Source of the DNA: Curtobacterium sp. 458
GTDB lineage: Bacteria; Actinomycetota; Actinomycetes; Actinomycetales; Microbacteriaceae
Assembly: GCF_030406605.1 (NCBI RefSeq)
Contig: NZ_CP129104.1
Location: forward strand, 2,865,830-2,929,829
Reading direction: 5' to 3'
DNA: 64,000 bases
Every line of letters begins with the position of its first letter. Within the stretch, counting starts at the first letter, position 1. A program made the position numbers and the translations under genes. The notes under the pieces are model-generated. The model was not told the DNA's origin. It was given only the letters and a program-made list of their open reading frames with translations, and made no database searches. Below, piece after piece: positions 1-64,000 of this stretch.

Positions 1-547
1 CGGCCGGACGCCAGCCGATGGTCTGCGCGACCCACGTGGCGATCGGCACGCCCAGCACGAAGCCGAGCGAGCTGCCCGAGTACACGAACGCGATCGCGCG
101 GCCCGCGAGGCGCGGCGGCACGATGCGGGTGGCGTACGCCGACGCCACCGAGAAGAACAGCGCGTGGGCGACGCCGCCGACGACCCGGCCGGCGCACACC
201 ACGGCGAAGGACGGCGCGAGCGCCACCATGAGGTTCGACACCGCGTAGCCAACGAGCGTCGCGACGAGCACGGTCTTCCGGGGCAGCCGGGCGGTGAAGG
301 ACGTCAGCGGCAGCGCGAGCAGGGCCACGGCTGCGGCGTAGACGGTGACGACCACACCCATCGTGGACTCGGAGACGCCGAGGTCACGGCTCATGGTGCC
401 GAGCAGACCGACCGGCATGAGTTCGGTGGTGATGGCGAAGAACGTCGCGAGCCCGAGCACGGCGATGCCGACGATCGAGCCCGTCGTGACGGTGATCGGC
501 CGCGTGTGTGCCGGCACGGCCGAGGTTCGGGTGGTGGTGGTGGACAC
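1..547 (-). CDS. MFS transporter, N-terminal part (cut by window edge)
   Basis: Major facilitator family membrane transporter; only about 182 residues of the N-terminal half are inside the window and the rest lies beyond position 1. Translation gives a short hydrophilic Thr-rich leader, then a first membrane helix (GIAVLGLATFFAIT) and the sequence TELMPVGLL, typical of the DHA1/AraJ-like drug and sugar efflux group. About five membrane helices can be seen, with the basic loop RLPRKT between helices 2 and 3 that marks MFS proteins. The GTG start was chosen because GAGGAGG lies eight bases upstream. The substrate cannot be told from the sequence. The next gene, the anchored repeat protein, runs in the same direction but is separated by a strong hairpin. 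Confidence 0.85.
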   Translation of the reverse strand, partial: MSTTTTRTSAVPAHTRPITVTTGSIVGIAVLGLATFFAITTELMPVGLLGTMSRDLGVSESTMGVVVTVYAAAVALLALPLTSFTARLPRKTVLVATLVGYAVSNLMVALAPSFAVVCAGRVVGGVAHALFFSVASAYATRIVPPRLAGRAIAFVYSGSSLGFVLGVPIATWVAQTIGWRPA

Positions 548-770
548 GGGGCTGACCTCCTCGCTGGGGATGTCCGAGCGCACGGCGAACGACGTCCGGG
601 ACGACGAGGAGCTGCGCGCTCGAGCTGTGGATGGTGTTGTGGGTACGACTCCACGGCGAGTGCGCTCCTCCAGTGTTGCACGATGCACTCGAGGTGCGCG
701 AGGGCTACCGCTGAGAACTTCCTCGGAGCGCTCCAACGGCGTCGGTCCGGGGTTTGTTCCCGGGACGACG
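548..770. other. upstream region of the MFS gene
   Basis: This non-coding stretch lies between the MFS gene start and the hairpin that ends the anchored repeat protein gene. It must hold the MFS promoter. I see no convincing -35/-10 pair, tandem repeat or short gene here. Confidence 0.4.
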
Positions 771-802
771 AACGGGGTGGGACCGAGCGGTCCCACCTCG
801 TT
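771..802. terminator. 14-bp perfect hairpin, terminator
   Basis: The arms AACGGGGTGGGACC and GGTCCCACCTCGTT pair over 14 bases (one G-T pair) around a GAGC tetraloop. It lies just past the stop codon of the anchored repeat protein on the minus strand and would separate it from the MFS gene. Confidence 0.75.
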
Positions 803-814
803 GCGCGACAGGTG

Positions 815-2842
815 TCAGTCGTGCAGGTGCGTCCGGCGACGGTGCCGCACGGAGCGGTACGTCAACAGGCCCGCACCGAGGAGCACGAGCACGCCGGCGG
901 CGACCAGCCCGGGGCCGAGGTCCGCACCCGTGTAGGCGAGGGCGCCCGACGTCGGACCGGAGCCCGTCGCGGCGACCGGTGCGGTCGTCGGGGCGGCACT
1001 CGCGGTGGGCGTCGCCGTCGGGGTGGGGCTCGGGGTCGCGGCGGCAGCGACGACGAGGTCGTCGACGGTCACCACGGCGCCCGCGTCGGGGGCGGAGGTG
1101 AAGTCCACCGTGGCGGTGCTCCCGGAGACCGTGACCGTGTAGTCGGTCGCGGGGTTCAGCCCCTGGAGGGTGTACCGGCCGTCGGTGCCCGTGGTCGCGG
1201 TCACCGGTGCACCGGAGTCGGGCTCGACCGGCGTGGCCGTGACGGTGCGGCCGGCGACGGGCTCGTCGTTCGTGTCGACCACGCGGCCGTTGGCGGTGGT
1301 GACGACGGCCTCCGGAGCAGGCGGCGTGACGAACGCGAAGTCGCGGGTCTGGGCCGGGCCACCGCCCACCAGTGTCACCGCGGTGCTCGTCGTCGTGCCC
1401 GTCGCACCCGGTGCCGGGAGCGCCGAGCGCACCGTGTACGTGCCGTCCACGGTCGTGAACGAGTACCCGCCGTCGGCATCGGTGACCGTCGTGGCGACCA
1501 CCGTGCCGGCACCGTCGAGGAGGTCGACCGTGACGCCCGCCTGGGGAGTGCCGTCGAGCCGGACCACACCGCTGACCGTGCTCACCGCGTCGGTCTCGAT
1601 CGGCCGGGGCCGGGTCGGTGCCGCCGGAGCTGCCCCGCGCGTCGTGACCTGCACCGGGTCGGCGCCGTCCACAGCGACGGTGACCGCCGTGTTCGGCGTC
1701 AGGCCGGAAGCGGTGTAGTAGCCCTCGTCGTTGGTGACGGTCGTGGTCGTCGTGTTCGCGGTGGGGTCGGTGATCACCACCGGGACGTCGGCCGCGGGGT
1801 CGCCGTTCGTGTCGACGACCTGGCCGATGATCGACGTCGTGCCCGCGGGCGACGTGAACGCGAAGGGCACGACCCGGTCCTCGCCCCCGGGGACCCCGTT
1901 CAGCGAGACCCCTGTCACGGTGGCTGCTCCGTCGGCACCCGGAGGCGGCGTGATCGCCACCTCGTAGTCGTTGATGACCGGCAGCTCCGGGAACGAGTAC
2001 GTGCCGTCGGCTGCGGTCGTCGTCGTGTAGACCGTGCCGCGCGGCGCGGTCACCGTCACGGTCGCACCGGGGATCGGCGAGCCGTCGAGCGTGGCGGTGC
2101 CGGTGATCGCCGCGGTGCGGTTCGCGAACCACGTCTGGTAGACGGGGAAGCCGCTGCGACGCTCGAACGTGAGCGTGAGGCTCGTGAGCGGGACGGTGGG
2201 CGTGAACCACGCGGTGGCGCCCGAGGTGTCGACGGAGCCAGCGTTGCCGGTGAGCGTCAGCGACGCCACGTCCCAGCTCGGGACGTCCCGTCCGGTGGTG
2301 CCGTCCGGGTCGGCCGGGCAGGACCAGCCACCGGCGGTGGAGGCCGAGCAGGAGTTGTACACGCCGGAGAAGCCGAGGTCGGCCGCGGTCGCGGTTCCCC
2401 CGCCCTGGGTCGTCGCTGCGATCGTCACCCGGTCGGCGTCGACGTCACCGAGGACGAACGACCAACTGCTGGCTCCGGGCGTCGGCGTCGCGAAGGTGTA
2501 CGTCGTGACCGACGGCTGGCCGGCGGCATCGGCGAGCGGCCGCTGGTTCAGGTAGGTGTTCCCACGGCTCGAGCCGTAGGCCGCACCGGGACCGGTGTTC
2601 GGCCCCTGCCAGGTCGAGTTGCCGCTGATCACGGTCGCCTGACGGGCGTTCGACTCGAAGGTGGTCGCCGGGAACCCCGGCAGGGTCATGGTGCCGGAGT
2701 AGTCCCGGGCCTGGCCGGCGAGGGTGAACGTCCCCCAGTGCCCGGCCGGGTCAGCGGAGGCCGACGACGCGCCGACGAGCGCGAGTCCCCCTCCGAGTGC
2801 GAGGGCGGTCAGTGCCGCCGTGACGGTGCGCAAGCGCCGCAT
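815..2842 (-). CDS. secreted, sortase-anchored surface protein with carboxypeptidase-regulatory-like repeats
   Basis: Predicted cell-wall surface protein of 675 residues. The ATG at 2842 is preceded by AGGGGAG and gives a classical signal peptide (MRRLRTVTAALTALALGG, cleavage near ASA-DP). An N-terminal domain of about 230 residues is followed by four or five prealbumin-like/carboxypeptidase-regulatory beta-sandwich repeats, recognisable by alternating GxVxLDGxPxxGVTV and DGxYSF motifs. A Pro/Thr/Ala-rich stalk comes next. The C-terminus is LAYTG, a hydrophobic helix and a basic tail (RSVRHRRR). LAxTG is the signal known for class E sortases of high-GC Gram-positives, so covalent wall attachment is inferred. 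Binding partner unknown. A start 12 codons upstream is possible but would spoil the signal peptide. Confidence 0.85.
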   Translation of the reverse strand: MRRLRTVTAALTALALGGGLALVGASSASADPAGHWGTFTLAGQARDYSGTMTLPGFPATTFESNARQATVISGNSTWQGPNTGPGAAYGSSRGNTYLNQRPLADAAGQPSVTTYTFATPTPGASSWSFVLGDVDADRVTIAATTQGGGTATAADLGFSGVYNSCSASTAGGWSCPADPDGTTGRDVPSWDVASLTLTGNAGSVDTSGATAWFTPTVPLTSLTLTFERRSGFPVYQTWFANRTAAITGTATLDGSPIPGATVTVTAPRGTVYTTTTAADGTYSFPELPVINDYEVAITPPPGADGAATVTGVSLNGVPGGEDRVVPFAFTSPAGTTSIIGQVVDTNGDPAADVPVVITDPTANTTTTTVTNDEGYYTASGLTPNTAVTVAVDGADPVQVTTRGAAPAAPTRPRPIETDAVSTVSGVVRLDGTPQAGVTVDLLDGAGTVVATTVTDADGGYSFTTVDGTYTVRSALPAPGATGTTTSTAVTLVGGGPAQTRDFAFVTPPAPEAVVTTANGRVVDTNDEPVAGRTVTATPVEPDSGAPVTATTGTDGRYTLQGLNPATDYTVTVSGSTATVDFTSAPDAGAVVTVDDLVVAAAATPSPTPTATPTASAAPTTAPVAATGSGPTSGALAYTGADLGPGLVAAGVLVLLGAGLLTYRSVRHRRRTHLHD

Positions 2843-2951
2843 CGTGCTCCCCTGCTCGTGCTGTCCTGGTCCCTGCACCAGACGTCGCGATCTCGACGTT
2901 CGCTGAGGCTATCCAGCGAGCGCGGACTCCGTCCGAATCGCAACGTGCCCG

Positions 2952-3413
2952 TTACGCGGGTCGGACCGCACGGACGAGGGCGTCGAGGGCCGCCACCTGT
3001 CCGAGGACGAGCAGATCCCGGGCCTCGTCGACGGGCACCCAGCGCGCGGCGTCGACCTCCGGCACCTCCACGAACCGACCGGACCCGCGCGGGAGCTCGA
3101 GCCGCACCGTGTTGCTCACGACCTCGGCGACCTCGAAGTGCGGCGCGTGCAGGGCGAACACCCGCACGACCTTGGCGGACTGCCGGTGCTCCCCGAGGTC
3201 GACGACGTCGCCGTCGGGAGCGGCGGACCCGATCTCCTCGGCGAACTCCCGCCGCGCCGTCGCGAGCGGGTCCTCGCCCGGCTCGACCTCGCCCTTCGGG
3301 ATGGACCAGGACCGCGGGCGACGCTGCCAGAACGGCCCGCCCATGTGCGCGACGAAGACCTCCGTGCCGGTCGGCCCGGCGCGGTGGAGGAGGAGTCCGG
3401 CACTCGTACGCAC
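2952..3413 (-). CDS. NUDIX hydrolase
   Basis: Small cytoplasmic hydrolase of 153 residues, with one NUDIX fold. The NUDIX box is complete: GEVEPGEDPLATARREFAEE followed by IG, matching Gx5Ex7REUxEExGU, which binds the metal and the diphosphate. Other visible family features are SWSIPKGE before the box and the final PVDEARDLL helix. The closest general type is the diadenosine-polyphosphate/NTP pyrophosphohydrolase group common in actinobacteria, but the substrate cannot be read from the sequence. The GTG start is supported by a TAGCCT -10 hexamer that ends six bases before it, so the mRNA is probably leaderless; no Shine-Dalgarno sequence is present. Confidence 0.85.
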   Translation of the reverse strand: MRTSAGLLLHRAGPTGTEVFVAHMGGPFWQRRPRSWSIPKGEVEPGEDPLATARREFAEEIGSAAPDGDVVDLGEHRQSAKVVRVFALHAPHFEVAEVVSNTVRLELPRGSGRFVEVPEVDAARWVPVDEARDLLVLGQVAALDALVRAVRPA

Positions 3414-3573
3414 GCCCCGAGGCTACGCAGCGCGCGGCACACGTGTCGGTGCGGTCACGCAGTGTGCGGCGATCCGCCCGGGAGGCACGGTGCCGGCCCG
3501 CCTCGTCCCTCCCGTCCGGCCCGGTGTGCGCCCGCGACCGGTGGCGCGGCACCTCGGAGGAACCGCAGGGAGC

Positions 3574-3606
3574 GTGCAGCCGGCGCTGCACACGCGGGAG
3601 TACGCT
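3574..3606 (+). promoter_or_regulatory. putative promoter and palindromic operator of the stress-protein gene
   Basis: An 18-base palindrome GTGCAGC-CGGC-GCTGCAC (3574-3591) lies just upstream of TACGCT (3601-3606), a plausible -10 box 57 bases before the start codon of the universal stress protein gene. With a 17-base spacer the -35 box would fall inside the palindrome, so a repressor bound there would block it. This is a prediction from sequence only. Confidence 0.4.
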
Positions 3607-3663
3607 CCGCGGCCAAGGAGCGCCGACAGACGCCCCGACACCGGCACGAGGAGGTCGATCGGG

Positions 3664-4512
3664 ATGGACGAACGGTGGTCGACGGTGACGTTGGCAGCGG
3701 ACGCGGCGAAGCCCCACGAGCAGGCGCTGCGGTGGGTCGCCGGCAGGTCGGGGACCGGTATCGAACGGGTCCGGGTGATCGGCGTCGACCCGGCGCAGGA
3801 GGGCCGTGTCGGCGCGGACGGCAAGCGGGTCGCCGATGCGCTCGCCGACGCCGCGCGAACGGCTCTGCCCGGCGTCGAGGTCGTGGTCGACCGGCACGCG
3901 GGGTCGTTCGTGAACGCGCTCGTGACGGCGTCCGACGAGGGTGACCTCCTGGTGGTCGGGTCGTGGCGGAGCCGCCGCGGGACGACGGTGGGATCAGGGC
4001 CAGCCCGGGTGGCGGAGCGCGCCCCGGTACCGACGGTCGTCGTGCCGGACGGGCCGCACCCGATCGACGGCGACGTCGTCCTCGCGGTCGAGGAGCCGCT
4101 CGACGAACGGGCGGTGTCGATCGCGGTCGACGAAGCGGAGCGGCGGCACCGGCGGCTGACCGTGCTCCGGGCGTGGGAGATGCCCGTCCTCACCCGGACC
4201 GGCCTCACCGACTTCGCCGAGGACCCGATGCGCTGGCGCGCGCGGAACGCCGAACTGCTCGACCGGGTGACGGCCGAGCTGCGGCGGCGGCACCCGCACC
4301 TGCGGATCCACCCGCTGCTGGTCGAGGGACACCCCGGTCACGCGATCGCGGCGCACTCGCGCACGGCGTCGCTCGTCGTGCTCGGGCAGGGCCACGTCCA
4401 CGCCCTGTCGGGTTCGGTCCTGCACGACGTGCTCCGCGAGGCGGTGTCGCCGGTGTGCGTCGTCCCACCGACCGCGCACGCCGCCGCCGAGGAGCGCGAA
4501 GCGACCGCGTGA
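3664..4512 (+). CDS. tandem universal stress protein (two UspA domains)
   Basis: Cytoplasmic stress protein of 282 residues made of two UspA-type alpha/beta domains, about residues 1-134 and 137-275. The second keeps a nucleotide-loop-like end, VVLGQGHVHALSGSV followed by SPVCVVP. The first has LLVVGSW and VPTVVVPDG but a less regular glycine loop. Such tandem Usp proteins in actinobacteria are usually induced by stress or stationary phase; the exact role is unknown. The ATG was chosen because AGGAGG lies nine bases upstream, and the reading frame before it is open but not protein-like. Its gene stands alone, convergent with the esterase gene at 4531. Confidence 0.85.
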   Translation: MDERWSTVTLAADAAKPHEQALRWVAGRSGTGIERVRVIGVDPAQEGRVGADGKRVADALADAARTALPGVEVVVDRHAGSFVNALVTASDEGDLLVVGSWRSRRGTTVGSGPARVAERAPVPTVVVPDGPHPIDGDVVLAVEEPLDERAVSIAVDEAERRHRRLTVLRAWEMPVLTRTGLTDFAEDPMRWRARNAELLDRVTAELRRRHPHLRIHPLLVEGHPGHAIAAHSRTASLVVLGQGHVHALSGSVLHDVLREAVSPVCVVPPTAHAAAEEREATA

Positions 4513-4530
4513 CCCGGGCCGGGCCGTCGG

Positions 4531-5607
4531 TCAGCCGGCGAGGTCCTGCACGGCCGACGCGACCCGGTCCGTCAGGTAGGCGACGCCGCGCTCGTTCGGG
4601 TGCAGGGCTCCCGGCTCGAGGTCGATGCGCTGCAGGTTGCTCGCGCCGTCGAGCGACACCCCGGAGACGTAGGGCCGCTTCGTCGCGCAGGCGGACCGCG
4701 CCTGGGTGTCCGCGAACACGTCGACGAACCGGACCCCGGCGGCACGGGCGGCCTCGGCGGACACGTCGTCGAGTTGCTCCTGGACGCCGTGCAGGTACAC
4801 GACGTCGGTGTCGGTGAACGGGTACGTGTCGGTCGGGAACGAGCCCGCGAGCGTCCCGAGGTCCACCGCCGCACGGAAGCAGCCCTTCGCCGGCGTGTGC
4901 TCCGCGTCGGGGAAGATCGCCGGGTAGCCCAGGAACACGATGACGGCGTTCGGCGCAGCCTCCTGCACGCGGGCGAGCGTGTCCGCGACGCCGAGCGCGA
5001 CCCGGGAGGCGATCTTCGTGCCGAGCTGGTCCTCGCCGTCCCGGACGAGGGTGCTCTCGCACGACGGGGCATCGCGTCCGGAGAACACCGGCCCCTTCGC
5101 GCTGAGCGCCAGGCACGACGCGGCCGTGCCGAAGAGGTCGGCGTCGTTGCCGCCGATCGTCAGTGTGACGAGCCGCGTCGACGCGGACAGTGCACGGATC
5201 TGCGGCGGGACACCCTTGAACTGGAAGCCCGACGTGACGTCGTCGCTCGTCGCGCCGCCGCACGTGACGTCGGTGAGCTGCAGCCCGAAGCGCTGCGCGA
5301 TGCGGTGCGGGTAGTCGCGGGCGGACTGCCCGCAGGCGTTCGTCGGCAGGTGACTCGGGTCGTCGAGCCCGTACCCGGCCGAGTACGAGTCCCCCAGTGC
5401 CACGTACTCGCTCCCCGGCGGGACGTCGGCGAGTCGCTCGGGCGGGTCCGACGACACCGGGAACGGCTGCGGCTGCGGCCACGAGGGCGCGGCCTCGGCG
5501 GCCGACGGCCCCGGCGCTCCCGGCACCACGCCGGTCGTCACGAGGACGCAGACCGCAGCGACCAGGGCCAGGACGGCGGCGGACACCGGGCGGACCGAGC
5601 GGGACAG
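4531..5607 (-). CDS. secreted SGNH/GDSL-family esterase or lipase
   Basis: Exported hydrolase with the SGNH fold. Block I is ALGDSYSAGYG (nucleophile Ser), block III is TIGGNDADL (oxyanion Gly and Asn), and block V is PGALHPNERG (catalytic His with a nearby acid residue). Conserved Cys pairs fit a secreted actinobacterial lipase/esterase. A signal peptide is clear (SAAVLALVAAVCVLVTTGVV). The start is uncertain. GTG at 5586 has no Shine-Dalgarno sequence. An in-frame CTG at 5607 has GGAGG five bases upstream and would add LSRSVRP, giving the signal peptide its positive charges. I extend to CTG; if GTG is used the protein has 351 residues. Substrate unknown. Confidence 0.8.
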   Translation of the reverse strand: MSRSVRPVSAAVLALVAAVCVLVTTGVVPGAPGPSAAEAAPSWPQPQPFPVSSDPPERLADVPPGSEYVALGDSYSAGYGLDDPSHLPTNACGQSARDYPHRIAQRFGLQLTDVTCGGATSDDVTSGFQFKGVPPQIRALSASTRLVTLTIGGNDADLFGTAASCLALSAKGPVFSGRDAPSCESTLVRDGEDQLGTKIASRVALGVADTLARVQEAAPNAVIVFLGYPAIFPDAEHTPAKGCFRAAVDLGTLAGSFPTDTYPFTDTDVVYLHGVQEQLDDVSAEAARAAGVRFVDVFADTQARSACATKRPYVSGVSLDGASNLQRIDLEPGALHPNERGVAYLTDRVASAVQDLAG

Positions 5608-5697
5608 GGGGACCTCCGGCGGACGGGACGGACGAGGACGGGCGGACGGAGCGCCCAGGCTAGCGGCTCGTCCTCGGCGTCACCCGCAGTGTGCCCC

Positions 5698-6054
5698 TCA
5701 GCGCCGCCCGAGTCGTCGCTCGCCGTTGCTGCCCGTCTGGTAGGTCAGCCCGTAGTGCTCGTACAGGCCCGGCTCGACCGCGGCGTCGAGCTCACCGTCC
5801 GTCGCGATCGACGGCGCGTCCTTCACGAGCTTCTTCGGGAACGCGACGACGAGGTGCTTCGGGGCGACGAGCGCACCGGTGAGCGGGACGAACACGAGCT
5901 TCTGGAAGCCGACGAGCCCCGTGGTCACGGCACCGAACGCCGGGTCGGACGTCGCCGTGTCGTAGTAGATGCTCTCGAGCGTCCCGATCTTCTCGTCGGA
6001 CTGGTCCACGACCGGCAGGCCGATCCAGTCCCGGATGTTCGCGGCTTCGAACAC
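5698..6054 (-). CDS. PRC-barrel domain protein
   Basis: Protein of 118 residues with an N-terminal PRC-barrel (FEAANIRDWIGLPVVDQSDE, then KIGTLESIYYDTATSDPAF, about residues 1-80). PRC barrels are small beta-barrels found in ribosome maturation proteins and photosynthetic reaction centre H subunits; in actinobacteria stand-alone versions are common and have no fixed function. The GTG at 6054 was chosen because GGGAGGG lies seven bases upstream. It is transcribed separately from the glycosyltransferase gene upstream (47-bp gap). No membrane segment or signal peptide is visible, so a cytoplasmic location is expected. Confidence 0.8.
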   Translation of the reverse strand: MFEAANIRDWIGLPVVDQSDEKIGTLESIYYDTATSDPAFGAVTTGLVGFQKLVFVPLTGALVAPKHLVVAFPKKLVKDAPSIATDGELDAAVEPGLYEHYGLTYQTGSNGERRLGRR

Positions 6055-6101
6055 GGTCGTTCCCTCCCGGCGGCCGGACCCTCCGGCTGCCGCTCCCGAA
6101 C

Positions 6102-7097
6102 CTACTGACGAACGGCTGGACCCGACCGCACCGGCACGACCCCGAGTCCGTCCACCGCCGCCAGCACGTCGTCCGGCCCCACCGCGAGCAGCGCCGGGTC
6201 CGGCTCCTCGGAGAACACGTCGCCGCGTCGCTGCGCTGCGTCGGTGAGCACGACGTGCGGACCGGACGCCGGCGGACCCCACGCCTCGGGCGGGGCCGGG
6301 CCGAACAGGACGACCGACGGCACCCCGTAGGCGGAGGCCAGGTGCGCCGCGCCGGTGTCGACGGTCACGACCACCGCGGCGTCGGCCACGACCGCCGCGA
6401 ACGGCTGCAGGTCGAGGACTCCCGCGAGGACCGCCCCCGGCGGCAGGCCGGCCGCGTCCGCGACCGCACGGGCGCGGTCGACGTCGTCCGCGCCTCCCGT
6501 CAGGACCACGTCGTGTCCGCGCGCCCTGAGCCCGCGCACCACCTCGGCGAAGCGGTTGGTCGGCCAGTGCCGTGCGCCGTGGAAGGCCCCGACGTGCACG
6601 ACCGCGGCGCCGGGCGCGACGGACGGCGTCACCGGCCGGTCGATCGCGACCTCGTCCGGGTCGGCGGGGATGCCGTGCCAGGTGAGCAGGCGTGCCCACC
6701 GCTCGCGTTCGTTCAGGCCCTCGGGCCACTCCGGACCGTCGTGTCCGCGGTCCGGGTCCCGGTGGCCGACGACCCGGCCGGGTCGGAGGGCCTCGAGCAG
6801 GTCGTTCGACTCGGGTCCCACCCCGTGCAGGTTCACCGCGACGTCGACGGAGCCGGTCGGGGCGGCGATCGGGTGGTCGAGCCCGTGCTGGGCGAGGTGC
6901 ACGTCGACCGCCGGGACGAGCTCGACGACGGGGGCGAGCCAGGCCGTCGTCGCGAGGGTGATGCGGTGGCCGGGGAACGCACGACGCAGCGCCGTCAGAG
7001 CAGGCACGGCGACGAGCAGGTCCCCGAGCTTGATGGCGCGGAGCACGAGGAGCTCCGGTCGGCCGTCGGACGGGGGCATGGTCGGCAGGGCGGTCAC
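6102..7097 (-). CDS. glycosyltransferase family 9 (heptosyltransferase-like)
   Basis: Cytoplasmic transferase of about 331 residues, GT-B fold, GT9 family (ADP-heptose:glycan heptosyltransferases). The N-terminal signature LRAIKLGDLLVAVPAL and the C-terminal nucleotide-sugar signature VTVDTGAAHLASAYGVPSV are both present, with VHVGAFHGARHWP between them. It starts the cluster that also encodes heptose-phosphate enzymes, and is divergent from the gmhB-like gene, so a heptosyl or related transfer is likely but unproved. Start uncertain: GTG at 7097 lacks a Shine-Dalgarno sequence but has TAGCGT eight bases upstream, suggesting leaderless mRNA; ATG at 7079 is the alternative. Confidence 0.8.
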   Translation of the reverse strand: MTALPTMPPSDGRPELLVLRAIKLGDLLVAVPALTALRRAFPGHRITLATTAWLAPVVELVPAVDVHLAQHGLDHPIAAPTGSVDVAVNLHGVGPESNDLLEALRPGRVVGHRDPDRGHDGPEWPEGLNERERWARLLTWHGIPADPDEVAIDRPVTPSVAPGAAVVHVGAFHGARHWPTNRFAEVVRGLRARGHDVVLTGGADDVDRARAVADAAGLPPGAVLAGVLDLQPFAAVVADAAVVVTVDTGAAHLASAYGVPSVVLFGPAPPEAWGPPASGPHVVLTDAAQRRGDVFSEEPDPALLAVGPDDVLAAVDGLGVVPVRSGPAVRQ

Positions 7098-7199
7098 GGT
7101 CGCGGACGCTAGGCGGGCGTCCCTGCGGGCGCGGTCAGCACCGCGCGGAACGGCTCTTCCTGGGCCGACGCGGGGTGCCGGACCGGTACTGCTCGGTGC

Positions 7200-7751
7200 A
7201 TGGCCCTCGCACCGGACCGCCCCGTCGGCGGCGTCCTCTTCGATCGTGACGACACCCTCGTCATCGACGTGCCCTACAACGCCGACCCGCACCTGGTCGT
7301 CCCGGTGCCGGGGGCGCACCGGGCGGTCGAGCGCGTCCGCGCCGCGGGCCTGCGGACCGGGGTCGTCACGAACCAGTCCGTGATCGCGAAGGGCATGGCC
7401 TCCCGTGCGCAGGTCGACGCGACGAACGCGCGGGTGGACGAGCTGATCGGACCGTTCGACGTGTGGTGCGTCTGCCCGCACGACGCCGACGACGGCTGCG
7501 ACTGCCGGAAGCCCCGGCCCGGCATGGTCCTGCGCGCCGCCGAGGTGCTCGGGGTGCCCGCCACCGAACTCGTCGTGATCGGAGACATCGGCGCCGACGT
7601 CGAGGCGGCCCGGTCGGCAGGGGCGCAGGGCATCCTCGTCCCCACCGCGCGGACCCGGCCGGCCGAGGTCGACGCGGCGGACACCGTCGCCGCGACCCTC
7701 GACGACGCGGTGACGCTCGTCCTCGCACAGCGTCCGACGCCGGTCGCGTGA
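7200..7751 (+). CDS. gmhB: HAD-IIIA phosphatase, GmhB-like (heptose 1,7-bisphosphate 7-phosphatase)
   Basis: Cytoplasmic HAD phosphatase of 183 residues. Motif I is FDRDDTLV (nucleophile and acid Asp), motif II is VVTNQS, motif III Lys is in CRKPRPGM, and motif IV is IGDIGADVEAA. The zinc clip CVCPHDADDGCDC is characteristic of the GmhB/HisB-N group. In the known pathway GmhB removes the 7-phosphate from D-glycero-beta-D-manno-heptose 1,7-bisphosphate. The same cluster holds gmhA and two hldE-like genes, which supports this role over histidinol phosphatase. It overlaps the following GT9 gene by four bases (GTGA). The ATG has no clear Shine-Dalgarno sequence. Confidence 0.85.
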   Translation: MALAPDRPVGGVLFDRDDTLVIDVPYNADPHLVVPVPGAHRAVERVRAAGLRTGVVTNQSVIAKGMASRAQVDATNARVDELIGPFDVWCVCPHDADDGCDCRKPRPGMVLRAAEVLGVPATELVVIGDIGADVEAARSAGAQGILVPTARTRPAEVDAADTVAATLDDAVTLVLAQRPTPVA

Positions 7752-8815
7752 GCGGGACCCGCGGCCCGCGCGTCCTCGTCGCGCGGCTCGACTCCTTCGG
7801 CGACGTCCTCGTCGCCGGTCCGGCAGTGCGTGCGGTCGCCGCCGGCGCCTCACACGTCACGCTCCTCTGCGGCCCGCAGGGTGCCCCCGCGGGCCGGTTG
7901 CTCCCCGGCGTCGACAGCCTCCGGACGTGGGCGGCACCGTGGGTGACCGAGACCGCCCGACCCATCGACGACGCCGTCGTCGACGAGTTCCGCGCACTGG
8001 TCGCCGAGGAGCGCCCGGACGAGGCCGTCGTCCTGACGTCCTTCCACCAGTCCCCGCTGCCGCTCGCGCTGCTGCTCCGGCTCGCCGGCGTCCCGCGGGT
8101 GAGCGGCGCGTCGGTCGACCACCCCGGGTCGCTCCTCGACGTGCGCCTCCGACCGGGCGAGGACCTGCCCGAGGACCTCCCCGAGCCCGAGCGTGCGCTG
8201 CGCATCGCGCAGGCCGCGGGCTTCGCGCTCCCCGACGACGATGCCGGGAGGCTCGCGGTGCGCCTCGACGCCGCCCCACCCGCGGCCGTGGCCGGTCTGG
8301 GCAGGTACGTGGTCGTCCACCCCGGTGCGAGCGTCCCGGCCCGGGCGTGGCCGGCCGAGCAGCACCGAGCGCTCGTCGCCGCCTACGCCGCCGCCGGGGT
8401 CCCCGTGGTGGTCACGGGATCGCCTGGTGAGCGGGCACTGACGGCCGAGGTCGCCGGGTCCACCGGGATCGACCTCGGCGGCTCGACGACCCCGGCGGAG
8501 CTCGCCGCAGTCCTCGCGGGAGCGGAGGTGGTCGTCGTCGGCAACACCGGTCCGGCGCACCTCGCGGCCGCCGTGGGCGTGCCGATCGTCAGCCTGTTCT
8601 CCCCCGTCGTCCCGGCGGTGAAGTGGGCGCCGTACGCGCCGCTCGTCGAGGTGCTCGGCGACCAGAGCGCACCGTGCCGACTCAGCCGTGCCCGTGCGTG
8701 CCCGGTCCCGGGCCACCCCTGCCTGGCCCGTGTGTCCGTCCAGGATGTGCTGGATGCGCACCGCCGACTGCAGGACCGCGCTTCGCGGATCACCGAGCAC
8801 CTTCCTGCGCCGTAG
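7748..8815 (+). CDS. glycosyltransferase family 9
   Basis: Second GT9-type transferase of the cluster, 355 residues. The N-terminal signature is RLDSFGDVLVAGPAVRAV and the C-terminal one VVVGNTGPAHLAAAVGVPIV, with YVVVHPGASVPARAWP in the middle; these are the acceptor-side and nucleotide-sugar-side marks of heptosyltransferases. Near the C-terminus is a cysteine cluster (CRLSRARACPVPGHPC) that could bind a metal or form disulfides; a similar CPVC cluster occurs in the third GT9 at 14134. GTG start, overlapping the gmhB-like gene by four bases, so the two are translationally coupled. Sugar donor inferred from context, acceptor unknown. Confidence 0.8.
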   Translation: MSGTRGPRVLVARLDSFGDVLVAGPAVRAVAAGASHVTLLCGPQGAPAGRLLPGVDSLRTWAAPWVTETARPIDDAVVDEFRALVAEERPDEAVVLTSFHQSPLPLALLLRLAGVPRVSGASVDHPGSLLDVRLRPGEDLPEDLPEPERALRIAQAAGFALPDDDAGRLAVRLDAAPPAAVAGLGRYVVVHPGASVPARAWPAEQHRALVAAYAAAGVPVVVTGSPGERALTAEVAGSTGIDLGGSTTPAELAAVLAGAEVVVVGNTGPAHLAAAVGVPIVSLFSPVVPAVKWAPYAPLVEVLGDQSAPCRLSRARACPVPGHPCLARVSVQDVLDAHRRLQDRASRITEHLPAP

Positions 8816-8886
8816 CCGGGCGAGCGCTGCGTAGCGTGCGCCACTGCTTCTCCTTCTCCTCCTGCTCCTCGACCCGGAAGGCCTGC

Positions 8887-9903
8887 ATGCGCATCCTCGT
8901 GTGGCACGTCCACGGCGGCTGGATGGACGCCTTCGTCCGCGGCCAGCACCAGTACCTCGTCCCGACGACCGCGGCGCGCGACGCCGACGGCCTCGGACGC
9001 GGGGGCCGGGACTGGCCGGACTCGGTCGTCGAGATCGCGCCGGAGGACGTCGCCGACGCCGACGTCGACGTGGTCGTGCTGCAGCGCACGGAGGAGCTCG
9101 AGGCGGCCGAGCGGCTGCTGGGGGGCCGCTCGGTACCGACCGTGTTCGTCGAGCACAACGCACCACGCGTCGACGTCCCGAACAGCCGCCACCCGCTGCG
9201 GGACCGCGACGACCTCGTCATCGCCCACGTCACGCACTGGAACGCCCTCATGTGGGACTGCGGCACGACACCGACCACCGTGGTCGAGCACGGCGTCGTC
9301 GACCCCGGGCCGCTGTACACCGGGTCCCTCGGACGCTTCGGTGTCGTCATCAACGAGCCGGTCCGCCGCGGCCGGGTCGTCGGCACCGACCTGCTCCCCC
9401 GCTTCGCCTCGGTGGCGCCCGTCGACCTCTGGGGCATCGGCACCGAGCGGATCGGCGAACTCGGCTTCGGCGACCGCGTCGTCGCGCTGGGCGACGTGCC
9501 CGCCGACCCGATGCACCGCGCGCTCGCGGAGCGTCGTGCGTACGTGCACCCGAACCGGTGGACGTCCCTCGGGCTGTCGCTCATCGAGGCGATGCACATG
9601 GCGATGCCCGTCCTCGTCCTCGCGACGACGGACGCACCACGGACCGTGCCCGCCGACGCCGGCGCGATCGCGACGGACGTCGACGAGCTGGTCCGTGCCT
9701 CCCGGCTGCTGCTGGAGGACCCGGACGAGGCGCGCCGACGCGGTGCCGTCGCCCGGGAGGCCGCGCTGGAGCGCCACGCGCTCGCGCGGTTCACCGCCGA
9801 CTGGGACGACCTGCTCGACCGGGTCGTCACCGACCACCGGACCGCGCGCACCGCGCGGCGGAACGGCACGACCGAGGTCGTGCTCGAAGGGAGTGCCCGA
9901 TGA
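8887..9903 (+). CDS. GT-B glycosyltransferase (GT1/GT4-like)
   Basis: Cytoplasmic glycosyltransferase of 338 residues with a GT-B layout. The N-terminus [19 protein letters not shown] resembles the acceptor-side Rossmann start of GT4 enzymes. The C-terminal half carries [20 protein letters not shown], the usual E-x7-E-like donor-binding region (here [13 protein letters not shown]), with VEHNAPR and VVEHGV earlier. GGAAGG five bases before the ATG is a good Shine-Dalgarno sequence. Its stop overlaps the start of the next glycosyltransferase (ATGA). It probably adds one sugar of the glycan made by this cluster; donor and acceptor cannot be told. Confidence 0.8.
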
Positions 9904-11201
9904 AGATCGCGATGGTCTCCGAGCACGCGAGTCCGCTCGCGACCCTCGGCGGCGTCGACGCCGGCGGCCAGAACGTGCACGTCGCCGAGTTGTCCGGCGC
10001 GCTCGCCGACCGCGGCCACCAGGTGACCGTCTACACCCGACGCGACGCGTCCGACCTGCCCGTGCGGGTGCTCCTGCGTCCCGGCGTCGAGGTCGTCCAC
10101 GTCGACGCCGGACCCGCCCGCGCGGTGCCGAAGGACGAGCTGTTCCCGTACATGGGCACGTTCGCCTCGGTCCTGGCCGCCGAGTGGTTCGTCGACCGGC
10201 CCGACGTCGTGCACGCGCACTTCTGGATGTCCGGGCACGCCGCACTCGAGGCCGTCGCGCAGGTGCAGGCCCGCACCGGCGGGGTGCGCATCCCCGTCGC
10301 GCAGACGTTCCACGCGCTCGGGGTCGTCAAGCGCCGTCACCAGGGAGCCGCGGACACGAGCCCGGTCGAGCGCGAGTGGGTCGAGCCCGCCGTCGGGAGG
10401 AGCGTCGACCAGGTCGTCGCGACCTGCTCGGACGAGGCGTTCGAGCTCAAGGCCCTCGGTGTCCCGCTGCACCGCATCTCCGTCGTGCCGTGCGGTGTCG
10501 ACGTCGAGACCTTCCGGCCGGACGGACCCGTCGAGGCTCGGGGCCGGACGCAGCGGGTGCTCACCGCGTCCCGACTCGTGCAGCGCAAGGGCGTCGGCAC
10601 GACCATCGCGGCCGTCGCCGAGCTCGTGCACGAGGGCCGCGACGTCGAACTCGTCGTCGTCGGCGGTGCCGGTGTCGCGGGAGCCGACCTGCCCGACGAC
10701 CCGGAGTACCAGCGCCTCGACGCACTCGCCCGGTCGCTCGGCATCCGGGACCACGTGCACTTCCGCGGGCAGCTCGGCCAGCACGACATGCCCGCCGTGT
10801 ACCGGAGCGCCGACGTCGTGGTGTGCGCCCCCTGGTACGAGCCGTTCGGGATCGTGCCCCTCGAGGCGATGGCGTGCGGCCGACCGGTCGTCGCGTCGAG
10901 CGTCGGCGGCCTCATCGACACCGTCGTGGAGGACGCCACCGGCCTGCACGTCCCGCCGCGCGACGAGGACGCCGTCGCGACCGCGATCGGCACGCTCCTC
11001 GAGGACCCCGAGCGCCGTGAGGCGTTCGGCGCCGCCGGCCGCGAACGCGCGGTCGCCCGGTACACGTGGCAGAAGGTCGCCGCCGAGAGCGAGCGCGTCT
11101 ACGACCGGCTCATCGCCGGCGGCGGCGCGGTCGCGGACACCCGCTCCGGCGCACGTCGCGCCCCCCGTCGCACCGCGACCACCGAGAGGACCGCACGATG
11201 A
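9900..11201 (+). CDS. glycosyltransferase family 4
   Basis: GT4 enzyme of 433 residues with the complete family layout. The start is [18 protein letters not shown] then [17 protein letters not shown] (nucleotide-sugar/acceptor loop), with [38 protein letters not shown], and the donor site [20 protein letters not shown] containing the E-x7-E pair. The [15 protein letters not shown] segment is shared with sucrose-phosphate-synthase-like and MshA-like enzymes, so an MshA-type retaining transferase is possible. The context of heptose genes argues for surface glycan assembly. It overlaps both neighbours by four bases and ends in a basic Arg/Thr-rich tail. Confidence 0.85.
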
Positions 11202-11818
11202 CCATCTCCCCGACCCAGCCCGCGACCGGGACCGGCGTGGACAGCGTCCGGCTCGTCCGCGACCACGTCGCCGCGTCCGTCCCCGTCATCGCCTCGCTCG
11301 TCGACCACGGCGACCACATCGCGGCCTGGGCCGACGACATCGCGACGCGACTCGTCGCGGGCCGGCGGCTCCTCGCCGCGGGCAACGGCGGATCGGCGGC
11401 CGAGGCGCAGCACCTCACGTCCGAGCTGACCGGCCGGTTCGACGGCGACCGTCCGGCGTACTCGGCGATCTCGCTGCACGCCGAGACCTCCGCCGTCACC
11501 GCGATCGGCAACGACTACGGGTACGACGAGGTGTTCGCCCGCCAGGTCCGGGCCCACGCCCGCGCCGGGGACGTGGTCGTGCTGCTCAGCACGAGCGGCA
11601 AGAGCCCGAACCTGCTCCGCGCCGCCGAGGCCGCACGGGCCGTCGGCGCGCTCGCGATCGCCATGACCGGGCCCCGGCCGAACCCCCTCGCGTCGATCGT
11701 CGACGACGCGATCTGCATCGACGGCCCCTCCGCGAACGTGCAGGAGGCGCAGCTCGTCCTCGTGCACGCCCTGTGCCGCGCGATGGAGCCGGCCCTGCGC
11801 CGCGGAGCCCGCCGGTGA
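11198..11818 (+). CDS. gmhA: SIS-domain sedoheptulose 7-phosphate isomerase, GmhA-like
   Basis: Sugar isomerase of 206 residues with one SIS domain. Visible motifs are [20 protein letters not shown] (phosphosugar loop), [36 protein letters not shown], and [16 protein letters not shown]. These match GmhA, which converts D-sedoheptulose 7-phosphate to D-glycero-D-manno-heptose 7-phosphate, the first step of heptose activation. In GmhA the Glu of the AEAQH segment and a C-terminal His take part in catalysis; the Glu and a candidate His ([10 protein letters not shown]) are both present. GAGAGGA precedes the ATG. It overlaps the next gene, hldE-like, by GTGA, so isomerase and kinase are coupled. 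Confidence 0.9.
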
Positions 11819-13194
11819 CCGGCGCCGCGCGGAGGATCGTCGTCGTCGGGGACACCCTGCTCGACGTCGACGTCTCCGGCACGAGCGAACGCCTGAGCCC
11901 CGACGCCCCGGTGCCCGTCGTCGACGTCCGCACCGACGACCGCCGCGCCGGCGGCGCCGGACTCGTCGCGACCATGCTCGCGAAGGACGGCCACGACGTG
12001 ACCCTCGTCACCGTGCTCTCGGACGACGGCCGCGGCGAGGAGGTCCGTGCGCTCCTCCCCGGTGTGCGCGTCGTCGCCGGGCCGTCCGGTGCACCGACGC
12101 CGGTGAAGACCCGCGTCCGCGTCGTCGACCACGCACTCGTCCGCATCGACGAGGGCTGCGCGACCCCGCCCGTCCCGGACGTCACCGCCGAGATGACCGC
12201 CGCCCTCGCCGGGGCCGACGCGATCGTCGTCGCCGACTACGGCCGGGGCGTCGCCGCCGCGCCCGCTCTCCGCGAGGCACTGTCCGCCGTGGCCGCGCAC
12301 ACGCCCGTCGTCTGGGACCCGCACCCGAAGGGCGCCGAGCCGGTCCCGGGGACCACGATCGCGACCCCGAACACCGCGGAGGCCCGGGCCGCCAGCGGCA
12401 TCGGCGGCGACGGCGTCCCGTTCGCGACCGACGCCGCCGCAGCCCTCCGCGAGCGCTGGGGCACGCACGCCGTGGCCGTCACGATGGGCGACCGCGGCGC
12501 GCTCGTCGCCTCCCCGTCGGGCAGCCGCTTCGTCCCGGCCCCCTCCGCCACGGTCGGCGACCCGTGCGGCGCGGGCGACCGACTCGCCGCCGGGGTCGCG
12601 GTCGCGCTCGCCGACGGAACCGACGTCGCCGACGCCGTGGCCGCCGGGGTCGCGGACGCCTCCGCCTACCTCGCGGCGGGTGGCGTGACCGCGCTGTTCG
12701 CCGACCACGGTGCCGAGCCCGTGGCCGTGCCGGGCGTCGACCGCGACGCGATGCGCCTGGTCCACCGGGTCCGCGCCGAGGGCGGCACCGTCGTCGCCAC
12801 CGGCGGCTGCTTCGACCTGCTGCACGCCGGGCACGCCCGGACCCTGTCGGCGGCCCGGGCGCTCGGTGACTGCCTGGTCGTGTGCCTCAACTCGGACGAC
12901 TCCGTCCGGGCGCTCAAGGGTCCCGAGCGGCCGATCATGACGCAGGACGACCGCGTGGAGCTCCTGCTCGCGCTGGACTGCGTCGACGCCGTCGTGGTCT
13001 TCGACGAGCACACGCCGGACGAGGCGCTCCGGCGGTTCCGTCCGGACGTCTGGGCGAAGGGCGGCGACTACGACGCCGCGGACCTCCCCGAGGCGGCCAC
13101 CCTCGCCGAGTGGGGCGGACGCGTCGTCACCGTGCCCTTCCACCCCGGCCGCTCCACCACCCGTCTCGCCGCGGCGCTCGCGCACGTCGGCTGA
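11815..13194 (+). CDS. hldE: bifunctional heptose 7-phosphate kinase / heptose 1-phosphate nucleotidyltransferase, HldE-like (copy 1)
   Basis: Fusion of 459 residues. Residues about 1-300 are a PfkB/ribokinase domain (VVVGDTLLDVDVSGTSERLS, PTPVKTRVRV, and GDPCGAGDRLAAG with the catalytic Asp). Residues about 320-459 are a nucleotidyltransferase of the HIGH superfamily (ATGGCFDLLHAGHARTLSAA, LKGPERPI, WAKGGDYD). In the known pathway the kinase makes heptose 1,7-bisphosphate and the second domain attaches the nucleotide, AMP in HldE, to heptose 1-phosphate. The kinase domain is less canonical than copy 2 at 16757: its sugar loop reads GGAGLVA instead of GGAANTA. It sits in an operon with gmhA and gmhB. 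Nucleotide choice (ADP or GDP) cannot be decided from sequence. Confidence 0.85.
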   Translation: MTGAARRIVVVGDTLLDVDVSGTSERLSPDAPVPVVDVRTDDRRAGGAGLVATMLAKDGHDVTLVTVLSDDGRGEEVRALLPGVRVVAGPSGAPTPVKTRVRVVDHALVRIDEGCATPPVPDVTAEMTAALAGADAIVVADYGRGVAAAPALREALSAVAAHTPVVWDPHPKGAEPVPGTTIATPNTAEARAASGIGGDGVPFATDAAAALRERWGTHAVAVTMGDRGALVASPSGSRFVPAPSATVGDPCGAGDRLAAGVAVALADGTDVADAVAAGVADASAYLAAGGVTALFADHGAEPVAVPGVDRDAMRLVHRVRAEGGTVVATGGCFDLLHAGHARTLSAARALGDCLVVCLNSDDSVRALKGPERPIMTQDDRVELLLALDCVDAVVVFDEHTPDEALRRFRPDVWAKGGDYDAADLPEAATLAEWGGRVVTVPFHPGRSTTRLAAALAHVG

Positions 13195-13258
13195 GCGGCA
13201 CGCCCTGCCCGCAGCACGCGGGACCGGGACCGTGCCCCACCCCCACGAAAGGAAGTCC

Positions 13259-13963
13259 ATGCCCGTCCCCACCACCCCCATCGGTCGCGTCCTCGTCACC
13301 GGCGGCGCCTCCGGGCTCGGCGCAGCGGTCGTCGCCGCCGTCACCGAGGCCGGCGGCACCCCCGTCGTGCTCGACCTCGCCGTCGACGCCGTACCCGAGG
13401 GCGTCGACGCCGTCGCGGTCGACGTCACGGACACCGCCGCGACCGAGCAGGCGGTCCGGGACGCCGCGGAGCGCCACGGCGGTCTCGACGCGGTCGTCAC
13501 CGCCGCCGGGATCGACAAGCCGGCCCCGATCGGCGGCATCTCGTCCGGCGACTGGGAGCGCATCGTCGCCGTGAACCTCCTCGGCACCGCTGCGGTCGTC
13601 CGTGCCGCGCTGCCCGCCCTCGAGGCCACGCACGGCCGGGTCGTCACGATCTCCTCGTCGCTCGCCCTGCGCGGCGTCGGCGACGGCACCGCCTACTCGG
13701 CGTCGAAGTTCGGCGTCCGCGGGTTCTCGCAGGCACTCGCCGCGGAGACCGGCGGTCGGATCGGCGTCACCAACGTGATCCCCGCCGGCATGCGCACGAA
13801 CTTCTTCGCCGACCGCACGGAGCAGTACAAGCCGGGTCCGGACGCGCAGCTCATCGAGCCGGAGTACGTCGCGAACGCGATCGTCTTCGCCCTCGCGCAG
13901 CCCGCGGGCTGCGAGATCCGCGAGCTGTCGATCATGCCGGCGACCGAGCCGAGCTGGCCGTAG
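13259..13963 (+). CDS. short-chain dehydrogenase/reductase (classical SDR)
   Basis: NAD(P)-dependent oxidoreductase of 234 residues. The cofactor loop is TGGASGLGAA, the structural NAG motif appears as TAAGIDKP, the catalytic Ser is in ISSSLAL, and the Tyr-Lys pair is YSASK. AAAGGAAG precedes the ATG. It is last in the first operon of the heptose cluster, 64 bp after hldE copy 1. It is too short and of the wrong type to be the HldD epimerase, which is an extended SDR, so a role in modifying another sugar or sugar precursor is more likely. Substrate unknown. Confidence 0.8.
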   Translation: MPVPTTPIGRVLVTGGASGLGAAVVAAVTEAGGTPVVLDLAVDAVPEGVDAVAVDVTDTAATEQAVRDAAERHGGLDAVVTAAGIDKPAPIGGISSGDWERIVAVNLLGTAAVVRAALPALEATHGRVVTISSSLALRGVGDGTAYSASKFGVRGFSQALAAETGGRIGVTNVIPAGMRTNFFADRTEQYKPGPDAQLIEPEYVANAIVFALAQPAGCEIRELSIMPATEPSWP

Positions 13964-14001
13964 GCGTCACCAGGCGTCGTGGTCGCGACCTCGCGACGGA
14001 C

Positions 14002-14034
14002 GGGAGGCGCGGTGCCAGCTGGCACCGTCCTCCC
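14002..14034. terminator. bidirectional hairpin, degenerate member of the GGACGGGAGG family
   Basis: A perfect inner palindrome, CGGTGCCAGCTGGCACCG (14010-14027), is flanked by GGGAGG and CCTCCC. It lies between the convergent SDR and GT9 genes. The outer arms resemble the repeated palindrome found whole at 19125 and 32759. Confidence 0.6.
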
Positions 14035-14048
14035 TCGCAGGCTCGGTC

Positions 14049-14095
14049 GGCGCGCCCCGCGCAACGCTTCGCGTCGCCGCTGAGCGGGGCGCGCC
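14049..14095. terminator. 12-bp GC-rich stem-loop between convergent genes
   Basis: The arms GGCGCGCCCCGC and GCGGGGCGCGCC pair perfectly over 12 bases with a 23-base loop. It stands next to the hairpin at 14002, so this intergenic gap holds two consecutive stem-loops. It probably ends transcription from one or both sides; there is no U-tract. Confidence 0.5.
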
Positions 14096-14133
14096 AGTCG
14101 GTCACGTGGTCGCGTCGCGACCCAGCGCGACCG

Positions 14134-15228
14134 TCAGCGTCGCGGCGCGACCGTCGCGAGCAGGTCGGCGACGTCCGTCAGGACGACGTCGGGCGTGACC
14201 TCGTCGACGAACGACGGGTCGTGCTCGCAACGTTCGGCCGTCCACCCGACCTGCGTGACGTCGATCCCGCACACCGGGCACCGGGTCACGAAGGACATGT
14301 GGACGCGGTGGCGGCCACGGTCGAACGGACCCGCGTTGACTACGTTGCCGAACCAGAACACGCCGACCGTGGGCGTGCCGACCGCGACCGCCAGGTGTCG
14401 CGGCCCGGAGTCGTCGCCGACCATGACGTCGGCAGCGGCGAGCACCACGGGCAGCTCGGTCAGGGGCAGCGTGCCCACGAGGTCGTGCAGGCGTGCGGGG
14501 TCCCCGAGCTCGGCGCGGATCGCGTCCGCCGCCGCCCGGTCCGAGGCGTCACCGACCAGGACGACGTCGTCCCCGGCCGCCAGCCGTTCCCGGGCGACCG
14601 CAGCGAAGCGCTCCGGGCTCCAGCGCCGCCGCGGGTCCGTCGCTCCCGGGTGCAGGGCGACGAGCCGGTCCGCGACCCCCAGCCGCTCGCGGACCGCGGC
14701 CCGCTCCGGCTCCGTCACGAGGACGCGCGGGTCGAGCGTCACCGGAGCGGCCCCGGCGAGCGAGACGACCTCCAGCGCGCGGACCACCTCGTGCTGGTAG
14801 TAGACGTACCGGACCCAGCGCTCCGGGACCTCGGCGTCCTCGGTGGCGGTGCCGACGGTGCGCCGAGCGCCGAGCGCGAGCAGGAACGGGTTCGAGTTCC
14901 GACCACCGCCGTGGAGCTGCACGGCGAGGTCGAAGCGTCCGCGCGTCCGGGCGTCGAAGTCCTCCCGGCTGGGCGCGCCGGCACCGGAGTCCCGGACGCC
15001 CGTCGCGATCGGCAGTTCCTCGAAGGCGTGCACGGAGGCGGTGCGTCCGGCGAGCACCGCGGGGGCGACGGGGGTGCCGAGCAAGGTGATGCGGGCGTCC
15101 GGGTACGCGGCGGCGAGGGCGTCGATCGCGGGTACGGCGAACAGCAGGTCACCGAGTCCCCCGCCCCGCAGCACCGCGATCTCGTGGACGTCGTCGAACC
15201 GGGGACCACCGTTGCCGATCAGTTGCAC
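14134..15228 (-). CDS. glycosyltransferase family 9 (third copy)
   Basis: GT9-type transferase of 364 residues on the opposite strand to its neighbours. It carries AVLRGGGLGDLLFAVPAIDA at the N-terminus, ALHPGATDPRRRWSPERFA in the middle and VMVGDDSGPRHLAVAVGTP at the C-terminus, the usual heptosyltransferase landmarks. The tail contains CPVCGID and a further Cys-Glu-His, a possible metal site shared in style with the GT9 at 7748. The GTG at 15228 is taken as the start; there is no Shine-Dalgarno sequence, but TAGACC lies seven bases upstream, so leaderless transcription is likely. It is divergent from the aldehyde dehydrogenase gene. Confidence 0.8.
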   Translation of the reverse strand: MQLIGNGGPRFDDVHEIAVLRGGGLGDLLFAVPAIDALAAAYPDARITLLGTPVAPAVLAGRTASVHAFEELPIATGVRDSGAGAPSREDFDARTRGRFDLAVQLHGGGRNSNPFLLALGARRTVGTATEDAEVPERWVRYVYYQHEVVRALEVVSLAGAAPVTLDPRVLVTEPERAAVRERLGVADRLVALHPGATDPRRRWSPERFAAVARERLAAGDDVVLVGDASDRAAADAIRAELGDPARLHDLVGTLPLTELPVVLAAADVMVGDDSGPRHLAVAVGTPTVGVFWFGNVVNAGPFDRGRHRVHMSFVTRCPVCGIDVTQVGWTAERCEHDPSFVDEVTPDVVLTDVADLLATVAPRR

Positions 15229-15347
15229 CGGTCCAGGTCTACCGACCCGGGGCCGACCGTCCGTCGGGGGATGGACGAGAAGCGCGGATCCGTGACCGTG
15301 TCCAGGGCCGTCCGAGGAACGTGCGAGTCCCGCACGGAAGGACCCGC

Positions 15348-16760
15348 ATGACCCTCGCCGCCCCTCGCACCGCCGCCACCGACTCCGGCTCGTCCGACCT
15401 CGTCGTGACCGACCCGGTGGACGGCTCCGTCGCCTCGACCACGCCGCGTGCCACCGCCGCGGACGTGCGGCACGCCGTCGCACGAGCCCGTGCGGCCGCC
15501 CCGGCCTGGCGTCGGACGGCTCCTGCGGAACGCGGGGCGCTGCTCCGGGCCGCGGCCGAGCACCTCCGCGGGTACGCGGACGAGCTCGCTGCACTGAACA
15601 CGCGCGAGACCGGGAAGGTCCCCGGGGACGCGCTCGGCGGGGTCGAGGCGGGGATCGGCACGCTCGTGCAGTACGCGGAGCTCGGGCCCGTCCACCGCGG
15701 CGAGTCGCTCCGTGGTCAGCACGGCGCCGCCGACTGGACCGTGCCGCACCCCCGCGGCGTCGTGCTCGCCCTGACGCCCTGGAACGACCCGGTCGCGGTG
15801 GCGTGCGGGATCCTCGGCGCGGCGATCGTCACCGGCAACACCGTGGTGCACAAGGGCTCCGAGCGCAGCCCGGCCACGATCGCCCGCCTGAACGCCCTCC
15901 TCGCCGAGGTCCTGCCCGACGGCGTCCTCGTCGGGGTCGACGGTGACGCGGCCACGGGGGAACTGTTGCTCGAACAGGACGGCATCGACGTGTACGCGCA
16001 CGTCGGCTCGACCGCGACCGGTGACCGGCTGTCCGAGGTCGCCACCCGCACCCGCGCCCACGTCGTGCGGGAGAACGGCGGGAACGACGCCGTCGTCGTC
16101 GACGCCGACGTCGACCCCGCGTGGGCCGCGGCGCAGGTGGCGCTCGGAGCCTTCGCGAACACCGGCCAGATCTGCACGAGCGTCGAACGGGTGTACGTCC
16201 ACCGTGCCGTCGCCGACGCCTTCGTCGCCGCGCTCGTCGCCGAGGCCGACCGCCGGACGGCCGCACCCTCCGCCGAGTACGGCCCGCTGGTCGACGGTCG
16301 GATGCGGGACGCCGTGCACGCGCAGGTCCGTGACGCCGTCGACCGCGGGGCCGTCCTCCGCACGGGCGGGGTCGTCCCGGACGGACCGGGGTCGGCGTAC
16401 CCGGCCACCGTGCTCACCGAGGTGACCGACGAGCTGACCGTGATGACCGAGGAGACCTTCGGCCCGGTCGCCCCGGTCCGCGTCGTCGACTCGTTCGACG
16501 AGGGCATCCGGCTCGCCGCAGCCGACCGCTACGGCCTCGCGGCGACGGTCCTCACGAACGACACCGGCAATGCGCTCCGCGCCGCGGCGGAGCTGCCGGT
16601 CGGCACCGTCAAGGTGAACGCCGTCTTCGGCGGCGCGCCCGGAGGCAGCGCCGAACCCCGTGGTGCGTCCGGCTCCGGGTTCGGGTACGGGCCGCACCTC
16701 CTCGACGAGCTCACCACAACGACCGTCGTCCACCTCGAGCCCGCGGGTGGTGTCCGGTGA
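15348..16760 (+). CDS. aldehyde dehydrogenase family protein
   Basis: NAD(P)-dependent aldehyde dehydrogenase of 470 residues. Landmarks are LALTPWNDPVAVACG (cofactor pocket), NTVVHKGSERSPATI (adenine-side Lys), the catalytic Cys in NTGQICTSVERVYV, and a Glu in VVRENGGNDAVVVD, the position of the general base (usual form ELGGN or ELGGK). MTEETFGPVAPV near the end is also typical. GGAAGG lies six bases before the ATG. The stop overlaps the start of hldE copy 2 (GTGA), so it is co-translated with it and may oxidise a sugar aldehyde in the same pathway; that link is inference. Confidence 0.85.
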   Translation: MTLAAPRTAATDSGSSDLVVTDPVDGSVASTTPRATAADVRHAVARARAAAPAWRRTAPAERGALLRAAAEHLRGYADELAALNTRETGKVPGDALGGVEAGIGTLVQYAELGPVHRGESLRGQHGAADWTVPHPRGVVLALTPWNDPVAVACGILGAAIVTGNTVVHKGSERSPATIARLNALLAEVLPDGVLVGVDGDAATGELLLEQDGIDVYAHVGSTATGDRLSEVATRTRAHVVRENGGNDAVVVDADVDPAWAAAQVALGAFANTGQICTSVERVYVHRAVADAFVAALVAEADRRTAAPSAEYGPLVDGRMRDAVHAQVRDAVDRGAVLRTGGVVPDGPGSAYPATVLTEVTDELTVMTEETFGPVAPVRVVDSFDEGIRLAAADRYGLAATVLTNDTGNALRAAAELPVGTVKVNAVFGGAPGGSAEPRGASGSGFGYGPHLLDELTTTTVVHLEPAGGVR

Positions 16761-18247
16761 CCGCCGACGTGCGGCTCGTCCGCGAACTCGTGGGTCGCAT
16801 CGACGACCGCGAGCCGCTCGTCGTCGTCATCGGCGACGGCATCCTCGACCGCTGGACCGTCGGCGAGGCCGAGCGGGTCTCGCGCGAGGCCCCGGCCCCG
16901 ATCGTCCGCGTGACCGAGAGCATCGCCGTGCCCGGCGGCGCGGCCAACACCGCCGTGAACGCCCGCGCGCTCGGCGCCCGGGTCCGGATGGTCGGGTACG
17001 TGGGCGACGACGAGTCCGGCCGGACCCTGCGCGACCGGTTGGCCGCGGCCGGCGTCGACACGACCTTCCTCGTGGAGGTCCCCGGCGCCCGCACCACCAC
17101 CAAGGACCGGGTCGTCGGCGGGGACCGCGTCGTGGTCCGTGTCGACGACATCGCCGCACCGCCGGACGACGCCGCCCGGGCACGCTTCGGCGAGGCCGTC
17201 GCCCGTGCCGTCCGCTGCGCCGACGCCGCGGTGGTCTGCGACTACGGCCTCGGCGTCGACCCGGAGACCGTCGTGCCGGTGCTCGACCGCGACCGTCCGG
17301 ACGCCGTCGTCGTGGACGCGCACGACCTGACCCGCTGGGCGGGACTGCACCCGGACCTGGTGACGCCGAACGCCGGCGAGACCACCGCACTCCTGGCGCG
17401 CGCGGGCGCGGACGGAGCCCGTGTCGACCTCGGCCAGGGCGCCGCCCGTGCGGCCGCGGTCGTCGACGCCCGCGACGCGCTCCTCGCAGCGACGGGTGCC
17501 CGAGCCGCCGTCGTGACGCTCGACCGCGACGGCACCGTGCTGCTCGACCCCGACACCGACGAGGCCTTCCGCTCCCGGGCGACGCCGGCTGCCGAGCAAC
17601 AGGCGTCCGGTGCCGGAGACACCTTCTGCGCCGGAGCCACCGTGGCCCTCGCCGTCGGCGCCGACCGTCGGCAGGCCGTGTCCTTCGCGCAGGCCGCCGC
17701 CGACGTCGTCGTCCGCGAGGCCGGCACCTCGGTGTGCTCGGCGCGTGCCCTGGTCGACTCGGTGACCGCCCCGGCGGAGACCGTCGTGGACCACGACGAA
17801 CTCGCCGACGCCGTCGCCGCAGCCCGCGCAGCCGGTCGCCGCATCGTGTTCACGAACGGCTGCTTCGACGTCGTCCACCGCGGGCACACCACGTACCTGC
17901 GACAGGCGAGCGAGCTCGGCGACCTGCTCGTCGTGGCGCTGAACGACGACGACTCCGTGCGCCGGTTGAAGGGGCCGGAGCGCCCGATCAACACGGCGGA
18001 GGACCGCGCCGGAGTCCTCGCAGCGCTCGCGTGCGTCGACCTCGTCACGGTGTTCGCGACCGACACGCCCATCCCGCTGCTCCGTCGCATCCGTCCGGAC
18101 GTCTACGTGAAGGGCGGAGACTACTCCCCCGAGATGCTCCGCGAGACCGCGGTGGTGCGGGAGTACGGCGGCGAGGTCGTCATGGTCGACTACGTCGCGG
18201 AGCACTCCACGACCGCGGTCGTGCGACGCATCCGCGAATCCTCGTGA
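16757..18247 (+). CDS. hldE: bifunctional heptose 7-phosphate kinase / nucleotidyltransferase, HldE-like (copy 2)
   Basis: Second HldE-type fusion, 496 residues, with better family motifs than copy 1. The PfkB domain (about 1-335) shows VVVIGDGILDRWTVGEAERV, VPGGAANTAVNARALGARVR, RTTTKDRVV and QASGAGDTFCAGAT with the catalytic Asp. The nucleotidyltransferase domain (about 355-496) shows VFTNGCFDVVHRGHTTYLRQ, LKGPERPINTAEDRA and VYVKGGDY. This arrangement (kinase first, transferase second) is that of HldE/RfaE. Two copies in one cluster suggest either two activated heptoses or division of labour between domains. GTG start, overlapping the aldehyde dehydrogenase; its own stop overlaps the GT2 gene. 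Confidence 0.9.
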   Translation: MTADVRLVRELVGRIDDREPLVVVIGDGILDRWTVGEAERVSREAPAPIVRVTESIAVPGGAANTAVNARALGARVRMVGYVGDDESGRTLRDRLAAAGVDTTFLVEVPGARTTTKDRVVGGDRVVVRVDDIAAPPDDAARARFGEAVARAVRCADAAVVCDYGLGVDPETVVPVLDRDRPDAVVVDAHDLTRWAGLHPDLVTPNAGETTALLARAGADGARVDLGQGAARAAAVVDARDALLAATGARAAVVTLDRDGTVLLDPDTDEAFRSRATPAAEQQASGAGDTFCAGATVALAVGADRRQAVSFAQAAADVVVREAGTSVCSARALVDSVTAPAETVVDHDELADAVAAARAAGRRIVFTNGCFDVVHRGHTTYLRQASELGDLLVVALNDDDSVRRLKGPERPINTAEDRAGVLAALACVDLVTVFATDTPIPLLRRIRPDVYVKGGDYSPEMLRETAVVREYGGEVVMVDYVAEHSTTAVVRRIRESS

Positions 18248-19101
18248 CCGCACGCTGGTCCGGCGACTGGGCTCGGCCCCGGGTCGACGGAGCAGCGCCC
18301 GCGGTCGACGTCCTGGTACCGACGGTCGGCAGGTACGCCGAACTCGCGACGACGCTCGCCGGGCTCGCGGCGCAGGTGGACGTTGACCTGCGACTCGTCC
18401 TGAGCGACCAGTCCACGGACGGGGACGCCGCCTCCCGGCCGGCGGTCGCCGCCATGCTCCGCGTCCTGGAGGCACAGGGCCGGCCCGTCACGCTCCGCAC
18501 CCACCGTGAGCGGCTGGGTCTCGCGGAGCACCGGCAGTTCCTGCTCGACCACGCCACGGCGCCGACCGTGCTGTTCCTCGACGACGACGTCTGGCTCGAA
18601 CCGGGCACGGTGCGGCGGATGCTCGACGCCCTCCGGACGCTCGACTGCGGTTTCGTGGGGTCGGCGGTGCAGGGGTTGTCGTACCTCGCCGACCGGCGCC
18701 CGCACGAGACCGCGGTTTTCAAACCGTGGTCGGACGGTGTCGAGCCGGAGGTGGTCCGCCGCGGGACCCCGGCCCACGACCGCTGGTCGCTCCACAACGC
18801 CGCGAACCTCGCCCACGTCGCCTCGGACCTCGACGTCGAGCACGGCGGTTGGGTGCCCTACCGGGTGGCCTGGGTCGGTGCCTGCGTGCTCTACGACCGG
18901 GAGCGGCTCGAGTCCGTCGGCGGCTTCCGCTTCTGGCCGGACCTGCCGCCGGAACACGCCGGCGAGGACGTCGTCGCCCAGTGGCGCGTGATGGAGCGCT
19001 TCGGCGGCGCGGGGATCGTGCCGTCGGGTGCGGTGCACCTGGAGTCGCCCACCACGGTCACGGACCGACGGGTGGACGCACCGGACGTCGTCTTCCGCTG
19101 A
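18244..19101 (+). CDS. glycosyltransferase family 2
   Basis: GT-A fold transferase of 285 residues. The N-terminal strand and donor loop are VDVLVPTVGRYAELATTLAG, the metal-binding DxD is in VLFLDDDVWLEPGT, and the acceptor region includes GEDVVAQWRVM with ED near the catalytic base position. Cytoplasmic; no membrane helices are seen, unlike polymer-exporting GT2 synthases. GTG start overlapping hldE copy 2 by four bases. It ends the second operon of the heptose cluster and is followed by a perfect 20-bp hairpin. The sugar transferred is unknown. Confidence 0.85.
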   Translation: MTARWSGDWARPRVDGAAPAVDVLVPTVGRYAELATTLAGLAAQVDVDLRLVLSDQSTDGDAASRPAVAAMLRVLEAQGRPVTLRTHRERLGLAEHRQFLLDHATAPTVLFLDDDVWLEPGTVRRMLDALRTLDCGFVGSAVQGLSYLADRRPHETAVFKPWSDGVEPEVVRRGTPAHDRWSLHNAANLAHVASDLDVEHGGWVPYRVAWVGACVLYDRERLESVGGFRFWPDLPPEHAGEDVVAQWRVMERFGGAGIVPSGAVHLESPTTVTDRRVDAPDVVFR

Positions 19102-19124
19102 GGACGGTGCGACGCGCCGCGTGA

Positions 19125-19168
19125 CGGACGGGAGGCCCGTGGCGATCCCGCCACGGGCCTCCCGTCCG
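19125..19168. terminator. 20-bp perfect hairpin; full copy of the GGACGGGAGGC palindrome family
   Basis: The left arm GGACGGGAGGCCCGTGGCG (19126-19144) pairs base for base with 19149-19167 around ATCC, plus one more pair outside. It lies between the convergent GT2 and alkaline phosphatase genes and would stop transcription from both. A nearly identical palindrome occurs at 32759-32806. Confidence 0.8.
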
Positions 19169-19179
19169 CATCACGCGCG

Positions 19180-20862
19180 TCAGCGCACGCGCACCTGCGC
19201 GGTCGCGACCTTGCCGGTCTGCACGCCGGTGAAGGTGAGCGTCGTGGTGCCGCGCTCGGCGCGCCACGTCGTCGCCGCGGTGCCGTCGACCAGGTCGAGC
19301 GTGCCGAGGTCGGTCTCGCCGAGCTGCACCCGGACCTGGCGGTCGCCGGCGAACCGGCTGCCCGTGACCGTGACGCGCTCACCACGACGCGGCGACCGGT
19401 CGGACACGTCGACCCGTGCGCCACGGCTGAGCGCGGCGACGTCCTCCGACAGGCCGAGCCCGTCGCGGATCGTGAAGAACGTGTCGGTCTGGTCGGAGAG
19501 TCCGACGACGTTCGCGGCGCCGGGGCCGTACGCGGCGATGCGGACCTGCGTGCCGGTGTGCTGCTGCGAGCCGCCGGCCGCCGCGGTGCCGTACGAGACC
19601 TTCATCGTGGTGCCGTCGGCCGTCACGAGCGCGGTGGAGAGCGCCGCCGGCGGCGTGTTGTCGACGATCTGGCTCGAGTGGGCGTGGTCGGCGGTCGCGA
19701 TGACGAGCGTGTTGCCGTCCTTCTTCGCGAACGCGAGCGCGGCCTGGACGGCCTCGTCGAAGTCGATCGTCTCGCCGATCTGACCGCAGGCGTCGGCGGC
19801 GTGGTCCTGCTTGTCGATGCTGGCGCCCTCGACCTGGAGGAAGAAGCCCTTCTTCCCGTGCTTCTGCTGCAGGAGACCGATCGACTTGTTCGTCAGCGAC
19901 GCGAGCGAGAGCCCGGTGTCGAGACGTGCCGGGTTCGGCGTGCAGCGGGTCGGTGCGGCGTCCGCTCCACCGACGGTCGCGGTGGTCGGGGCGTAGCGCG
20001 TCGGGAAGTTGCCCGGCGTGAAGAGCCCGAGGAGCGGCTGGCGCTGGTCGGCCTTGCGGACCGCAGCGAGCCCGGCGGCGTCGTCGACGAGCTGGTAGCC
20101 GCGCTCGTCGGCCTGCTCGAACAGGGTCTTGCCCTCCCACTGGCCGGCCTTCGCGGTCTGCTCGAAGCTCGCGGAGCCGCCGCCGAGGGTGACGTCCGGG
20201 CGGGCGTTCAGCAACTGCTCGCTGATCGAGCCGAGGCCGCCGGCCTGCAGGGCGTCGGTGCCGCAGGCCGCGGTGTCGGGGCCGTAGCAGGAGCGCGAGC
20301 CGACGTGCGCGACCTGCACGGCGGGGGTGGCGTCCTGGATCTCGGCGGTGGAGACGTCGCCGGTCTTGTAGCCGTTCGCCTTCGCGAGTTCGAGGAGCGA
20401 CTGCTGGGGCTTCCCGTCGACGTCGACCGAGATGGCGCCGTCGTAGGTCTTCGTGCCGGTCGCCCACGCGCTGCCGGACGCCGCCGAGTCGGTGACGTAG
20501 TCGGGCTTGCCCTTGTTCTCCCCGCTCTTCACGAGCGAGTACGTGGTGTACGAGCCGGTCATCGGCAGGGCGTCGAGCCCGGGGAGCCGGCCTGCTGCGC
20601 CGTACTGGTAGTTGCGCGCCACGGTGATCTCGGAGTCGCCCATCCCGTCGCCGATGAGCAGGATGACGTTCTTCGCGCCGGCGTTCTGGATCGCCTGGCG
20701 GACGTTCCGGGTCTGGTCGCCCTGGTGGCGGGCGGCACCGCCGTGCTGGTTCAGCGCGAGCTGGGCGACGGCCTCGGCCGTGCCCGGCAGTGCGACGGCG
20801 CCGACGATGACGGCGGCGCCGAACGCGAGCGCCGCGCGGCGTCGCTTGGTCGTGTGCTGCAT
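19180..20862 (-). CDS. secreted alkaline phosphatase (PhoA-type)
   Basis: Exported phosphomonoesterase of 560 residues. A signal peptide is evident ([20 protein letters not shown], cleavage near TAEA). The catalytic core shows [13 protein letters not shown] (metal Asp), [18 protein letters not shown] (nucleophile Ser and adjacent Asp), [16 protein letters not shown] (metal Glu/Asp/His), [12 protein letters not shown] (metal Asp-His) and QQHTGTQV (metal His). The last ~90 residues form an Ig-like beta domain, unusual for simple PhoA and possibly a wall- or substrate-binding module. It would scavenge phosphate outside the cell. Three 11-base direct repeats of PHO-box type lie upstream at 20928-20960. 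The ribosome-binding site GAGGGG sits in a possible leader hairpin. Confidence 0.9.
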
Positions 20863-20927
20863 GTGGTGGATCCCCTCTGGACGTGCCCCGAACGGGTGCC
20901 GTCAGAGGATGCCTGTGCAGCGGTACA

Positions 20928-20960
20928 GGCTCGTGAACGCGCCACGACCGGCAGGTGAAC
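20928..20960 (-). promoter_or_regulatory. candidate PHO box (three 11-base direct repeats)
   Basis: On the minus strand the sequence reads GTTCACCTGCC, GGTCGTGGCGC, GTTCACGAGCC without gaps. Streptomyces PhoP boxes are known to be tandem 11-base units starting GTTCACC or close to it. The site is 66-98 bases before the start of the alkaline phosphatase gene, the classic Pho target. Binding is inferred. Confidence 0.5.
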
Positions 20961-20989
20961 GACGACGTGCAGCGGACAGTCCGCCGTGG

Positions 20990-21406
20990 TCAGCCGCCGA
21001 TCTCGACCTGCTGGCCGGCGTCGTCGAGGTCGAGCTGCACGACCGACCGGGCCCGCTCGACCCAGGGGCTCTCGGTGCACCCGATCCAGAGCACGGTGCA
21101 CGGCTCGCTGCCCGCGACGCACCACTCCGCCGCCCAGCCGATGACGGCCTCGGCGAGGGCCTCACCGCGATCCGCGAAGACGAGCGACGCGATCCGTGAC
21201 CCCCTGGTGCTCCGGACGAGCCAGGTGACGCCGACGCGGGGCGGGGCGGGCAGGATGCGGACCTCGTCCGCGAGGGCGACCTCGACGAACACCTGCCCGT
21301 ACGCGGTGTCGGGCAACTCCAGGAGCTGGCGGTGGATCTCCGGCAGGTCGTCGGCGCAGCCCGCGACGAGCACGCGCGGGGCGGGCTCCTGCCGGTTCCT
21401 GGTCAT
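20990..21406 (-). CDS. small SIP-domain protein (siderophore-interacting/FAD-reductase C-terminal fold)
   Basis: Cytoplasmic protein of 138 residues that resembles only the NAD(P)-binding C-terminal (SIP) half of siderophore-interacting ferric reductases: VLVAGCADDLPEIHRQLLEL, YGQVFVEVA, GVTWLVRS and a central region of three to four beta strands. No FAD-binding barrel precedes it, so it is a stand-alone domain of unknown role, perhaps a reductase partner. Alternatively it is simply a SIP-like fold of other function. The ATG at 21406 was chosen because TACGGT, a -10 hexamer, ends six bases before it (leaderless); there is no Shine-Dalgarno sequence. It lies 26 bp after the TetR gene on the same strand. 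Confidence 0.65.
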   Translation of the reverse strand: MTRNRQEPAPRVLVAGCADDLPEIHRQLLELPDTAYGQVFVEVALADEVRILPAPPRVGVTWLVRSTRGSRIASLVFADRGEALAEAVIGWAAEWCVAGSEPCTVLWIGCTESPWVERARSVVQLDLDDAGQQVEIGG

Positions 21407-21432
21407 CCGGACACCGTAGGGCCCGTGCGCGC

Positions 21433-22104
21433 TCACGACAAGGGTTCCGTCGGGACCCGCACCAGCGCGGGACCGAGCTCGTGGGCGAGGAACGACCACA
21501 TCCACTCGAGCGCGACGGAGTTGGTCAGGCCCGGCACGCCCTGCTGGATCTGCGTCGCGACGCCGTCGCTGTACGCCGCGAGCTGGAGGGCGACGGTCTC
21601 GGGGTGCGCCGACGCCGCGAACACGCCGGTCTCGACGCCGCGGCGCAGGACCCGCACGAGGCAGGCCTCCCAGACGCGGATGCGTTCGGCGTACTCGGCC
21701 GCGACCTCCGGCCGGCGGACGACGGCGGTCCAGTAGTCCGACCAGACCCGCCAGTGCTCACGGACCTCCTGCCGCTCGGCGAACAGCGGTTCGACGAGCA
21801 TCCGGACGGCCCGCACCGGGTCGGGTTCGGCGTCGACGGCCTCGACGATCGCGCCGTAGAAGCGCTCGGTCTCGAGCACCACGACCTCGTTGAGGATCTC
21901 GGCGACGCTGTCGAAGTGGTAGGTGACCGTCCCGACCGACACCCCCGCCTCGGCAGCGATGTCGCGGAGGCCGGTGGCGCCGACCCCGCGGCGGACGATG
22001 ACCTCGCGGGCGGCCGCGACGATCATCGCCCGGCGGACCTCGGGGCGCTGCCGGGCACGGGTCCGGGAACCGCCCGCCGCCGGAGCACCCGACGCCGCGC
22101 TCAC
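21433..22104 (-). CDS. TetR-family regulator of the peptide-transport operon
   Basis: Repressor-type protein of 223 residues. The N-terminal helix-turn-helix is ATGLRDIAAEAGVSVGTVTY followed by HF (about residues 40-62), after a basic leader (RTRARQRPEVRR). The C-terminal ligand domain has an acidic/aromatic core with EHWRVWSDYWTAVVRR, as in TetR proteins of the AcrR/BetI type. GTG start overlapping the stop of the CocE-like hydrolase (GTGA), so it is the last cistron of a six-gene operon. A palindrome over the operon's -10 box at 29511-29532 is the natural candidate operator, which would make it a feedback repressor; that link is inference. The inducer is unknown. Confidence 0.85.
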   Translation of the reverse strand: MSAASGAPAAGGSRTRARQRPEVRRAMIVAAAREVIVRRGVGATGLRDIAAEAGVSVGTVTYHFDSVAEILNEVVVLETERFYGAIVEAVDAEPDPVRAVRMLVEPLFAERQEVREHWRVWSDYWTAVVRRPEVAAEYAERIRVWEACLVRVLRRGVETGVFAASAHPETVALQLAAYSDGVATQIQQGVPGLTNSVALEWMWSFLAHELGPALVRVPTEPLS

Positions 22105-24164
22105 GCGGACGTCCGCGGCACGTCGTCGACGAACGTGTGCTCCGCGACGAGCACCTCCGGCGTGCCCGCCGCGCCGTCCCGCGCCCACGCCCGCACGGTG
22201 TTCTCGACGCGGAACGTGTCCTCGGACGCGCTGAGCTCCGAGGTCGTCTCGAGGCGCGCCGCCCAGTCGTCCGTCGCCAGTCCGATCGCCCACCGCGACG
22301 ACGCCCGGGCGCTCGTCGGGTCGCCGGTCCGGATGCGGTAGGTCTCGCGCGCGTCCTCGGAGAAGACGAGCCCGTCCGGGTAGACGCGGCCCCCGCCGTA
22401 GCCGGGATCGACGTCGAGCGTCCACTCCCCCGTCTCGACGTCGTGCGTGACGGTCCGCTGCGGCAGCGGCTCCGACGGCTCGACGCGCTCGATCGCGAGC
22501 GGTGTCGACCGCTCCGGCGCCTCGAACGTGACGCCGTCGTCGGTCGTCCTCGTCCACAGCGGCAGCCGGAGCGCGGACGCCGACGGATCGACCGCGAGGG
22601 TCGGGCTCGCGCCGTGCGGCCACACCCACGGCCAGTACGCCGTCGACACCGCGATCCGGAGCCGGTGCCCGGCGGCGAACCGGTGTCCGGTCGAGACGAG
22701 GCGCACGGGGAGCACCGTCGGCTCACCCGGTTCGAGCGGGTCGGCGCGGTCCATCCCTCCCCGGGCCGACGCGTTCAGCACACCGCGCGTGACGAGCGTC
22801 GACGACCCGTCCGGCGCGACGTCGCACAGGCGCACGGTGACGGTGGCGCGCGGCTGGTCGCTCGTGACGGTCAGGTCCACGAGGACGTTCCCGAGCAGGT
22901 CGAACGACTCGTCCACCGGCAGGTCGAAGCACACCGACCGGCCGTCCTCGGCACGCTGGTCCGGCGGCAGGTCGGTGGCGTTGCCGAACGGGAAGAACCG
23001 GCCCGCGTCGACGCCGGTGTGCTCCGGCGACCGGACGACGGCGGCGCCGTCCGTGCCGCCGCGCAGCGCCGACAGCGGCACCGCCCGCACGGACGTCGCC
23101 GTGGAGGGCCACGCCTCCGCACCCACCCAGCGACCGCGTCGCTGGTCGTAGTACGACGCGGGTGCTTCGCCCTCGTTGATCCACGCCCGCAGGGCCGGGT
23201 CGTCCTCGACGCCCGTGTCGATCCCTCGGAGCCATCGGTCCCACCAGCGCAGCGTCTCCTGCAGGAAGCCGATCGACGGCCCCGGCGCGAGCCCGCGGTC
23301 CGGGTACTGGTGCGACCACGGCCCGACGATGCCCTTGACCGGCGCCGACACGTTCGCGACCAACCGCAGCACGGCGTCCCGGTACGGGTCCGCCCACCCA
23401 CCGACCGCGAGGACCGCGGCGGAGATCCCGGCGTAGTCCTCGGCAGCGCTGCCGTGCCGCCAGTAGTCGTCGCGCTCCTGGTGGGCGAGCCACGTCGGCG
23501 TCATCGGACGGTTCGCGTCGAGCCGCTCCCGCCACTGCTCGACCCACCCGTCGCCGACGACCTCGGGGCGCGGCGGACGCGAGTTGAACGCGAACATCGT
23601 CGCGCCCCACGCCGCCATGTCGATCCCGAGGAGCGCCCCGCCGACGTAGTGCACGTCGTTGTCGTACCGGTCGTCGGTCGAGCAGACGCTCACGATCGCC
23701 TTGAGGGCCTCGGGGGCGCGGGCAGCGAGCTGCAGGGCGTTGAACCCGCCCCACGAGATGCCGAACATGCCGACGGCTCCGGTCGACCACGGCTGCTCGG
23801 CGAGCCACGCGATCACGGCCTCGCCGTCCAGGAGCTCCTGCTCGCTGTACTCGTCGTCGAAGAACCCGTCGGACGACCCCGTCCCGCGGATGTCCACCCG
23901 AACCGAGGCGTACCCGTGCTCGGCGTACCAGGGGTGCCGCTCCGAGTCGCGCGGCGCCGTCCAGTCGTCGAGCCGGTACGGCAGGTACTCGAGCAGCACC
24001 GGGACGCGCTGCATCGGCGCCCCGGACGACGGCGAAGCGGACGCGGGCGACCAGATCCGGGCGTGCAGCCGCACCCCGTCGGGCATCGGGATCCACTCGT
24101 CACGGACGACGACGCCGTCCGGCAGGCCGTCGGGCGTCCCGATCGCGGTCAGGTGCTCGGTCAT
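22101..24164 (-). CDS. CocE/NonD-family hydrolase (X-Pro dipeptidyl-peptidase-like)
   Basis: Serine hydrolase of 687 residues with the S15 layout: an alpha/beta-hydrolase core (about 20-320) and a C-terminal beta-sandwich (from about 390). The nucleophile is in MFGISWGGFNALQLA, the acid in VLAVGGWADPYRDA and the His in IVGPWSHQYPDRGL. The oxyanion region is VRVDIRGTGSSDG. Family members cleave acyl groups or X-Pro peptides; cocaine esterase is one. There is no signal peptide, so it should act in the cytoplasm on whatever the co-transcribed ABC importer brings in. ATGA overlap with the ATPase gene upstream and GTGA with tetR downstream. The substrate is probably a proline-containing or ester-capped peptide (inference). 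Confidence 0.85.
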   Translation of the reverse strand: MTEHLTAIGTPDGLPDGVVVRDEWIPMPDGVRLHARIWSPASASPSSGAPMQRVPVLLEYLPYRLDDWTAPRDSERHPWYAEHGYASVRVDIRGTGSSDGFFDDEYSEQELLDGEAVIAWLAEQPWSTGAVGMFGISWGGFNALQLAARAPEALKAIVSVCSTDDRYDNDVHYVGGALLGIDMAAWGATMFAFNSRPPRPEVVGDGWVEQWRERLDANRPMTPTWLAHQERDDYWRHGSAAEDYAGISAAVLAVGGWADPYRDAVLRLVANVSAPVKGIVGPWSHQYPDRGLAPGPSIGFLQETLRWWDRWLRGIDTGVEDDPALRAWINEGEAPASYYDQRRGRWVGAEAWPSTATSVRAVPLSALRGGTDGAAVVRSPEHTGVDAGRFFPFGNATDLPPDQRAEDGRSVCFDLPVDESFDLLGNVLVDLTVTSDQPRATVTVRLCDVAPDGSSTLVTRGVLNASARGGMDRADPLEPGEPTVLPVRLVSTGHRFAAGHRLRIAVSTAYWPWVWPHGASPTLAVDPSASALRLPLWTRTTDDGVTFEAPERSTPLAIERVEPSEPLPQRTVTHDVETGEWTLDVDPGYGGGRVYPDGLVFSEDARETYRIRTGDPTSARASSRWAIGLATDDWAARLETTSELSASEDTFRVENTVRAWARDGAAGTPEVLVAEHTFVDDVPRTSA

Positions 24165-25975
24165 GCATCCACTCCGTTCCCGACGACCACGTCACGCTCG
24201 GTCCAGTTCCGGACGAGGTGGCCGTCACCGTGGTCGGTCCACCCCGCGTCGTCCTGCCAGTGCTGCACGCCGTCGTCGACGTCCGGCAACTCCGTGCTGC
24301 CCGGTTCGAGCGTGGCGGCGAGGAGCGTCGACGTGTAGGGGTGGTTCGACCCGCCGAACACCGCCTCGGTCGGCCCGACCTCCACGATCCGACCACCGGT
24401 CATGACCGCAACCCGGTCCGCGACACCCCGGACGACGGCGAGGTCGTGGCTGATGAACAGGCAGCTGAGCCCCCGCTCGCGCTGCAGGTCGGCCAGCAGC
24501 GCGAGGATCCCCGCCTGCACCTGCACGTCGAGGGCCGTCGTGATCTCGTCCGCGATCACGAGCCGCGGTTCCGCTGCGAGCGCACGGGCGATCCCCACCC
24601 GCTGCCGCTGCCCGCCGGACAGCTGCGCCGGCAACCGGTCCGCGAACTCCGGACCGAGGCCGACGAGCGTCAGGAGCTCGCCCACCCGCTCCCGCGACGA
24701 CGACCCCGTGAAGAGCCGGAGCGGGCGGGCGATCGCCGCACCGACCGTCCGCCGGGGGTTGAGCGACGTGTCCGCGTTCTGGAACACGAGCTGCACCGCG
24801 CGACGCAGTTCGGGCGACCGTCCGGCGACCGGCACGCCGAGGTCGCCGGCCACCGTGCCGTCGTCGAACGCGAACGTCCCCGACTCGGCCGGCACCAACC
24901 CCGCGAGGGCCGTCGCGAGCGTCGACTTCCCGCTCCCGGACTCCCCCACGACCGCGAGCGTCTCGCGCGCGCCGACGGTGAAGGAGACACCGTCGACCGC
25001 GGCCGGCAGGCCGCGTCCGTACCGGATCACCAGGTCCTCGGCGGTCACCACCGGACGCGTGCCGACGGGAGGCCCGGAGCGCGTGGCGTCGTCGGCGACC
25101 GTCCCCGGGACGGTCACCTCCAGGGCCGGGCGACCCGCGCCTCCCGGCCGTCGCCCGTCCGGCACCGCAGCCAACAGGGCACGCGTGTACTCGTGCTGCG
25201 GCGACGCGAAGAGCGCCGCCGTCACGGCGTGCTCGACGACCTCGCCGGCGCGCATGACGGCGATCTCGTCGGCCATCGCCGACACCACGCCGAGGTCGTG
25301 GCTGACGAGGAGGACGGCCATGCCGAGCTCACGACCGAGCTCCGCGACGAGGTCGAGGACCGCCGCCTGCGTGACGACGTCGAGCGCGGTCGTCGGTTCG
25401 TCGAGCACGAGGACCCGGGGCCGGGCGGCGACCGCCATCGCGACCGCGACACGCTGCTGCTGCCCGCCCGAGAGCTGGTGCGGGAAGCGCCGGACGATCG
25501 TCTCCGGTGACGGCAGACGGACCAGACGCGCGAGCTCCGCCACCCGCTCCGGGCCGTCGGGCTCGCCGTGCGCCCGGAGCGCCTCGCGGATCTGCTCGCC
25601 GATCCGCATCGACGGTGTCAGTGCCTGTCCGGCGTTCTGCGCGACGACGCTCGCCGTGCCGCCGCGGAGGGCTCGGCGACCGGCCGGTGAGAGCGCGAAG
25701 ACGTCCTCGCCGCCGACCCGGACGGTGCCGCGCTCGACCACGGAACCGGCACGGAGGTGCGCGAGGAGCGTGCGGGCGACCGTCGACTTCCCGCTGCCCG
25801 ACTCCCCGACGAGCCCCAGGGTCCGGCCGGCGGCGATCGTGAACGACACCCCGCGGACGACCGGGACGGTCCGGGACCCCGCGGCGTAGGAGATCGCGAG
25901 GTCGTCGAGCTGGACGACGGGACCGTCGGCAGTCCCGCCCGGTGTGGTCGCGGTGGTCGTGGCGGTGGCGGTCAT
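24161..25975 (-). CDS. peptide-type ABC transporter, fused double ATPase (DppD-DppF-like)
   Basis: Cytoplasmic ATPase of 604 residues carrying two complete nucleotide-binding domains in tandem. Each has a Walker A (GLVGESGSGKSTVARTLL and AVVGESGSGKSTLATALA), signature motifs (HQLSGGQQQRVAVAMA and AQLSGGQRQRVGIARA), Walker B (VLVLDEPTTALD and LVIADEITTALD) and H-loops (LLVSHDLG, LFISHDLA). The second Walker B has EIT in place of EPT but keeps the catalytic Glu. This fusion of the D and F subunits is known for dipeptide/oligopeptide importers of actinobacteria. It overlaps the permease gene upstream and the hydrolase gene downstream by ATGA. Confidence 0.95.
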   Translation of the reverse strand: MTATATTTATTPGGTADGPVVQLDDLAISYAAGSRTVPVVRGVSFTIAAGRTLGLVGESGSGKSTVARTLLAHLRAGSVVERGTVRVGGEDVFALSPAGRRALRGGTASVVAQNAGQALTPSMRIGEQIREALRAHGEPDGPERVAELARLVRLPSPETIVRRFPHQLSGGQQQRVAVAMAVAARPRVLVLDEPTTALDVVTQAAVLDLVAELGRELGMAVLLVSHDLGVVSAMADEIAVMRAGEVVEHAVTAALFASPQHEYTRALLAAVPDGRRPGGAGRPALEVTVPGTVADDATRSGPPVGTRPVVTAEDLVIRYGRGLPAAVDGVSFTVGARETLAVVGESGSGKSTLATALAGLVPAESGTFAFDDGTVAGDLGVPVAGRSPELRRAVQLVFQNADTSLNPRRTVGAAIARPLRLFTGSSSRERVGELLTLVGLGPEFADRLPAQLSGGQRQRVGIARALAAEPRLVIADEITTALDVQVQAGILALLADLQRERGLSCLFISHDLAVVRGVADRVAVMTGGRIVEVGPTEAVFGGSNHPYTSTLLAATLEPGSTELPDVDDGVQHWQDDAGWTDHGDGHLVRNWTERDVVVGNGVDA

Positions 25976-26865
25976 GCGCTCGCTCCCTGCGTCGCACGGT
26001 CGACGCCGAGGGACTTCGCGAGTCCGTCCGCGGCGAGGTTGAGGCCGACCACGAGGGTGGCGAGGGCGACGATCGGCGCGAGCGTGCCGAGCGGCACGAC
26101 GGTCAACGCCGTCCGGTTCTCCTGCACCATGAGACCCCAGTCCGGCGTCGGCGGGTTCGCACCGAACCCGAGGAACGACAGCGACGCGACGAGCAGCACG
26201 ATCCAGGACGCCCGCATCGCGTACTCGACGAGCACCACGTCGAGCACGTTCGGCAGGATCTCCCGGAACACGATCGACAGCGGGCGCTCGCCGCGGGCGC
26301 GCGCTGCGGTGACGTAGTCCTGCGTGATCACGGTGCGTGCGGCACCGCGGACCACGCGGGTCACGGCGGGGGCGTAGACGATCGTGACCGCGAGCACGAT
26401 GACCCAGAGCCCGGCGTCGAAGACCGTCACGACGACGAGGAGCGCGAGGATCGACGGCACGCTGAGCAGGGCGTCGACGATCCGCATCACCACCTCGTCG
26501 AACCAGTTGTCGACGTACGCGGTGACGGCGCCGAGGACGGTGCCGACCGCGACCGCGATGGTCGTCGCGAGGAAGGTCACGAGGAGCGCGTACCGGCCGC
26601 CGTTCAGCGTGCGGGACAGCACGTCGCGGCCGTACTGGTCGGTGCCGAGCCAGTGCGTCCACGTCGGGCCGGAGAGGACGTCGCCGGCGTTCGTCACGAC
26701 CGGGCTGTGACCGGCGATCACGGGCGCCAGCACCGCGAGCACGAGGTGGACCGCGATGAGACCGAGCCCGACGGACAAGGCGGTGGAGCCGCGCAGCGGG
26801 GCGAGGACACGGCCGACCGCACCGGGTCGCAGGGTGCCGGTCGGACGGGGGGCGACGGCGGTCAT
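25972..26865 (-). CDS. peptide-type ABC transporter permease (DppC-like)
   Basis: Inner-membrane permease of 297 residues with a single N-terminal helix, the extracytoplasmic segment GPTWTHWLGTDQYGRDVLSR typical of DppC/OppC, five more helices and the coupling (EAA) loop YVTAARARGERPLSIVFREI that docks on the ATPase. With the DppB-like partner encoded just upstream it would form the transmembrane channel. ATG start overlapping the stop of the partner gene; the stop overlaps the ATPase start. Confidence 0.95.
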   Translation of the reverse strand: MTAVAPRPTGTLRPGAVGRVLAPLRGSTALSVGLGLIAVHLVLAVLAPVIAGHSPVVTNAGDVLSGPTWTHWLGTDQYGRDVLSRTLNGGRYALLVTFLATTIAVAVGTVLGAVTAYVDNWFDEVVMRIVDALLSVPSILALLVVVTVFDAGLWVIVLAVTIVYAPAVTRVVRGAARTVITQDYVTAARARGERPLSIVFREILPNVLDVVLVEYAMRASWIVLLVASLSFLGFGANPPTPDWGLMVQENRTALTVVPLGTLAPIVALATLVVGLNLAADGLAKSLGVDRATQGASA

Positions 26866-27893
26866 GCGGCTGCCTTCCTGGATCGGCTCGTCGCGCTCGC
26901 GCGTCGGACGCGGGTCCGGCGCTGCCGTGTGCGGAGCTTCGGGTCGAGCACGAGCGCGACGAGGTCCGCCGCGAGGTTGCACACGATGTACACGACCGCG
27001 CTGAGCAGCGCGATGGCCTCGATGGTCGGCAGGTCGCGGTCGTACACGGACTCGAGCATGAGCTTGCCCATGCCGGGGTAGTTGAAGACGTTCTCCACGA
27101 CGACCACGCCGCCGAGCAGCCACGCCACGTTGAGCGCGATCACCGTGAGGGTCGGCAGCAGTGCGCTCGGCAGGGCGTGCTTCCACACGACCCGGCGCAT
27201 CGAGAGGCCCTTGAGCTCCGCGGTCGTGACGAACTCGGACGCCATCACGTCGATCGTCGAGGACCGCGCCGTCCGCACGATGTACGCGGCCATCGCGAGC
27301 GTGAGCACGATGATCGGCAGCCAGATGGTCGGCAGGAGCTCACCGACCGTGGCGTCGCTCCCCCGCAGCACGACCGCGGGGAACAGCGGCAGGCCGATCG
27401 CGAAGAGCAGCACGAGCACGGTCGCGACCATGAACTCGGGGACGCTCATCACGACGAGGCTGACGATCGAGACCAGCCGGTCGGTGGCGCGGCCGCGACG
27501 GACCCCGGCGAGCACCCCGAGGAACAGCGACAGCGTGACGCCGACGAGCATCGCGGGGACGGCGATGAGCATGCTGTTCCGGAAGGCCGTGAAGAGCGTC
27601 GGTGCGACGGGTTCGCCGCTGACGAGCGACGTCCCGAAGTCGCCGTGCACCGCACCGCCGAGCCACTCGAGGTAGCGCAGCCACACGTTCTGGTCGAGGC
27701 CGAGGGACTCGCGGAGCTGCTTGACGGCCTCGGGTGTGGCGTTCTGCCCGAGGAGCTGCTGCGCGACGTCGCCGGGCAGCGCCTGCACCGCGAGGAACAC
27801 GAAGAGGGACGCGAGGACCACCGTGAGCACGGCGATCCCGAGTCGGCGGAGGACGGGGACGATGACGTCCGTCGGTCTGGTGGTGGTCGTCAT
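26862..27893 (-). CDS. peptide-type ABC transporter permease (DppB-like)
   Basis: Inner-membrane permease of 343 residues with the DppB/OppB start (LRRLGIAVLTVVLASLFVFL, QALPGDVA), the sequence RESLGLDQNVWLRYLEWLGG between helices 1 and 2, six membrane helices in all and a coupling loop FVTTAELKGLSMRRVVWKHA. The C-terminus is a long basic tail (KLRTRQRRTRVRR) on the cytoplasmic side. It overlaps the binding-protein gene upstream by four bases and the second permease gene downstream by four bases. Confidence 0.95.
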   Translation of the reverse strand: MTTTTRPTDVIVPVLRRLGIAVLTVVLASLFVFLAVQALPGDVAQQLLGQNATPEAVKQLRESLGLDQNVWLRYLEWLGGAVHGDFGTSLVSGEPVAPTLFTAFRNSMLIAVPAMLVGVTLSLFLGVLAGVRRGRATDRLVSIVSLVVMSVPEFMVATVLVLLFAIGLPLFPAVVLRGSDATVGELLPTIWLPIIVLTLAMAAYIVRTARSSTIDVMASEFVTTAELKGLSMRRVVWKHALPSALLPTLTVIALNVAWLLGGVVVVENVFNYPGMGKLMLESVYDRDLPTIEAIALLSAVVYIVCNLAADLVALVLDPKLRTRQRRTRVRRASATSRSRKAAA

Positions 27894-29491
27894 CGGCGCA
27901 GTCCGATCCGGAGCCAGTCGAACTCGAAGCCGTACTCCGAGTAGTTGACGACGTCGCGGGACAGCCCGACCAGGCGGTCCCCGAACATCGGGGTCATGTC
28001 GGCGCCGTCCTCGACGATGAGTCGTTGGGCGTCCTGGTAGAGCGTCAGGCGCTTGGCGTCGTCCATCTCGGCGCGGGCGTCGTCGAGCAGGGCGTCGAAC
28101 CGCTCGTTCGACCAGGCGCTCTCGTTGTAGGAGGACCCGGACCGGAAGATCTGGTTCAGCAGCTGGTCGATCGGGCGCCCGGTGAACCAGTAGCTCACCA
28201 TGAGCGGCTTCTGCATCCAGATCTGCGTGTAGTACGAGTCCGAGCTGGAGTTCTGCACCGTCAGGCGGATGCCCGCGTCCGCGACGGCGTCACGGTAGGC
28301 CACGGCCATCGGGGTGAAGACCGACTCGTAGCTCGACGTGTAGATCGATGCACGCAGGTCCGACCGGCCGGCGGCCTTGAGCAGTGCCCTCGCCTTGTCC
28401 GGGTCGTGCTCGCGGTGGTCGTCCACGAACGCGGCGAGCTGCGGCGGCACGGGGTTGTCCCAGCCGGGCGAACCGGTGCCCTGGAGCGCGGTCTCGACGA
28501 TCGAGCGGGGGTCGTAAGCGAGCTTCATGGCCTGGCGGACGCGGGGGTCGCGGAACTCGTCGCTCGTCGCGAGCATCGGGATCGTGTACCACTGGGCGTT
28601 CTTCGAACGGGCGATCGTCGCCCGGTCCGACGCCGCCACGACCCGCGCCGTGGCGAAGTCGAGGTTCGTCTGCGAGATGAGGTCGATCTGTCCCGCGAGG
28701 AGGGCGTTGACCCGCGCGGTGGTGTCCTGGATCGAGAAGAAGTCGATGCCGTCGAGCGCCGGGCGCCCCGCGAAGTGGTCGTCGAACGCCTCGACGCTCC
28801 CGGCACCGGCCGGGGTGAACGACGACAGCCGGAACGGGCCCGTGCCGATGCCGGTCCGCCCGATGTCGGCCACGGCGTCCGCGGGGACGATGTAGCACTG
28901 GTACGCCGTGAGCAGGGACGGGAACTCCGCGTTCGGCTTCGTCAGCGCGAACCGGAGCGTGTACGGGTCGACGGCGGTCATCGACCGGGCGTCCATCACC
29001 TCGCCGAGGACCCCGGCCTGCGGGCTGCCGGTCTTCTCGTCGAGGATGTGCTGGATGCTCGCGATCGCGTCCGCCGCGACGAAGCGCGACCCGTCGTGGA
29101 ACCGCACGCCGCGGCGGAGCCGGAACGTCCACTCGGTGCCGTCGGCGTTGGCGGACCACTCCTCGGCCAGGTCGGGGACCGGCTGCCCCTGCTGGTCGAG
29201 CTTCACGAGCCGGTTGTACAGCGCGCCCAGGTACTCGTAGGCGGAGAGCGAGCTCGCGGAGTCGAGGGTCTCGGCGGCCGAGGCGGCTGGCCGGGCGACC
29301 CGGAGTCGGCCGCCGCGTCGTGCCGTGCCGGTGGCGGCGACCTCGGGCAGGGCGTTCGTGCCCGCCGAGGCGCCGGAGCTGCACCCGGTCAGGGTGAGCA
29401 GGCCGAGGCCGGCGAGTCCGGCGGCGCCGGACAGGAGCGTCCGGCGGCTCGGGCCGTGGGCGTTCCGGGGTTCGTGGACGATGGGCTGCAT
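27890..29491 (-). CDS. ABC transporter substrate-binding lipoprotein, family 5 (peptide/nickel type)
   Basis: Exported solute-binding lipoprotein of 533 residues. The N-terminus has a twin-arginine-type signal (SRRTLLSGAAGLAGL) ending in the lipobox LTGC, so it is probably folded before export by Tat and then lipid-anchored. The mature part is a family 5 binding protein: PDLAEEWSANADGTEWTFRL, RFHDGSRFVAADAIASIQHI and IGTGPFRLSSF are typical. It delivers peptides or similar ligands to the two permeases encoded downstream. AGGAGGGG lies nine bases before the ATG. A promoter with a palindromic operator precedes it. Confidence 0.92.
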   Translation of the reverse strand: MQPIVHEPRNAHGPSRRTLLSGAAGLAGLGLLTLTGCSSGASAGTNALPEVAATGTARRGGRLRVARPAASAAETLDSASSLSAYEYLGALYNRLVKLDQQGQPVPDLAEEWSANADGTEWTFRLRRGVRFHDGSRFVAADAIASIQHILDEKTGSPQAGVLGEVMDARSMTAVDPYTLRFALTKPNAEFPSLLTAYQCYIVPADAVADIGRTGIGTGPFRLSSFTPAGAGSVEAFDDHFAGRPALDGIDFFSIQDTTARVNALLAGQIDLISQTNLDFATARVVAASDRATIARSKNAQWYTIPMLATSDEFRDPRVRQAMKLAYDPRSIVETALQGTGSPGWDNPVPPQLAAFVDDHREHDPDKARALLKAAGRSDLRASIYTSSYESVFTPMAVAYRDAVADAGIRLTVQNSSSDSYYTQIWMQKPLMVSYWFTGRPIDQLLNQIFRSGSSYNESAWSNERFDALLDDARAEMDDAKRLTLYQDAQRLIVEDGADMTPMFGDRLVGLSRDVVNYSEYGFEFDWLRIGLRR

Positions 29492-29510
29492 TCGGGGTGA
29501 CCCCTCCTGG

Positions 29511-29532
29511 TAATCGTTCCGGTGAACGATAA
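29511..29532. promoter_or_regulatory. palindromic operator overlapping the -10 box of the ABC-cocE-tetR operon
   Basis: The palindrome ATCGTTC-CGGT-GAACGAT (29513-29530) has perfect 7-base arms. On the minus strand TATCGT (29526-29531) inside it reads as a -10 box, 17 bases after TTGGGG (29549-29554) as a -35. A protein bound here would block RNA polymerase. The operon's own TetR is the likely ligand. Confidence 0.6.
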
Positions 29533-29554
29533 GGGAACGACGGCGATCCCCCAA
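29526..29554 (-). promoter_or_regulatory. predicted promoter of the ABC-cocE-tetR operon
   Basis: The -35 TTGGGG and -10 TATCGT are separated by exactly 17 bases and lie 35 to 63 bases before the ATG of the binding-protein gene. The -10 matches TATAAT at four positions. Confidence 0.5.
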
Positions 29555-29703
29555 CCCCCTGCAGCCGGCCGTCGGACCCGTCCGGGGCGGCCTCGATGCG
29601 CACGGGCGCACCGATCCGGCGTGGTCGGTCCGGTGAGCGCGGGCAGCCCGAGTGTTTACCAACCCGTTACATGCGGGGCGACGAGCAGGCGGGATGATCG
29701 AGC

Positions 29704-30297
29704 ATGGCGACCTTCACCCGCGGCTTCGGCGGTCGACGGCACGAGCGCGACGACTCCCGCGTCCCGCCCGGCCAGACCCTCGTCCAGGACTGGCCCGTCC
29801 TGTCCGCCGGCGCGACGCCCGAGATCGAGCCGTCGGACTGGTCGTTCTCCGTCCGGACCGAGAGCGGCCTGCACTCCTGGACGTGGGACGAGGTGCAGGC
29901 ACTCGGCGTCGAGGACGTCACGGTCGACATCCACTGCGTGACCCACTGGACGAAACTCGACATGCCGTGGCGCGGCGTCCCTCTCGACCGGCTGTTCGCG
30001 GACGTCGAGACGTCGCTCGACTTCTGCATGGTGCACAGCTTCGGCGGCTACACGACGAACGTCCCGCTCGACGAACTGCTCGACGGGCAGTCCTGGATCG
30101 CGTTCGAGGCCGACGGCGAACCGTTGACACCCGAGCACGGCGGACCCGCACGGCTCCTCGTGCCGCACCTCTACTTCTGGAAGAGCGCCAAGTGGGTGCG
30201 CGGGATCGTCATGCAGTCCGACGACGAGCCCGGGTTCTGGGAGAACGCCGGCTACAACATGCACGGCGACCCCTGGAAGGAAGAGCGGTACTGGTGA
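29704..30297 (+). CDS. sulfite-oxidase-like molybdopterin-dependent oxidoreductase
   Basis: Protein of 197 residues made of the oxidoreductase molybdopterin-binding domain alone. The metal-ligating Cys is expected in VDIHCVTHWTKLDMPWRGVP, followed by the conserved MVHSFGGYTTNVPL, HGGPARLLVPHLYFWKSAKW and GFWENAGYNMHGDPW. This is the YuiH/YedY-like group of short enzymes. There is no signal peptide, so unlike MsrP it is cytoplasmic. Its natural substrate is not known; sulfoxides or nitrogen oxides are guesses. It overlaps the flavin reductase gene by GTGA, which suggests that reductase supplies its electrons. Confidence 0.85.
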   Translation: MATFTRGFGGRRHERDDSRVPPGQTLVQDWPVLSAGATPEIEPSDWSFSVRTESGLHSWTWDEVQALGVEDVTVDIHCVTHWTKLDMPWRGVPLDRLFADVETSLDFCMVHSFGGYTTNVPLDELLDGQSWIAFEADGEPLTPEHGGPARLLVPHLYFWKSAKWVRGIVMQSDDEPGFWENAGYNMHGDPWKEERYW

Positions 30298-31079
30298 GCG
30301 GCGGACCCCCGTCCACCGGCCTGGAGGCACGGCTCACCCCCGATCCGTCGGCACCGGTCCGTCGACGGCCGGCGTGGCACCCCGCGACGGTCGCCTCCGT
30401 CACACCCGAGACCCCGAACGCCCGGCGCCTGGTCCTCGACGTCCCGACCTGGCCCGGCAACGACCCCGGCCAGCACCTCGACCTGCGCCTCACCGCCGAG
30501 GACGGCTACCAGGCGTCCCGGTCCTACTCGGTCGCGTCGTCGGGATCCGGGACGCAGGTGGTCCTCGCGGTCGACCGGGTCGACGGCGGCGAGGTCTCCC
30601 CGTTCCTGGTCGACGCGATCGAGGTCGGCGACGTCCTCGAGGTGCACGGTCCGCTCGGCGGCTGGTTCGTCTGGCACCCGTCGCCGGAGGCCCGGCCGGT
30701 GCAACTCATCGCGGGCGGATCGGGCATCGTGCCCCTCGCGGCGATCGCCACAGCGCACGCCGAGGTCGGCGACGCTGCGCCGTTCCGCTTGCTGTACGCC
30801 GTGCGGACCCCCGACGACGTCTTCTTCCGTGACGAACTCGACCGGGCCGCCGACGCGGGGGTGACCACCACGTTCGTGCACAGCCGACGAGCCCCCGCCG
30901 GCGAACCCGTGGGACGCCTGACCCGGGAGACCCTCGCGGCCGCGGTCTTCCCGCCCGATGCGCGAGCCCAGGTCTACGTGTGCGGTTCCACCCCGTTCGT
31001 CGAGCAGGTGCTCGGGTGGCTCACCGAGCTCGGGCACGACACGAGCGACGTCCGCGCCGAACGGTTCGGGGGCAGCTGA
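30294..31079 (+). CDS. FAD-binding ferredoxin-reductase-type oxidoreductase
   Basis: Flavoprotein reductase of 261 residues. An FAD barrel (SRSYSVASS is the RxYS flavin-binding motif; GPLGGWFVW) is followed by an NAD(P)-binding domain (QLIAGGSGIVPLAAI, LLYAVRTPDDVFF, YVCGSTPFVEQVL). No 2Fe-2S domain is attached, so it resembles flavin or ferredoxin:NADP reductases. Translational coupling to the molybdoenzyme upstream and to the CxxC protein downstream suggests one redox chain of NAD(P)H, FAD, small protein and Mo enzyme; this chain is inference. GTG start. Confidence 0.88.
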   Translation: MSGGPPSTGLEARLTPDPSAPVRRRPAWHPATVASVTPETPNARRLVLDVPTWPGNDPGQHLDLRLTAEDGYQASRSYSVASSGSGTQVVLAVDRVDGGEVSPFLVDAIEVGDVLEVHGPLGGWFVWHPSPEARPVQLIAGGSGIVPLAAIATAHAEVGDAAPFRLLYAVRTPDDVFFRDELDRAADAGVTTTFVHSRRAPAGEPVGRLTRETLAAAVFPPDARAQVYVCGSTPFVEQVLGWLTELGHDTSDVRAERFGGS

Positions 31080-31351
31080 TGTCGATCGTCGACGGCAACG
31101 CGCTCGCCGGGGTGCTCGTCGAGCGGTTCGGACCGGACGCGACGACGGTCCTGCTCCGGTGCCCGGGCTGTGCGAGCGACGGTGTCCTCGCCCGGACCCG
31201 TGTCCACCTGACGGCGATGGGAGCCGTCGCGCGCTGCCGCGACTGCGACACCGTGCTCGTCACCGTCGTCGACTCTCCGACCGGCCACCGTGTCCGGTTG
31301 TCGGGCACCGCCCGTCTCGACGGCCGGAGGGACGACACGCCGGCGGCCTGA
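31079..31351 (+). CDS. DUF6510-type small CxxC protein
   Basis: Protein of 90 residues with two CxxC knuckles, LLRCPGCASDG and ARCRDCDTVL, which probably bind one zinc (rubredoxin-like spacing, about 29 residues apart). The name DUF6510 is from memory of the family that accompanies sulfite-oxidase-like enzymes in actinobacteria. It starts at ATG overlapping the previous stop by one base (TGATG), so all three genes are one operon. It may be an electron carrier or a structural subunit; it lacks the GD/aromatic motifs of true rubredoxin. Confidence 0.75.
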   Translation: MSIVDGNALAGVLVERFGPDATTVLLRCPGCASDGVLARTRVHLTAMGAVARCRDCDTVLVTVVDSPTGHRVRLSGTARLDGRRDDTPAA

Positions 31352-31601
31352 GCGCAAGCGTGCAGCCGGATCCGGCGGGGATCATGCGGGAAACCGCAAA
31401 CACGAACCCGGCACCCATCCGGGGGGCGAGCTGCTCCGGATGCTCCATCGGGCGTGCGGACCACCCATCCGCCACGACCCAGGGGCACGGTGGCCCCGAC
31501 GCCGACGAGCGCGGGCACCCGAATCCTGCGCCCGCCGTGCGTCCCGCGTCCGTGGTGCCCGCCGCGGACATCCACCGGCCCGGTACCCGTCGCGGTACGA
31601 C

Positions 31602-31632
31602 GAAGGCCCCGGTCACTGCGACCGGGGCCTTC
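31602..31632 (-). terminator. terminator of tRNA-Gly (13-bp stem)
   Basis: GAAGGCCCCGGTC (31602-31614) pairs with 31620-31632 around ACTGC, seven bases past the 3' end of the tRNA on the minus strand. The strand also carries a short T-containing tail. Confidence 0.75.
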
Positions 31633-31639
31633 TCCAGCG

Positions 31640-31711
31640 AGCGGATGACGAGATTCGAACTCGCGACCCTCACCTTGGCAAGGTGATGCGCTACCACTGC
31701 GCCACATCCGC
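31640..31711 (-). tRNA. tRNA-Gly (anticodon GCC)
   Basis: Read on the minus strand this 72-base gene folds into a standard cloverleaf: acceptor GCGGATG/CATCCGC, anticodon stem ATCACC-GGTGA with loop TTGCCAA giving anticodon GCC, and T-arm GCGAG-TTCGAAT-CTCGT. The discriminator is U and CCA is not encoded. An identical 72-base copy, same orientation, lies at 42512-42583. Confidence 0.95.
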
Positions 31712-31982
31712 GTACCCGATCAGCGTAGCCCCTCCATCCCGCCGTGCACAGCCGACGGCCTTCGTCGGGCGCGTCGACCCCCTCCAAATGGGGTGCCGTC
31801 GCCCCGTCATCTGGGGACATCCCGGGCGTGCCCTGGGCAACGCCTCCTGCCTACGCTCGACCAACACGCACCGGTCCGGCCTGGGAGCCCGGCCCGGGAC
31901 GTCGCGGCACCGAGGGACCGGTGTCGCCGCCGAGACGTGCTGCTCCGTGGCAGCCCGTCCCAGACCAGGGAGTGGAAGACGC
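31712..31982 (+). promoter_or_regulatory. leader of the GH16 gene with twin CCCC-N7-GGGG palindromes
   Basis: This gap between tRNA-Gly and the GH16 gene holds two similar 15-base inverted repeats, CCCCTCCAAATGGGG (31779-31793) and CCCCGTCATCTGGGG (31802-31816), with centres 23 bases apart. TACGCT (31852-31857) downstream could be the -10 box. The repeats could be a regulator's double site. Apart from these I see nothing in it. Confidence 0.35.
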
Positions 31983-32744
31983 ATGCCCCAGCACACTTCG
32001 ATCCGGGCCGTGTTCACCGTCATGGTGCTCGCCGCGGGGCTCACGTTCGTACCGTTCGGGACCAGTGCACCCGCGGAGGCCGCGGCGGTGAACGCCCCCC
32101 GCGGGAACATCGGGCAGTTCAAGCAGCAGTTCGTCGAGGAGTTCAAGACCGCGGCCAACTGGGGCGGGAAGTTCGCGCAGACGTACAAGAACAGCTGGCA
32201 GCCGTACCCGGACGGCATGAGCAACATGTACTGGTCGGGCAAGCAGATCCGTGCGCTCAACGGGATGATGGACGTGTACCTCGACGGCAAGCACGGCGCC
32301 GCGGGCACCTTCGGCACCCCCACCGGCGCCTGGGGGCACAAGGGCGGCAAGTTCAGCGTGCGGGCGAAGGCGATCGGTGGCAACGGCAACGGTGCCGCGT
32401 TCATGCTCTGGCCGACGTCGAACGTGTGGAGCGACGGCGAGATCGACTACCCGGAGGCCAACTTCGAGGACTCCCCCATGGCGCACCACCACTCCATGAA
32501 GCCGGGGAACGAGGTCAACGCCATCAGCACGTCCACCCGGGTGTCGTGGCGGGACTGGCACGTCTACTCGGTCGAGTGGATCCCCGGGAAGTCCGTCAAG
32601 TACTTCCTCGACGGCAAGGTCATCTCGACGGTCACCCGCGACGTCCCGCGGACCGCACACCGCTACATGTTCCAGGTCGGGAACTGGGGCGGGAAGGGGC
32701 ACCTCTACATCGACTGGGTGTCCACCTACACGCACACCGGCTGA
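31983..32744 (+). CDS. secreted GH16-family glycoside hydrolase (endo-beta-glucanase-like)
   Basis: Exported beta-jelly-roll hydrolase of 253 residues. Signal peptide VFTVMVLAAGLTFVPF, cleavage near AEAAA. The GH16 catalytic motif ExDxxE is seen as GEIDYPEANF, preceded by GAAFMLWPTSNVWSDG and followed by WHVYSVEWIPGKSVKYFLDG, all classic. GH16 enzymes hydrolyse beta-1,3/1,4-glucans, xyloglucan or agar-type galactans; this one cannot be placed further. GGGAGTGGAAG precedes the ATG. It is followed by a perfect 23-bp hairpin. Confidence 0.88.
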   Translation: MPQHTSIRAVFTVMVLAAGLTFVPFGTSAPAEAAAVNAPRGNIGQFKQQFVEEFKTAANWGGKFAQTYKNSWQPYPDGMSNMYWSGKQIRALNGMMDVYLDGKHGAAGTFGTPTGAWGHKGGKFSVRAKAIGGNGNGAAFMLWPTSNVWSDGEIDYPEANFEDSPMAHHHSMKPGNEVNAISTSTRVSWRDWHVYSVEWIPGKSVKYFLDGKVISTVTRDVPRTAHRYMFQVGNWGGKGHLYIDWVSTYTHTG

Positions 32745-32758
32745 CCAGCGGTCGGACC

Positions 32759-32806
32759 GACGGACGGGAGGCCCGTGGCGACATCGCCACGGGCCTCCCG
32801 TCCGTC
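32759..32806. terminator. 23-bp perfect palindrome; longest copy of the GGACGGGAGGC family
   Basis: Positions 32759-32781 pair with 32784-32806 without mismatch, leaving only CA in the centre. The stem begins GACGGACGGGAGGCCCG and differs from the copy at 19125 mainly in the loop. It follows the GH16 gene and precedes the PAP2 gene, both on the plus strand, so it can end transcription. Confidence 0.8.
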
Positions 32807-32889
32807 TCCTGGGCGCGTCGCGACCGCAGCGTCGCTCCGGAGCCGCTGGCAACAGCACGGAACCCGCGACGGAGGAGTTCGATGGGTCG

Positions 32890-33675
32890 ATGCAGCAGGA
32901 GCCCGTCGCCGGAGCCGCCGACCGCCGAGGCTGGTGGCACCGCAAGTTCGCCCCGCAGGTCCGCACCGTGGGCCGGGTCGAGCGGGCCGTCCTGCTCCGT
33001 GCCGCCGTCGTGCTCGCGATCGCAGGAACGGTCGTCTTCGGGACCGTGCTCGTCGGCGTCCTGACGCACACCGGCTTCCAGCGACTCGACCGTCCCGTCG
33101 ACGAGTGGTTCGACACGCAGCGCGACGCCGACCGCACGAACGTGATGGTCGTGCTCGCGACGGTGTTCGGGCCGATCGGCATGCCGATCGTCGTCCTCGT
33201 GGTCACCGTCGCCTGGGCGTTCCTGGCGCACCACGCGTGGCGTCCGCTCGTCCTCGCGTGCGGGATGGTGCTCGGCGTGATGACCGCTCAGGCACTCGCA
33301 CCGCTCGTCCGACACCCACGTCCGCCGGTCGCGGAGATGCTGCTCGGCCCCGACCACTCGTTCTCGTTCCCGTCAGGACACGTCCTCGGCGCGAGCGACT
33401 TCTTCCTCATCGGGGCGTTCCTGATCGCGTCGCGCACGCACCGACGCTGGATCACGGTCGGCGTGTTCGCACTCGCGGCGCTCATGATCGCGTCCCAGGT
33501 CATCAGCCGGCTCTACCTCGGCTACCACTGGCTGACGGACACGCTGTCGTCCGTCGGACTGTCGATGATGATCACCGCACTCACGATCGCGGTCGACACC
33601 CACCTCACAGCACGCGTCCCCGAGCTCGCGCAGGACCCGGGACCGACGACGGCGACCGGCGACCTCGTCCGGTGA
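32890..33675 (+). CDS. PAP2-family membrane phosphatase
   Basis: Membrane phosphatase of 261 residues with about six helices. The three PAP2 motifs are intact: LVRHPRPP (motif 1, lacking the usual Lys at its start), SFPSGHVLG (motif 2, catalytic His) and SRLYLGYHWLTD (motif 3, nucleophile His and Asp). Such enzymes dephosphorylate phosphatidate, undecaprenyl diphosphate or diacylglycerol pyrophosphate on the outer face. GGAGGAG lies upstream, but the spacing to this ATG is long (14 bases); another ATG eight bases earlier is out of frame. It overlaps the DUF1232 gene by GTGA. Confidence 0.85.
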   Translation: MQQEPVAGAADRRGWWHRKFAPQVRTVGRVERAVLLRAAVVLAIAGTVVFGTVLVGVLTHTGFQRLDRPVDEWFDTQRDADRTNVMVVLATVFGPIGMPIVVLVVTVAWAFLAHHAWRPLVLACGMVLGVMTAQALAPLVRHPRPPVAEMLLGPDHSFSFPSGHVLGASDFFLIGAFLIASRTHRRWITVGVFALAALMIASQVISRLYLGYHWLTDTLSSVGLSMMITALTIAVDTHLTARVPELAQDPGPTTATGDLVR

Positions 33676-34091
33676 CCGCGCTCGAGGTCGTCGCGAGTGC
33701 GGTCGGCGGGCTCCTGCTCGCGTGGCTCGTCGTCGTCGCCGCCCTCTGGGTCGAGCAACGGCGGCACGCGGACCGGTCCTCGCTGCGCGAACTCCTCCGA
33801 CTCGCCCCCGACGTCGTCCGGTTGCTCCGTCGCCTCGTCGTCGACCGCACCGTACGGGTCAGCGTTCGGGCCTGGCTCGTCGTCCTCCTGGCGTACCTGC
33901 TCTCGCCGATCGACCTCGTACCCGACTTCGTCCCGGTCCTCGGGTGGCTCGACGACGCGCTGATCGTCGTGATCGCGCTCCGGTTCGTGGTGCGGAGCGC
34001 CGGAGCGGACGCACTCGTGCGGCACTGGCCCGGGAGCCCGGGTGGCCTGCGAGCCCTGCGCCGCGTCGCCGGCGTGACCCTGCCCGGTTGA
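33672..34091 (+). CDS. DUF1232 (YkvA-like) membrane protein
   Basis: Small membrane protein of 139 residues. An N-terminal helix (VVASAVGGLLLAWLVVVAAL) anchors a YkvA domain marked by VLLAYLLSPIDLVPDFVPVL followed by GWLDD, the signature of the family. Function unknown; members occur near transporters and lipid enzymes. GTG start overlapping the PAP2 phosphatase, so the two are probably made together at the membrane. Confidence 0.85.
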   Translation: MTALEVVASAVGGLLLAWLVVVAALWVEQRRHADRSSLRELLRLAPDVVRLLRRLVVDRTVRVSVRAWLVVLLAYLLSPIDLVPDFVPVLGWLDDALIVVIALRFVVRSAGADALVRHWPGSPGGLRALRRVAGVTLPG

Positions 34092-34285
34092 GCGCCCCAG
34101 AGCGTCGCACCAGGCCGGTGACCCGCCGAGCCGGTGGCGTCGGACGCGTCGCGCACCGCCGTAAGGTCGGTCGGACCGGCACGGGCGGCAGCCTGGGCCA
34201 CCGACGGAGCGCCGGGACCACCGGGGGACGCGGTCCAGTACCGGCGCTGCGCCGGGACGACACCACGAGACGCGGAGGAGCCGCC

Positions 34286-34849
34286 TTGCCCGACCGGAGA
34301 CGTCCCGCTGAGGGTCGCGGGGGCACCTGGAAGACCATCGCCGCGGGCGCCGGGTTCCTCGCCGTGTTCATCCTCGCGCCGCTGTTCGGCGGCGTGTTCG
34401 TCCTCGGCGCGATCGCCGGCTTCATCGCGGACGGGTACCGGGCGCACCAGGACGACGAACTCCGCGCGGTCGCGACCAGCACGACCGCGATCATCGACAC
34501 CATCGATGTCCGCCACTTCACGGAGAACTTCGGCCCGGGCAGGACCGAGTGCGTGCCGCAGGTCTCGGGGACCGCGAACGGGGAGCCGCACACGTGGGAC
34601 ATGGTGGACGACGCGGCGTGCGGCGGCGCGTACGAGGTCGGCCAGCGGCTGCAGGTCTTGTACGACCCGTCCGACGTCGACCGGGCGGTGCTCGCCGACC
34701 GGGACGCAGGGGGCGTCCGCGCGCGCAGCACCGGCGTGCACGTGCAGCTGCTCGTGGTCGGCGTGGGCTTCGCCGCGGTCGGGACCGGCTGCTGGCTGTG
34801 GGTGGGCCGCAGCGATCGCGGGCGGCGGGGACGGCAGCCGTCGTCCTGA
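34286..34849 (+). CDS. DUF3592-type membrane protein
   Basis: Protein of 187 residues with two N-terminal hydrophobic stretches (about 18-48), an extracytoplasmic beta domain with two Cys (ECVPQ, DDAACGGAY) and a C-terminal helix (VQLLVVGVGFAAVGTGCWLW). The phrase YEVGQRLQVLYDPSDVDRAV is the hallmark of DUF3592. TTG is taken as the start because GGAGGAG lies five bases upstream and no ATG or GTG fits. Function unknown. Confidence 0.75.
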   Translation: MPDRRRPAEGRGGTWKTIAAGAGFLAVFILAPLFGGVFVLGAIAGFIADGYRAHQDDELRAVATSTTAIIDTIDVRHFTENFGPGRTECVPQVSGTANGEPHTWDMVDDAACGGAYEVGQRLQVLYDPSDVDRAVLADRDAGGVRARSTGVHVQLLVVGVGFAAVGTGCWLWVGRSDRGRRGRQPSS

Positions 34850-34897
34850 GCCGCCGCGGTCGGGCCCGGATCAGTGTCCGTTCGGTACGGTCGACCG

Positions 34898-35794
34898 GTG
34901 GGGGAAGCACGTGAGGAACGCCCGGTGACGGTCCGCGGGAACCGGTTCACGCCGGCGTCGTGGGCGGCGCTGGGAGCCGATGTCGTCGCGGCCGGCGCCT
35001 GGACGGCGTGCAACCCGGAGGTGTTCGGGTCCGCCCGGTTCACCCAGGCGTGGACGAGCGGCCTCCTGCTCGTCGTCGGCGCGCTGACCGTGTCCCTGGC
35101 CGTCGGCACGCTCCGCACCCGCGTGGAGGTGTTCCCCGACCGTCTCGAGGCGACCCGAGGGCTCCGCCGGACGCAGGTCATCGGTCCCGGGGAGCTCGTG
35201 GCCTTCCGGGCCTCCGGGAAAGGCAACACCGTGATCAGCGCCGCCACTGCTCGGCGCCGTGGGTTCTCCACGAACCGGTTCCACCGGCACCACGACGCCC
35301 TCGTGGAGTGGCTCGACCGGAACACCGGCGAAGAGTGGACGGCGTTTCGGGACTTCTTCGGCAAGCTCACCGTGCAACGGGACCGGGCGCCGGTCCGGGA
35401 GTCGCTGTCGATCCTCCTCGTCGTCGGTGTGTTCCTCGCCACGCTCCTGACGTTCCCCGGTCTGTTCATCGGCAACGCGTACGACGCGGCGCACCGGGAA
35501 CAGGTGACGTGCACCGTCACCGCCGCGGAGGCGATCACCGTCTCCAGCCGGTCCACCAGGGGCATCGGCTCCTCCCGAGCCGGTGTCGGCGTCGAGACGT
35601 CGGACTGCGGCCGCCTGACCATGACGCGCGGCGTCACCGGCGACAGCCGGGACGACATCGCGCGCGAGCTGAACCGCACGAAGGGCCCGCACACCTTCAC
35701 TGTCGGCGGCGGATCCTTCTGGCTGCGCAAGCACACCCACGTCACGATCCCGGCGCCGACCGTCTACAGCATCGACGACCTCAGCGCCCGCTGA
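34898..35794 (+). CDS. hypothetical membrane protein
   Basis: Unrecognised protein of 298 residues. Two helices near the N-terminus (SWAALGADVVAAGAW, LLLVVGALTVSLAVG), a soluble PH-like part with VEVFPDRLEATRGLRRTQVI, one helix near residue 175 (SLSILLVVGVFLATLL), then an extracytoplasmic tail with two Cys (VTCTVTAAE, SDCGRL). The tail's style resembles that of the neighbouring DUF3592 protein. The GTG at 34898 is chosen because TACGGT ends six bases before it (leaderless). An in-frame GTG at 34925 with AGGAA upstream is the alternative. Confidence 0.65.
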   Translation: MGEAREERPVTVRGNRFTPASWAALGADVVAAGAWTACNPEVFGSARFTQAWTSGLLLVVGALTVSLAVGTLRTRVEVFPDRLEATRGLRRTQVIGPGELVAFRASGKGNTVISAATARRRGFSTNRFHRHHDALVEWLDRNTGEEWTAFRDFFGKLTVQRDRAPVRESLSILLVVGVFLATLLTFPGLFIGNAYDAAHREQVTCTVTAAEAITVSSRSTRGIGSSRAGVGVETSDCGRLTMTRGVTGDSRDDIARELNRTKGPHTFTVGGGSFWLRKHTHVTIPAPTVYSIDDLSAR

Positions 35795-35797
35795 CGA

Positions 35798-35817
35798 TCG
35801 AGCCGGGCCGGGCTCGA
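35798..35817. terminator. short hairpin between convergent genes
   Basis: TCGAGCC and GGCTCGA pair over seven bases around GGGCCG, immediately after the stop codon of the hypothetical membrane protein and before that of the GH20 gene on the other strand. It could end both transcripts. Confidence 0.5.
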
Positions 35818-35818
35818 G

Positions 35819-37312
35819 CTACCCGTCCGCGGTTTCGATCATCGCCACGATGTGCGGCGTGCTCCACCGGAGGAGCGCCGAGGACGGTGGCGCGTCGAGG
35901 TCCTCGCCCCAGACGGCGACCGCCGCGCCCGACATCGGCGTGGACAGCCGCGATCCCGAGTCCCCGTCCCACGACCGCAGCGTCCAGTGCCGGCGGAGGT
36001 CAGCCGCGGTGTACGCGGCATCCGCCGGGTCGAGGTCGGACGGCACCTCGTAGAGGTAGTACGAGTCGTAGTCGAGCAGGTCGGTCCCGGCCGCGGCCAG
36101 GTCGTCCGCCCCGGCTCGGTGCGCCCGTCGCTCCCGACGCTCCGCCGGGTCCTCCGTGTCCCCGTCGAAGCTCCAGTACGTGACGCGGATGCGCGGGTCC
36201 AGGCGTCGGATCGCCGACCGGTCGATGCCGTCGTTCCACGCCCAGACCGATCGGGTGCCGACCGCGGCCGCCATCGTGTTCAGCCACGTGACCCGATCAC
36301 CGGCGCTGACGTCCGCACCCCACTCATCGCCACCGATGTGGACCGCTCGACTGTGCGGGAACGTCCGCGTCACCTCGGCGAGCAGGTCCTTCGCCAACGC
36401 GACGCTGCCGGGCGCCGACGGGTCGAGTTCGCTCTCGCCGCCGCGGATGCGGTCCACCCACCGCTGCCCGTGTCGCGCCTCGAGGAGCGCGAACGCCGCG
36501 GCCATGTGCCCCGGGGTGTCGATCTCGGGGACGATCGCGATCCGCTGCTTCTCGGCGTACGCCGCGATCGCCCTCGCCTGGGCGGTGCTGAGGAACGGGC
36601 GGCCCGTGACCCGGCTCGTGTAGACACCGTCGCGCAGGTCGGCGTTCGCCGGAGTCTGCCCGAGGACCGCGCTCTCGATCCCGACGTTCTGGTCGTCGGT
36701 GAGGTGCAGGTGCAGGAAGCGGCCTCCGTGTGCGGCGAGGAGGTCGATGTACCGCTCGATGAGCGCCGGGCGGTAGTAGGCACGGGCGACGTCGAGCATC
36801 ACGCCGGTCTCGGGCCGGGCCGGGGTCGCTCGCCCGGTGCGCACCGTCGACGTCGACGTGCGACAGGTCGACGCGGAGTACACGCCCGTGCACGCGACGA
36901 CCGCGTACTTCCCGGCGGGCACCCGGGACGCGGTGGTCAGCGTCGCACCGACGGTCGCCGTCCTGCCCGTGGCCAGCGCCCGGACCGGCACGTGCCCGAG
37001 CGCGTAGCGCCCGCTGCCCGACGCGAGGTACAGCCACGCTGGGAGCGCAGACGTCCTCGACGTGCCGGTGTTCCGCACCGTCACGCTGGTCCGGACGGTC
37101 GTCCGGGTCGACGAGCTGGTGCTGCTGGCACCGACCGCCGTGATCGTGGGTCCCGGCGCGGTCGGGGACGCGGCTGCCGCCTGCTGATCGCGGGGGTCGA
37201 CGGCCCCGGCGACGGCGCCCACCCCGACCACGACAGCCACTGCACCGGCGATCGCGATGCCGAGCGCGACGACCCGTCGGACGGTCCGTCTCCGGCCCTC
37301 GCGGGCGCTCAC
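35819..37312 (-). CDS. secreted GH20-family beta-N-acetylhexosaminidase-like protein
   Basis: Exported protein of 497 residues. The N-terminus has a membrane signal (RRVVALGIAIAGAVAVVVGV), then a Ser/Thr-rich linker and a CARDB-like beta domain (about 55-160). The C-terminal half is a GH20 barrel: GVMLDVARAYY, GRFLHLHLTDDQNVGIES, IVPEIDTPGHMAAA, and VHIGGDEWGADV with the Asp-Glu catalytic pair. SVWAWNDG and YWSF are later substrate-contact motifs. It should release GlcNAc/GalNAc from glycans outside the cell. GTG start overlapping the lipoprotein gene by four bases. Confidence 0.85.
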   Translation of the reverse strand: MSAREGRRRTVRRVVALGIAIAGAVAVVVGVGAVAGAVDPRDQQAAAASPTAPGPTITAVGASSTSSSTRTTVRTSVTVRNTGTSRTSALPAWLYLASGSGRYALGHVPVRALATGRTATVGATLTTASRVPAGKYAVVACTGVYSASTCRTSTSTVRTGRATPARPETGVMLDVARAYYRPALIERYIDLLAAHGGRFLHLHLTDDQNVGIESAVLGQTPANADLRDGVYTSRVTGRPFLSTAQARAIAAYAEKQRIAIVPEIDTPGHMAAAFALLEARHGQRWVDRIRGGESELDPSAPGSVALAKDLLAEVTRTFPHSRAVHIGGDEWGADVSAGDRVTWLNTMAAAVGTRSVWAWNDGIDRSAIRRLDPRIRVTYWSFDGDTEDPAERRERRAHRAGADDLAAAGTDLLDYDSYYLYEVPSDLDPADAAYTAADLRRHWTLRSWDGDSGSRLSTPMSGAAVAVWGEDLDAPPSSALLRWSTPHIVAMIETADG

Positions 37313-37812
37313 CGTCCCGCTCCCCGGGTGACGACGACGGCGTCGAACAACGACCGCCCCGAGCGGTCCGTCGTCGATGCGTCGAGGGTGATCCCGTCGC
37401 TGCCCGCCGGGACGTCGATCGGGATCCGGCTCGATGTCCCGCAGGTGATGTCGGCCTGCCCGAGGAGTGCACTCGGTCCGTCATCGTCGACGGTGAGTTC
37501 GGTGATGCGCAGGTGCACCTTCTGCTCTGACCGGCAGACGGCCAGCACGTCGTACGGGCCGTGGAGGTCGTACTCGAGCGACACGAGAGCGCGGGCCGTC
37601 CTGCTGCCGTCCTCGGCGATCAGTCCCCCACCCCCTCCACCGTGGTTCGCCGTGCCGTCCACGCCGAGCTGCGCGGAGGCCAGGCTCATCCACTGGGCGG
37701 AGTCCTCCGAGAGGGCCTCGCTGTGGTCGCCGCCGGAGCAGCCGACGAGCAGCGACGCTGCCACGACGCTGACGACGAGCGCGCTGACGGAGTGACGACG
37801 GAGCGGGTGCAC
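37309..37812 (-). CDS. small lipoprotein of unknown function
   Basis: Lipoprotein of 167 residues. Signal peptide with lipobox LLVGC followed by SGGDHSE. The mature part has two Cys (AVCRSEQ, DITCGTSS) that could form a disulfide in a beta-sandwich, a Gly run (HGGGGGG), and no family I recognise. The GTG at 37812 was chosen as it directly precedes the basic signal peptide (HPLRRHSVSALVV) and has AGGAT upstream. It is co-translated with the GH20 gene, so it may help bind or capture the same glycans; this is inference. Confidence 0.75.
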   Translation of the reverse strand: MHPLRRHSVSALVVSVVAASLLVGCSGGDHSEALSEDSAQWMSLASAQLGVDGTANHGGGGGGLIAEDGSRTARALVSLEYDLHGPYDVLAVCRSEQKVHLRITELTVDDDGPSALLGQADITCGTSSRIPIDVPAGSDGITLDASTTDRSGRSLFDAVVVTRGAGR

Positions 37813-37929
37813 GTGATGATCCTGCCGTGCGCCACCGCCGTCCGGCGACCCCGCCATCGCGGGACAGCCGTGTGCGGCGTAGTCTCACCGTCGTCAGCAC
37901 GCTCCTCGACGACGAGAGCAGGTCACACC

Positions 37930-39795
37930 GTGCGCAGATCCCTGCAGGCGGTCCTCACGATCGCGACGGTCGCGGCACTCGCGACCACGTTCCTCCAGGC
38001 CGGTGCCGAGGCGCCACCCGCGCTGGCCGCCAGCGCGACGTCCGCACGCGGCCAGGCCGCGCCGACCCACCAGAACCCCATGACGCTGTCGCTGCCGGAC
38101 GGGCAGACCGCCGCGAGCTGTGCGGACCCGACCGTCGTGCACGGGGTCGGGCGGGACCGCGACTGGTACCTCTACTGCACGAGTGACGCCCTCACCGCGA
38201 CCGAGGAGGACCCCGACGGATCGCTGGTCCAGCACGTCGTCCCCACCTACCGTTCGACGGACCTCACGCACTGGGCGTACGTCGGCGACGCCTTCACGGC
38301 CAAGCCGGCCTGGGTCGGCGACGCGAACGGCATCTGGGCCCCTGACGTCGTGTACCGGAACGGTCGCTGGTACCTGTACTACGCCGCGTCGGACACCCCG
38401 ACGGCGACCTCGCCGACCGGTGGCGGATCGGCCGTCGGTGTTGCGACGAGCACGAGCCCGACCGGTCCCTGGAAGGACTCGGGCGGTCCCGTCGTCGCGC
38501 CGCAGGCCGCGCCGAACGGCGCCGAACAGCGCTGGGAGTTCGACCCCGAGGTCATCACCGACCACGGCGCCACCTACCTGTACTTCGGCAGCTACTTCGG
38601 CGGGGTGAACGTCCGACGTCTGACCCCGGACGGGCTGCGTTCGGTGCCGTCCACCGAGCGCGAGATCGCCATCGACAACCGGTACGAGGGCACCTACCTC
38701 ATGCGCCACGACGGCTGGTGGTACTTCATGGGGTCCGCGACGAACTGCTGCAACGGCGCGCTCACCGGGTACGGCGTCTTCGTCGCGCGGTCTCGCAGCC
38801 CGCTCGGGCCCTTCACCGACCGGGACGGCGTGGCGATCACGGCGACCCGCGTGGGCGGCACCCCGATGCTCGCGCAGAACGGCGACCGCTGGGTCGGGAC
38901 CGGGCACAACGCGGTCGTGACGGACCTCGCCGGTCAGGACTGGATCGTCTACCACGCGGTCGACCGTGACGACCCGTACTACGCCGGTCAGGGCACCTAC
39001 ACGAAGCGCCCGGTGCTCATCGACCCGCTCGACTGGGTCGGTGGCTGGCCCGTCGTCCGGGGTGGTGCGGGTCCGTCCGACTCGGTGCAGCCCGGACCCG
39101 TCGCCCAGCCCGGCGAACGCCCGACGTACCGTCCGACCCGGACACCGGTCGACGTCCCCGGGCGACTGCTCCGCTCTGCCTCGACCTCGTTCGACGGGTC
39201 GACGCTGCCGGCATCGCTCAGCTGGATCCGTGAACCCGATCCGTCGACGTGGACGGTCAGCGGCGGCGCCCTCCGCTGGCAGACCCAGGACGCCGACATC
39301 CACCCACCGGCGACGCCACTGGCTTCCGTGCTCGCCGAACCCGCACCGCGCGGCGACTACGTCGTCGAGACGACGGTCGCGGTGGACACCCCGGCCACCG
39401 GCGACGGTGTGAACTACGTCCAGGGTGGACTGATCGTGTACGGCGACGACGGCAACTACGTCCGTCTGACGTCCAACTCGATCTTCGACACCCGGCAGAC
39501 GGAGTTCGGCAAGGAGGTCTCGCCGCAGCCGGCGGGAGCACCGAACTACGGGAACATGGTCGTCGGGCCGGTGGGAGACCGCACCACGCTGCGGATCGTG
39601 CACCGTGTCGTCGACGGGCTCGACCAGTACACGGCGTACACGAGCGACGACGGCCGACACTTCGTCCGGGGCGGCACCTGGACGGCGGACCTCGGGGCGC
39701 ACCCGCGCATCGGGCTGATCTCGCTCGGTGGCGCCGGCTTCACGAGCACGTTCGACGGCCTCCGCGTCAGCACGGTGCGGAGCGTGCGGGGCTGA
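37930..39795 (+). CDS. secreted GH43-family glycosidase with C-terminal jelly-roll domain
   Basis: Exported protein of 621 residues. Signal peptide (VRRSLQAVLTIATVAALATT). The GH43 five-bladed propeller spans about 45-380: base Asp in ASCADPTVVHG, the second Asp in GIWAPDVVYRNG, and the acid Glu in YEGTYLMRHDGWWYFMGS. CCNG nearby is frequent in bacterial arabinanases. A C-terminal concanavalin-like domain (about 415-621; VNYVQGGLIVYGDDGNYV) resembles DUF1349/xylosidase-tail modules. It likely releases arabinose or xylose from plant polysaccharides. GTG start; TAGTCT at 37880 may be the -10 box. Confidence 0.88.
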   Translation: MRRSLQAVLTIATVAALATTFLQAGAEAPPALAASATSARGQAAPTHQNPMTLSLPDGQTAASCADPTVVHGVGRDRDWYLYCTSDALTATEEDPDGSLVQHVVPTYRSTDLTHWAYVGDAFTAKPAWVGDANGIWAPDVVYRNGRWYLYYAASDTPTATSPTGGGSAVGVATSTSPTGPWKDSGGPVVAPQAAPNGAEQRWEFDPEVITDHGATYLYFGSYFGGVNVRRLTPDGLRSVPSTEREIAIDNRYEGTYLMRHDGWWYFMGSATNCCNGALTGYGVFVARSRSPLGPFTDRDGVAITATRVGGTPMLAQNGDRWVGTGHNAVVTDLAGQDWIVYHAVDRDDPYYAGQGTYTKRPVLIDPLDWVGGWPVVRGGAGPSDSVQPGPVAQPGERPTYRPTRTPVDVPGRLLRSASTSFDGSTLPASLSWIREPDPSTWTVSGGALRWQTQDADIHPPATPLASVLAEPAPRGDYVVETTVAVDTPATGDGVNYVQGGLIVYGDDGNYVRLTSNSIFDTRQTEFGKEVSPQPAGAPNYGNMVVGPVGDRTTLRIVHRVVDGLDQYTAYTSDDGRHFVRGGTWTADLGAHPRIGLISLGGAGFTSTFDGLRVSTVRSVRG

Positions 39796-40109
39796 TCCCG
39801 ATCACCCGACCGTCCTCAGCCTCGGATCCAGCGGCAGCGATCTCCGACGCGGACGGCTGCGAGGGAGCAGGCGAAATGCTTCGCCGCACGAATGTCGACG
39901 TCGAAGCGCAGGTGCACTTCGACGGTTGCGAGCACGGGCGGCAGCCTTCGGCGCCGGCGACGACTCTCGACCATCCCCGTGCGCGGAGTTCGCACCCGTT
40001 GCTCGAGCGTGCTGCGAAGCAGTTCAGGTCCCGCCCGGTGACGATGCTCGGGAGTAGCGTCACCGGCGCCGCCTGCCCGAGGCGCGCACGGGGACAGAAC
40101 GGACACGCA
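39796..40109. other. 314-bp gap before the FN3 protein gene
   Basis: No gene or RNA is recognised. There is one short hairpin (GGCGAA-ATGC-TTCGCC near 39870-39884) and a visibly lower GC content and less regular composition than the surroundings. It must hold the promoter of the following gene. Confidence 0.4.
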
Positions 40110-41864
40110 ATGCAGCGCATCGCCCGCGCGGCAGCCATCGGCACCGCCGCAATCCTGACAGCTGGGCTCCTCACCACGATGGGCACCGGCCCGGCCGGTG
40201 CGGCCACGGACACCGGTGGAGTGCTGCAGGTGCTCTCCCCGTGGTACGGCACCAAGGGTCAGCTGGAGTTCGCCGACGGCGGGAACGTGCAACGCCGGAT
40301 CTTCGACACCACCCGCGGCGTCGATGCTCGGGCGACGAACGGCGCCGCGTTCACGCTGACTCCTCCGGACGGGGAAGCGTTGACCACGGGTGTGTACCGC
40401 CTGGTCGGAGACCAGGGGTACGGCGCGAAGGTGCCGACACTGTCCATCGACGGTGAGTACATGTACGGCGAGTTCGACATCGTCGACCTCGCCTCCGACC
40501 CGGCCAACGGTCTCATCACCCGTTTCGATGCCGTCATGCCTGGAGTGGGTGAGTTCCGGTACGGCGAGGACGCGGGCGAGTCCGTTGTGTTCGGAGCTCG
40601 GAACCTGATGTTCCCGGAGACCTACATCGGTCTCCCGAAGACGGTTCAGCAGCAAACCGTTCACAACACCGGGACCGCTCCGGTCGCGCTCGGCAAGCCG
40701 GCCGTCACCGGGGTCAACGCCACGTCGTTCTCCGTGAGCGGCAGCACCTGCACGACCACGCTCGCGCCGGACGCGACCTGCACCTTCGCCGTCGGCTTCG
40801 TGCCGAAGGCCGCCGGGCCCGCCACCGCGGTGCTGAACGTGAAGGTCGGGACGGCAACCCGCACCGTGCCACTCACCGGGTCGGCGTTCCTCGGCACGAC
40901 CAGCATCACCTCGTACGGCAAGGGCATCGTCGACAAGGGCAGGACGACGAAGACCAACTCGGCGAACACGACCATGTCGGTCGTCCAGATGCCCTACGGG
41001 TGGATGTTCAACGCGGACCGGCCCGACGGTTCGGGGAGCGCGCTCAACATCCGGCTCACGACACCGGAGAAACGGCCCTTCCCCGTCGGGACGACGAAGA
41101 CCACCGTCGGCGGTGGGTACAGCATCGTCGACACCGTGGACTCGTGGGCCTGCGATTCGAGCGGCACCGTCACCGTGAAGCAGTTCACCCTCAACCCGGT
41201 GACCGGTCTGCCTGACACGGTGAACATGTCGTGGGTGCAGTACTGCGACAACGGGGAGAAGTACCCGCAGACGGGAACGCTGCAGTGGCAGGCACGAAGC
41301 GACGTGACACCGCCTGCGGCACCGACGTCAGCTTCCGTGTCGTCGGCGTCACCGCGGAAGGTCACGTGGAAGGCGTCGGCATCGAAGGACGTCAAGTCCT
41401 ACGTTGCCCGCCTCGTGCAGGGCACTGGTGCGAACGCGACACCGGAGAGCGGCACACCGCTGACCGTGTCCGGTACCACTGCGGCGGTGCCGACCGTTCC
41501 CGCCGGCGTGTACACGGTGGAGGTCTTCGCCATCGACGGAGCCGGCAACCCGAGCAAGCCAGCAGTCGCGCGGTTCGGCACCGCGCCGGTGAGCGTGACG
41601 GCGCCGGGCCGCCCCACCATCACGACCGTCACCAGCGGCCCCGGGACAGCCGAGGTGTTCTTCACGCCGCCCGCGGACGACGGCGGGCTCCCCATCACGG
41701 GCTACGTGCTCTCCACCCTCGTCGGAACACACACTGTCAGCGGGACGTCGAGCCCGCTCACCCTCACCGGCCTCTCGTCCGGGAGCTGGGAGATGAGCGT
41801 CACCGCCGTCAACGCAGCCGGGAAGGGTCAGCCGTCGCTGGCGGTCTACGCCGACGTGCAGTAG
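40110..41864 (+). CDS. large secreted protein with choice-of-anchor-type Ig and FN3 domains
   Basis: Exported protein of 584 residues with a signal peptide (ARAAAIGTAAILTAGLLTTM, cleavage near AGAA). An N-terminal beta domain of about 150 residues is not recognised. It is followed by an ASH/Hydin-like Ig domain (TVHNTGTAPVALGKPAVTG, SFSVSGSTCTTTLAPDATC), a Trp/Cys-containing domain, and two fibronectin type III repeats near the C-terminus (TPPAAPTSASVSS; PGRPTITTVTSGPG). There is no sorting signal or membrane anchor. Codon use is less GC-extreme than in neighbours (for example GTTGTG, GTTCAG, AAACC), which suggests recent acquisition. Function unknown; adhesion or glycan binding is a guess. 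Confidence 0.75.
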   Translation: MQRIARAAAIGTAAILTAGLLTTMGTGPAGAATDTGGVLQVLSPWYGTKGQLEFADGGNVQRRIFDTTRGVDARATNGAAFTLTPPDGEALTTGVYRLVGDQGYGAKVPTLSIDGEYMYGEFDIVDLASDPANGLITRFDAVMPGVGEFRYGEDAGESVVFGARNLMFPETYIGLPKTVQQQTVHNTGTAPVALGKPAVTGVNATSFSVSGSTCTTTLAPDATCTFAVGFVPKAAGPATAVLNVKVGTATRTVPLTGSAFLGTTSITSYGKGIVDKGRTTKTNSANTTMSVVQMPYGWMFNADRPDGSGSALNIRLTTPEKRPFPVGTTKTTVGGGYSIVDTVDSWACDSSGTVTVKQFTLNPVTGLPDTVNMSWVQYCDNGEKYPQTGTLQWQARSDVTPPAAPTSASVSSASPRKVTWKASASKDVKSYVARLVQGTGANATPESGTPLTVSGTTAAVPTVPAGVYTVEVFAIDGAGNPSKPAVARFGTAPVSVTAPGRPTITTVTSGPGTAEVFFTPPADDGGLPITGYVLSTLVGTHTVSGTSSPLTLTGLSSGSWEMSVTAVNAAGKGQPSLAVYADVQ

Positions 41865-42234
41865 CGGACGCGATCCTCGGAGCGATCTGCCGGGCCGGCC
41901 GGGGCGTCCTCCGCTGACTGGGTCGCTGTCCCGAACGGCCGCGGCGGTCTCGACGTGGGGACCGGGCTGGTGAGCGGACTCCTCGTCGCCCCGATCGTCG
42001 TCAGGGTCGGATGTGTGAGCACCGCCCAGAACCGTCGATCGTCCTCGGGTACGGTCGGCCGAGTCGGGCGGCGCCCGCGCCGGCACCAGCGTTCACCGCT
42101 CCCGATGCGATGTCAGCTGTCGGGTGCCGGCCAGTCCGCAGGCGCGGAAGTCGCACCGCACGACAGCACTGCACGCCCCTCGGCCGTGCCATCTGCTCGG
42201 ATCTGCGGATCGAGCAACCCCTGGTGGAACACGA
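41865..42234. other. non-coding stretch before the tRNA terminator
   Basis: About 370 bases after the FN3 protein gene contain no recognisable gene, RNA or repeat. Open frames here are short and not protein-like. Confidence 0.4.
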
Positions 42235-42260
42235 AAGCCCCCGGCGTCTGCCGGGGGCTT
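42235..42260 (-). terminator. terminator of the tRNA-Gly/Cys/Val operon
   Basis: AAGCCCCCGGC and GCCGGGGGCTT pair over 11 bases around GTCT. Read on the minus strand it follows the 3' end of tRNA-Val by eight bases and runs into TTTCG. Very likely factor-independent. Confidence 0.85.
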
Positions 42261-42268
42261 CTTCGTGG

Positions 42269-42340
42269 TGGGCGATACTGGGATCGAACCAGTGACCTCT
42301 TCCGTGTCAGGGAAGCGCGCTACCGCTGCGCCAATCGCCC
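42269..42340 (-). tRNA. tRNA-Val (anticodon GAC)
   Basis: 72-base gene on the minus strand. Acceptor GGGCGAT/ATCGCCC, anticodon stem CTTCC/GGAAG with loop CTGACAC (GAC), T-arm ACTGG-TTCGATC-CCAGT, discriminator A, no encoded CCA. Last gene of a three-tRNA operon. Confidence 0.95.
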
Positions 42341-42358
42341 AGAGGAGTGTGGAGCTGG

Positions 42359-42429
42359 AGGTGGGGACGGGATTCGAACCCGCGTGGACGGCTTTGCAGG
42401 CCGCTGCCTAGCCTCTCGGCCACCCCACC
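42359..42429 (-). tRNA. tRNA-Cys (anticodon GCA)
   Basis: 71-base gene on the minus strand. Acceptor GGTGGGG/CCCCACC, anticodon stem GCGGC/GCCGT (one G-T pair) with loop CTGCAAA (GCA), T-arm GCGGG-TTCGAAT-CCCGT, discriminator U as expected for tRNA-Cys. Middle gene of the operon. Confidence 0.95.
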
Positions 42430-42511
42430 ATCGAGGTTCACGTCTCCGTGAGTACCCGAACGGTGGGATACCCTCTGGTGAGTCGTCGCGACCCGGAGGT
42501 CGAGACACTCG

Positions 42512-42583
42512 AGCGGATGACGAGATTCGAACTCGCGACCCTCACCTTGGCAAGGTGATGCGCTACCACTGCGCCACATCCGC
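42512..42583 (-). tRNA. tRNA-Gly (anticodon GCC), second identical copy
   Basis: Identical over all 72 bases to the tRNA at 31640-31711, in the same orientation. First gene of the Gly-Cys-Val operon. The flanking bases differ between the copies, so the duplication is limited to the tRNA itself. Confidence 0.95.
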
Positions 42584-42638
42584 ATGTCGCTGCTCGGGTG
42601 GCCGTTCGTGCTGGCCTGCCGTCTCGGCGACGTCGTAA

Positions 42639-42668
42639 ACTCTATACGAACCCTGGCGCATCCGCCAA
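42639..42668 (-). promoter_or_regulatory. promoter of the tRNA-Gly/Cys/Val operon
   Basis: On the minus strand TTGGCG (42663-42668) is followed 16 bases later by TATAGA (42641-42646), or 18 bases later by TAGAGT (42639-42644). The region is a marked AT-rich island just upstream of the first tRNA, as expected for a strong stable-RNA promoter. Confidence 0.6.
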
Positions 42669-42809
42669 AATCCTTCCGGTTCACCGGGCGTGTCCCCCGT
42701 GTTCACGCGGATGCGTGGGCATCGAACCCCCGCGCCACACCCGGGCGGCACGTCGCGTTCGGCTCCGGCTCCCGCATCCGCTACTATCGACTGGCACGAC
42801 AAGTGCAGC

Positions 42810-42882
42810 GGGCGATTGGCGCAGTTGGTAGCGCGCTTCGTTCACACCGAAGAGGTCATCAGTTCGAGTCTGGTATCGCCCA
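42810..42882 (+). tRNA. tRNA-Val (anticodon CAC)
   Basis: 73-base gene on the plus strand: acceptor GGGCGAT/ATCGCCC, D-loop AGTTGGTA, anticodon stem CTTCG/CGAAG with loop TTCACAC (CAC), discriminator A. TACTAT at about 42782 may be the -10 box. The Wadjet-type genes begin 130 bases downstream in the same direction. Confidence 0.95.
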
Positions 42883-42908
42883 CCCGCTGTGTCGCTTGAC
42901 GACACGAC

Positions 42909-42941
42909 CGAGAGCCCGACGCAGCACGCGTCGGGCTCTCG
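42909..42941 (+). terminator. terminator of tRNA-Val (14-bp stem)
   Basis: CGAGAGCCCGACGC pairs perfectly with GCGTCGGGCTCTCG around AGCAC, followed by TCGTTCC. It separates the tRNA from the SMC-like operon, which therefore needs its own promoter in the next 70 bases. Confidence 0.8.
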
Positions 42942-43012
42942 TCGTTCCGGCAAGCAGCCGACGCACGCCGACTCCAGCAATCCGACACCAGCAGAACGAT
43001 CCACAGGGGCAC

Positions 43013-44560
43013 ATGACCGACGTCGACCTCGAGTTCGCCCGCGTCCGCGCCGTCCTCGACCGTCCGACCCTCCGGCTCCTCTCGCGTCCGACCAGCGCCG
43101 CGGTCGTGGCCGTGTTCCGCGCGGTGTTCGACCGCGACGTCCAGTACGTCCCCGCCGACCGGATGCACCTCCAGGTCGAGGAGCACGTCGCCCGGCTCCA
43201 GGCGATGGGCGCCCGGGTGCCCGCGAGCGAGCAGGGCGGCGACGTCGAGGAGACACGACCGAACGGCCGGGCGCTCTGTCGCGAGTGGGTCGCCGCACAG
43301 TGGCTCGTGCGGTCGAACTCCCCCGACGGCGACGAGCAGTACTCCCTGACGAGCCACGCCCTCGAGGCGCTGAGCCTCGTGGACGCCCTGAGCGCGGATC
43401 GGGCCCTCATCAGCGAGAGCCGCCTCGCGATGATCGTCGACGCCGTGCACCGGTGGGCGGCACGCGCCGAACCCGACCCCGACGTGCAGATCCGCCGCCT
43501 CGACGCACAGATCGCCGAGCTCCAGGCGGAGCGGGACCGGTTGGCGAGCGGCGACACGGTCGAGACCGTCGACGACGACCGGATGCGCGACGGGTACACG
43601 AACATCTCCGACCTCATCCGCCAGCTGCCGAGCGACTTCAAGCGGGTCGAGGAAGCGGTGGCGACGATGCACCGCTCGATCGTCGAGGACTTCCGCAGCG
43701 AGGTCCGCCCGATCGGCGAGATCCTCGACGACTACCTCGCCCGCACCGACAACCTCATGCAGTCGACGCCGGAGGGCCGCGCGTTCGAGGGTGCGTTCGA
43801 GCTCCTCCGCGACGACGCGCTCCTGCTCCGACTCCGTGACGACATCGGCACGATCCTCGCGCACCCGTTCGCCTCCACCCTCGAGCCTGGTGAGCGCCGC
43901 GCGTTCCGGAACACGGTCAGCATCCTGCGGCAGGGCATCGAGGACGTCCTCGCCCGTCGACGACAGCTCACCGCGACCCTCCGCGACCAGATCGTCGCGC
44001 ACGACGTCGTCCGCGACCGCGAGCTCGACGCGGTCCTCCGCTCGGTCAACCGCGGGCTCGCGGCCTGGATCGAGCGTGGATCGGCACGGGACCGCGTGCC
44101 GCTCGGCCTCCTGCCGGAGCCGGCCGAGGTCGAGACCCTCCGCGAGCGCTTCTACGACCCGGACAACGAGTCGGTGCCGCCACCGATCGAGGAGCCCGAC
44201 GACGACGTCTTCGACGACCTCGACGTCGACACGCTCCGGCGCCACGGCGGCCCGCTGCTCGCCGAGCTGCGCGACGCACTCCGGTCCGCGGTCGACACGA
44301 CCAGCGCCGCCGCCTTCCACGGCCTGCCGGACGAGCACCGCCGACCCGTCGAGCTCTTCGGCCTCGCACACCTGCTCACGGGCCGCCCGGACTTCGAGGA
44401 GGCCCGGCACGTGGTCGCCCACCACACGGTCCGGCCCGACGGCAGCGCGGTCACCTTCCACATGCCGACCGCCGCCCTCGCCGACGGCGACGCCACGGCG
44501 GAGCACGACGCAGCGCACGACCCAGCACGCACAGCACCACACGCACAGGAGGCACGGTGA
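43013..44560 (+). CDS. jetA: Wadjet/MksBEF kleisin-like subunit JetA (DUF3375)
   Basis: Protein of 515 residues of the DUF3375 family, the JetA/MksF/EptA kleisin subunit of type I Wadjet SMC complexes. The N-terminal part has RVRAVLDRPTLRLLSRPTSA and FRAVFDRDVQYVPADRMHLQ, family marks. A central segment is a coiled coil (IRRLDAQIAELQAERDRLA), followed by YTNISDLIRQLPSDFKRVEE and a helical C-terminal region. In known complexes it bridges the ATPase heads and binds JetB. AGGGG precedes the ATG. GTGA overlap with jetB. The assignment rests on gene order and recalled family features, not on a search. Confidence 0.88.
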   Translation: MTDVDLEFARVRAVLDRPTLRLLSRPTSAAVVAVFRAVFDRDVQYVPADRMHLQVEEHVARLQAMGARVPASEQGGDVEETRPNGRALCREWVAAQWLVRSNSPDGDEQYSLTSHALEALSLVDALSADRALISESRLAMIVDAVHRWAARAEPDPDVQIRRLDAQIAELQAERDRLASGDTVETVDDDRMRDGYTNISDLIRQLPSDFKRVEEAVATMHRSIVEDFRSEVRPIGEILDDYLARTDNLMQSTPEGRAFEGAFELLRDDALLLRLRDDIGTILAHPFASTLEPGERRAFRNTVSILRQGIEDVLARRRQLTATLRDQIVAHDVVRDRELDAVLRSVNRGLAAWIERGSARDRVPLGLLPEPAEVETLRERFYDPDNESVPPPIEEPDDDVFDDLDVDTLRRHGGPLLAELRDALRSAVDTTSAAAFHGLPDEHRRPVELFGLAHLLTGRPDFEEARHVVAHHTVRPDGSAVTFHMPTAALADGDATAEHDAAHDPARTAPHAQEAR

Positions 44561-45318
44561 GCGACACCACGCCGGCACCGGTCGACGACACGGCCGGGTT
44601 CGAGGGCCTCGACACGGTCCCGCAGGACGAGGACCGCGACGAGACGAGCTTCGCCCTCTTCGAGGGCGACGAGGGTCGTCTCGACGAGCCGCAGCGACGC
44701 GCGCTGGTCGCGCTGCTCCGGCACACCTACGTGAGCGCGCGGACCCACGCCGACGAGTGGCGAGCGGTCCTCGACGCCGAGGGGCAGCTCCGGTCGCGAC
44801 TCAACGACCTCTTCCTCGAGCTCCACGTCGACCGGGACCGCGAGGTCGCCTGGAAGCGCCAGGCCCGCTCGGAGAGCCAACGCCGGGCCTTCCCGACCCT
44901 GCTCCGCGACGTCCCGTACACGCGCGAGGAGACGATCGTCCTCGTCTACCTGCGCATGCGCCTCCGCGCCGACACCCGTCCCGGCCCCGACCAGGTCGTC
45001 GTCGACCGTTCGGAGATCCTCGGGCACGTGGCCGGCTTCCTCCCAGCGGGCTCCACCGACCGCACGCGCGACGAGGCCCGGGTCGCGAGCGCCGTGGAGC
45101 GGCTGGTCCGCGCCCGGATCCTGCTCCGCACCACCGACCCGGACCGCTTCCGCGTGGCGAGCGTCGTCGAGGTGCTCCTGCCCCTCGAACGGCTGCTCGA
45201 GCTCGACACCTGGCTCCGCACCGCGACCAGCGGCGACGGCGAGGCGACCGCCGGAGCCGAGCCGGGCCTCCAGGCCGAGCCGACCGACACCGACGACGAA
45301 GGCGAGCCGGCAGCATGA
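44557..45318 (+). CDS. jetB: Wadjet/MksBEF KITE subunit JetB (DUF4194)
   Basis: Protein of 253 residues, DUF4194 family (JetB/MksE/EptB), a tandem winged-helix KITE protein. Acidic N-terminus, then LVALLRHTYVSARTHADEWR, LNDLFLELHVDRDREVAWKR and ETIVLVYLRMRLRA, a pattern typical of the family, with a second winged-helix-like part near 150-230. It forms a dimer on the kleisin in SMC complexes that act on DNA loops. GTG start overlapping jetA, ATGA overlap with jetC. Confidence 0.88.
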   Translation: MSDTTPAPVDDTAGFEGLDTVPQDEDRDETSFALFEGDEGRLDEPQRRALVALLRHTYVSARTHADEWRAVLDAEGQLRSRLNDLFLELHVDRDREVAWKRQARSESQRRAFPTLLRDVPYTREETIVLVYLRMRLRADTRPGPDQVVVDRSEILGHVAGFLPAGSTDRTRDEARVASAVERLVRARILLRTTDPDRFRVASVVEVLLPLERLLELDTWLRTATSGDGEATAGAEPGLQAEPTDTDDEGEPAA

Positions 45319-48300
45319 CCGACACCGCGACCGGCACGACCGCGTACGAGGAGTACGCGATGCCCGCCCTCTTCGACACGGTGGCGCAGTGGCGTGCCGA
45401 GTCGATGCAGGTCGTGAACTGGGGCGGCTTCCACGGCCACCGCCAGGTGGAGCTGTCCGGCACCGCGACCCTCATCTCGGGCGCGTCCGGCACCGGCAAG
45501 TCGACGCTGATGGACGCGTACCTCGCGGTGATGATGCCGTCCGACGTGCCCTTCAACGGGGCGTCCAACGACACCACGACCGGCCGCGCACGCGGTGCGG
45601 ACCAGCGGAACCTGCTCACGTACCTGCGCGGCAAGGTCGACACCCAGCGCGACCCGGAGACCGGCGCGCTCCGCGACGTCAACCTGCGCGGCGACGACCA
45701 GACGACGTGGGGTGCCGTCGCGGTGACCTTCCGGAACGACGACGAGCGTCGCTTCACGGTGCTGCGCGCGTACATCGTGCCGAAGCGGGCGCGCGGCGTC
45801 GGCGACATCCAGATGACGATGGCGACGGTCGACGACACGTTCGACCTGCGCCGGCTCGAGGAGTTCGTGCCGTCGCGCTTCCACCACCTCGAACTGACCG
45901 GCCGCGTGCCCGGGCTCGTGATCCGCGACACCTACCAGGAGCTCGCGTACACCCTGCAGACCCGGCTCGGCATCGGTGACTCCGGCGGCGGCAACCGGGC
46001 GATGCGCCTGCTCGCCCGCATCCAGGCCGGGCAGCACCTCCCGACCGTCGACGCCCTGTACAAGTCGCTCGTCCTCGAGACGCCCGCCACCTACGAGGCG
46101 GCCGACCGTGCCCTCGCGCACTTCTCGGCCCTCGACGAGGCGTACGAGGCGATGGACACCGAGGAGCGCAAGGTCCGAATCCTCTCGCCCATCGTCGACC
46201 TCCACGCGGAGATCGCCCGGTCGAAGGCGGCTGCCGCTGCGCTCGACGGCATCGCCACCGGCGCCGAGGTCTCCCCGTTCGCGCACTGGACGGCCTCCCG
46301 GAAGCGCGCGCTCCTCGACGACGAGGTCGCCCGGAACACCCGCGAGCGCACGGCCGCGCGAGCGGAGGTCGCCGCCGCGTCCGCTCGGCACGCAGCCGTC
46401 GAGATCGAGCTCCGGGACGCCGAGGCCCGGCTCCGCGACCAGGGCGGCAACGCGCTCGCGCAGCTCGAGGACCGCATCGACCGCCGCACGCGCGAGCGTG
46501 ACGCAGCGGCCCGGTCCCGCGCCGTGTTCGAGGAGCGCACCGCCGTCCTCGAGACCACGGTCGACTCCGAGACCGGGTTCTCCGCGGCGCAGCGAGCGTC
46601 GCACGACTTCCTCGGGACGTACGCCACCGCTCGGCAGGAACTCGACCAGCGCCGCGACGCCCTGACCCGCGAGGAGTACCCGCTCCTCGACCGCGAACGC
46701 ACCCTGCGCCAGGAACGGCAGTCGCTCGAGCACCGCCAGGGCGCCATGCCGCTGCCGATGCACGAGGCCCGGGTCGCGATGGCCCGCGCCGCCGGCACCG
46801 ACCCCGCCGACCTGCCCTTCGTGGCGGAGCTCCTCGACGTGCTCCCGGGCGAGGAAGCCTGGCGGACGGCGATCGAGTCCGTGCTCGCGCCCGTCGCCCG
46901 CACGCTCCTGGTCGACCAGGACCACCTCGCGGCCTTCAGCGAGGCCATCGACTCCCTCCGCCTGCCCGTGCGGGTCCAGTTCGAGGGCGTCCCCACCGGG
47001 CCGCACATCGACCTCGACGGCGACCCGTCGATGGTGTCGGGGAAGCTCGCGATCAAGCCGTCCCCGTTCAGCACCTGGGTGCGCGAACGCATCGAGTCGG
47101 AGCGCACCGACGCCCGCTGCGTCGAGGACGCGGGCGACCTCGGCGGCGGGGGCCGTCGGGTGACGCGGTCCGGACAGCTCCGTGACGGCCGACGTGGCGC
47201 ACACGGCGACCGGCGCCAGGCGAACGTCATCGGGTTCACGAACGAGGCCAGGGTCACCGCGGTCGAGGAGGAGCTCGCCTCCATCGCCGAGGACCTCGCG
47301 ACGCTCGAGGCCCGGCGCACCGACGTCGCGCAGGACATCGCCGCGCTCGACGCCCTCCGCAATGCGCACCAGCACGTGGTCGACGCGAGCTGGGACGGCA
47401 TCGACGTCGCGGGTCTGGACGAGTCGCTCGCGCAGCTCGACGCCGAACGCCAGGCGCTGCTCGCCGCCGACGACGGTCTCCGGACGCTCCGGGCGACGGT
47501 CGCTCGGCTCCGGGCTGCCCTCGACGAGGCCTCCGACCGCCGGTCCGCAGCGCGCTTGTCGGTCTCGCGACTCGAGGAGCGTCACGGTGTCCTCGTCGAC
47601 GGGCAGGACGCCGCCGCCGAGATCCTCGCGCGCTTCGACGACGCCCCGGACTCGCTGCCGGACGACGAACAGGCGCAGCTGCTGTCCGAGACGTTCGAGG
47701 AGGTCGGTGCCCCCGACGGCATCGACGGCTTCGACGACGCCACCCGCCGGCTGCGACGACGGCTCGACGAGCGGCTGTCGCAGGCGCTCGACGGTGCCGC
47801 TTCGGCCTCGAACGCCCTGACCCTGACGTTCCAGCGGTACCAGGACGCCTGGCCGGACCCGAACCTCGGCACCGGGGTCGCCTCCTACGAGGACTACCAC
47901 GCGATCCTCGAGCAGATCCTCGCGACCGGCCTCCATGCCCGTCGGACCGAGTGGCGTCGGCGGCTCTCGCAGTGGAGCGGCGAGGACCTCGTGCCGCTCG
48001 CAGGAGCCTTCGACCGGGCCGTCGTCGAGATCGAGGAGCGCCTGGAGCCGGTCAACGAGATCCTCCGCGAGCTGCCGTTCGGCGCGAACCGGGACCGGCT
48101 GAAGATCGTCATCCGCCGCGTCACCCGCGAAGAGGTCGCGTCGTTCCGCAAGGAGCTCCGCGCGCTGTCGGCCTCGGTGGACACCGAGTTGACCGACGAC
48201 GTGCTCGAGACCCGGTTCCGTCGCCTCCGCCGGTTCATGGCGATCATCCGGCCGGACTCCGCCGCACCCCGGGGCCGCACCACCGCCCGGGACGCCGTGC

Positions 48301-48707
48301 TCGACGTCCGCCGGCACATGGAGATCACCGCCGTCCGCTACGACGTCGACGGGAACGACCTCGGCGTGTACTCGTCCCTCGGCGACAAGTCCGGCGGCGA
48401 GACGCAGGAGCTGGTCGCGTTCATCGTCGGCGCCGCGCTCCGGTACCAGCTCGGCGACGAGACACGGCCACGGCCCCGGTTCGCGCCGGTGTTCCTCGAC
48501 GAGGCGTTCATCAAGGCGGACTCCGAGTTCGCCGGGCGTGCGGTGACAGCGTGGCTCCGGCTCGGCTTCCAGCTCGTGGTGAGCGCGCCGCTCGACAAGG
48601 TGACGGCGCTCGAACCGTCCATGGAGCGCCTGCTCTCGATGCGGAAGCACCCCGACACGGGCCACTCGTCCATCACCGAGATCGCGCGGGTCGCGCCCGG
48701 CGCGTAG
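45315..48707 (+). CDS. jetC: Wadjet/MksBEF SMC-like ATPase JetC
   Basis: Long SMC/Rad50-like ATPase of 1130 residues. Walker A is ISGASGTGKST (about 55-64) after VNWGGFHGHRQVELSG. Two long coiled-coil arms with many Arg/Glu/Ala heptads (about 300-480 and 640-880) flank a hinge-like region (about 490-620). The signature motif is GDKSGGETQEL (about 1022) and Walker B is PVFLDEAFIKAD (about 1058). In Wadjet the complex extrudes DNA loops and, with the JetD nuclease, cleaves circular plasmids. All ATPase motifs are intact, so this protein should be active. A downstream ATG (MPALFDTVAQW) is a possible alternative start. No jetD follows. Confidence 0.92.
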   Translation: MTDTATGTTAYEEYAMPALFDTVAQWRAESMQVVNWGGFHGHRQVELSGTATLISGASGTGKSTLMDAYLAVMMPSDVPFNGASNDTTTGRARGADQRNLLTYLRGKVDTQRDPETGALRDVNLRGDDQTTWGAVAVTFRNDDERRFTVLRAYIVPKRARGVGDIQMTMATVDDTFDLRRLEEFVPSRFHHLELTGRVPGLVIRDTYQELAYTLQTRLGIGDSGGGNRAMRLLARIQAGQHLPTVDALYKSLVLETPATYEAADRALAHFSALDEAYEAMDTEERKVRILSPIVDLHAEIARSKAAAAALDGIATGAEVSPFAHWTASRKRALLDDEVARNTRERTAARAEVAAASARHAAVEIELRDAEARLRDQGGNALAQLEDRIDRRTRERDAAARSRAVFEERTAVLETTVDSETGFSAAQRASHDFLGTYATARQELDQRRDALTREEYPLLDRERTLRQERQSLEHRQGAMPLPMHEARVAMARAAGTDPADLPFVAELLDVLPGEEAWRTAIESVLAPVARTLLVDQDHLAAFSEAIDSLRLPVRVQFEGVPTGPHIDLDGDPSMVSGKLAIKPSPFSTWVRERIESERTDARCVEDAGDLGGGGRRVTRSGQLRDGRRGAHGDRRQANVIGFTNEARVTAVEEELASIAEDLATLEARRTDVAQDIAALDALRNAHQHVVDASWDGIDVAGLDESLAQLDAERQALLAADDGLRTLRATVARLRAALDEASDRRSAARLSVSRLEERHGVLVDGQDAAAEILARFDDAPDSLPDDEQAQLLSETFEEVGAPDGIDGFDDATRRLRRRLDERLSQALDGAASASNALTLTFQRYQDAWPDPNLGTGVASYEDYHAILEQILATGLHARRTEWRRRLSQWSGEDLVPLAGAFDRAVVEIEERLEPVNEILRELPFGANRDRLKIVIRRVTREEVASFRKELRALSASVDTELTDDVLETRFRRLRRFMAIIRPDSAAPRGRTTARDAVLDVRRHMEITAVRYDVDGNDLGVYSSLGDKSGGETQELVAFIVGAALRYQLGDETRPRPRFAPVFLDEAFIKADSEFAGRAVTAWLRLGFQLVVSAPLDKVTALEPSMERLLSMRKHPDTGHSSITEIARVAPGA

Positions 48708-48750
48708 CCGCGGGGCGCGGCAGCGGCGGCGCGGGGCGGCGCGGGGCTGG

Positions 48751-48904
48751 CTGGTCGCAAAACATGTCGCCCCGCCCGCCGCGCGACGGCACGTCGTGCG
48801 ACCAACGCGCGACGCGAACGGCGTGTCCTGCGACCAACGCGATCCGGACGCGGACGGGAGGCACGGTGCGAGGCCGCCACGCGCCTCCCGTCCGTCGCCT
48901 GCCG
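48751..48904. repeat. tandem repeat unit 1 (154 bp)
   Basis: First of three tandem copies that begin CTGGTCGCA. It holds one forward motif (GGTCGCAAAACATGTC, 48753-48768), two inverted TGCGACCAACG motifs 32 bases apart (48797, 48829) and a palindrome GGACGGGAGGC/GCCTCCCGTCC (48852-48893) of the dispersed family. It starts 44 bases after the jetC stop. Confidence 0.85.
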
Positions 48905-49057
48905 CTGGTCGCAGAACATGTCGCCCCGGCCGCCGCGCGACGGCGTGTCCTGCGACCAACGCGCGACGCGGACGGCATGTCCTGCGACCAACGCGACCGG
49001 CGCAGCGGACGGGAGGCGGTGCGAGGCCGCCACGCGCCTGCCGTCCGTCGCCTGCGG
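48905..49057. repeat. tandem repeat unit 2 (153 bp)
   Basis: Second copy, same order of parts: forward motif GGTCGCAGAACATGTC (48907-48922), inverted motifs at 48951 and 48983 (again 32 bases apart) and a palindrome (49007-49046) with one mismatch. Confidence 0.85.
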
Positions 49058-49152
49058 CTGGTCGCAGAACATGTCGCCCCGGCTGCCGCGCGACGGCACG
49101 TCGTGCGACCAACGCGGGGCGCGGACGGCGTGTCCCGCGACCAACGGGCAGC
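49058..49152. repeat. tandem repeat unit 3, truncated (about 95 bp)
   Basis: Third copy: forward motif at 49060-49075 and inverted motifs at 49104 and 49136 (32 bases apart). It ends before the palindrome, shortly upstream of the promoter of the next gene. Confidence 0.8.
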
Positions 49153-49188
49153 GGTCGGCGGGCAGGGACGGAGCGGTACGGTGGGCGG

Positions 49189-49494
49189 GTGTTCGGACGC
49201 CGCTCCCCCAGCCCCCGCCCCGACGACCGCCCCGGCCTCGGGATCGGGGCACTCGTCCAGGTGGTCGACCCCGGCCAGCAGGGCGGCGAGCACTGGGCCG
49301 ACGAACCGATCGGCGTCATCGTCGCACCGGGTGGGAGCCAACTCGGCGGGACGCAGCGGACGTGGACCGTCGCGTTCGACGAGCCCGCGTACACGACGGA
49401 CGGCCGCGGCCCCTTCGAGCGCGCGACCGTCCTGAGTCGTCAACTGGTGCCGGTCGAGCCGGCAGCGGCCACCGGGGCCGACGAGCGGGCCTAG
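49189..49494 (+). CDS. conserved-looking small soluble protein
   Basis: Protein of 101 residues, not recognised. After a Pro/Arg-rich N-terminus it reads GIGALVQVVDPGQQGGEHWA and TWTVAFDEPAYTTDGRGPFE, suggesting a small SH3-like beta-barrel. The name ferrous-iron transport A-like came to mind for such barrels, but I cannot support it. The GTG start follows TACGGT by six bases, so the gene is probably leaderless. Its TAG stop sits in the CTAG shared with the stop of the small peptide gene on the other strand. It is not a JetD fragment. Confidence 0.65.
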   Translation: MFGRRSPSPRPDDRPGLGIGALVQVVDPGQQGGEHWADEPIGVIVAPGGSQLGGTQRTWTVAFDEPAYTTDGRGPFERATVLSRQLVPVEPAAATGADERA

Positions 49495-49598
49495 TACTCC
49501 TCGGAGCCGCTCTTCATCATGGCCGCCGTGGCCATGCAGAGCCCGACGCCGCCGAGCACGCAGATCCCGATGATGACGCCTGCGATGACTTCGAGCAT
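49491..49598 (-). CDS. 35-residue single-helix membrane peptide
   Basis: Very short gene, missed by length cut-offs. It encodes MLEVIAGVIIGICVLGGVGL followed by a polar tail ending KSGSEEY: one membrane helix with a short charged C-terminus. AAGGAG lies seven bases before the ATG, and TAGGCT at 49639-49644 may be its -10 box with a 40-base leader. It converges with the 101-residue gene, both ending in the same CTAG. Function unknown; its position before the POT transporter does not show a link. Confidence 0.65.
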   Translation of the reverse strand: MLEVIAGVIIGICVLGGVGLCMATAAMMKSGSEEY

Positions 49599-49651
49599 GT
49601 CGTGACTCCTTGGTTCCGGGGGCCGATCTGGCGACACCAGCCTACCCGGTG

Positions 49652-49670
49652 CGACCACCCGCCGTGGTCG
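49652..49670. terminator. hairpin after the POT transporter gene
   Basis: CGACCAC and GTGGTCG pair over seven bases around CCGCC, about ten bases beyond the POT transporter stop on the minus strand. Confidence 0.5.
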
Positions 49671-49680
49671 GGCGCGCTGG

Positions 49681-51147
49681 TCAGCGGACGCCGCGCATCA
49701 GGCGGAGGACCGGCTTCGCGAACACGAGCAGCAGGACGCCGACCACGACCGCCGCGAGGCCGAGCACGGTGAAGTACGGCGCCTCGTTCGCCGGGTCGTA
49801 GTAGCGCGAGAGCACGCCGGTCGCCGCGGTGCCGAGCGACACCGACAGGAAGAACAGCGCCACCATCTGTGTCTGGAACTTCGCGGGTGCGAGCTTCGTC
49901 GCGACGGACTGCCCGACGGGCGACAGGAGCAGCTCGGCGATGGTGAAGACGAGCAGGATGCCGACGAGTGCGAGGAGCGGCGTGCCGTTCTCGCCGGAGC
50001 GCACGAACGGCAGGAAGAGCAGGAACGCGACGCCCATGATGCCCGTGCCGAGGGCGAACTTCGTCGGGGTCGAGGGCTGACGGTCGCCGAGCTTGGTCCA
50101 GATCGCGGCGAACACGCCGGAGAGCACGATGATGAACACCGGGTTGATCGACTGGACCCACGAGACCGGCATCTCCCACCCGAACAGCGAGCGGTCGAGC
50201 CGCTGGTCCGCGTAGACCGTGACGACCGTGAACTGCTGCTGGTAGAGCGACCAGAACACGGCGCTCGCGATGAAGAGCGGGATGAACGCGAACACGCGCG
50301 AGCGTTCCTCGGCGCTGATGCCGCTGCCGAGGATCACGACGAAGTACCCGATGGTCGCGAGGACCACGATCGCGACGACCACGGTCGGGAGGTTGCCGAC
50401 GTTGAGGAGCCCGGTGAGGACCGCGGCGACGATCACCACGAGCGCCACCACCACCAAGACGGCCACGAGCGGCAGGCGTCGACGGTCGACCGGGTTGGTG
50501 ACCTGCCGGACGACCTCGGGGAGGTGGCGGCGACGGATGGCGTACTGCACGAGACCCGCGGCCATGCCGACGGCGGCGAGGCCGAAGCCGAAGTGGAACC
50601 CGAGCGTGCTCTGCAGCAGCCCGGTCAGCAGCGGGCCGAAGAACGCGCCCAGGTTCACGCCGAGGTAGTACAGAGAGAAGCCCGCGTCACGACGCGGGTC
50701 GTCCTTCGTGTAGAGACCGCCGACGATCGTGGTGGCGGTCGCCTTCAGCCCGCCCGAGCCGAGGGCGATGAGGACCAGTCCGACGCCGACGCCGGTGACG
50801 CCCGGCAGGACGGCGAGCGCGATGTGGCCGAGCATGACGACGACGGCACTGCCGAACAGCGTCCGGTCCGCGCCGATGAGCCGGTCGGCGACCCAGGCGC
50901 CGATGATCGTGAACAGGTACACCGCGCCGCCGTAGGCGCCCATGATCCCGCTCGCGATGCCCTTGTCGATGCCCAACCCGCCCTGCGTCAGCGAGTAGTA
51001 CATGTAGATCAGGACGATGCCCTGCATGCCGTAGAACGAGAACCGCTCCCACAGCTCGACCGCGAACGGCGTGGACAGTTCGAACGGCTGTCCGAAGAAC
51101 GTGCGCTTCGTGCTGGGCTCGTGACCCGGAGCGGTGGTACCTGACAT
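49681..51147 (-). CDS. POT/PTR-family proton-dependent oligopeptide transporter
   Basis: Inner-membrane symporter of 488 residues with about 14 helices. The start FFGQPFELSTPFAVELWERF followed by SFYGMQGIVLIYMYY is the PTR2 signature (ExxERFxYYG; here ELWERFSFYG). Further marks are GAYGGAVYLFTIIGAWVADR, GGLKATATTIVGGLY, FSLYYLGVNLGAFFGP and the QQFTVVTVYADQR segment. It imports di- and tripeptides with protons. ATG at 51147 is taken because upstream residues are not protein-like; the ribosome site is weak. It is a single gene. Confidence 0.92.
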   Translation of the reverse strand: MSGTTAPGHEPSTKRTFFGQPFELSTPFAVELWERFSFYGMQGIVLIYMYYSLTQGGLGIDKGIASGIMGAYGGAVYLFTIIGAWVADRLIGADRTLFGSAVVVMLGHIALAVLPGVTGVGVGLVLIALGSGGLKATATTIVGGLYTKDDPRRDAGFSLYYLGVNLGAFFGPLLTGLLQSTLGFHFGFGLAAVGMAAGLVQYAIRRRHLPEVVRQVTNPVDRRRLPLVAVLVVVALVVIVAAVLTGLLNVGNLPTVVVAIVVLATIGYFVVILGSGISAEERSRVFAFIPLFIASAVFWSLYQQQFTVVTVYADQRLDRSLFGWEMPVSWVQSINPVFIIVLSGVFAAIWTKLGDRQPSTPTKFALGTGIMGVAFLLFLPFVRSGENGTPLLALVGILLVFTIAELLLSPVGQSVATKLAPAKFQTQMVALFFLSVSLGTAATGVLSRYYDPANEAPYFTVLGLAAVVVGVLLLVFAKPVLRLMRGVR

Positions 51148-51362
51148 GCCGCACAGTCTGCCCCGGACGAGGCGCGGCGGCACAATCGTCGACGGGTGCT
51201 CACAAAACTGCGCGGTGTCCGGTTGGAGGGTTCCCACGAGGACGAGCGGCCTGCCCCGACCGTGGTTTGTCCCGCCCGCACGGCGTTCACGTCACGAGCA
51301 GGCGGAGTGCATAGCGTGGGTTCTGCAACACCGGACACCGCAGTTCAGGAGGACTCCCGACC

Positions 51363-53468
51363 ATGGTCGACACCGCGCCCGCGCACAGCACCAGCACCCC
51401 GAAGGCCAGCACCCCGAAGGCCGACGCCGCCGGTGACCCCGCCGCGGGCACCCCCGTCGGGTCCACCGCTGCCGACGTGCACATCGACGTCGACCTCGTC
51501 GCCGAACTCCTGCTCGGCCGGTGGGCCGAGGACCGGCGCATCTCCCGTCGCCTCGCGCTCGACCCGGCGATGCACAAGATCGAGGGCATGCCCTACGCCG
51601 ACGCCCGGTCGCGCACGCTCGACCAACTGCGCATCCTCGTCGAGGCCGGTGCGATCCAGCGGCCGTACCCGCCGGAGTTCGGCGGCCAGGACAACCACGG
51701 CGGGAACCTCGCGGCGTTCGAGGAGCTCACGACGGCCGACCCGTCGATGCAGATCAAGGCGGGCGTGCAGTGGGGCCTCTTCGGTTCCGCCGTGCACCAC
51801 CTCGGCACCGAACGGAACCACCGCGAGTTCCTCCCCGGCATCGTCTCGTTCGAGGTCCCGGGGTGCTTCGCCATGACCGAGACCGGGCACGGGTCGGACG
51901 TGCAGAGCATCGCCACAAGCGCCACGTACGACCCGGACACGCAGGAGTTCGTCATCCACACGCCCTTCCGCGGTGCGTGGAAGGACTACATCGGCAACGC
52001 CGCCCTGCACGGCAAGGCCGCCGTGGTGTTCGCGAAACTGGTGACGCAGGGCGTCGACCACGGTGTGCACGCGTTCTACGTCCCGATCCGCGACGACGAG
52101 GGCACGTTCCTTCCCGGCGTCGGCGGGGAGGACGACGGCTACAAGGGCGGCCTGAACGGCATCGACAACGGTCGCCTGCACTTCGACCACGTGCGCGTGC
52201 CCCGGACGAACCTCCTGAACCGCTACGGCGACGTCGCCGAGGACGGCACCTACAGCTCCCCCATCGCGTCGCCCGGCCGTCGGTTCTTCACGATGCTCGG
52301 CACGCTCGTGCAGGGCCGGGTCTCGCTCGACGGCGCGGCGGTCGTGGCGCAGAAGATCGGTCTGCAGATCGCCCTGACCTACGCGATGGAGCGACGGCAG
52401 TTCCCCACCGGCGACGGCACCGAGGGCGTCCTGCTCGACTACGGCCGGCACCAGCGCCGGCTGATCCCGCGGCTCGCGACCGTGTTCGCGCAGTCGTTCG
52501 CGCACGAGAAGCTGCTCCGGACCTTCGACGACGTCTTCAGCGGACGTGAGGACACGCCGCAGCGCCGCGAGGACCTCGAGACGCAGGCGGCCGCGTTCAA
52601 GGCGATGTCGACGTGGTCGGCACTCGACACGCTCCAGGAGTGCCGCGAGGCCTGCGGCGGTGCCGGGTTCCTCGCGGAGAACCGCCTCACCGGCCTCCGC
52701 GCCGACCTCGACGTCTACGTGACGTTCGAGGGCGACAACACCGTCCTGCTCCAGCTCGTCGGCAAGCGGCTGCTCACCGAGTTCCGCGCGCGGGCACCGA
52801 AGGACGCGGCGGCGACCGCGCGCTTCGTCGCGGGTACGGCAGCGTCGAAGCTCGCCGACGCCATGGGGATCCGGCGGCTCGAGCAGACCCTCGCCGACCG
52901 CGGCTCCCTCGCCGCGAGCGTGACGGATCTCCAGGACCCGACGACCCAGCGCGAACTCCTCGCCGGCCGCGTCGACACGATGGTGACCGAGATCGGCATG
53001 CGGCTCGCCGGGGCGGGGAAGGACCGGGAGCGCGCGGCGCTGCTCCTGAACCGCTCGCAGCACGAACTCATCGAGGCGTCGAAGGCGCACGCCGAGCTCA
53101 TGCAGTGGGACGCCTTCACCGAGGCCCTCGACGAGGTCCCCGAGGGTGACACCCGGCGGGTGCTCGTCTGGCTCCGCGACATGTTCGCCCTCGGCCTGCT
53201 CGAGCAGCACCTCGGCTGGTACCTCGTGCACGGGCGTCTGACCGCTCAGCGCGCCCGGGCCGTGTCCGCGTACATCGACCGACTGGTCGCCCGGGTCCGC
53301 CCGGTCGTGCCGCAGCTGCTCGAGACGTTCGGGTACGAGCCCGGACACGTGCGGGCACCGATCGCGCTCGGTGCCGAGCGGGAGCGACAGGACGAGGCGC
53401 GCGCCTGGTTCGCCGCCGAGGCCGCCGCGGGGCACCTGCCCGAGCAGGAGAAGAAGCCGCGCCCGTGA
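51363..53468 (+). CDS. acyl-CoA oxidase/dehydrogenase family flavoprotein
   Basis: FAD enzyme of 701 residues with the domain order of peroxisomal-type acyl-CoA oxidases: N-terminal helical domain, beta domain (GCFAMTETGHGSDVQSIAT), and helical core (TLGTLVQGR-like MLGTLVQGRVSLDGAAV; ACGGAGFLAENRLTGLRADL). The candidate catalytic Glu is in YVTFEGDNTVLLQLV. It would carry out the first step of beta-oxidation, making H2O2 if it is an oxidase. The N-terminus has a Thr/Lys/Ala-rich repeat (STPKASTPKADAAG) not seen in the family. AGGAGG lies upstream. TAGCGT at 51312 may be the -10 box. Confidence 0.88.
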   Translation: MVDTAPAHSTSTPKASTPKADAAGDPAAGTPVGSTAADVHIDVDLVAELLLGRWAEDRRISRRLALDPAMHKIEGMPYADARSRTLDQLRILVEAGAIQRPYPPEFGGQDNHGGNLAAFEELTTADPSMQIKAGVQWGLFGSAVHHLGTERNHREFLPGIVSFEVPGCFAMTETGHGSDVQSIATSATYDPDTQEFVIHTPFRGAWKDYIGNAALHGKAAVVFAKLVTQGVDHGVHAFYVPIRDDEGTFLPGVGGEDDGYKGGLNGIDNGRLHFDHVRVPRTNLLNRYGDVAEDGTYSSPIASPGRRFFTMLGTLVQGRVSLDGAAVVAQKIGLQIALTYAMERRQFPTGDGTEGVLLDYGRHQRRLIPRLATVFAQSFAHEKLLRTFDDVFSGREDTPQRREDLETQAAAFKAMSTWSALDTLQECREACGGAGFLAENRLTGLRADLDVYVTFEGDNTVLLQLVGKRLLTEFRARAPKDAAATARFVAGTAASKLADAMGIRRLEQTLADRGSLAASVTDLQDPTTQRELLAGRVDTMVTEIGMRLAGAGKDRERAALLLNRSQHELIEASKAHAELMQWDAFTEALDEVPEGDTRRVLVWLRDMFALGLLEQHLGWYLVHGRLTAQRARAVSAYIDRLVARVRPVVPQLLETFGYEPGHVRAPIALGAERERQDEARAWFAAEAAAGHLPEQEKKPRP

Positions 53469-53482
53469 TCCGTCCCAGGCGA

Positions 53483-53500
53483 TCAACCTTGTGGGGTTGA
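53483..53500. promoter_or_regulatory. palindromic operator 1 upstream of the satD-like gene
   Basis: TCAACCTTGTGGGGTTGA: perfect outer 6-base arms (7 with flanking A/T). It differs from operator 2 by one base out of 18. It contains TTGATT (53498-53503), a candidate -35 box. Confidence 0.65.
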
Positions 53501-53511
53501 TTGTGCGCTTG

Positions 53512-53529
53512 TCAACCTTGTAGGGTTGA
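53512..53529. promoter_or_regulatory. palindromic operator 2 upstream of the satD-like gene
   Basis: TCAACCTTGTAGGGTTGA, centred 29 bases after operator 1. It includes TAGGGT (53521-53526), a candidate -10 box 18 bases after TTGATT. Both promoter hexamers thus lie inside palindromes. The start codon is 15 bases downstream. Confidence 0.65.
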
Positions 53530-53543
53530 CGACAGGAGGGATC

Positions 53544-54164
53544 ATGATCGTCATCACGGCGGACCAGATCGACAGCCGAGCGGGATCAGACCGCGTCGAG
53601 ACGGCTCTGCTGGGAGTGTCCGACGTCCTCGGCGACGCCGCGGTGCTGCCGCCGGAACGCACCGCGGGCGACGAGTTCCAGGTGCTCGTGTCCTCCGGGG
53701 GCGCGGCCGTCGACGTCGTCCGAGCGCTGACGCGGCAGGGCGGCTGGAGCATCGGTGTCGGCGTCGGAGCCGTCGAGTCACCCCTGCCGACGTCCACCCG
53801 TGCAGCCACCGGCCCGGCGTTCTACGCGGCGCGGGCGGCCGTCGAGCGTGCGAAGTCCACGCCGGAGCGCTTCGCGCTCGAGGTGGCACCGGGTGCCTCG
53901 CGCGACACGTCCGAGGTGGAGCCGCTCTTCGCACAGACCGTCCGCGCCCTCGGCCGCCGCTCCGCCGAGGGGTGGGAACTGGCCGACCTGCTCGACGCCG
54001 GCCTGTCCCGGACCGAGGCCGCGGCCCGCCTCGACATCACACCGCAGGCGGTCGCGAAGCGGTACGCGTCGGCCGAGCTCCGGAGCGACGCCCCGGTGCG
54101 CGCCGCGCTGGCCGCCCTGCTGGAGTCGACCGACCGACCTGCCGACGAGGAGCGCACACCGTGA
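53544..54164 (+). CDS. SatD-like protein with C-terminal helix-turn-helix
   Basis: Protein of 206 residues. The N-terminal part (VITADQIDSRAGSDRV, ERTAGDEFQVLV, WSIGVGVGAVESPLP) resembles the SatD family, whose fold is related to nucleotide-cyclase/GGDEF domains; AGDEFQ recalls the GGDEF loop. The C-terminal part (ELADLLDAGLSRTEAAARLD, ITPQAVAKRY) is a clear helix-turn-helix. AGGAGGG is right before the ATG. A plausible reading is a DNA-binding sensor that controls its own operon through the twin palindromes upstream. It overlaps the membrane protein gene by GTGA. The family name is from memory. Confidence 0.75.
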   Translation: MIVITADQIDSRAGSDRVETALLGVSDVLGDAAVLPPERTAGDEFQVLVSSGGAAVDVVRALTRQGGWSIGVGVGAVESPLPTSTRAATGPAFYAARAAVERAKSTPERFALEVAPGASRDTSEVEPLFAQTVRALGRRSAEGWELADLLDAGLSRTEAAARLDITPQAVAKRYASAELRSDAPVRAALAALLESTDRPADEERTP

Positions 54165-54805
54165 CCGCCGCGCTCTGGACCACCGCCTCCGTCGTCGTGC
54201 TCGCCGCCGCCGTCTGGAGCACCGTCCGCCCCCTGCCCCCGGTCGTCCGGGCCGCACCGCCGGTGGTCGTGCTCCTGGCCCTCCTCACGATCCGCATCGC
54301 GACCGGGACCATCGGCACCGGCACGAGCACAGGAACCGGCACCGGCACCGGCACCGGCGTCGGCCTCGCAGCGACCGCCCCGGACCCCGTGGTCGGCACC
54401 GTCCTGGCCGCAGCGGTCTGCCTCCTCGGCATCCTCGCCGGCAGCGCCGTCACCGGGGCCGTCCTCGGCGTCGCGATGCGGAGCGACCTGCGCCGCGGCG
54501 ACGTCCGCAGGGGCACGCACGGCGGCATCCTCGTGAGCACGACGGACGAACCGCTGGGGAACGCCACGGTCCCGCCACCCTCGGAGGTCCTCCGCGGCGG
54601 CGCGGTCATCGGGTTCCTCGAGCGCTTCGCCATCGTCGGCGCCGCCCTCGTGGGCCACCTCGAGATCGTCGCCGCGGTGATCGCGGTCAAGGGCCTCGGC
54701 CGGTTCTCCGAGCTCGACTCCCCCGCGGCGCGCGAGCGCTTCATCGTGGGCACCCTGACGAGCACCTGCTGGGCGGGTCTCGCCGCCGCGGTCGTCCTCC
54801 TCTAG
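54161..54805 (+). CDS. membrane protein paired with the SatD-like protein
   Basis: Membrane protein of 214 residues with about five helices (WTTASVVVLAAAVWSTV, VVVLLALLTIRIA, VGTVLAAAVCLLGILAG, FAIVGAALVGHLEIVAAVIA, LTSTCWAGLAAAVVLL). Between helices 2 and 3 is a Gly/Thr run (TGTGTSTGTGTGTGTG) encoded by ACCGGC repeats, likely variable in length. The segment LGRFSEL near the end resembles small membrane partners that accompany SatD proteins in other high-GC bacteria. GTG start overlapping the previous gene. Function unknown. Confidence 0.75.
   Translation: MTAALWTTASVVVLAAAVWSTVRPLPPVVRAAPPVVVLLALLTIRIATGTIGTGTSTGTGTGTGTGVGLAATAPDPVVGTVLAAAVCLLGILAGSAVTGAVLGVAMRSDLRRGDVRRGTHGGILVSTTDEPLGNATVPPPSEVLRGGAVIGFLERFAIVGAALVGHLEIVAAVIAVKGLGRFSELDSPAARERFIVGTLTSTCWAGLAAAVVLL
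54335..54358 (+). repeat. ACCGGC hexanucleotide repeat, four perfect copies
   Basis: Four in-frame copies of ACCGGC inside the membrane protein gene encode Thr-Gly pairs; imperfect copies precede it. Changes in number would keep the frame and alter only loop length. Confidence 0.8.
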
Positions 54806-54821
54806 GAAGAGCGGCGGACGG

Positions 54822-55085
54822 TCAGGACCCGGCCGACGGACCACCCTGGTCGCCCAGCGCACGACGGAGCCGGGCCTCGGCGTCGTCGTCGGCAGCACCC
54901 GCGGCGGCTGCGGCCTCGGCGTTCGCCTCGATGACCGCCCGGACGACCTCCTCGCGTTGGATCTTCACACCGCGCGGGGCGTCGATGCCGATGCGCACCC
55001 CGTCGCCACGGCCGTCGAGCACCGTGATGACGATGTCGTCACCGACGAGGATCCGCTCGCCGACCTTCCGCGTGAGTACCAGCAC
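54822..55085 (-). CDS. csrA: translational regulator CsrA
   Basis: RNA-binding regulator of 87 residues. The N-terminal 60 residues are canonical CsrA: LVLTRKVGERILVGDDIVIT, GVRIGIDAPRGVKIQREEV. The C-terminal Ala/Asp-rich tail (about 25 residues) is longer than usual. In Gram-positives CsrA controls flagellin translation together with FliW; FliW is not in this window. It follows the FlhF-like gene by four bases at the end of the flagellar operon. TAGGCT ends six bases before the GTG start, so a leaderless transcript may also arise here. Confidence 0.93.
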   Translation of the reverse strand: MLVLTRKVGERILVGDDIVITVLDGRGDGVRIGIDAPRGVKIQREEVVRAVIEANAEAAAAAGAADDDAEARLRRALGDQGGPSAGS

Positions 55086-55089
55086 CCCG

Positions 55090-56019
55090 TCAGCCTAGCG
55101 ACAGGACCGGCACTCCCAGCAGGTGCACCGACTCCGGCGTGGCGGTCTCCGCGGTACCGATCGCGACCACGCCCGCGACGGTCACACGCGCCGCCACCGC
55201 CCGGAGCATCGCAGCGGCGTCCTCCGTCTTCCGTCCCGCGTCGACGACGAGCCAGACCTGGTCGGCGCCGAGTGCCTCGATCGTCGCCGCGTCGTCCCAC
55301 GCGGCGACCGCGAGCACCGTCGCGCCGTCGCGGACGCCGTCGGCCCGCGCGAGGATCCCGGAGCGCCGGTCCGCGGCCGCGGTCGGCCGCAGCGCGTGCC
55401 GGGTGGCGAACAGCCCGGCGACCGCGTCGACGTCGCCCGCACGGCCGACGAGCAGGACGAGGTCGCCGTCCGCGGAGCGGACCGACGGCACGACCGGGCG
55501 CACCGGCGACGCGATGGCGACGGTGGGGACGACGCCCTCGTCGAGGACCGCCGGATCGTCGAGGAGGCGCGCCGCGCCTCCAGGCAGGGTGTCGGTGACG
55601 GCCTGGAGGCGCGACCCGCCCTGGTCGGGCAGGCTGCGGACCACCGGTGCGGACGCCGGTGCGATGCCGTCCGCGACGAACCCGTCGAGGACCGACGCGA
55701 ACGCGTCGGCGCGGGTCGCGCCGGTGCCGTCGGCGGCGATGATGCGTGCCTCGGCGGCCTCCGCGTCGGCGAGCAGCGCCGCGATGCCCGCGCGCTGCAC
55801 GGGCCCGTCGGCGATCGCCACCACGGCGGTGGGCGCCTCGTCCGGCGACGGGACCTCGACGGTGGCCTCGACGTGGGCCCTGCGGAACAGTCCGGCGATG
55901 CCCGGCGTCGTCACCCGTTCGGCGGCGACGATCCGGGCGGCGGGGCCGAACTCCTCGCGGACGGCGTCGCGCACCGCCTCGAGGGTGGCTCCGTCACGCT
56001 GCAACCGCGTCGGTGACAC
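55090..56019 (-). CDS. FlhF-like protein without a recognisable P-loop
   Basis: Protein of 309 residues between flhA and csrA, the place of flhF in many flagellar operons. The N-terminus GATLEAVRDAVREEFGPAAR followed by IVAAERV and GIAGLFRRAHVEATVEV matches FlhF N-terminal style. The rest has an SRP-GTPase-like size and pattern (LVLLVGRAGDVDAVAGL; VWLVVDAGRKTEDAAAML) but no GxxxxGKT, so GTP binding as in true FlhF is doubtful. It may have kept only a structural or placement role. The GTG start overlaps the flhA end by 26 bases; TTG at 56004 is an alternative. Confidence 0.65.
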   Translation of the reverse strand: MSPTRLQRDGATLEAVRDAVREEFGPAARIVAAERVTTPGIAGLFRRAHVEATVEVPSPDEAPTAVVAIADGPVQRAGIAALLADAEAAEARIIAADGTGATRADAFASVLDGFVADGIAPASAPVVRSLPDQGGSRLQAVTDTLPGGAARLLDDPAVLDEGVVPTVAIASPVRPVVPSVRSADGDLVLLVGRAGDVDAVAGLFATRHALRPTAAADRRSGILARADGVRDGATVLAVAAWDDAATIEALGADQVWLVVDAGRKTEDAAAMLRAVAARVTVAGVVAIGTAETATPESVHLLGVPVLSLG

Positions 56020-58048
56020 GGACCACCCCCACGGTCTCGATGGTGGAGCCCGCGGCCGTGGCCTCCTGGTACGACAGGACCGGCAGGCCGTTCGACTGCG
56101 CAGCGACCATGCGGTGCACGGCTGGCCGGAGCTGCGGCGCGCAGACGAGGACGGCGGAGAGTCCCTGGTCCTCGACCGACCGGACGGCGTCGCGGACCGA
56201 GCCGAGGACCTGCTCGATGCGGTGCGCGTCGAGGACGATCTGGCTGCCCTGCTCCGACGGGCGGAGCCCCTCGAGCATCGTCTGCTCGAGCAGCGGGTCG
56301 ATCATGATGACGCGGAGCACGCCGCCGTCGGTGTGCCGGGCGACGAGCGCGGGACCGAGGGCCGCACGGGCGGACTCGACGAGCCCCTCGGGGTCGGTCG
56401 ACACCTTCGCGCGGAGGGTCAGTGCCTCGCAGATGCGGCCGAGGTCGTTGATCGGGACGCGCTCGGCGAGGAGCCCCTGCAGGACGCGCTGGAGCTCGGC
56501 CATCGACAGCATGCCGGGGACGAGTTCGTCGACCGCGGCGGGGTTGACCTGCTTGACGCCCTCGGTGAGGACCTTGACGTCCTCGCGGGTGAGCAGGCGC
56601 GCGGCGTTGTCACCGATCACGGCCTGCAGGTGCGTCACGAGCACGGACACCCGGTCGATGACGGTCGCCCCGGTCATCTCGGCGGCGTGCCGGAGCTCTG
56701 CGGGGACCCACTTGCCGGCGAGGCCGAACACCGGCTCGACGGTGGCGGCGCCCGGGAGTCCGTCGAGCTGGTCGCCGAGGGCGAGGACGCTGCGGGACGG
56801 TGCGGTCCCCCGGCCGGCCTCGACGCCGGCGATCCGGATCGCGTACGTCGACGGCGGCAGGTCGATGCTGTCCCGCGTCCGGACCGGGGGCACCACGATG
56901 CCCATGTCGACCGCGATCTTCCGGCGCAGTGCCCGCACCCGGCCGAGCAGGTCGTCCGAGGCGCCGGACACCATGTCGACGAGGTCGGGGGCGAGCAGGA
57001 TTTCGAGGGCGTGCACGCGCATCTGCTCGATGAGGTCCTCCGGGGTGTCGGCGGCGGGGGCCGCCGCCTCGAGCGCCTGCGCCTGCGACGCCGCCGCGGC
57101 CTCGCGCTTCGTGTTCTGCCCGATGCGCCACCCGGTGAAGAGCAGGAGCCCGCCGACGATGAGGAACGCCACGATCGGCATCCCGGGGATGAAGCCCATG
57201 GCGATCGCGGCGACCCCGGCGATCGTGAGGGCGTTCCGCGACTGGCCGAGCTGGGCGGCGGCGCTCGACCCCATCTCGGTCTCGGCACCGGAGCGGGTGA
57301 CGATCATGCCCGTCGACACCGCCATGAGGAGCGCGGGGATCTGCGTGACGAGGCCGTCGCCGATCGTCAGGATGCCGTACTTGCCGAGGGCGTCGGTGAT
57401 CGAGAGCCCGTTCTGGGTCATCCCGATCGCGATGCCGCCGACGAGGTTGATGACGATGATGAGGATGCCCGCGATGGCGTCTCCCTTGACGAACTTCGAG
57501 GCACCGTCCATCGCGCCGTAGAAGTCGGCCTCCGCGGAGACCGCCGCGCGGCGCTCCTTCGCCTCGGCGTCCGTGATGAGCCCCGCGTTGAGGTCGGCGT
57601 CGATCGCCATCTGCTTGCCCGGCATCGCGTCGAGCGTGAAGCGGGCGCCCACCTCGGCGACGCGCTCGGCACCCTTCGTGACGACCACGAACTGGATCAC
57701 GACGAGGATGAGGAAGATCACGGCGCCGATGATGATCGACCCGGACACGGCGACGTGCCCGAACGCCTGGATGACGTCGCCCGCGAAGCCGTCACCGAGC
57801 ACGAGGCGCGTCGAGGCGACGTTCAGGCCGAGGCGGAACAGCGTCGCGACGAGCAGCAGCGACGGGAACACCGAGAAGTCGAGCGGCTTCTTGACGAACA
57901 GCGTCGTGAGCAGGATGACGAGCGCCAGCAGGATGTTGCAGATGATGAGCACGTCGAGCAGGAACGACGGCACCGGCAGGATCAGCAGCAGGATGATGCC
58001 GACGATGAAGACCGGGACGGCGAGCTTCGGCAGGTCCTTGCGGTTCAC
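55994..58048 (-). CDS. flhA: flagellar type III export gate protein FlhA
   Basis: Inner-membrane export gate component of 684 residues. The N-terminal half has about eight helices (AVPVFIVGIILLLILPVPSF, PSLLLVATLFRLGLNVASTR, GDAIAGILIIVINLVGGIAI) and the FHIPEP-type loop region with DAMPGKQMAIDADLNAGLI and EADFYGAMDGASKFVKGDAI. The C-terminal cytoplasmic domain (from about 345) docks export substrates. AGGGG precedes the GTG start, which overlaps the flhB stop. Confidence 0.96.
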   Translation of the reverse strand: MNRKDLPKLAVPVFIVGIILLLILPVPSFLLDVLIICNILLALVILLTTLFVKKPLDFSVFPSLLLVATLFRLGLNVASTRLVLGDGFAGDVIQAFGHVAVSGSIIIGAVIFLILVVIQFVVVTKGAERVAEVGARFTLDAMPGKQMAIDADLNAGLITDAEAKERRAAVSAEADFYGAMDGASKFVKGDAIAGILIIVINLVGGIAIGMTQNGLSITDALGKYGILTIGDGLVTQIPALLMAVSTGMIVTRSGAETEMGSSAAAQLGQSRNALTIAGVAAIAMGFIPGMPIVAFLIVGGLLLFTGWRIGQNTKREAAAASQAQALEAAAPAADTPEDLIEQMRVHALEILLAPDLVDMVSGASDDLLGRVRALRRKIAVDMGIVVPPVRTRDSIDLPPSTYAIRIAGVEAGRGTAPSRSVLALGDQLDGLPGAATVEPVFGLAGKWVPAELRHAAEMTGATVIDRVSVLVTHLQAVIGDNAARLLTREDVKVLTEGVKQVNPAAVDELVPGMLSMAELQRVLQGLLAERVPINDLGRICEALTLRAKVSTDPEGLVESARAALGPALVARHTDGGVLRVIMIDPLLEQTMLEGLRPSEQGSQIVLDAHRIEQVLGSVRDAVRSVEDQGLSAVLVCAPQLRPAVHRMVAAQSNGLPVLSYQEATAAGSTIETVGVVRVTDAVAA

Positions 58049-59253
58049 GCGGGAACCCCTTCCGTGGGAGCGCCTTCGCGCGGGGTCTGAGCAGGGCGCG
58101 GGGTGCGGAGCTTGCGGGGCCGGACGTCGCCCGTGAGCGTCGTCGGGTCGAGGACGGTCGCGACCTCTGCCTCGGTCGTCGGACGCGGCGCGGCGTGCGT
58201 GCCGGCAGCCGCGCCCCGGGCCGCGAGCTGCATGACGAACGACAGCACGCGGGCGACGGGCGTGTAGAGGTCGACCGGGATCTCCTGCCCGAGCTCGCAC
58301 GCGGCGTGCAGGGCGCGGGTGAGGGGGACGTCCTGCACGATCGGCACGCGGGCCTCGAGCGCCCTGTCCTTGATCGCCGCGGCGACCGGCCCCGCCCCCT
58401 TGGCGACGACCCGCGGTGCGGACTTGCCCGCCTCGTACTTGATCGCGACCGCGTAGTGCGTCGGGTTGGTCATCACGACGTCCGCGTCGCCGATGGCGGA
58501 GATCATCCGGTTCCGGCTCATCGCCATCTGCCGCGAACGACGCTGCGACCTGATCAGCGGGTCGCCGTCGGACTGCTTGTTCTCGTCCTTGACCTCGCGC
58601 TTGGTCATCATCGTGCGCTTGCGGTTCCGGCGGACGACCACGAACACGTCCACGGCGGCGAGCAGCAGCCCCGCGGCGATCGCCGCACGGAGCAGTGTCC
58701 CGACCCCGTCCCCGGCGGCCGCGAGCACCGCGGTCAGCGGCAGTGAGCCACTCGTCATGAGCACGGGCACGAGTCCCTGCACGGCGAACCAGAGCACGAG
58801 CCCGACGACGGTGGTCTTCAGGAGCGCCTTGACGCCGTTCCACAACGCCTGCACGCCGAACACGCGCTTGAAGCCCTGCACCGGGTCGAAGTGGTCGGGC
58901 TGCGGCGCCATCCGGCGGAAGTGCACGCCGCCCTGGGCGACGGCGGCGGCGAGCACGGCGACCGCGGTGACCCCGAGCATCGGGCCGATGATCGTGCCGA
59001 CGGACGCCATGGCCTCGGCGAACACCCGGTTCATCGTGCCGATCGTCGGGTCTGCGATGACGGTCCGCACCGCCGCGAGCTGGGACTCCCCCGCCGCCGC
59101 CGCGTTGCCGATCGCGGCGGGGATCATCAGCGCCGCCGCCGCGATGCCGACCCACGCGCCGAGGTCCTGGGACCGGCCGAGCTGCCCCTTGCGGTGCACC
59201 TCGCGCATCCGCTTGTCGGTGGCCTTCTCGGACCGCTCTCCACTGTCGGACAC
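58045..59253 (-). CDS. flhB: flagellar type III export switch protein FlhB
   Basis: Membrane protein of 402 residues. Cytoplasmic start SGERSEKATDKRMREVHRKG typical of FlhB, four membrane helices, then a cytoplasmic domain with the autocleavage motif NPTH in DADVVMTNPTHYAVAIKYEA (about residue 262) that switches export from rod/hook to filament proteins. The C-terminal extension of about 50 residues (Pro/Arg/Thr-rich) is not typical. GTG start; the gene follows fliR by four bases. Confidence 0.96.
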   Translation of the reverse strand: MSDSGERSEKATDKRMREVHRKGQLGRSQDLGAWVGIAAAALMIPAAIGNAAAAGESQLAAVRTVIADPTIGTMNRVFAEAMASVGTIIGPMLGVTAVAVLAAAVAQGGVHFRRMAPQPDHFDPVQGFKRVFGVQALWNGVKALLKTTVVGLVLWFAVQGLVPVLMTSGSLPLTAVLAAAGDGVGTLLRAAIAAGLLLAAVDVFVVVRRNRKRTMMTKREVKDENKQSDGDPLIRSQRRSRQMAMSRNRMISAIGDADVVMTNPTHYAVAIKYEAGKSAPRVVAKGAGPVAAAIKDRALEARVPIVQDVPLTRALHAACELGQEIPVDLYTPVARVLSFVMQLAARGAAAGTHAAPRPTTEAEVATVLDPTTLTGDVRPRKLRTPRPAQTPREGAPTEGVPA

Positions 59254-59257
59254 GCCG

Positions 59258-60034
59258 TCACCCCCTGCCCGTGATCGCCTGGACGGCGTCGCCGGTGAGC
59301 GACGACACCACGGAGGGCAGGGCCATCACGAGCGCCCCCGCGAACAGCACGGTGAGGCCGATCTTGATCGGGAAGCCCATCTGGAAGGCGTTGAGCGCCG
59401 GGGCGACCCGGGTGAGCAGGCCGAGTCCGACGTCGGCGAGGAAGAGCACGACGACGAGCGGCCCGGCGATCTGCAGCGTCGCGAGGAACATCTGCGTCAG
59501 GGCGTGCACGAGCACCCCGGCGAAGCCCCCGAGTGCGAAGCCGGCCGGGCTGCCGTCCGCGGCGACGAGCGGCACGGCGTCGAACGACCGGACGAGCCCG
59601 GCGACGATGAGCTGGTAACCGCCCGATGCGAACAGGAGCGCGAGCGCCGTCATCTGGAACAGCCGCGTGAACTGCGCACCGTTCACCTGCGACTGCGGGT
59701 CGAACGCCTGCGCGAGCGTGAACCCGCCGAACAGGTCGATGAGCGACCCCGCGGACTGCACGGCTGCGAACACGAGGTACACGAGGAAGCCGAGGGCGAG
59801 CCCGACCACGAGCTGCGTGACCAGCGCGACGAGGAAGGCTCCGGTGTCGAGCGTCGCGTACCCGGCGGTCACCCGCGGAGCGACCCCGATGGCGAGGGCG
59901 ATGCCGAGCGCGACCTTGACGGTGCCCGGGAACGCCTTGTACGCGAACGGCGGTGCGATGACGAAGAACGCCACGAGGCGCACGCCAGCGAGCATGGTCC
60001 CCTCGAGGCGCGCGGCGTCGATGCTGAGCTCCAT
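59258..60034 (-). CDS. fliR: flagellar export protein FliR
   Basis: Membrane protein of 258 residues with about six helices (VAFFVIAPPFAYKAFPGTVK, LVTQLVVGLALGFLVYLVFA, GSLIDLFGGFTLAQAFDPQS). The GGFTLAQAFDP segment and the ALTQMFLATLQIAGPLVVVL helix are FliR hallmarks. It forms the export pore with FliP and FliQ. ATG overlapping the fliQ stop by one base (TGATG). Confidence 0.95.
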   Translation of the reverse strand: MELSIDAARLEGTMLAGVRLVAFFVIAPPFAYKAFPGTVKVALGIALAIGVAPRVTAGYATLDTGAFLVALVTQLVVGLALGFLVYLVFAAVQSAGSLIDLFGGFTLAQAFDPQSQVNGAQFTRLFQMTALALLFASGGYQLIVAGLVRSFDAVPLVAADGSPAGFALGGFAGVLVHALTQMFLATLQIAGPLVVVLFLADVGLGLLTRVAPALNAFQMGFPIKIGLTVLFAGALVMALPSVVSSLTGDAVQAITGRG

Positions 60035-60309
60035 CAGGCCGCCCCGAGCAGCTTCGGGATCATGTCGAACGCGGCGTGCGTGAACGCGATCATCTCCGAG
60101 ATCATCCAGTTGCCGCAGACGACGAGCGCGATCGCGACCGCGACGGCCTTCGGGACGAACGACAGCGTGACCTCCTGGATCTGGGTCACGGACTGGAACA
60201 GGGAGATCGCGAAGCCCACCACGAGCGAGGTCACGAGGACCGGGGCGGCGAGCTTGCCGGCGACGAGGAGCGCCTGGAGCACGAGGTCGAGGACGGCTTG
60301 CTGGTCCAT
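60034..60309 (-). CDS. fliQ: flagellar export protein FliQ
   Basis: Two-helix membrane protein of 91 residues; LAAPVLVTSLVVGFAISLFQ followed by SVTQIQEVTLSFVPK is diagnostic of FliQ. Part of the FliPQR pore. It overlaps both neighbours by one base. Confidence 0.95.
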   Translation of the reverse strand: MDQQAVLDLVLQALLVAGKLAAPVLVTSLVVGFAISLFQSVTQIQEVTLSFVPKAVAVAIALVVCGNWMISEMIAFTHAAFDMIPKLLGAA

Positions 60310-61127
60310 CAGTGCACCACCTGGTACGACTCGATGAGCGACTTGATGATGAGTCCCCAGCCGTCGACGAGCACGAACAGCAGGATCTTGAACGGCAGCG
60401 AGATCATCACCGGCGGGAGCATCATCATGCCCATCGACATGAGCGCGGCGGAGACGACGAGGTCGATGACGAGGAACGGGATGAAGATGACGAACCCGAT
60501 GATGAACGCGCTCCGCAGCTCGGAGATGATGAACGCCGGGATCACCGTCGTCATCGGCACGTCGGACAGGTCCTTCGGGTTCGCCTGACCGGCTGCGCGG
60601 GTGATGAGCGCGACGTCCTCCTCGCGCGTCTGGTGCAGCATGAAGGTCCGCAGCGGCTTCGTCCCGACCTCGACCGCCTGGTTGAAGTCGAGGTGCCCCG
60701 CGAGGTACGGCTGGAGCGCGTCGTCGTTGATGTGCCCGATGACCGGCGCCATCACGAACAGCGACAGGAAGAGGGCGAGGCCGGCGAGCACCTGGTTCGG
60801 CGGGATCGACTGGAGTGCGAGGGCGTTCCTGGTCATCGCGAGGACGACGAAGATCTTCGTGAACGACGTCATCATGAGCATGAGGGCCGGTGCGACGCTG
60901 AGCAGCGTGATGCCGATGAGCGTCACGACGGCCGAGGACGGCGTGCCGTCCGGGCCGTTCACGCTGACGCTGAAGTCGCCCGTCGCGGGCGGGGTCGGGG
61001 TCGCCGGCGCGGTCGGCTGGACGACGGCGGCGTGCGCGCCGGACGCGGTGAGCAGGAGGAAGCCGGCGACCATCGCCAGCCCGAGCAGGACGAGGGCGAT
61101 CAGTCGACCGGACCGCAGGGCGGTCAC
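60309..61127 (-). CDS. fliP: flagellar export protein FliP
   Basis: Membrane protein of 272 residues with an N-terminal signal-like helix (IALVLLGLAMVAGFLLLTAS), then the mature pore protein: TLLSVAPALMLMMTSFTKIF, VLAMTRNALALQSIPPNQVL, PLRTFMLHQTREEDVALI and SAALMSMGMMMLPPVMISLP, all classic for FliP. GTG start overlapping the fliO stop. Confidence 0.96.
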   Translation of the reverse strand: MTALRSGRLIALVLLGLAMVAGFLLLTASGAHAAVVQPTAPATPTPPATGDFSVSVNGPDGTPSSAVVTLIGITLLSVAPALMLMMTSFTKIFVVLAMTRNALALQSIPPNQVLAGLALFLSLFVMAPVIGHINDDALQPYLAGHLDFNQAVEVGTKPLRTFMLHQTREEDVALITRAAGQANPKDLSDVPMTTVIPAFIISELRSAFIIGFVIFIPFLVIDLVVSAALMSMGMMMLPPVMISLPFKILLFVLVDGWGLIIKSLIESYQVVH

Positions 61128-61654
61128 CCGGCTCGCCGGTTCTTCAGGGCCGCGGCGGCCTGCCGCCAGGTGTCCGCGGACAGGATCGAGCCCTGCAGCT
61201 GCGCGGCGGTCGGGACCACGGCGCGCTGCGGGCGCCGGTTGCGCGGGCGCATCGGCAGGTCGGCAGGGAGGCGCGGGTCGGCCCCGCCCTGCTGCTCGAG
61301 TTCACGACGGAACACGTCGGCCGACGGGGTCGGGGTCGTGTCCCGCCCTGTGGGCAGGACGACGGGTCCGGTGACGATGGTCAGTTCCGGAGCGGGCGCG
61401 GCACCGCTCGTGAGGAGCGACACCCCGTGCTCGGTGACCCCGAGCACGAGCCGCTCCCCCTCGACGTCGACGACGACCACGCTCGCCTTGCCGCCGATGC
61501 CCTGACGACCGACGACCTCGACCGACGCGGCACGGCGGCCGTGGGCCTTCCCGCCCACGAGCTTCTTCCGGCTGACGCGGTGCAGCACCCACATGAGGGC
61601 GAGCACCACGCCGAGCGAGAGCGCGACGCGGAGGACGATGACCGCGGTGTCCAC
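61124..61654 (-). CDS. fliO: flagellar biosynthesis protein FliO
   Basis: Protein of 176 residues with one N-terminal membrane helix (VIVLRVALSLGVVLALMWVL) and a cytoplasmic part with VEVVGRQGIGGKASVVVVDV and ERLVLGVTEHGVSLL, the usual FliO pattern. It helps FliP assemble. The C-terminal 80 residues are poorly conserved and Arg/Pro-rich. GTG start, two bases after the fliN stop. Confidence 0.9.
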   Translation of the reverse strand: MDTAVIVLRVALSLGVVLALMWVLHRVSRKKLVGGKAHGRRAASVEVVGRQGIGGKASVVVVDVEGERLVLGVTEHGVSLLTSGAAPAPELTIVTGPVVLPTGRDTTPTPSADVFRRELEQQGGADPRLPADLPMRPRNRRPQRAVVPTAAQLQGSILSADTWRQAAAALKNRRAG

Positions 61655-61656
61655 GC

Positions 61657-62367
61657 TCAGACCGTCTCGGCGACGTCGAGGATCTTCGTGATGCGCACGG
61701 CGTAGTCCTGGTCGACGACGACGACCTCGCCGTGCGCGATGAGGCGGCCGTTCAGCAGGACGTCGGCGGGCGCGCCGGCGCTGCGGTCGAGCTCGACGAC
61801 GGCGCCGGGCTCCATGCCGAGGACGTCGCGGACGGACATCCGCGTGCGGCCGATCTCGACGGTGAGGGTCATCTCGACGTTGTTGATCCGGCCGAGGTTC
61901 CCGACCGGCGCCGTGGCGGTGGGCACGTGCGACGCCGACACGGTGCCGTTCTCGCGCACCCGGATGCCGAACCAACCACCGGGCACGCCACCAGCGGTCA
62001 GCTCGAACACGGCGGTCTCGGGGTCCGCGAGGAGCGCTGCGCCGGACTCGAGCCGCGCGTCGCCGAGCACCCCGATGCCGAGGACCGACGCCGCCGCCTC
62101 GAGCGAGGGGCGCAACACGTCGGTGACGTCGACGATCCCGTGCTCGGTACCACCCGCCGCCGTGACGGCCGCGAGGTCGGTGAGGACGAGCACGAGATCG
62201 GCCGACAGGCCGCCGACGAAGGACGCGACCACCCCGGTGGCCGCCGCTTCGAGCGCGGCCGGTGTCGCGCCTCCCGGCTGTGCCACCGCGCTGAGCGGCG
62301 CCGCCGTCGGCAGGGCGACCACGAGGGCGTCGGCTGCGGTGGCGTGGAGGGTGGTGGTGGCGGTCAT
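61657..62367 (-). CDS. fliN: flagellar motor switch protein FliN
   Basis: Protein of 236 residues, longer than enterobacterial FliN (137). The C-terminal 85 residues are the SpoA/surface-presentation domain (INNVEMTLTVEIGRTRMSVR, DVLGMEPGAVVELDRSAGAP, LIAHGEVVVVDQDYAVRITK). The N-terminal 150 residues are an Ala/Val-rich domain that may be CheC-like as in FliY, but the phosphatase motif is not visible. ATG overlapping the fliM stop. Confidence 0.92.
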   Translation of the reverse strand: MTATTTLHATAADALVVALPTAAPLSAVAQPGGATPAALEAAATGVVASFVGGLSADLVLVLTDLAAVTAAGGTEHGIVDVTDVLRPSLEAAASVLGIGVLGDARLESGAALLADPETAVFELTAGGVPGGWFGIRVRENGTVSASHVPTATAPVGNLGRINNVEMTLTVEIGRTRMSVRDVLGMEPGAVVELDRSAGAPADVLLNGRLIAHGEVVVVDQDYAVRITKILDVAETV

Positions 62368-63344
62368 GCGGAGGGCTCCGTAGCTGCGGTGGTGGTGACG
62401 ACGATGCCGGCGAGGCGCGACCCGTTCGCGCCGACGGCCGCGGTGCCGACGGGTTCGCCGTCGACCGCGATGGTGAGGGGACGGTGCTGCGGGTGCGGCA
62501 GCGGCAGGACGTCGCCGACGGCGAGGCCGAGGACCTGTGCCGGCAGCACCGTCGCCGGCGCGAAGCGCAGCGCGACGCCGACCGGCACGTTCGCCAGCTG
62601 TTCGTCGAGCAGGTGGCGGGCCTCGGCGGCGGAGACGTGCGTCGCGGTCTCGCCGAGCTGCGGCAGGACCGCCTCGGCCGGGAGCGCGAGCGTCCCCGGC
62701 GCGACGCGGTCGCCGACGCGGATCTCGAAGGAGGCGACGATCATCAGGTCGCCCTTCTGTGCGGCCTGCGCGAACTGCGAGTTGAACTGGAACCCACCGG
62801 CGGTCACGTCGTGGACGAGGAGCCCGCCGAACGAGTAGCGGAGGTCGTCGAGGGCGTCCTCGACGATCTTGCGGACGAGTGCCTGCTCGATCGGGGTGAA
62901 CGTGCGTTCGGGCGTCGGGAGCGGCTTGGACGCGCCGAGGGCGTGCGACACCCAGGTCAGCGCGGCGTCGAGCGGGACCTGGAGCACGCCCTTCGGCACC
63001 ACGTCGGCGATCGGGAGCAGGACCATGCCGGTGAGCGCGGGCAGCGATGCGGCGTACTCGTCGTAGGTCTTCAGCTGGACCGACTCGCACGTGACCTGGC
63101 TGACGGCGCGCACCTTCGCGGTGAGCTGGGTGCCCCACTGCCGGGCGAAGGTCTCGAAGGCGAGCTCGAGCACCCGCGCGTGCTCCCGGGCGAGGGTGGA
63201 CGGGCGGGCGAAGTCGTACACGTCGACGGGTGCGTCGGCGGACGGGCCCGTCGCCGCGTCGGTCCGCGCGGGCACGCCGGACGTCGACGGCGGTGCTGCG
63301 GCGGTCTCGATCACGGGTGCGTCTATCGGTCCGCTGTGGACCAC
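62364..63344 (-). CDS. fliM: flagellar motor switch protein FliM
   Basis: Protein of 326 residues. The middle domain contains YDFARPSTLAREHARVLELA and FETFARQWGTQLTAKVRAVS, typical of FliM, and LVRKIVEDALDDLRYSFGGL. A SpoA domain closes the C-terminus (VLPAQVLGLAVGDVLPLPHP). The EIDALL motif that binds phosphorylated CheY is not obvious in the N-terminal 40 residues (Ala/Pro-rich). GTG start; a hairpin lies between the motB stop and this start. Confidence 0.93.
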   Translation of the reverse strand: MVHSGPIDAPVIETAAAPPSTSGVPARTDAATGPSADAPVDVYDFARPSTLAREHARVLELAFETFARQWGTQLTAKVRAVSQVTCESVQLKTYDEYAASLPALTGMVLLPIADVVPKGVLQVPLDAALTWVSHALGASKPLPTPERTFTPIEQALVRKIVEDALDDLRYSFGGLLVHDVTAGGFQFNSQFAQAAQKGDLMIVASFEIRVGDRVAPGTLALPAEAVLPQLGETATHVSAAEARHLLDEQLANVPVGVALRFAPATVLPAQVLGLAVGDVLPLPHPQHRPLTIAVDGEPVGTAAVGANGSRLAGIVVTTTAATEPSA

Positions 63345-63368
63345 CCGTCAGCGCTGTGCCCCCTTCTG

Positions 63369-63391
63369 GGGCGGCGGCGTCGTCGCCGCCC
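63369..63391 (-). promoter_or_regulatory. GC-rich stem-loop between motB and fliM
   Basis: GGGCGGCG and CGCCGCCC pair within the 57-base gap between the motB stop and the fliM start on the minus strand. It is the widest gap in this otherwise overlapping operon and could be an mRNA-processing or attenuation element. Confidence 0.4.
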
Positions 63392-63401
63392 GGTCTGCGC
63401 C

Positions 63402-64000
63402 CTACCCGTGCGTCACGCCCTTCGCGGTGTCCTGGGCCGCGGCGAGGGCGGGCATCAGCGCGCTGACGTCCTGGTCCTGGTTCGACAGCACCACGATGTC
63501 GACCCGCCGGTTCAGGGTGAGCGCCTGATCGGAGTCGCCCTCCGCGAGCGGCCGGCTCGACCCGAAGCCGACGCTCTGCACGTGGGCCGCCGGCATCCCG
63601 CCCCGCTCGACGAGGTCCCGCAGCACCCCGGTGGCCCGCGCGGCGCTCAGCTCCCAGTTCGTGGCGTAGGGCGCCGTCGAGTTCCGCTGGTCGGCGTGGC
63701 CCTCGACGCTGACGTCGTGGTCGCTCGTCTTGAGCACCGGCGCGATCGCGTCCATGATCCGCTTCGCCTGGTCGGACAGGTCGGCGCTGTTCGTGGCGAA
63801 GTAGGTCTCGCTGCCGACGAGCCGCACGGTGAGTCCGCGGGCGTCGACCGTGAACTGCACGTTCGCGGTCTGGCCCGCCTTCCGCAGGTTCGCCTTGATC
63901 GCGCGCTCGATGCCCTGGAGGTCGTCGAGCTCCTGCTTCGCGGCGTCGACGTCGGCCTTCGACGCCGTCTTCGGCACCGCGGTGCTCGTCGGGTCGGCCG
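63402..64000 (-). CDS. motB: flagellar stator protein MotB, C-terminal part (cut by window edge)
   Basis: About 199 residues of the C-terminal part are visible; the membrane helix and start lie beyond position 64000. The OmpA-type peptidoglycan-binding domain shows VRLVGSETYFATNSADLSDQ, SVEGHADQRNSTAPYATNWE and VGFGSSRPL, which bind diaminopimelate-type peptidoglycan stems. The GTG at 63977 is unlikely to be the true start because MotB needs an N-terminal anchor helix. Confidence 0.9.
   Translation of the reverse strand, partial: ADPTSTAVPKTASKADVDAAKQELDDLQGIERAIKANLRKAGQTANVQFTVDARGLTVRLVGSETYFATNSADLSDQAKRIMDAIAPVLKTSDHDVSVEGHADQRNSTAPYATNWELSAARATGVLRDLVERGGMPAAHVQSVGFGSSRPLAEGDSDQALTLNRRVDIVVLSNQDQDVSALMPALAAAQDTAKGVTHG

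Follow-up and report, generated by a model that had tools for sequence, protein, structure and literature searches.

A type I Wadjet-like JetABC operon without JetD at a conserved chromosomal site of Curtobacterium

The window, the 64,000-nucleotide stretch of Curtobacterium sp. 458 DNA that was analysed, carries a three-gene operon for an SMC complex downstream of a tRNA gene. The features of the locus are as follows:

42810-42884, + strand: tRNA-Val (anticodon cac; ARAGORN), the landmark of the conserved site
43013-44560, + strand: jetA, kleisin of 515 aa with DUF3375 (PF11855, E 4.3e-100; PADLOC JetA1, E 4e-184)
44557-45318, + strand: jetB, KITE protein of 253 aa with a GTG start and DUF4194 (PF13835, E 3.8e-33; PADLOC JetB1, E 2e-108)
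45315-48707, + strand: jetC, SMC ATPase of 1130 aa (PF13555, PF13558; PADLOC JetC1, E 0)
48749-49146, no strand: tandem repeat, 153-base unit in 2.6 copies (TRF), a local minisatellite
49189-49494, + strand: small ORF of 101 aa with a GTG start, conserved in the genus, a possible fourth gene

The initial annotation had described jetABC as intact, and the open reading frames, the Pfam and PADLOC assignments and a motif check agree with this: all three frames are open, jetA/jetB and jetB/jetC overlap by 4 bases each, and the Walker A, signature and Walker B motifs were all found in JetC. In Pfam, JetA matches DUF3375 with 336 bits (cut-off 28.6) and JetB matches DUF4194 with 115 bits (cut-off 32.7), and the matches of JetC are AAA_29 and SbcC_Walker_B. 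The top PADLOC models, JetA1, JetB1 and JetC1, are those of type I Wadjet (JetABCD), also named MksBEFG in Corynebacterium glutamicum and EptABCD in Mycobacterium smegmatis. JetC matches the solved chains 8dk2 and 8as8 by sequence and solved JetA chains were also matched; JetB gave no such match to solved chains at E ≤ 0.01. The tRNA reported upstream of jetA is the tRNA-Val(cac), which ends 128 bases before the jetA start; tRNA-Val, -Cys and -Gly genes lie farther upstream on the opposite strand. Three features fill the space 3' of jetC: the tandem repeat, the 101-aa ORF and a gene for a POT-type transporter. The genome also encodes a canonical SMC.

No JetD gene was found downstream of jetC, as first noted. 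In 54/54 JetD-bearing rows of the JetC tree described below, JetD is the next gene after jetC and has the same orientation. The suggestion that jetD lies elsewhere in the genome could be discarded at the sensitivity of Pfam, since profile searches of the complete genome (one contig, 3.68 Mb, 100% complete by score) gave no match to either JetD domain, PF09983 (JetD_C) or PF11795 (DUF3322). As a control, the PF09983 search recovered JetD in another Curtobacterium and in C. glutamicum. We consider it very improbable that a JetD has been overlooked, either because its sequence has diverged beyond the reach of the Pfam models or because an unassembled plasmid carries it. Sequence searches are limited in this respect, the first-look filter let through 0 PF09983 candidates here, and in a few genomes of the order a JetD_C match does lie away from the listed JetA place (G423; G320, a fragment; G251, on another contig). 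Such a gene would, however, have to depart from the position directly after jetC that JetD takes in all JetD-bearing tree rows, a place occupied here by the three features named above, and two separate domains are absent from a one-contig genome of a genus in which JetD_C is absent from 65/66 members.

The three-gene jetABC is the normal state of Curtobacterium at this site. JetC is present in 63/66 genomes of the genus and JetD_C in only one, where it stands beside a second, distant JetABC. Within the genus-level set, tRNA-Val precedes jetA in 43/45 loci, the remaining two contigs (L024, L044) starting in or after jetA, and an acyl-CoA oxidase gene lies downstream in 40/45, the other five contigs stopping before it. 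The operon thus occupies one conserved chromosomal site across most of the genus. The comparison with related strains that the initial annotation had proposed therefore returned jetABC without JetD at the same site genus-wide, and these counts together with the conserved site rule out the refutation it had named, a deletion artefact or misassembly of a four-gene locus. Two good Curtobacterium genomes (G043, G044) gave no JetC match and have neither jetABC nor the POT gene at the site, so jetABC is dispensable.

Where present, jetABC is under purifying selection comparable to that on neighbouring genes, with median dN/dS values of 0.145 for JetC (n=43), 0.204 for JetA (n=41) and 0.210 for JetB (n=43), next to 0.160 (n=35) and 0.153 (n=38) for the flanking genes. 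These genus-wide values, as well as deep JetD-less clades and the Walker A and signature motifs kept in 75/75 JetD-less JetC rows of the tree, leave very little room for the view that the operon is a relic of a recent JetD loss, drifting towards decay. A few copies that would fit such decay are interrupted or fragmented (e.g. G010, G024, L066); assembly errors are possible in G010, as this assembly is only 65% complete.

The repeat array reported directly after jetC is real (TRF), and was rejected as a part of the system. Its 20-base core occurs in 3 copies at the locus (≤1 mismatch) and, with 2 mismatches, at 4 further places in the genome, and clusters (≥3) of TGCGACCA within 900 bases after jetC were otherwise seen only in L024 and L061 among 44 loci, a few of whose contigs stop soon after jetC. 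We regard the array as a local minisatellite and not as a conserved component of the locus. The genes beyond it had been called unrelated, but a conserved 101-aa ORF among them had gone unmentioned. Of the 41 genus-level loci with contig sequence beyond jetC, 40 have this ORF in the same orientation as jetC, at a distance of 31 to 4221 bases downstream; in C. ammoniigenes the spacing is 31 bases. It was not found in G043 and G044, two genomes without a JetC match. We regard it as a possible candidate for a fourth gene of the locus in this genus.

A JetABC that works with another effector in place of JetD, be it a nuclease or partner encoded elsewhere or, in Curtobacterium, this 101-aa protein, would account for the position and co-occurrence of the ORF. 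The protein has no match in Pfam, however, and its predicted structure is of low confidence (mean pLDDT 55.6). The ORF is also absent in Curtobacterium Leaf261 (L051; same contig as G024/L228), although JetABC is present, and the weak homologues seen in genus g4 are encoded on contigs other than that of JetABC. Across the order, the 28 widest neighbour families yielded no effector candidate common to the JetD-less JetC clades, so that a common replacement effector was rejected within that set and the alternative effector offered by the initial annotation lost ground. We consider this explanation unlikely.

Across the order, JetA was detected in 171/396 genomes. It had no match in the other 225/396, unlike a universal condensin. 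JetD_C had no match in 86/171 JetA-bearing genomes (30/51 genera), counts that depend on Pfam models as well as on a first-look filter and that include a genome with a JetA match under the curated cut-off (G445) and two of only 88-89% completeness (G191, G228). With about half of the sampled JetA-bearing genomes giving no JetD_C match, a JetABC match in these genera is no ground for assuming an anti-plasmid defence. From the order scan, 100 JetA places were fetched, followed by 20 JetC places, all picked for spread rather than taking every match. JetD presence differs between members of one genus (e.g. L125 and L145), and a single genome, G184, holds both a JetD-bearing and a JetD-less JetABC (L126, L127).

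For the JetC tree, 150 loci were considered, of which 13 without a 900-aa JetC stretch and 8 duplicates were removed to give 129 rows; among those dropped are the duplicate L156 (G415), in which about 2.6 kb separate jetC and JetD, and L188, with JetD adjoining a JetC fragment. A row was taken as JetD-less if the fetched stretch had no JetD match above 60 bits. The JetD state changes 11 times on this tree and 10 times on an IQ-TREE phylogeny of 48 of the 129 rows, hand-picked to span the clades, and 18 losses are required on the midpoint-rooted FastTree if regain is disallowed; such change counts cannot by themselves separate gain from loss, and tree checks flag long branches that meet. A single JetD-less clade was rejected (AU p 1.75e-56), as was a constraint keeping the cellulomonad-type JetD-less rows together (p-AU 4.8e-63), the latter because the JetD-bearing L151 and L167 sit among those rows. 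The JetD tree partly mirrors the JetC tree, with many of the same rows clustering in both. Since JetD also adjoins jetC in all JetD-bearing rows, repeated loss of JetD appears likeliest. Some transfer or regain of JetD is possible, as a basal group of the JetD tree unites L151, L167 and L171, which lie apart from each other in a mostly JetD-less clade of the JetC tree. Two JetD-less groups, f6 and f12, have neighbour genes in common, including an iron importer, and may be one old lineage split by the tree.

Housekeeping surroundings were also seen in other JetD-less groups: leuS lies upstream of JetABC in 18/20 rows of one clade, and an iron-siderophore importer adjoins 14 other JetD-less loci. 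A column comparison of JetA, JetB and JetC brought out no clean set of residue changes that would mark the loss of a JetD interface. Conserved in JetD-bearing rows and lost in Curtobacterium and its kin were 8/96 columns of JetA, 4/49 of JetB and 13/248 of JetC, and the most promising JetC columns, the T-R that comes after Walker B, vary among JetD-bearing rows too. According to a review, an IFDR motif at the JetB N-terminus contacts JetD (PMC10586767). By eye, no IFDR string was seen in the JetB N-termini of JetD-bearing and JetD-less rows alike, and an L[F/W]xGDxGxL-like stretch is found in many JetB N-termini of both kinds.

Based on these observations, we propose, with a probability of roughly 60%, that Curtobacterium carries a stably inherited JetABC derived from a type I Wadjet system through loss of JetD and kept for a chromosomal task. 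In this proposed scheme, JetA, JetB and JetC would form the usual dimer of SMC motors, which would load onto DNA and extrude loops with ATP; without JetD, completing the loop on a circular plasmid would lead to no cut, and the motor would hence restrict no plasmids in the Wadjet manner. It probably now does another job, such as chromosome organisation alongside the canonical SMC, as Pseudomonas aeruginosa MksBEF does, a role suggested by conservation, site and precedent only. Of the options raised at the outset, a nuclease-free variant is the likeliest, with no JetD found and no common effector among the 28 widest neighbour families.

An immune function without cutting, in which the DNA of plasmids or phages is sensed by JetABC and then silenced or compacted, would also be consistent with intact jetABC genes. 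Nuclease-free silencing of viral circles has been proposed for eukaryotic Smc5/6. The above review holds that JetABC, not JetD, senses circular DNA, but also that plasmid defence in B. subtilis needed all four genes (PMC10586767). Fixed chromosomal sites in several groups are moreover unlike mobile defence islands, and we judge this explanation quite unlikely. A chromosomal task remains our preferred reading. More tentatively, and with somewhat less than even confidence, we suggest that Wadjet systems were disarmed repeatedly within one order, separate JetD losses each leaving a motor that was co-opted as a vertically inherited chromosome-organising complex at a fixed housekeeping site (leuS, the iron importer, the tRNA cluster). 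If true, evolution would have repeatedly taken the path from immunity to condensin that has been put forward for Pseudomonas MksBEF.

These findings bear on whether Wadjet-type motors act on chromosomes and on how SMC complexes move between immunity and chromosome maintenance. According to published work, the chromosome is folded by MksBEF in P. aeruginosa PAO1 (PMC7485682) but not by MksBEFG in C. glutamicum (PMC7083940), MksBEF likely arose via JetD loss and MukBEF took over from SMC-ScpAB (both PMC10586767), and in Bacillota full JetABCD and small plasmids are nearly mutually exclusive (PMC12287153). C. glutamicum, which has MksG, and P. aeruginosa, which lacks it, are the two published cases and differ in many respects, and the order studied here offers many comparisons of JetD presence within one genus or, as in G184, within one genome.

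In summary, the Curtobacterium complex resembles type I Wadjet in its JetA (DUF3375), JetB (DUF4194) and SMC-type JetC and in the matches to solved JetA and JetC chains. It differs in that type I Wadjet has a JetD Toprim nuclease (DUF3322 and JetD_C) adjoining jetC, whereas Curtobacterium sp. 458 has no detectable JetD/MksG and its operon is found at one site across most of the genus. Like PAO1 MksBEF, it is an SMC motor of the MukBEF-like kind that coexists with a canonical SMC, and it is encoded in an SMC-kleisin-KITE operon without MksG. In contrast to PAO1 MksBEF, for which a chromosome role is demonstrated, Curtobacterium JetABC has a proposed role on the chromosome, and its JetB matches Pfam MksE (PF21980) weakly (17.3 bits, below the cut-off of 27); the two are probably separate lineages, set apart by family models. 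With E. coli MukBEF it shares the SMC-kleisin-KITE architecture and a JetC N-terminus that matches Pfam MukB (31.3 bits, cut-off 23), but the sequences are distant and Curtobacterium sp. 458 has retained its canonical SMC.

The genome that holds the window is a single contig of 3.68 Mb with a completeness score of 100%, and neither JetD_C (PF09983) nor DUF3322 (PF11795) was detected anywhere in it using the Pfam profiles. This speaks against the suggestion of the initial annotation that jetD lies elsewhere in the genome. The intact genes and four-base overlaps described for the remaining operon were recovered: jetA, jetB and jetC are all open, and each junction overlaps by four bases.

43013-44560: jetA (kleisin), open
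44557-45318: jetB (KITE), open
45315-48707: jetC (SMC ATPase), open
48749-49146: minisatellite, 153-base unit with TGGTCGCAGAACATGTCGCC-like cores
49189-49494, plus strand: 101-aa ORF, no Pfam match, found 3' of jetC in most Curtobacterium

Pfam and PADLOC assigned JetA, JetB and JetC to type I Wadjet. In sequence searches, JetC and JetA matched solved Wadjet chains (8dk2, 8as8 and others), and no solved chain matched JetB at E <= 0.01. A plus-strand tRNA-Val lies 128 bases 5' of jetA, preceded further upstream by minus-strand tRNA-Val, tRNA-Cys and tRNA-Gly. On the 3' side of jetC the local repeat comes first and the small conserved ORF second; beyond them lie genes for a POT-type transporter and an acyl-CoA oxidase, both named by eye from their ORFs and not from a family search. 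Outside the window, TGGTCGCAGAACATGTCGCC-like clusters 3' of jetC occur in close relatives only (locus L024 and, partly, L061). Within the scanned collection, strains of Curtobacterium luteum come closest at the Jet locus, with JetC identities of 98% and 94%.

Three genes without JetD are the norm in Curtobacterium: JetC was found in 63 of 66 genomes and JetD_C in only one, which contradicts the possibility that this lineage usually carries all four genes at the site. The single exception, G002, carries a pair of Jet loci. One is the genus-typical locus lacking JetD, 73% identical to that of the window; the other includes JetD, and its JetC identity is 29%. JetC is in pieces in genomes G010, G022 and G024, and absent from G043, G044 and G065 (73% complete). 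In G043 and G044, the oxidase gene follows the tRNA cluster within approximately 1.3 kb, with neither jetABC nor a POT gene found in between (L220, L221); the site may never have been occupied, or the genes may have been lost cleanly.

The site itself is conserved. The genus-level set comprises 45 loci, of which 43 are titled Curtobacterium and two Microbacteriaceae bacterium PS02333 and PS02332. The upstream tRNA-Val is present in 43 of the 45, the remaining two contigs beginning in or past jetA, and the downstream oxidase is present in 40; the contigs of the five others stop before reaching it. Median pairwise dN/dS values, calculated for the window against up to 43 loci of this set, were 0.204 for JetA (n=41), 0.210 for JetB (n=43) and 0.145 for JetC (n=43), next to 0.160 for the flanking transporter (n=35) and 0.153 for the oxidase (n=38). 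By these sequence comparisons, jetABC is maintained by purifying selection. JetD-less JetC rows retain Walker A (75/75), the signature (75/75) and a strict Walker B pattern (69/75); the corresponding counts for JetD-bearing rows are 50, 51 and 51 of 54. In three loci of group f4 g27 (L195, L196, L197), JetC adjoins JetD and its Walker A and signature patterns are unmatched in the best-match frame; these proteins may have diverged motifs or be inactive ATPases.

The 101-aa ORF lies 3' of jetC, always on the same strand, in 40 of 41 loci where the contig continues, separated by only 31 bases in C. ammoniigenes. It was not found in Leaf261 (L051, contig shared with G024), where jetABC is present, nor in G043, G044 and G065. 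With a mean column identity of 70% across 13 aligned members, the ORF is conserved in the genus Curtobacterium. When 46 genomes of the family were checked, 9 of the 13 Curtobacterium genomes had it, and 2 of the 33 remaining genomes gave weak homologues; these two genomes belong to genus g4, and their homologues lie on contigs other than those with JetABC. In this sister genus, they adjoin a gatB-like ORF (by eye).

JetA without JetD is common in the order. Among 396 genomes, PF11855 detected JetA in 171 and PF09983 detected JetD_C in 89; 85 had both, 86 only JetA and 4 only JetD_C. JetA without JetD_C was seen in 30 of the 51 genera that have JetA, with group counts of 21/27 (g18), 11/12 (g42), 4/4 (g21) and only 3/28 (g13). 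No JetD was found within the fetched stretch in named relatives that include Sanguibacter, Timonella, Jonesia, Paraoerskovia, Isoptericola, Luteimicrobium and Microlunatus parietis; Nocardioides cremeus has JetD, its JetC being 43% identical. Genome G184 carries JetD-bearing and JetD-less JetABC together (L126, L127), a ready internal comparison, and G169, G264 and G397 combine a JetD-bearing locus with a second jetA lacking JetD in its fetched stretch.

We consider loss of JetD likelier than its ancestral absence. JetD lies 3' of jetC on the same strand in all 54 JetD-bearing tree rows, within 191 bases in 52; in L156, a duplicate dropped from the tree, it lies approximately 2.6 kb away. The JetD state switches 11 times in a FastTree phylogeny of 129 JetC rows (75 without a JetD match above 60 bits in the fetched stretch, 54 with JetD) and 10 times in an IQ-TREE phylogeny of 48 chosen rows, where well-supported branches force at least eight switches. 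Topologies uniting all JetD-less rows (p-AU 1.75e-56), joining the Curtobacterium and cellulomonad-type groups (p-AU 1.09e-52) or holding the cellulomonad-type group alone together (p-AU 4.8e-63) were rejected. If regain is disallowed, the midpoint-rooted tree requires 18 losses. The JetD and JetC trees group many of the same rows (e.g. L068 with L178 and L179; L086 to L089 together). They differ for L151, L167 and L171, which form one basal JetD group while their JetC rows stand apart inside a mostly JetD-less clade, and some JetD transfer or regain is possible.

The genes around JetD-less loci suggest housekeeping sites. One JetD-less clade has a leucyl-tRNA synthetase gene upstream of the locus in 18 of its 20 rows, L071 and L075 being short contigs. 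Downstream, 15 loci have a DegV gene and nine an SLBB/HHH gene, which we read as ComEA-like; Pfam naming rests on one tested member per family (L080 for the synthetase). A FecCD-type iron importer occurs in 14 loci, 3' of jetC in group f6 (5) and 3' of jetB in f12 (9). In L113 (f12), this siderophore-type importer sits between jetB and jetC with all three jet genes retained; the other eight f12 stretches end short of jetC. The tight operon is broken up in f12 (L113, L130, L144, L150, L152) by other genes between jetA and jetB, a gap of 1.6 to 8.6 kb. Another effector is not apparent: of the 28 widest neighbour families, no family that these clades have in common resembles one.

In Wadjet, JetABC is described as an ATP-driven loop-extruding sensor and JetD as the cutter (PMC10586767); the idea of JetD loss is already published in the same source. 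In the available text of largely open Wadjet/MksBEF papers (including PMC10123090, PMC12287153 and PMC10512200), we came across no description of JetABC without JetD in actinobacteria; we do not claim that this state is unreported. The genome also encodes a canonical SMC (826.7 bits, 2446778-2450476 of the genome). We think that, with JetD gone, the remaining JetABC motor would serve as a second, accessory chromosome-organising SMC beside it, because MksBEF of P. aeruginosa, without a nuclease, acts on the chromosome (PMC7485682), and MksBEFG of C. glutamicum, with a nuclease, targets plasmids and not chromosome folding (PMC7083940). P. aeruginosa MksBEF likely arose by loss of JetD (PMC10586767), and the JetD-less motor of Curtobacterium would be alike.
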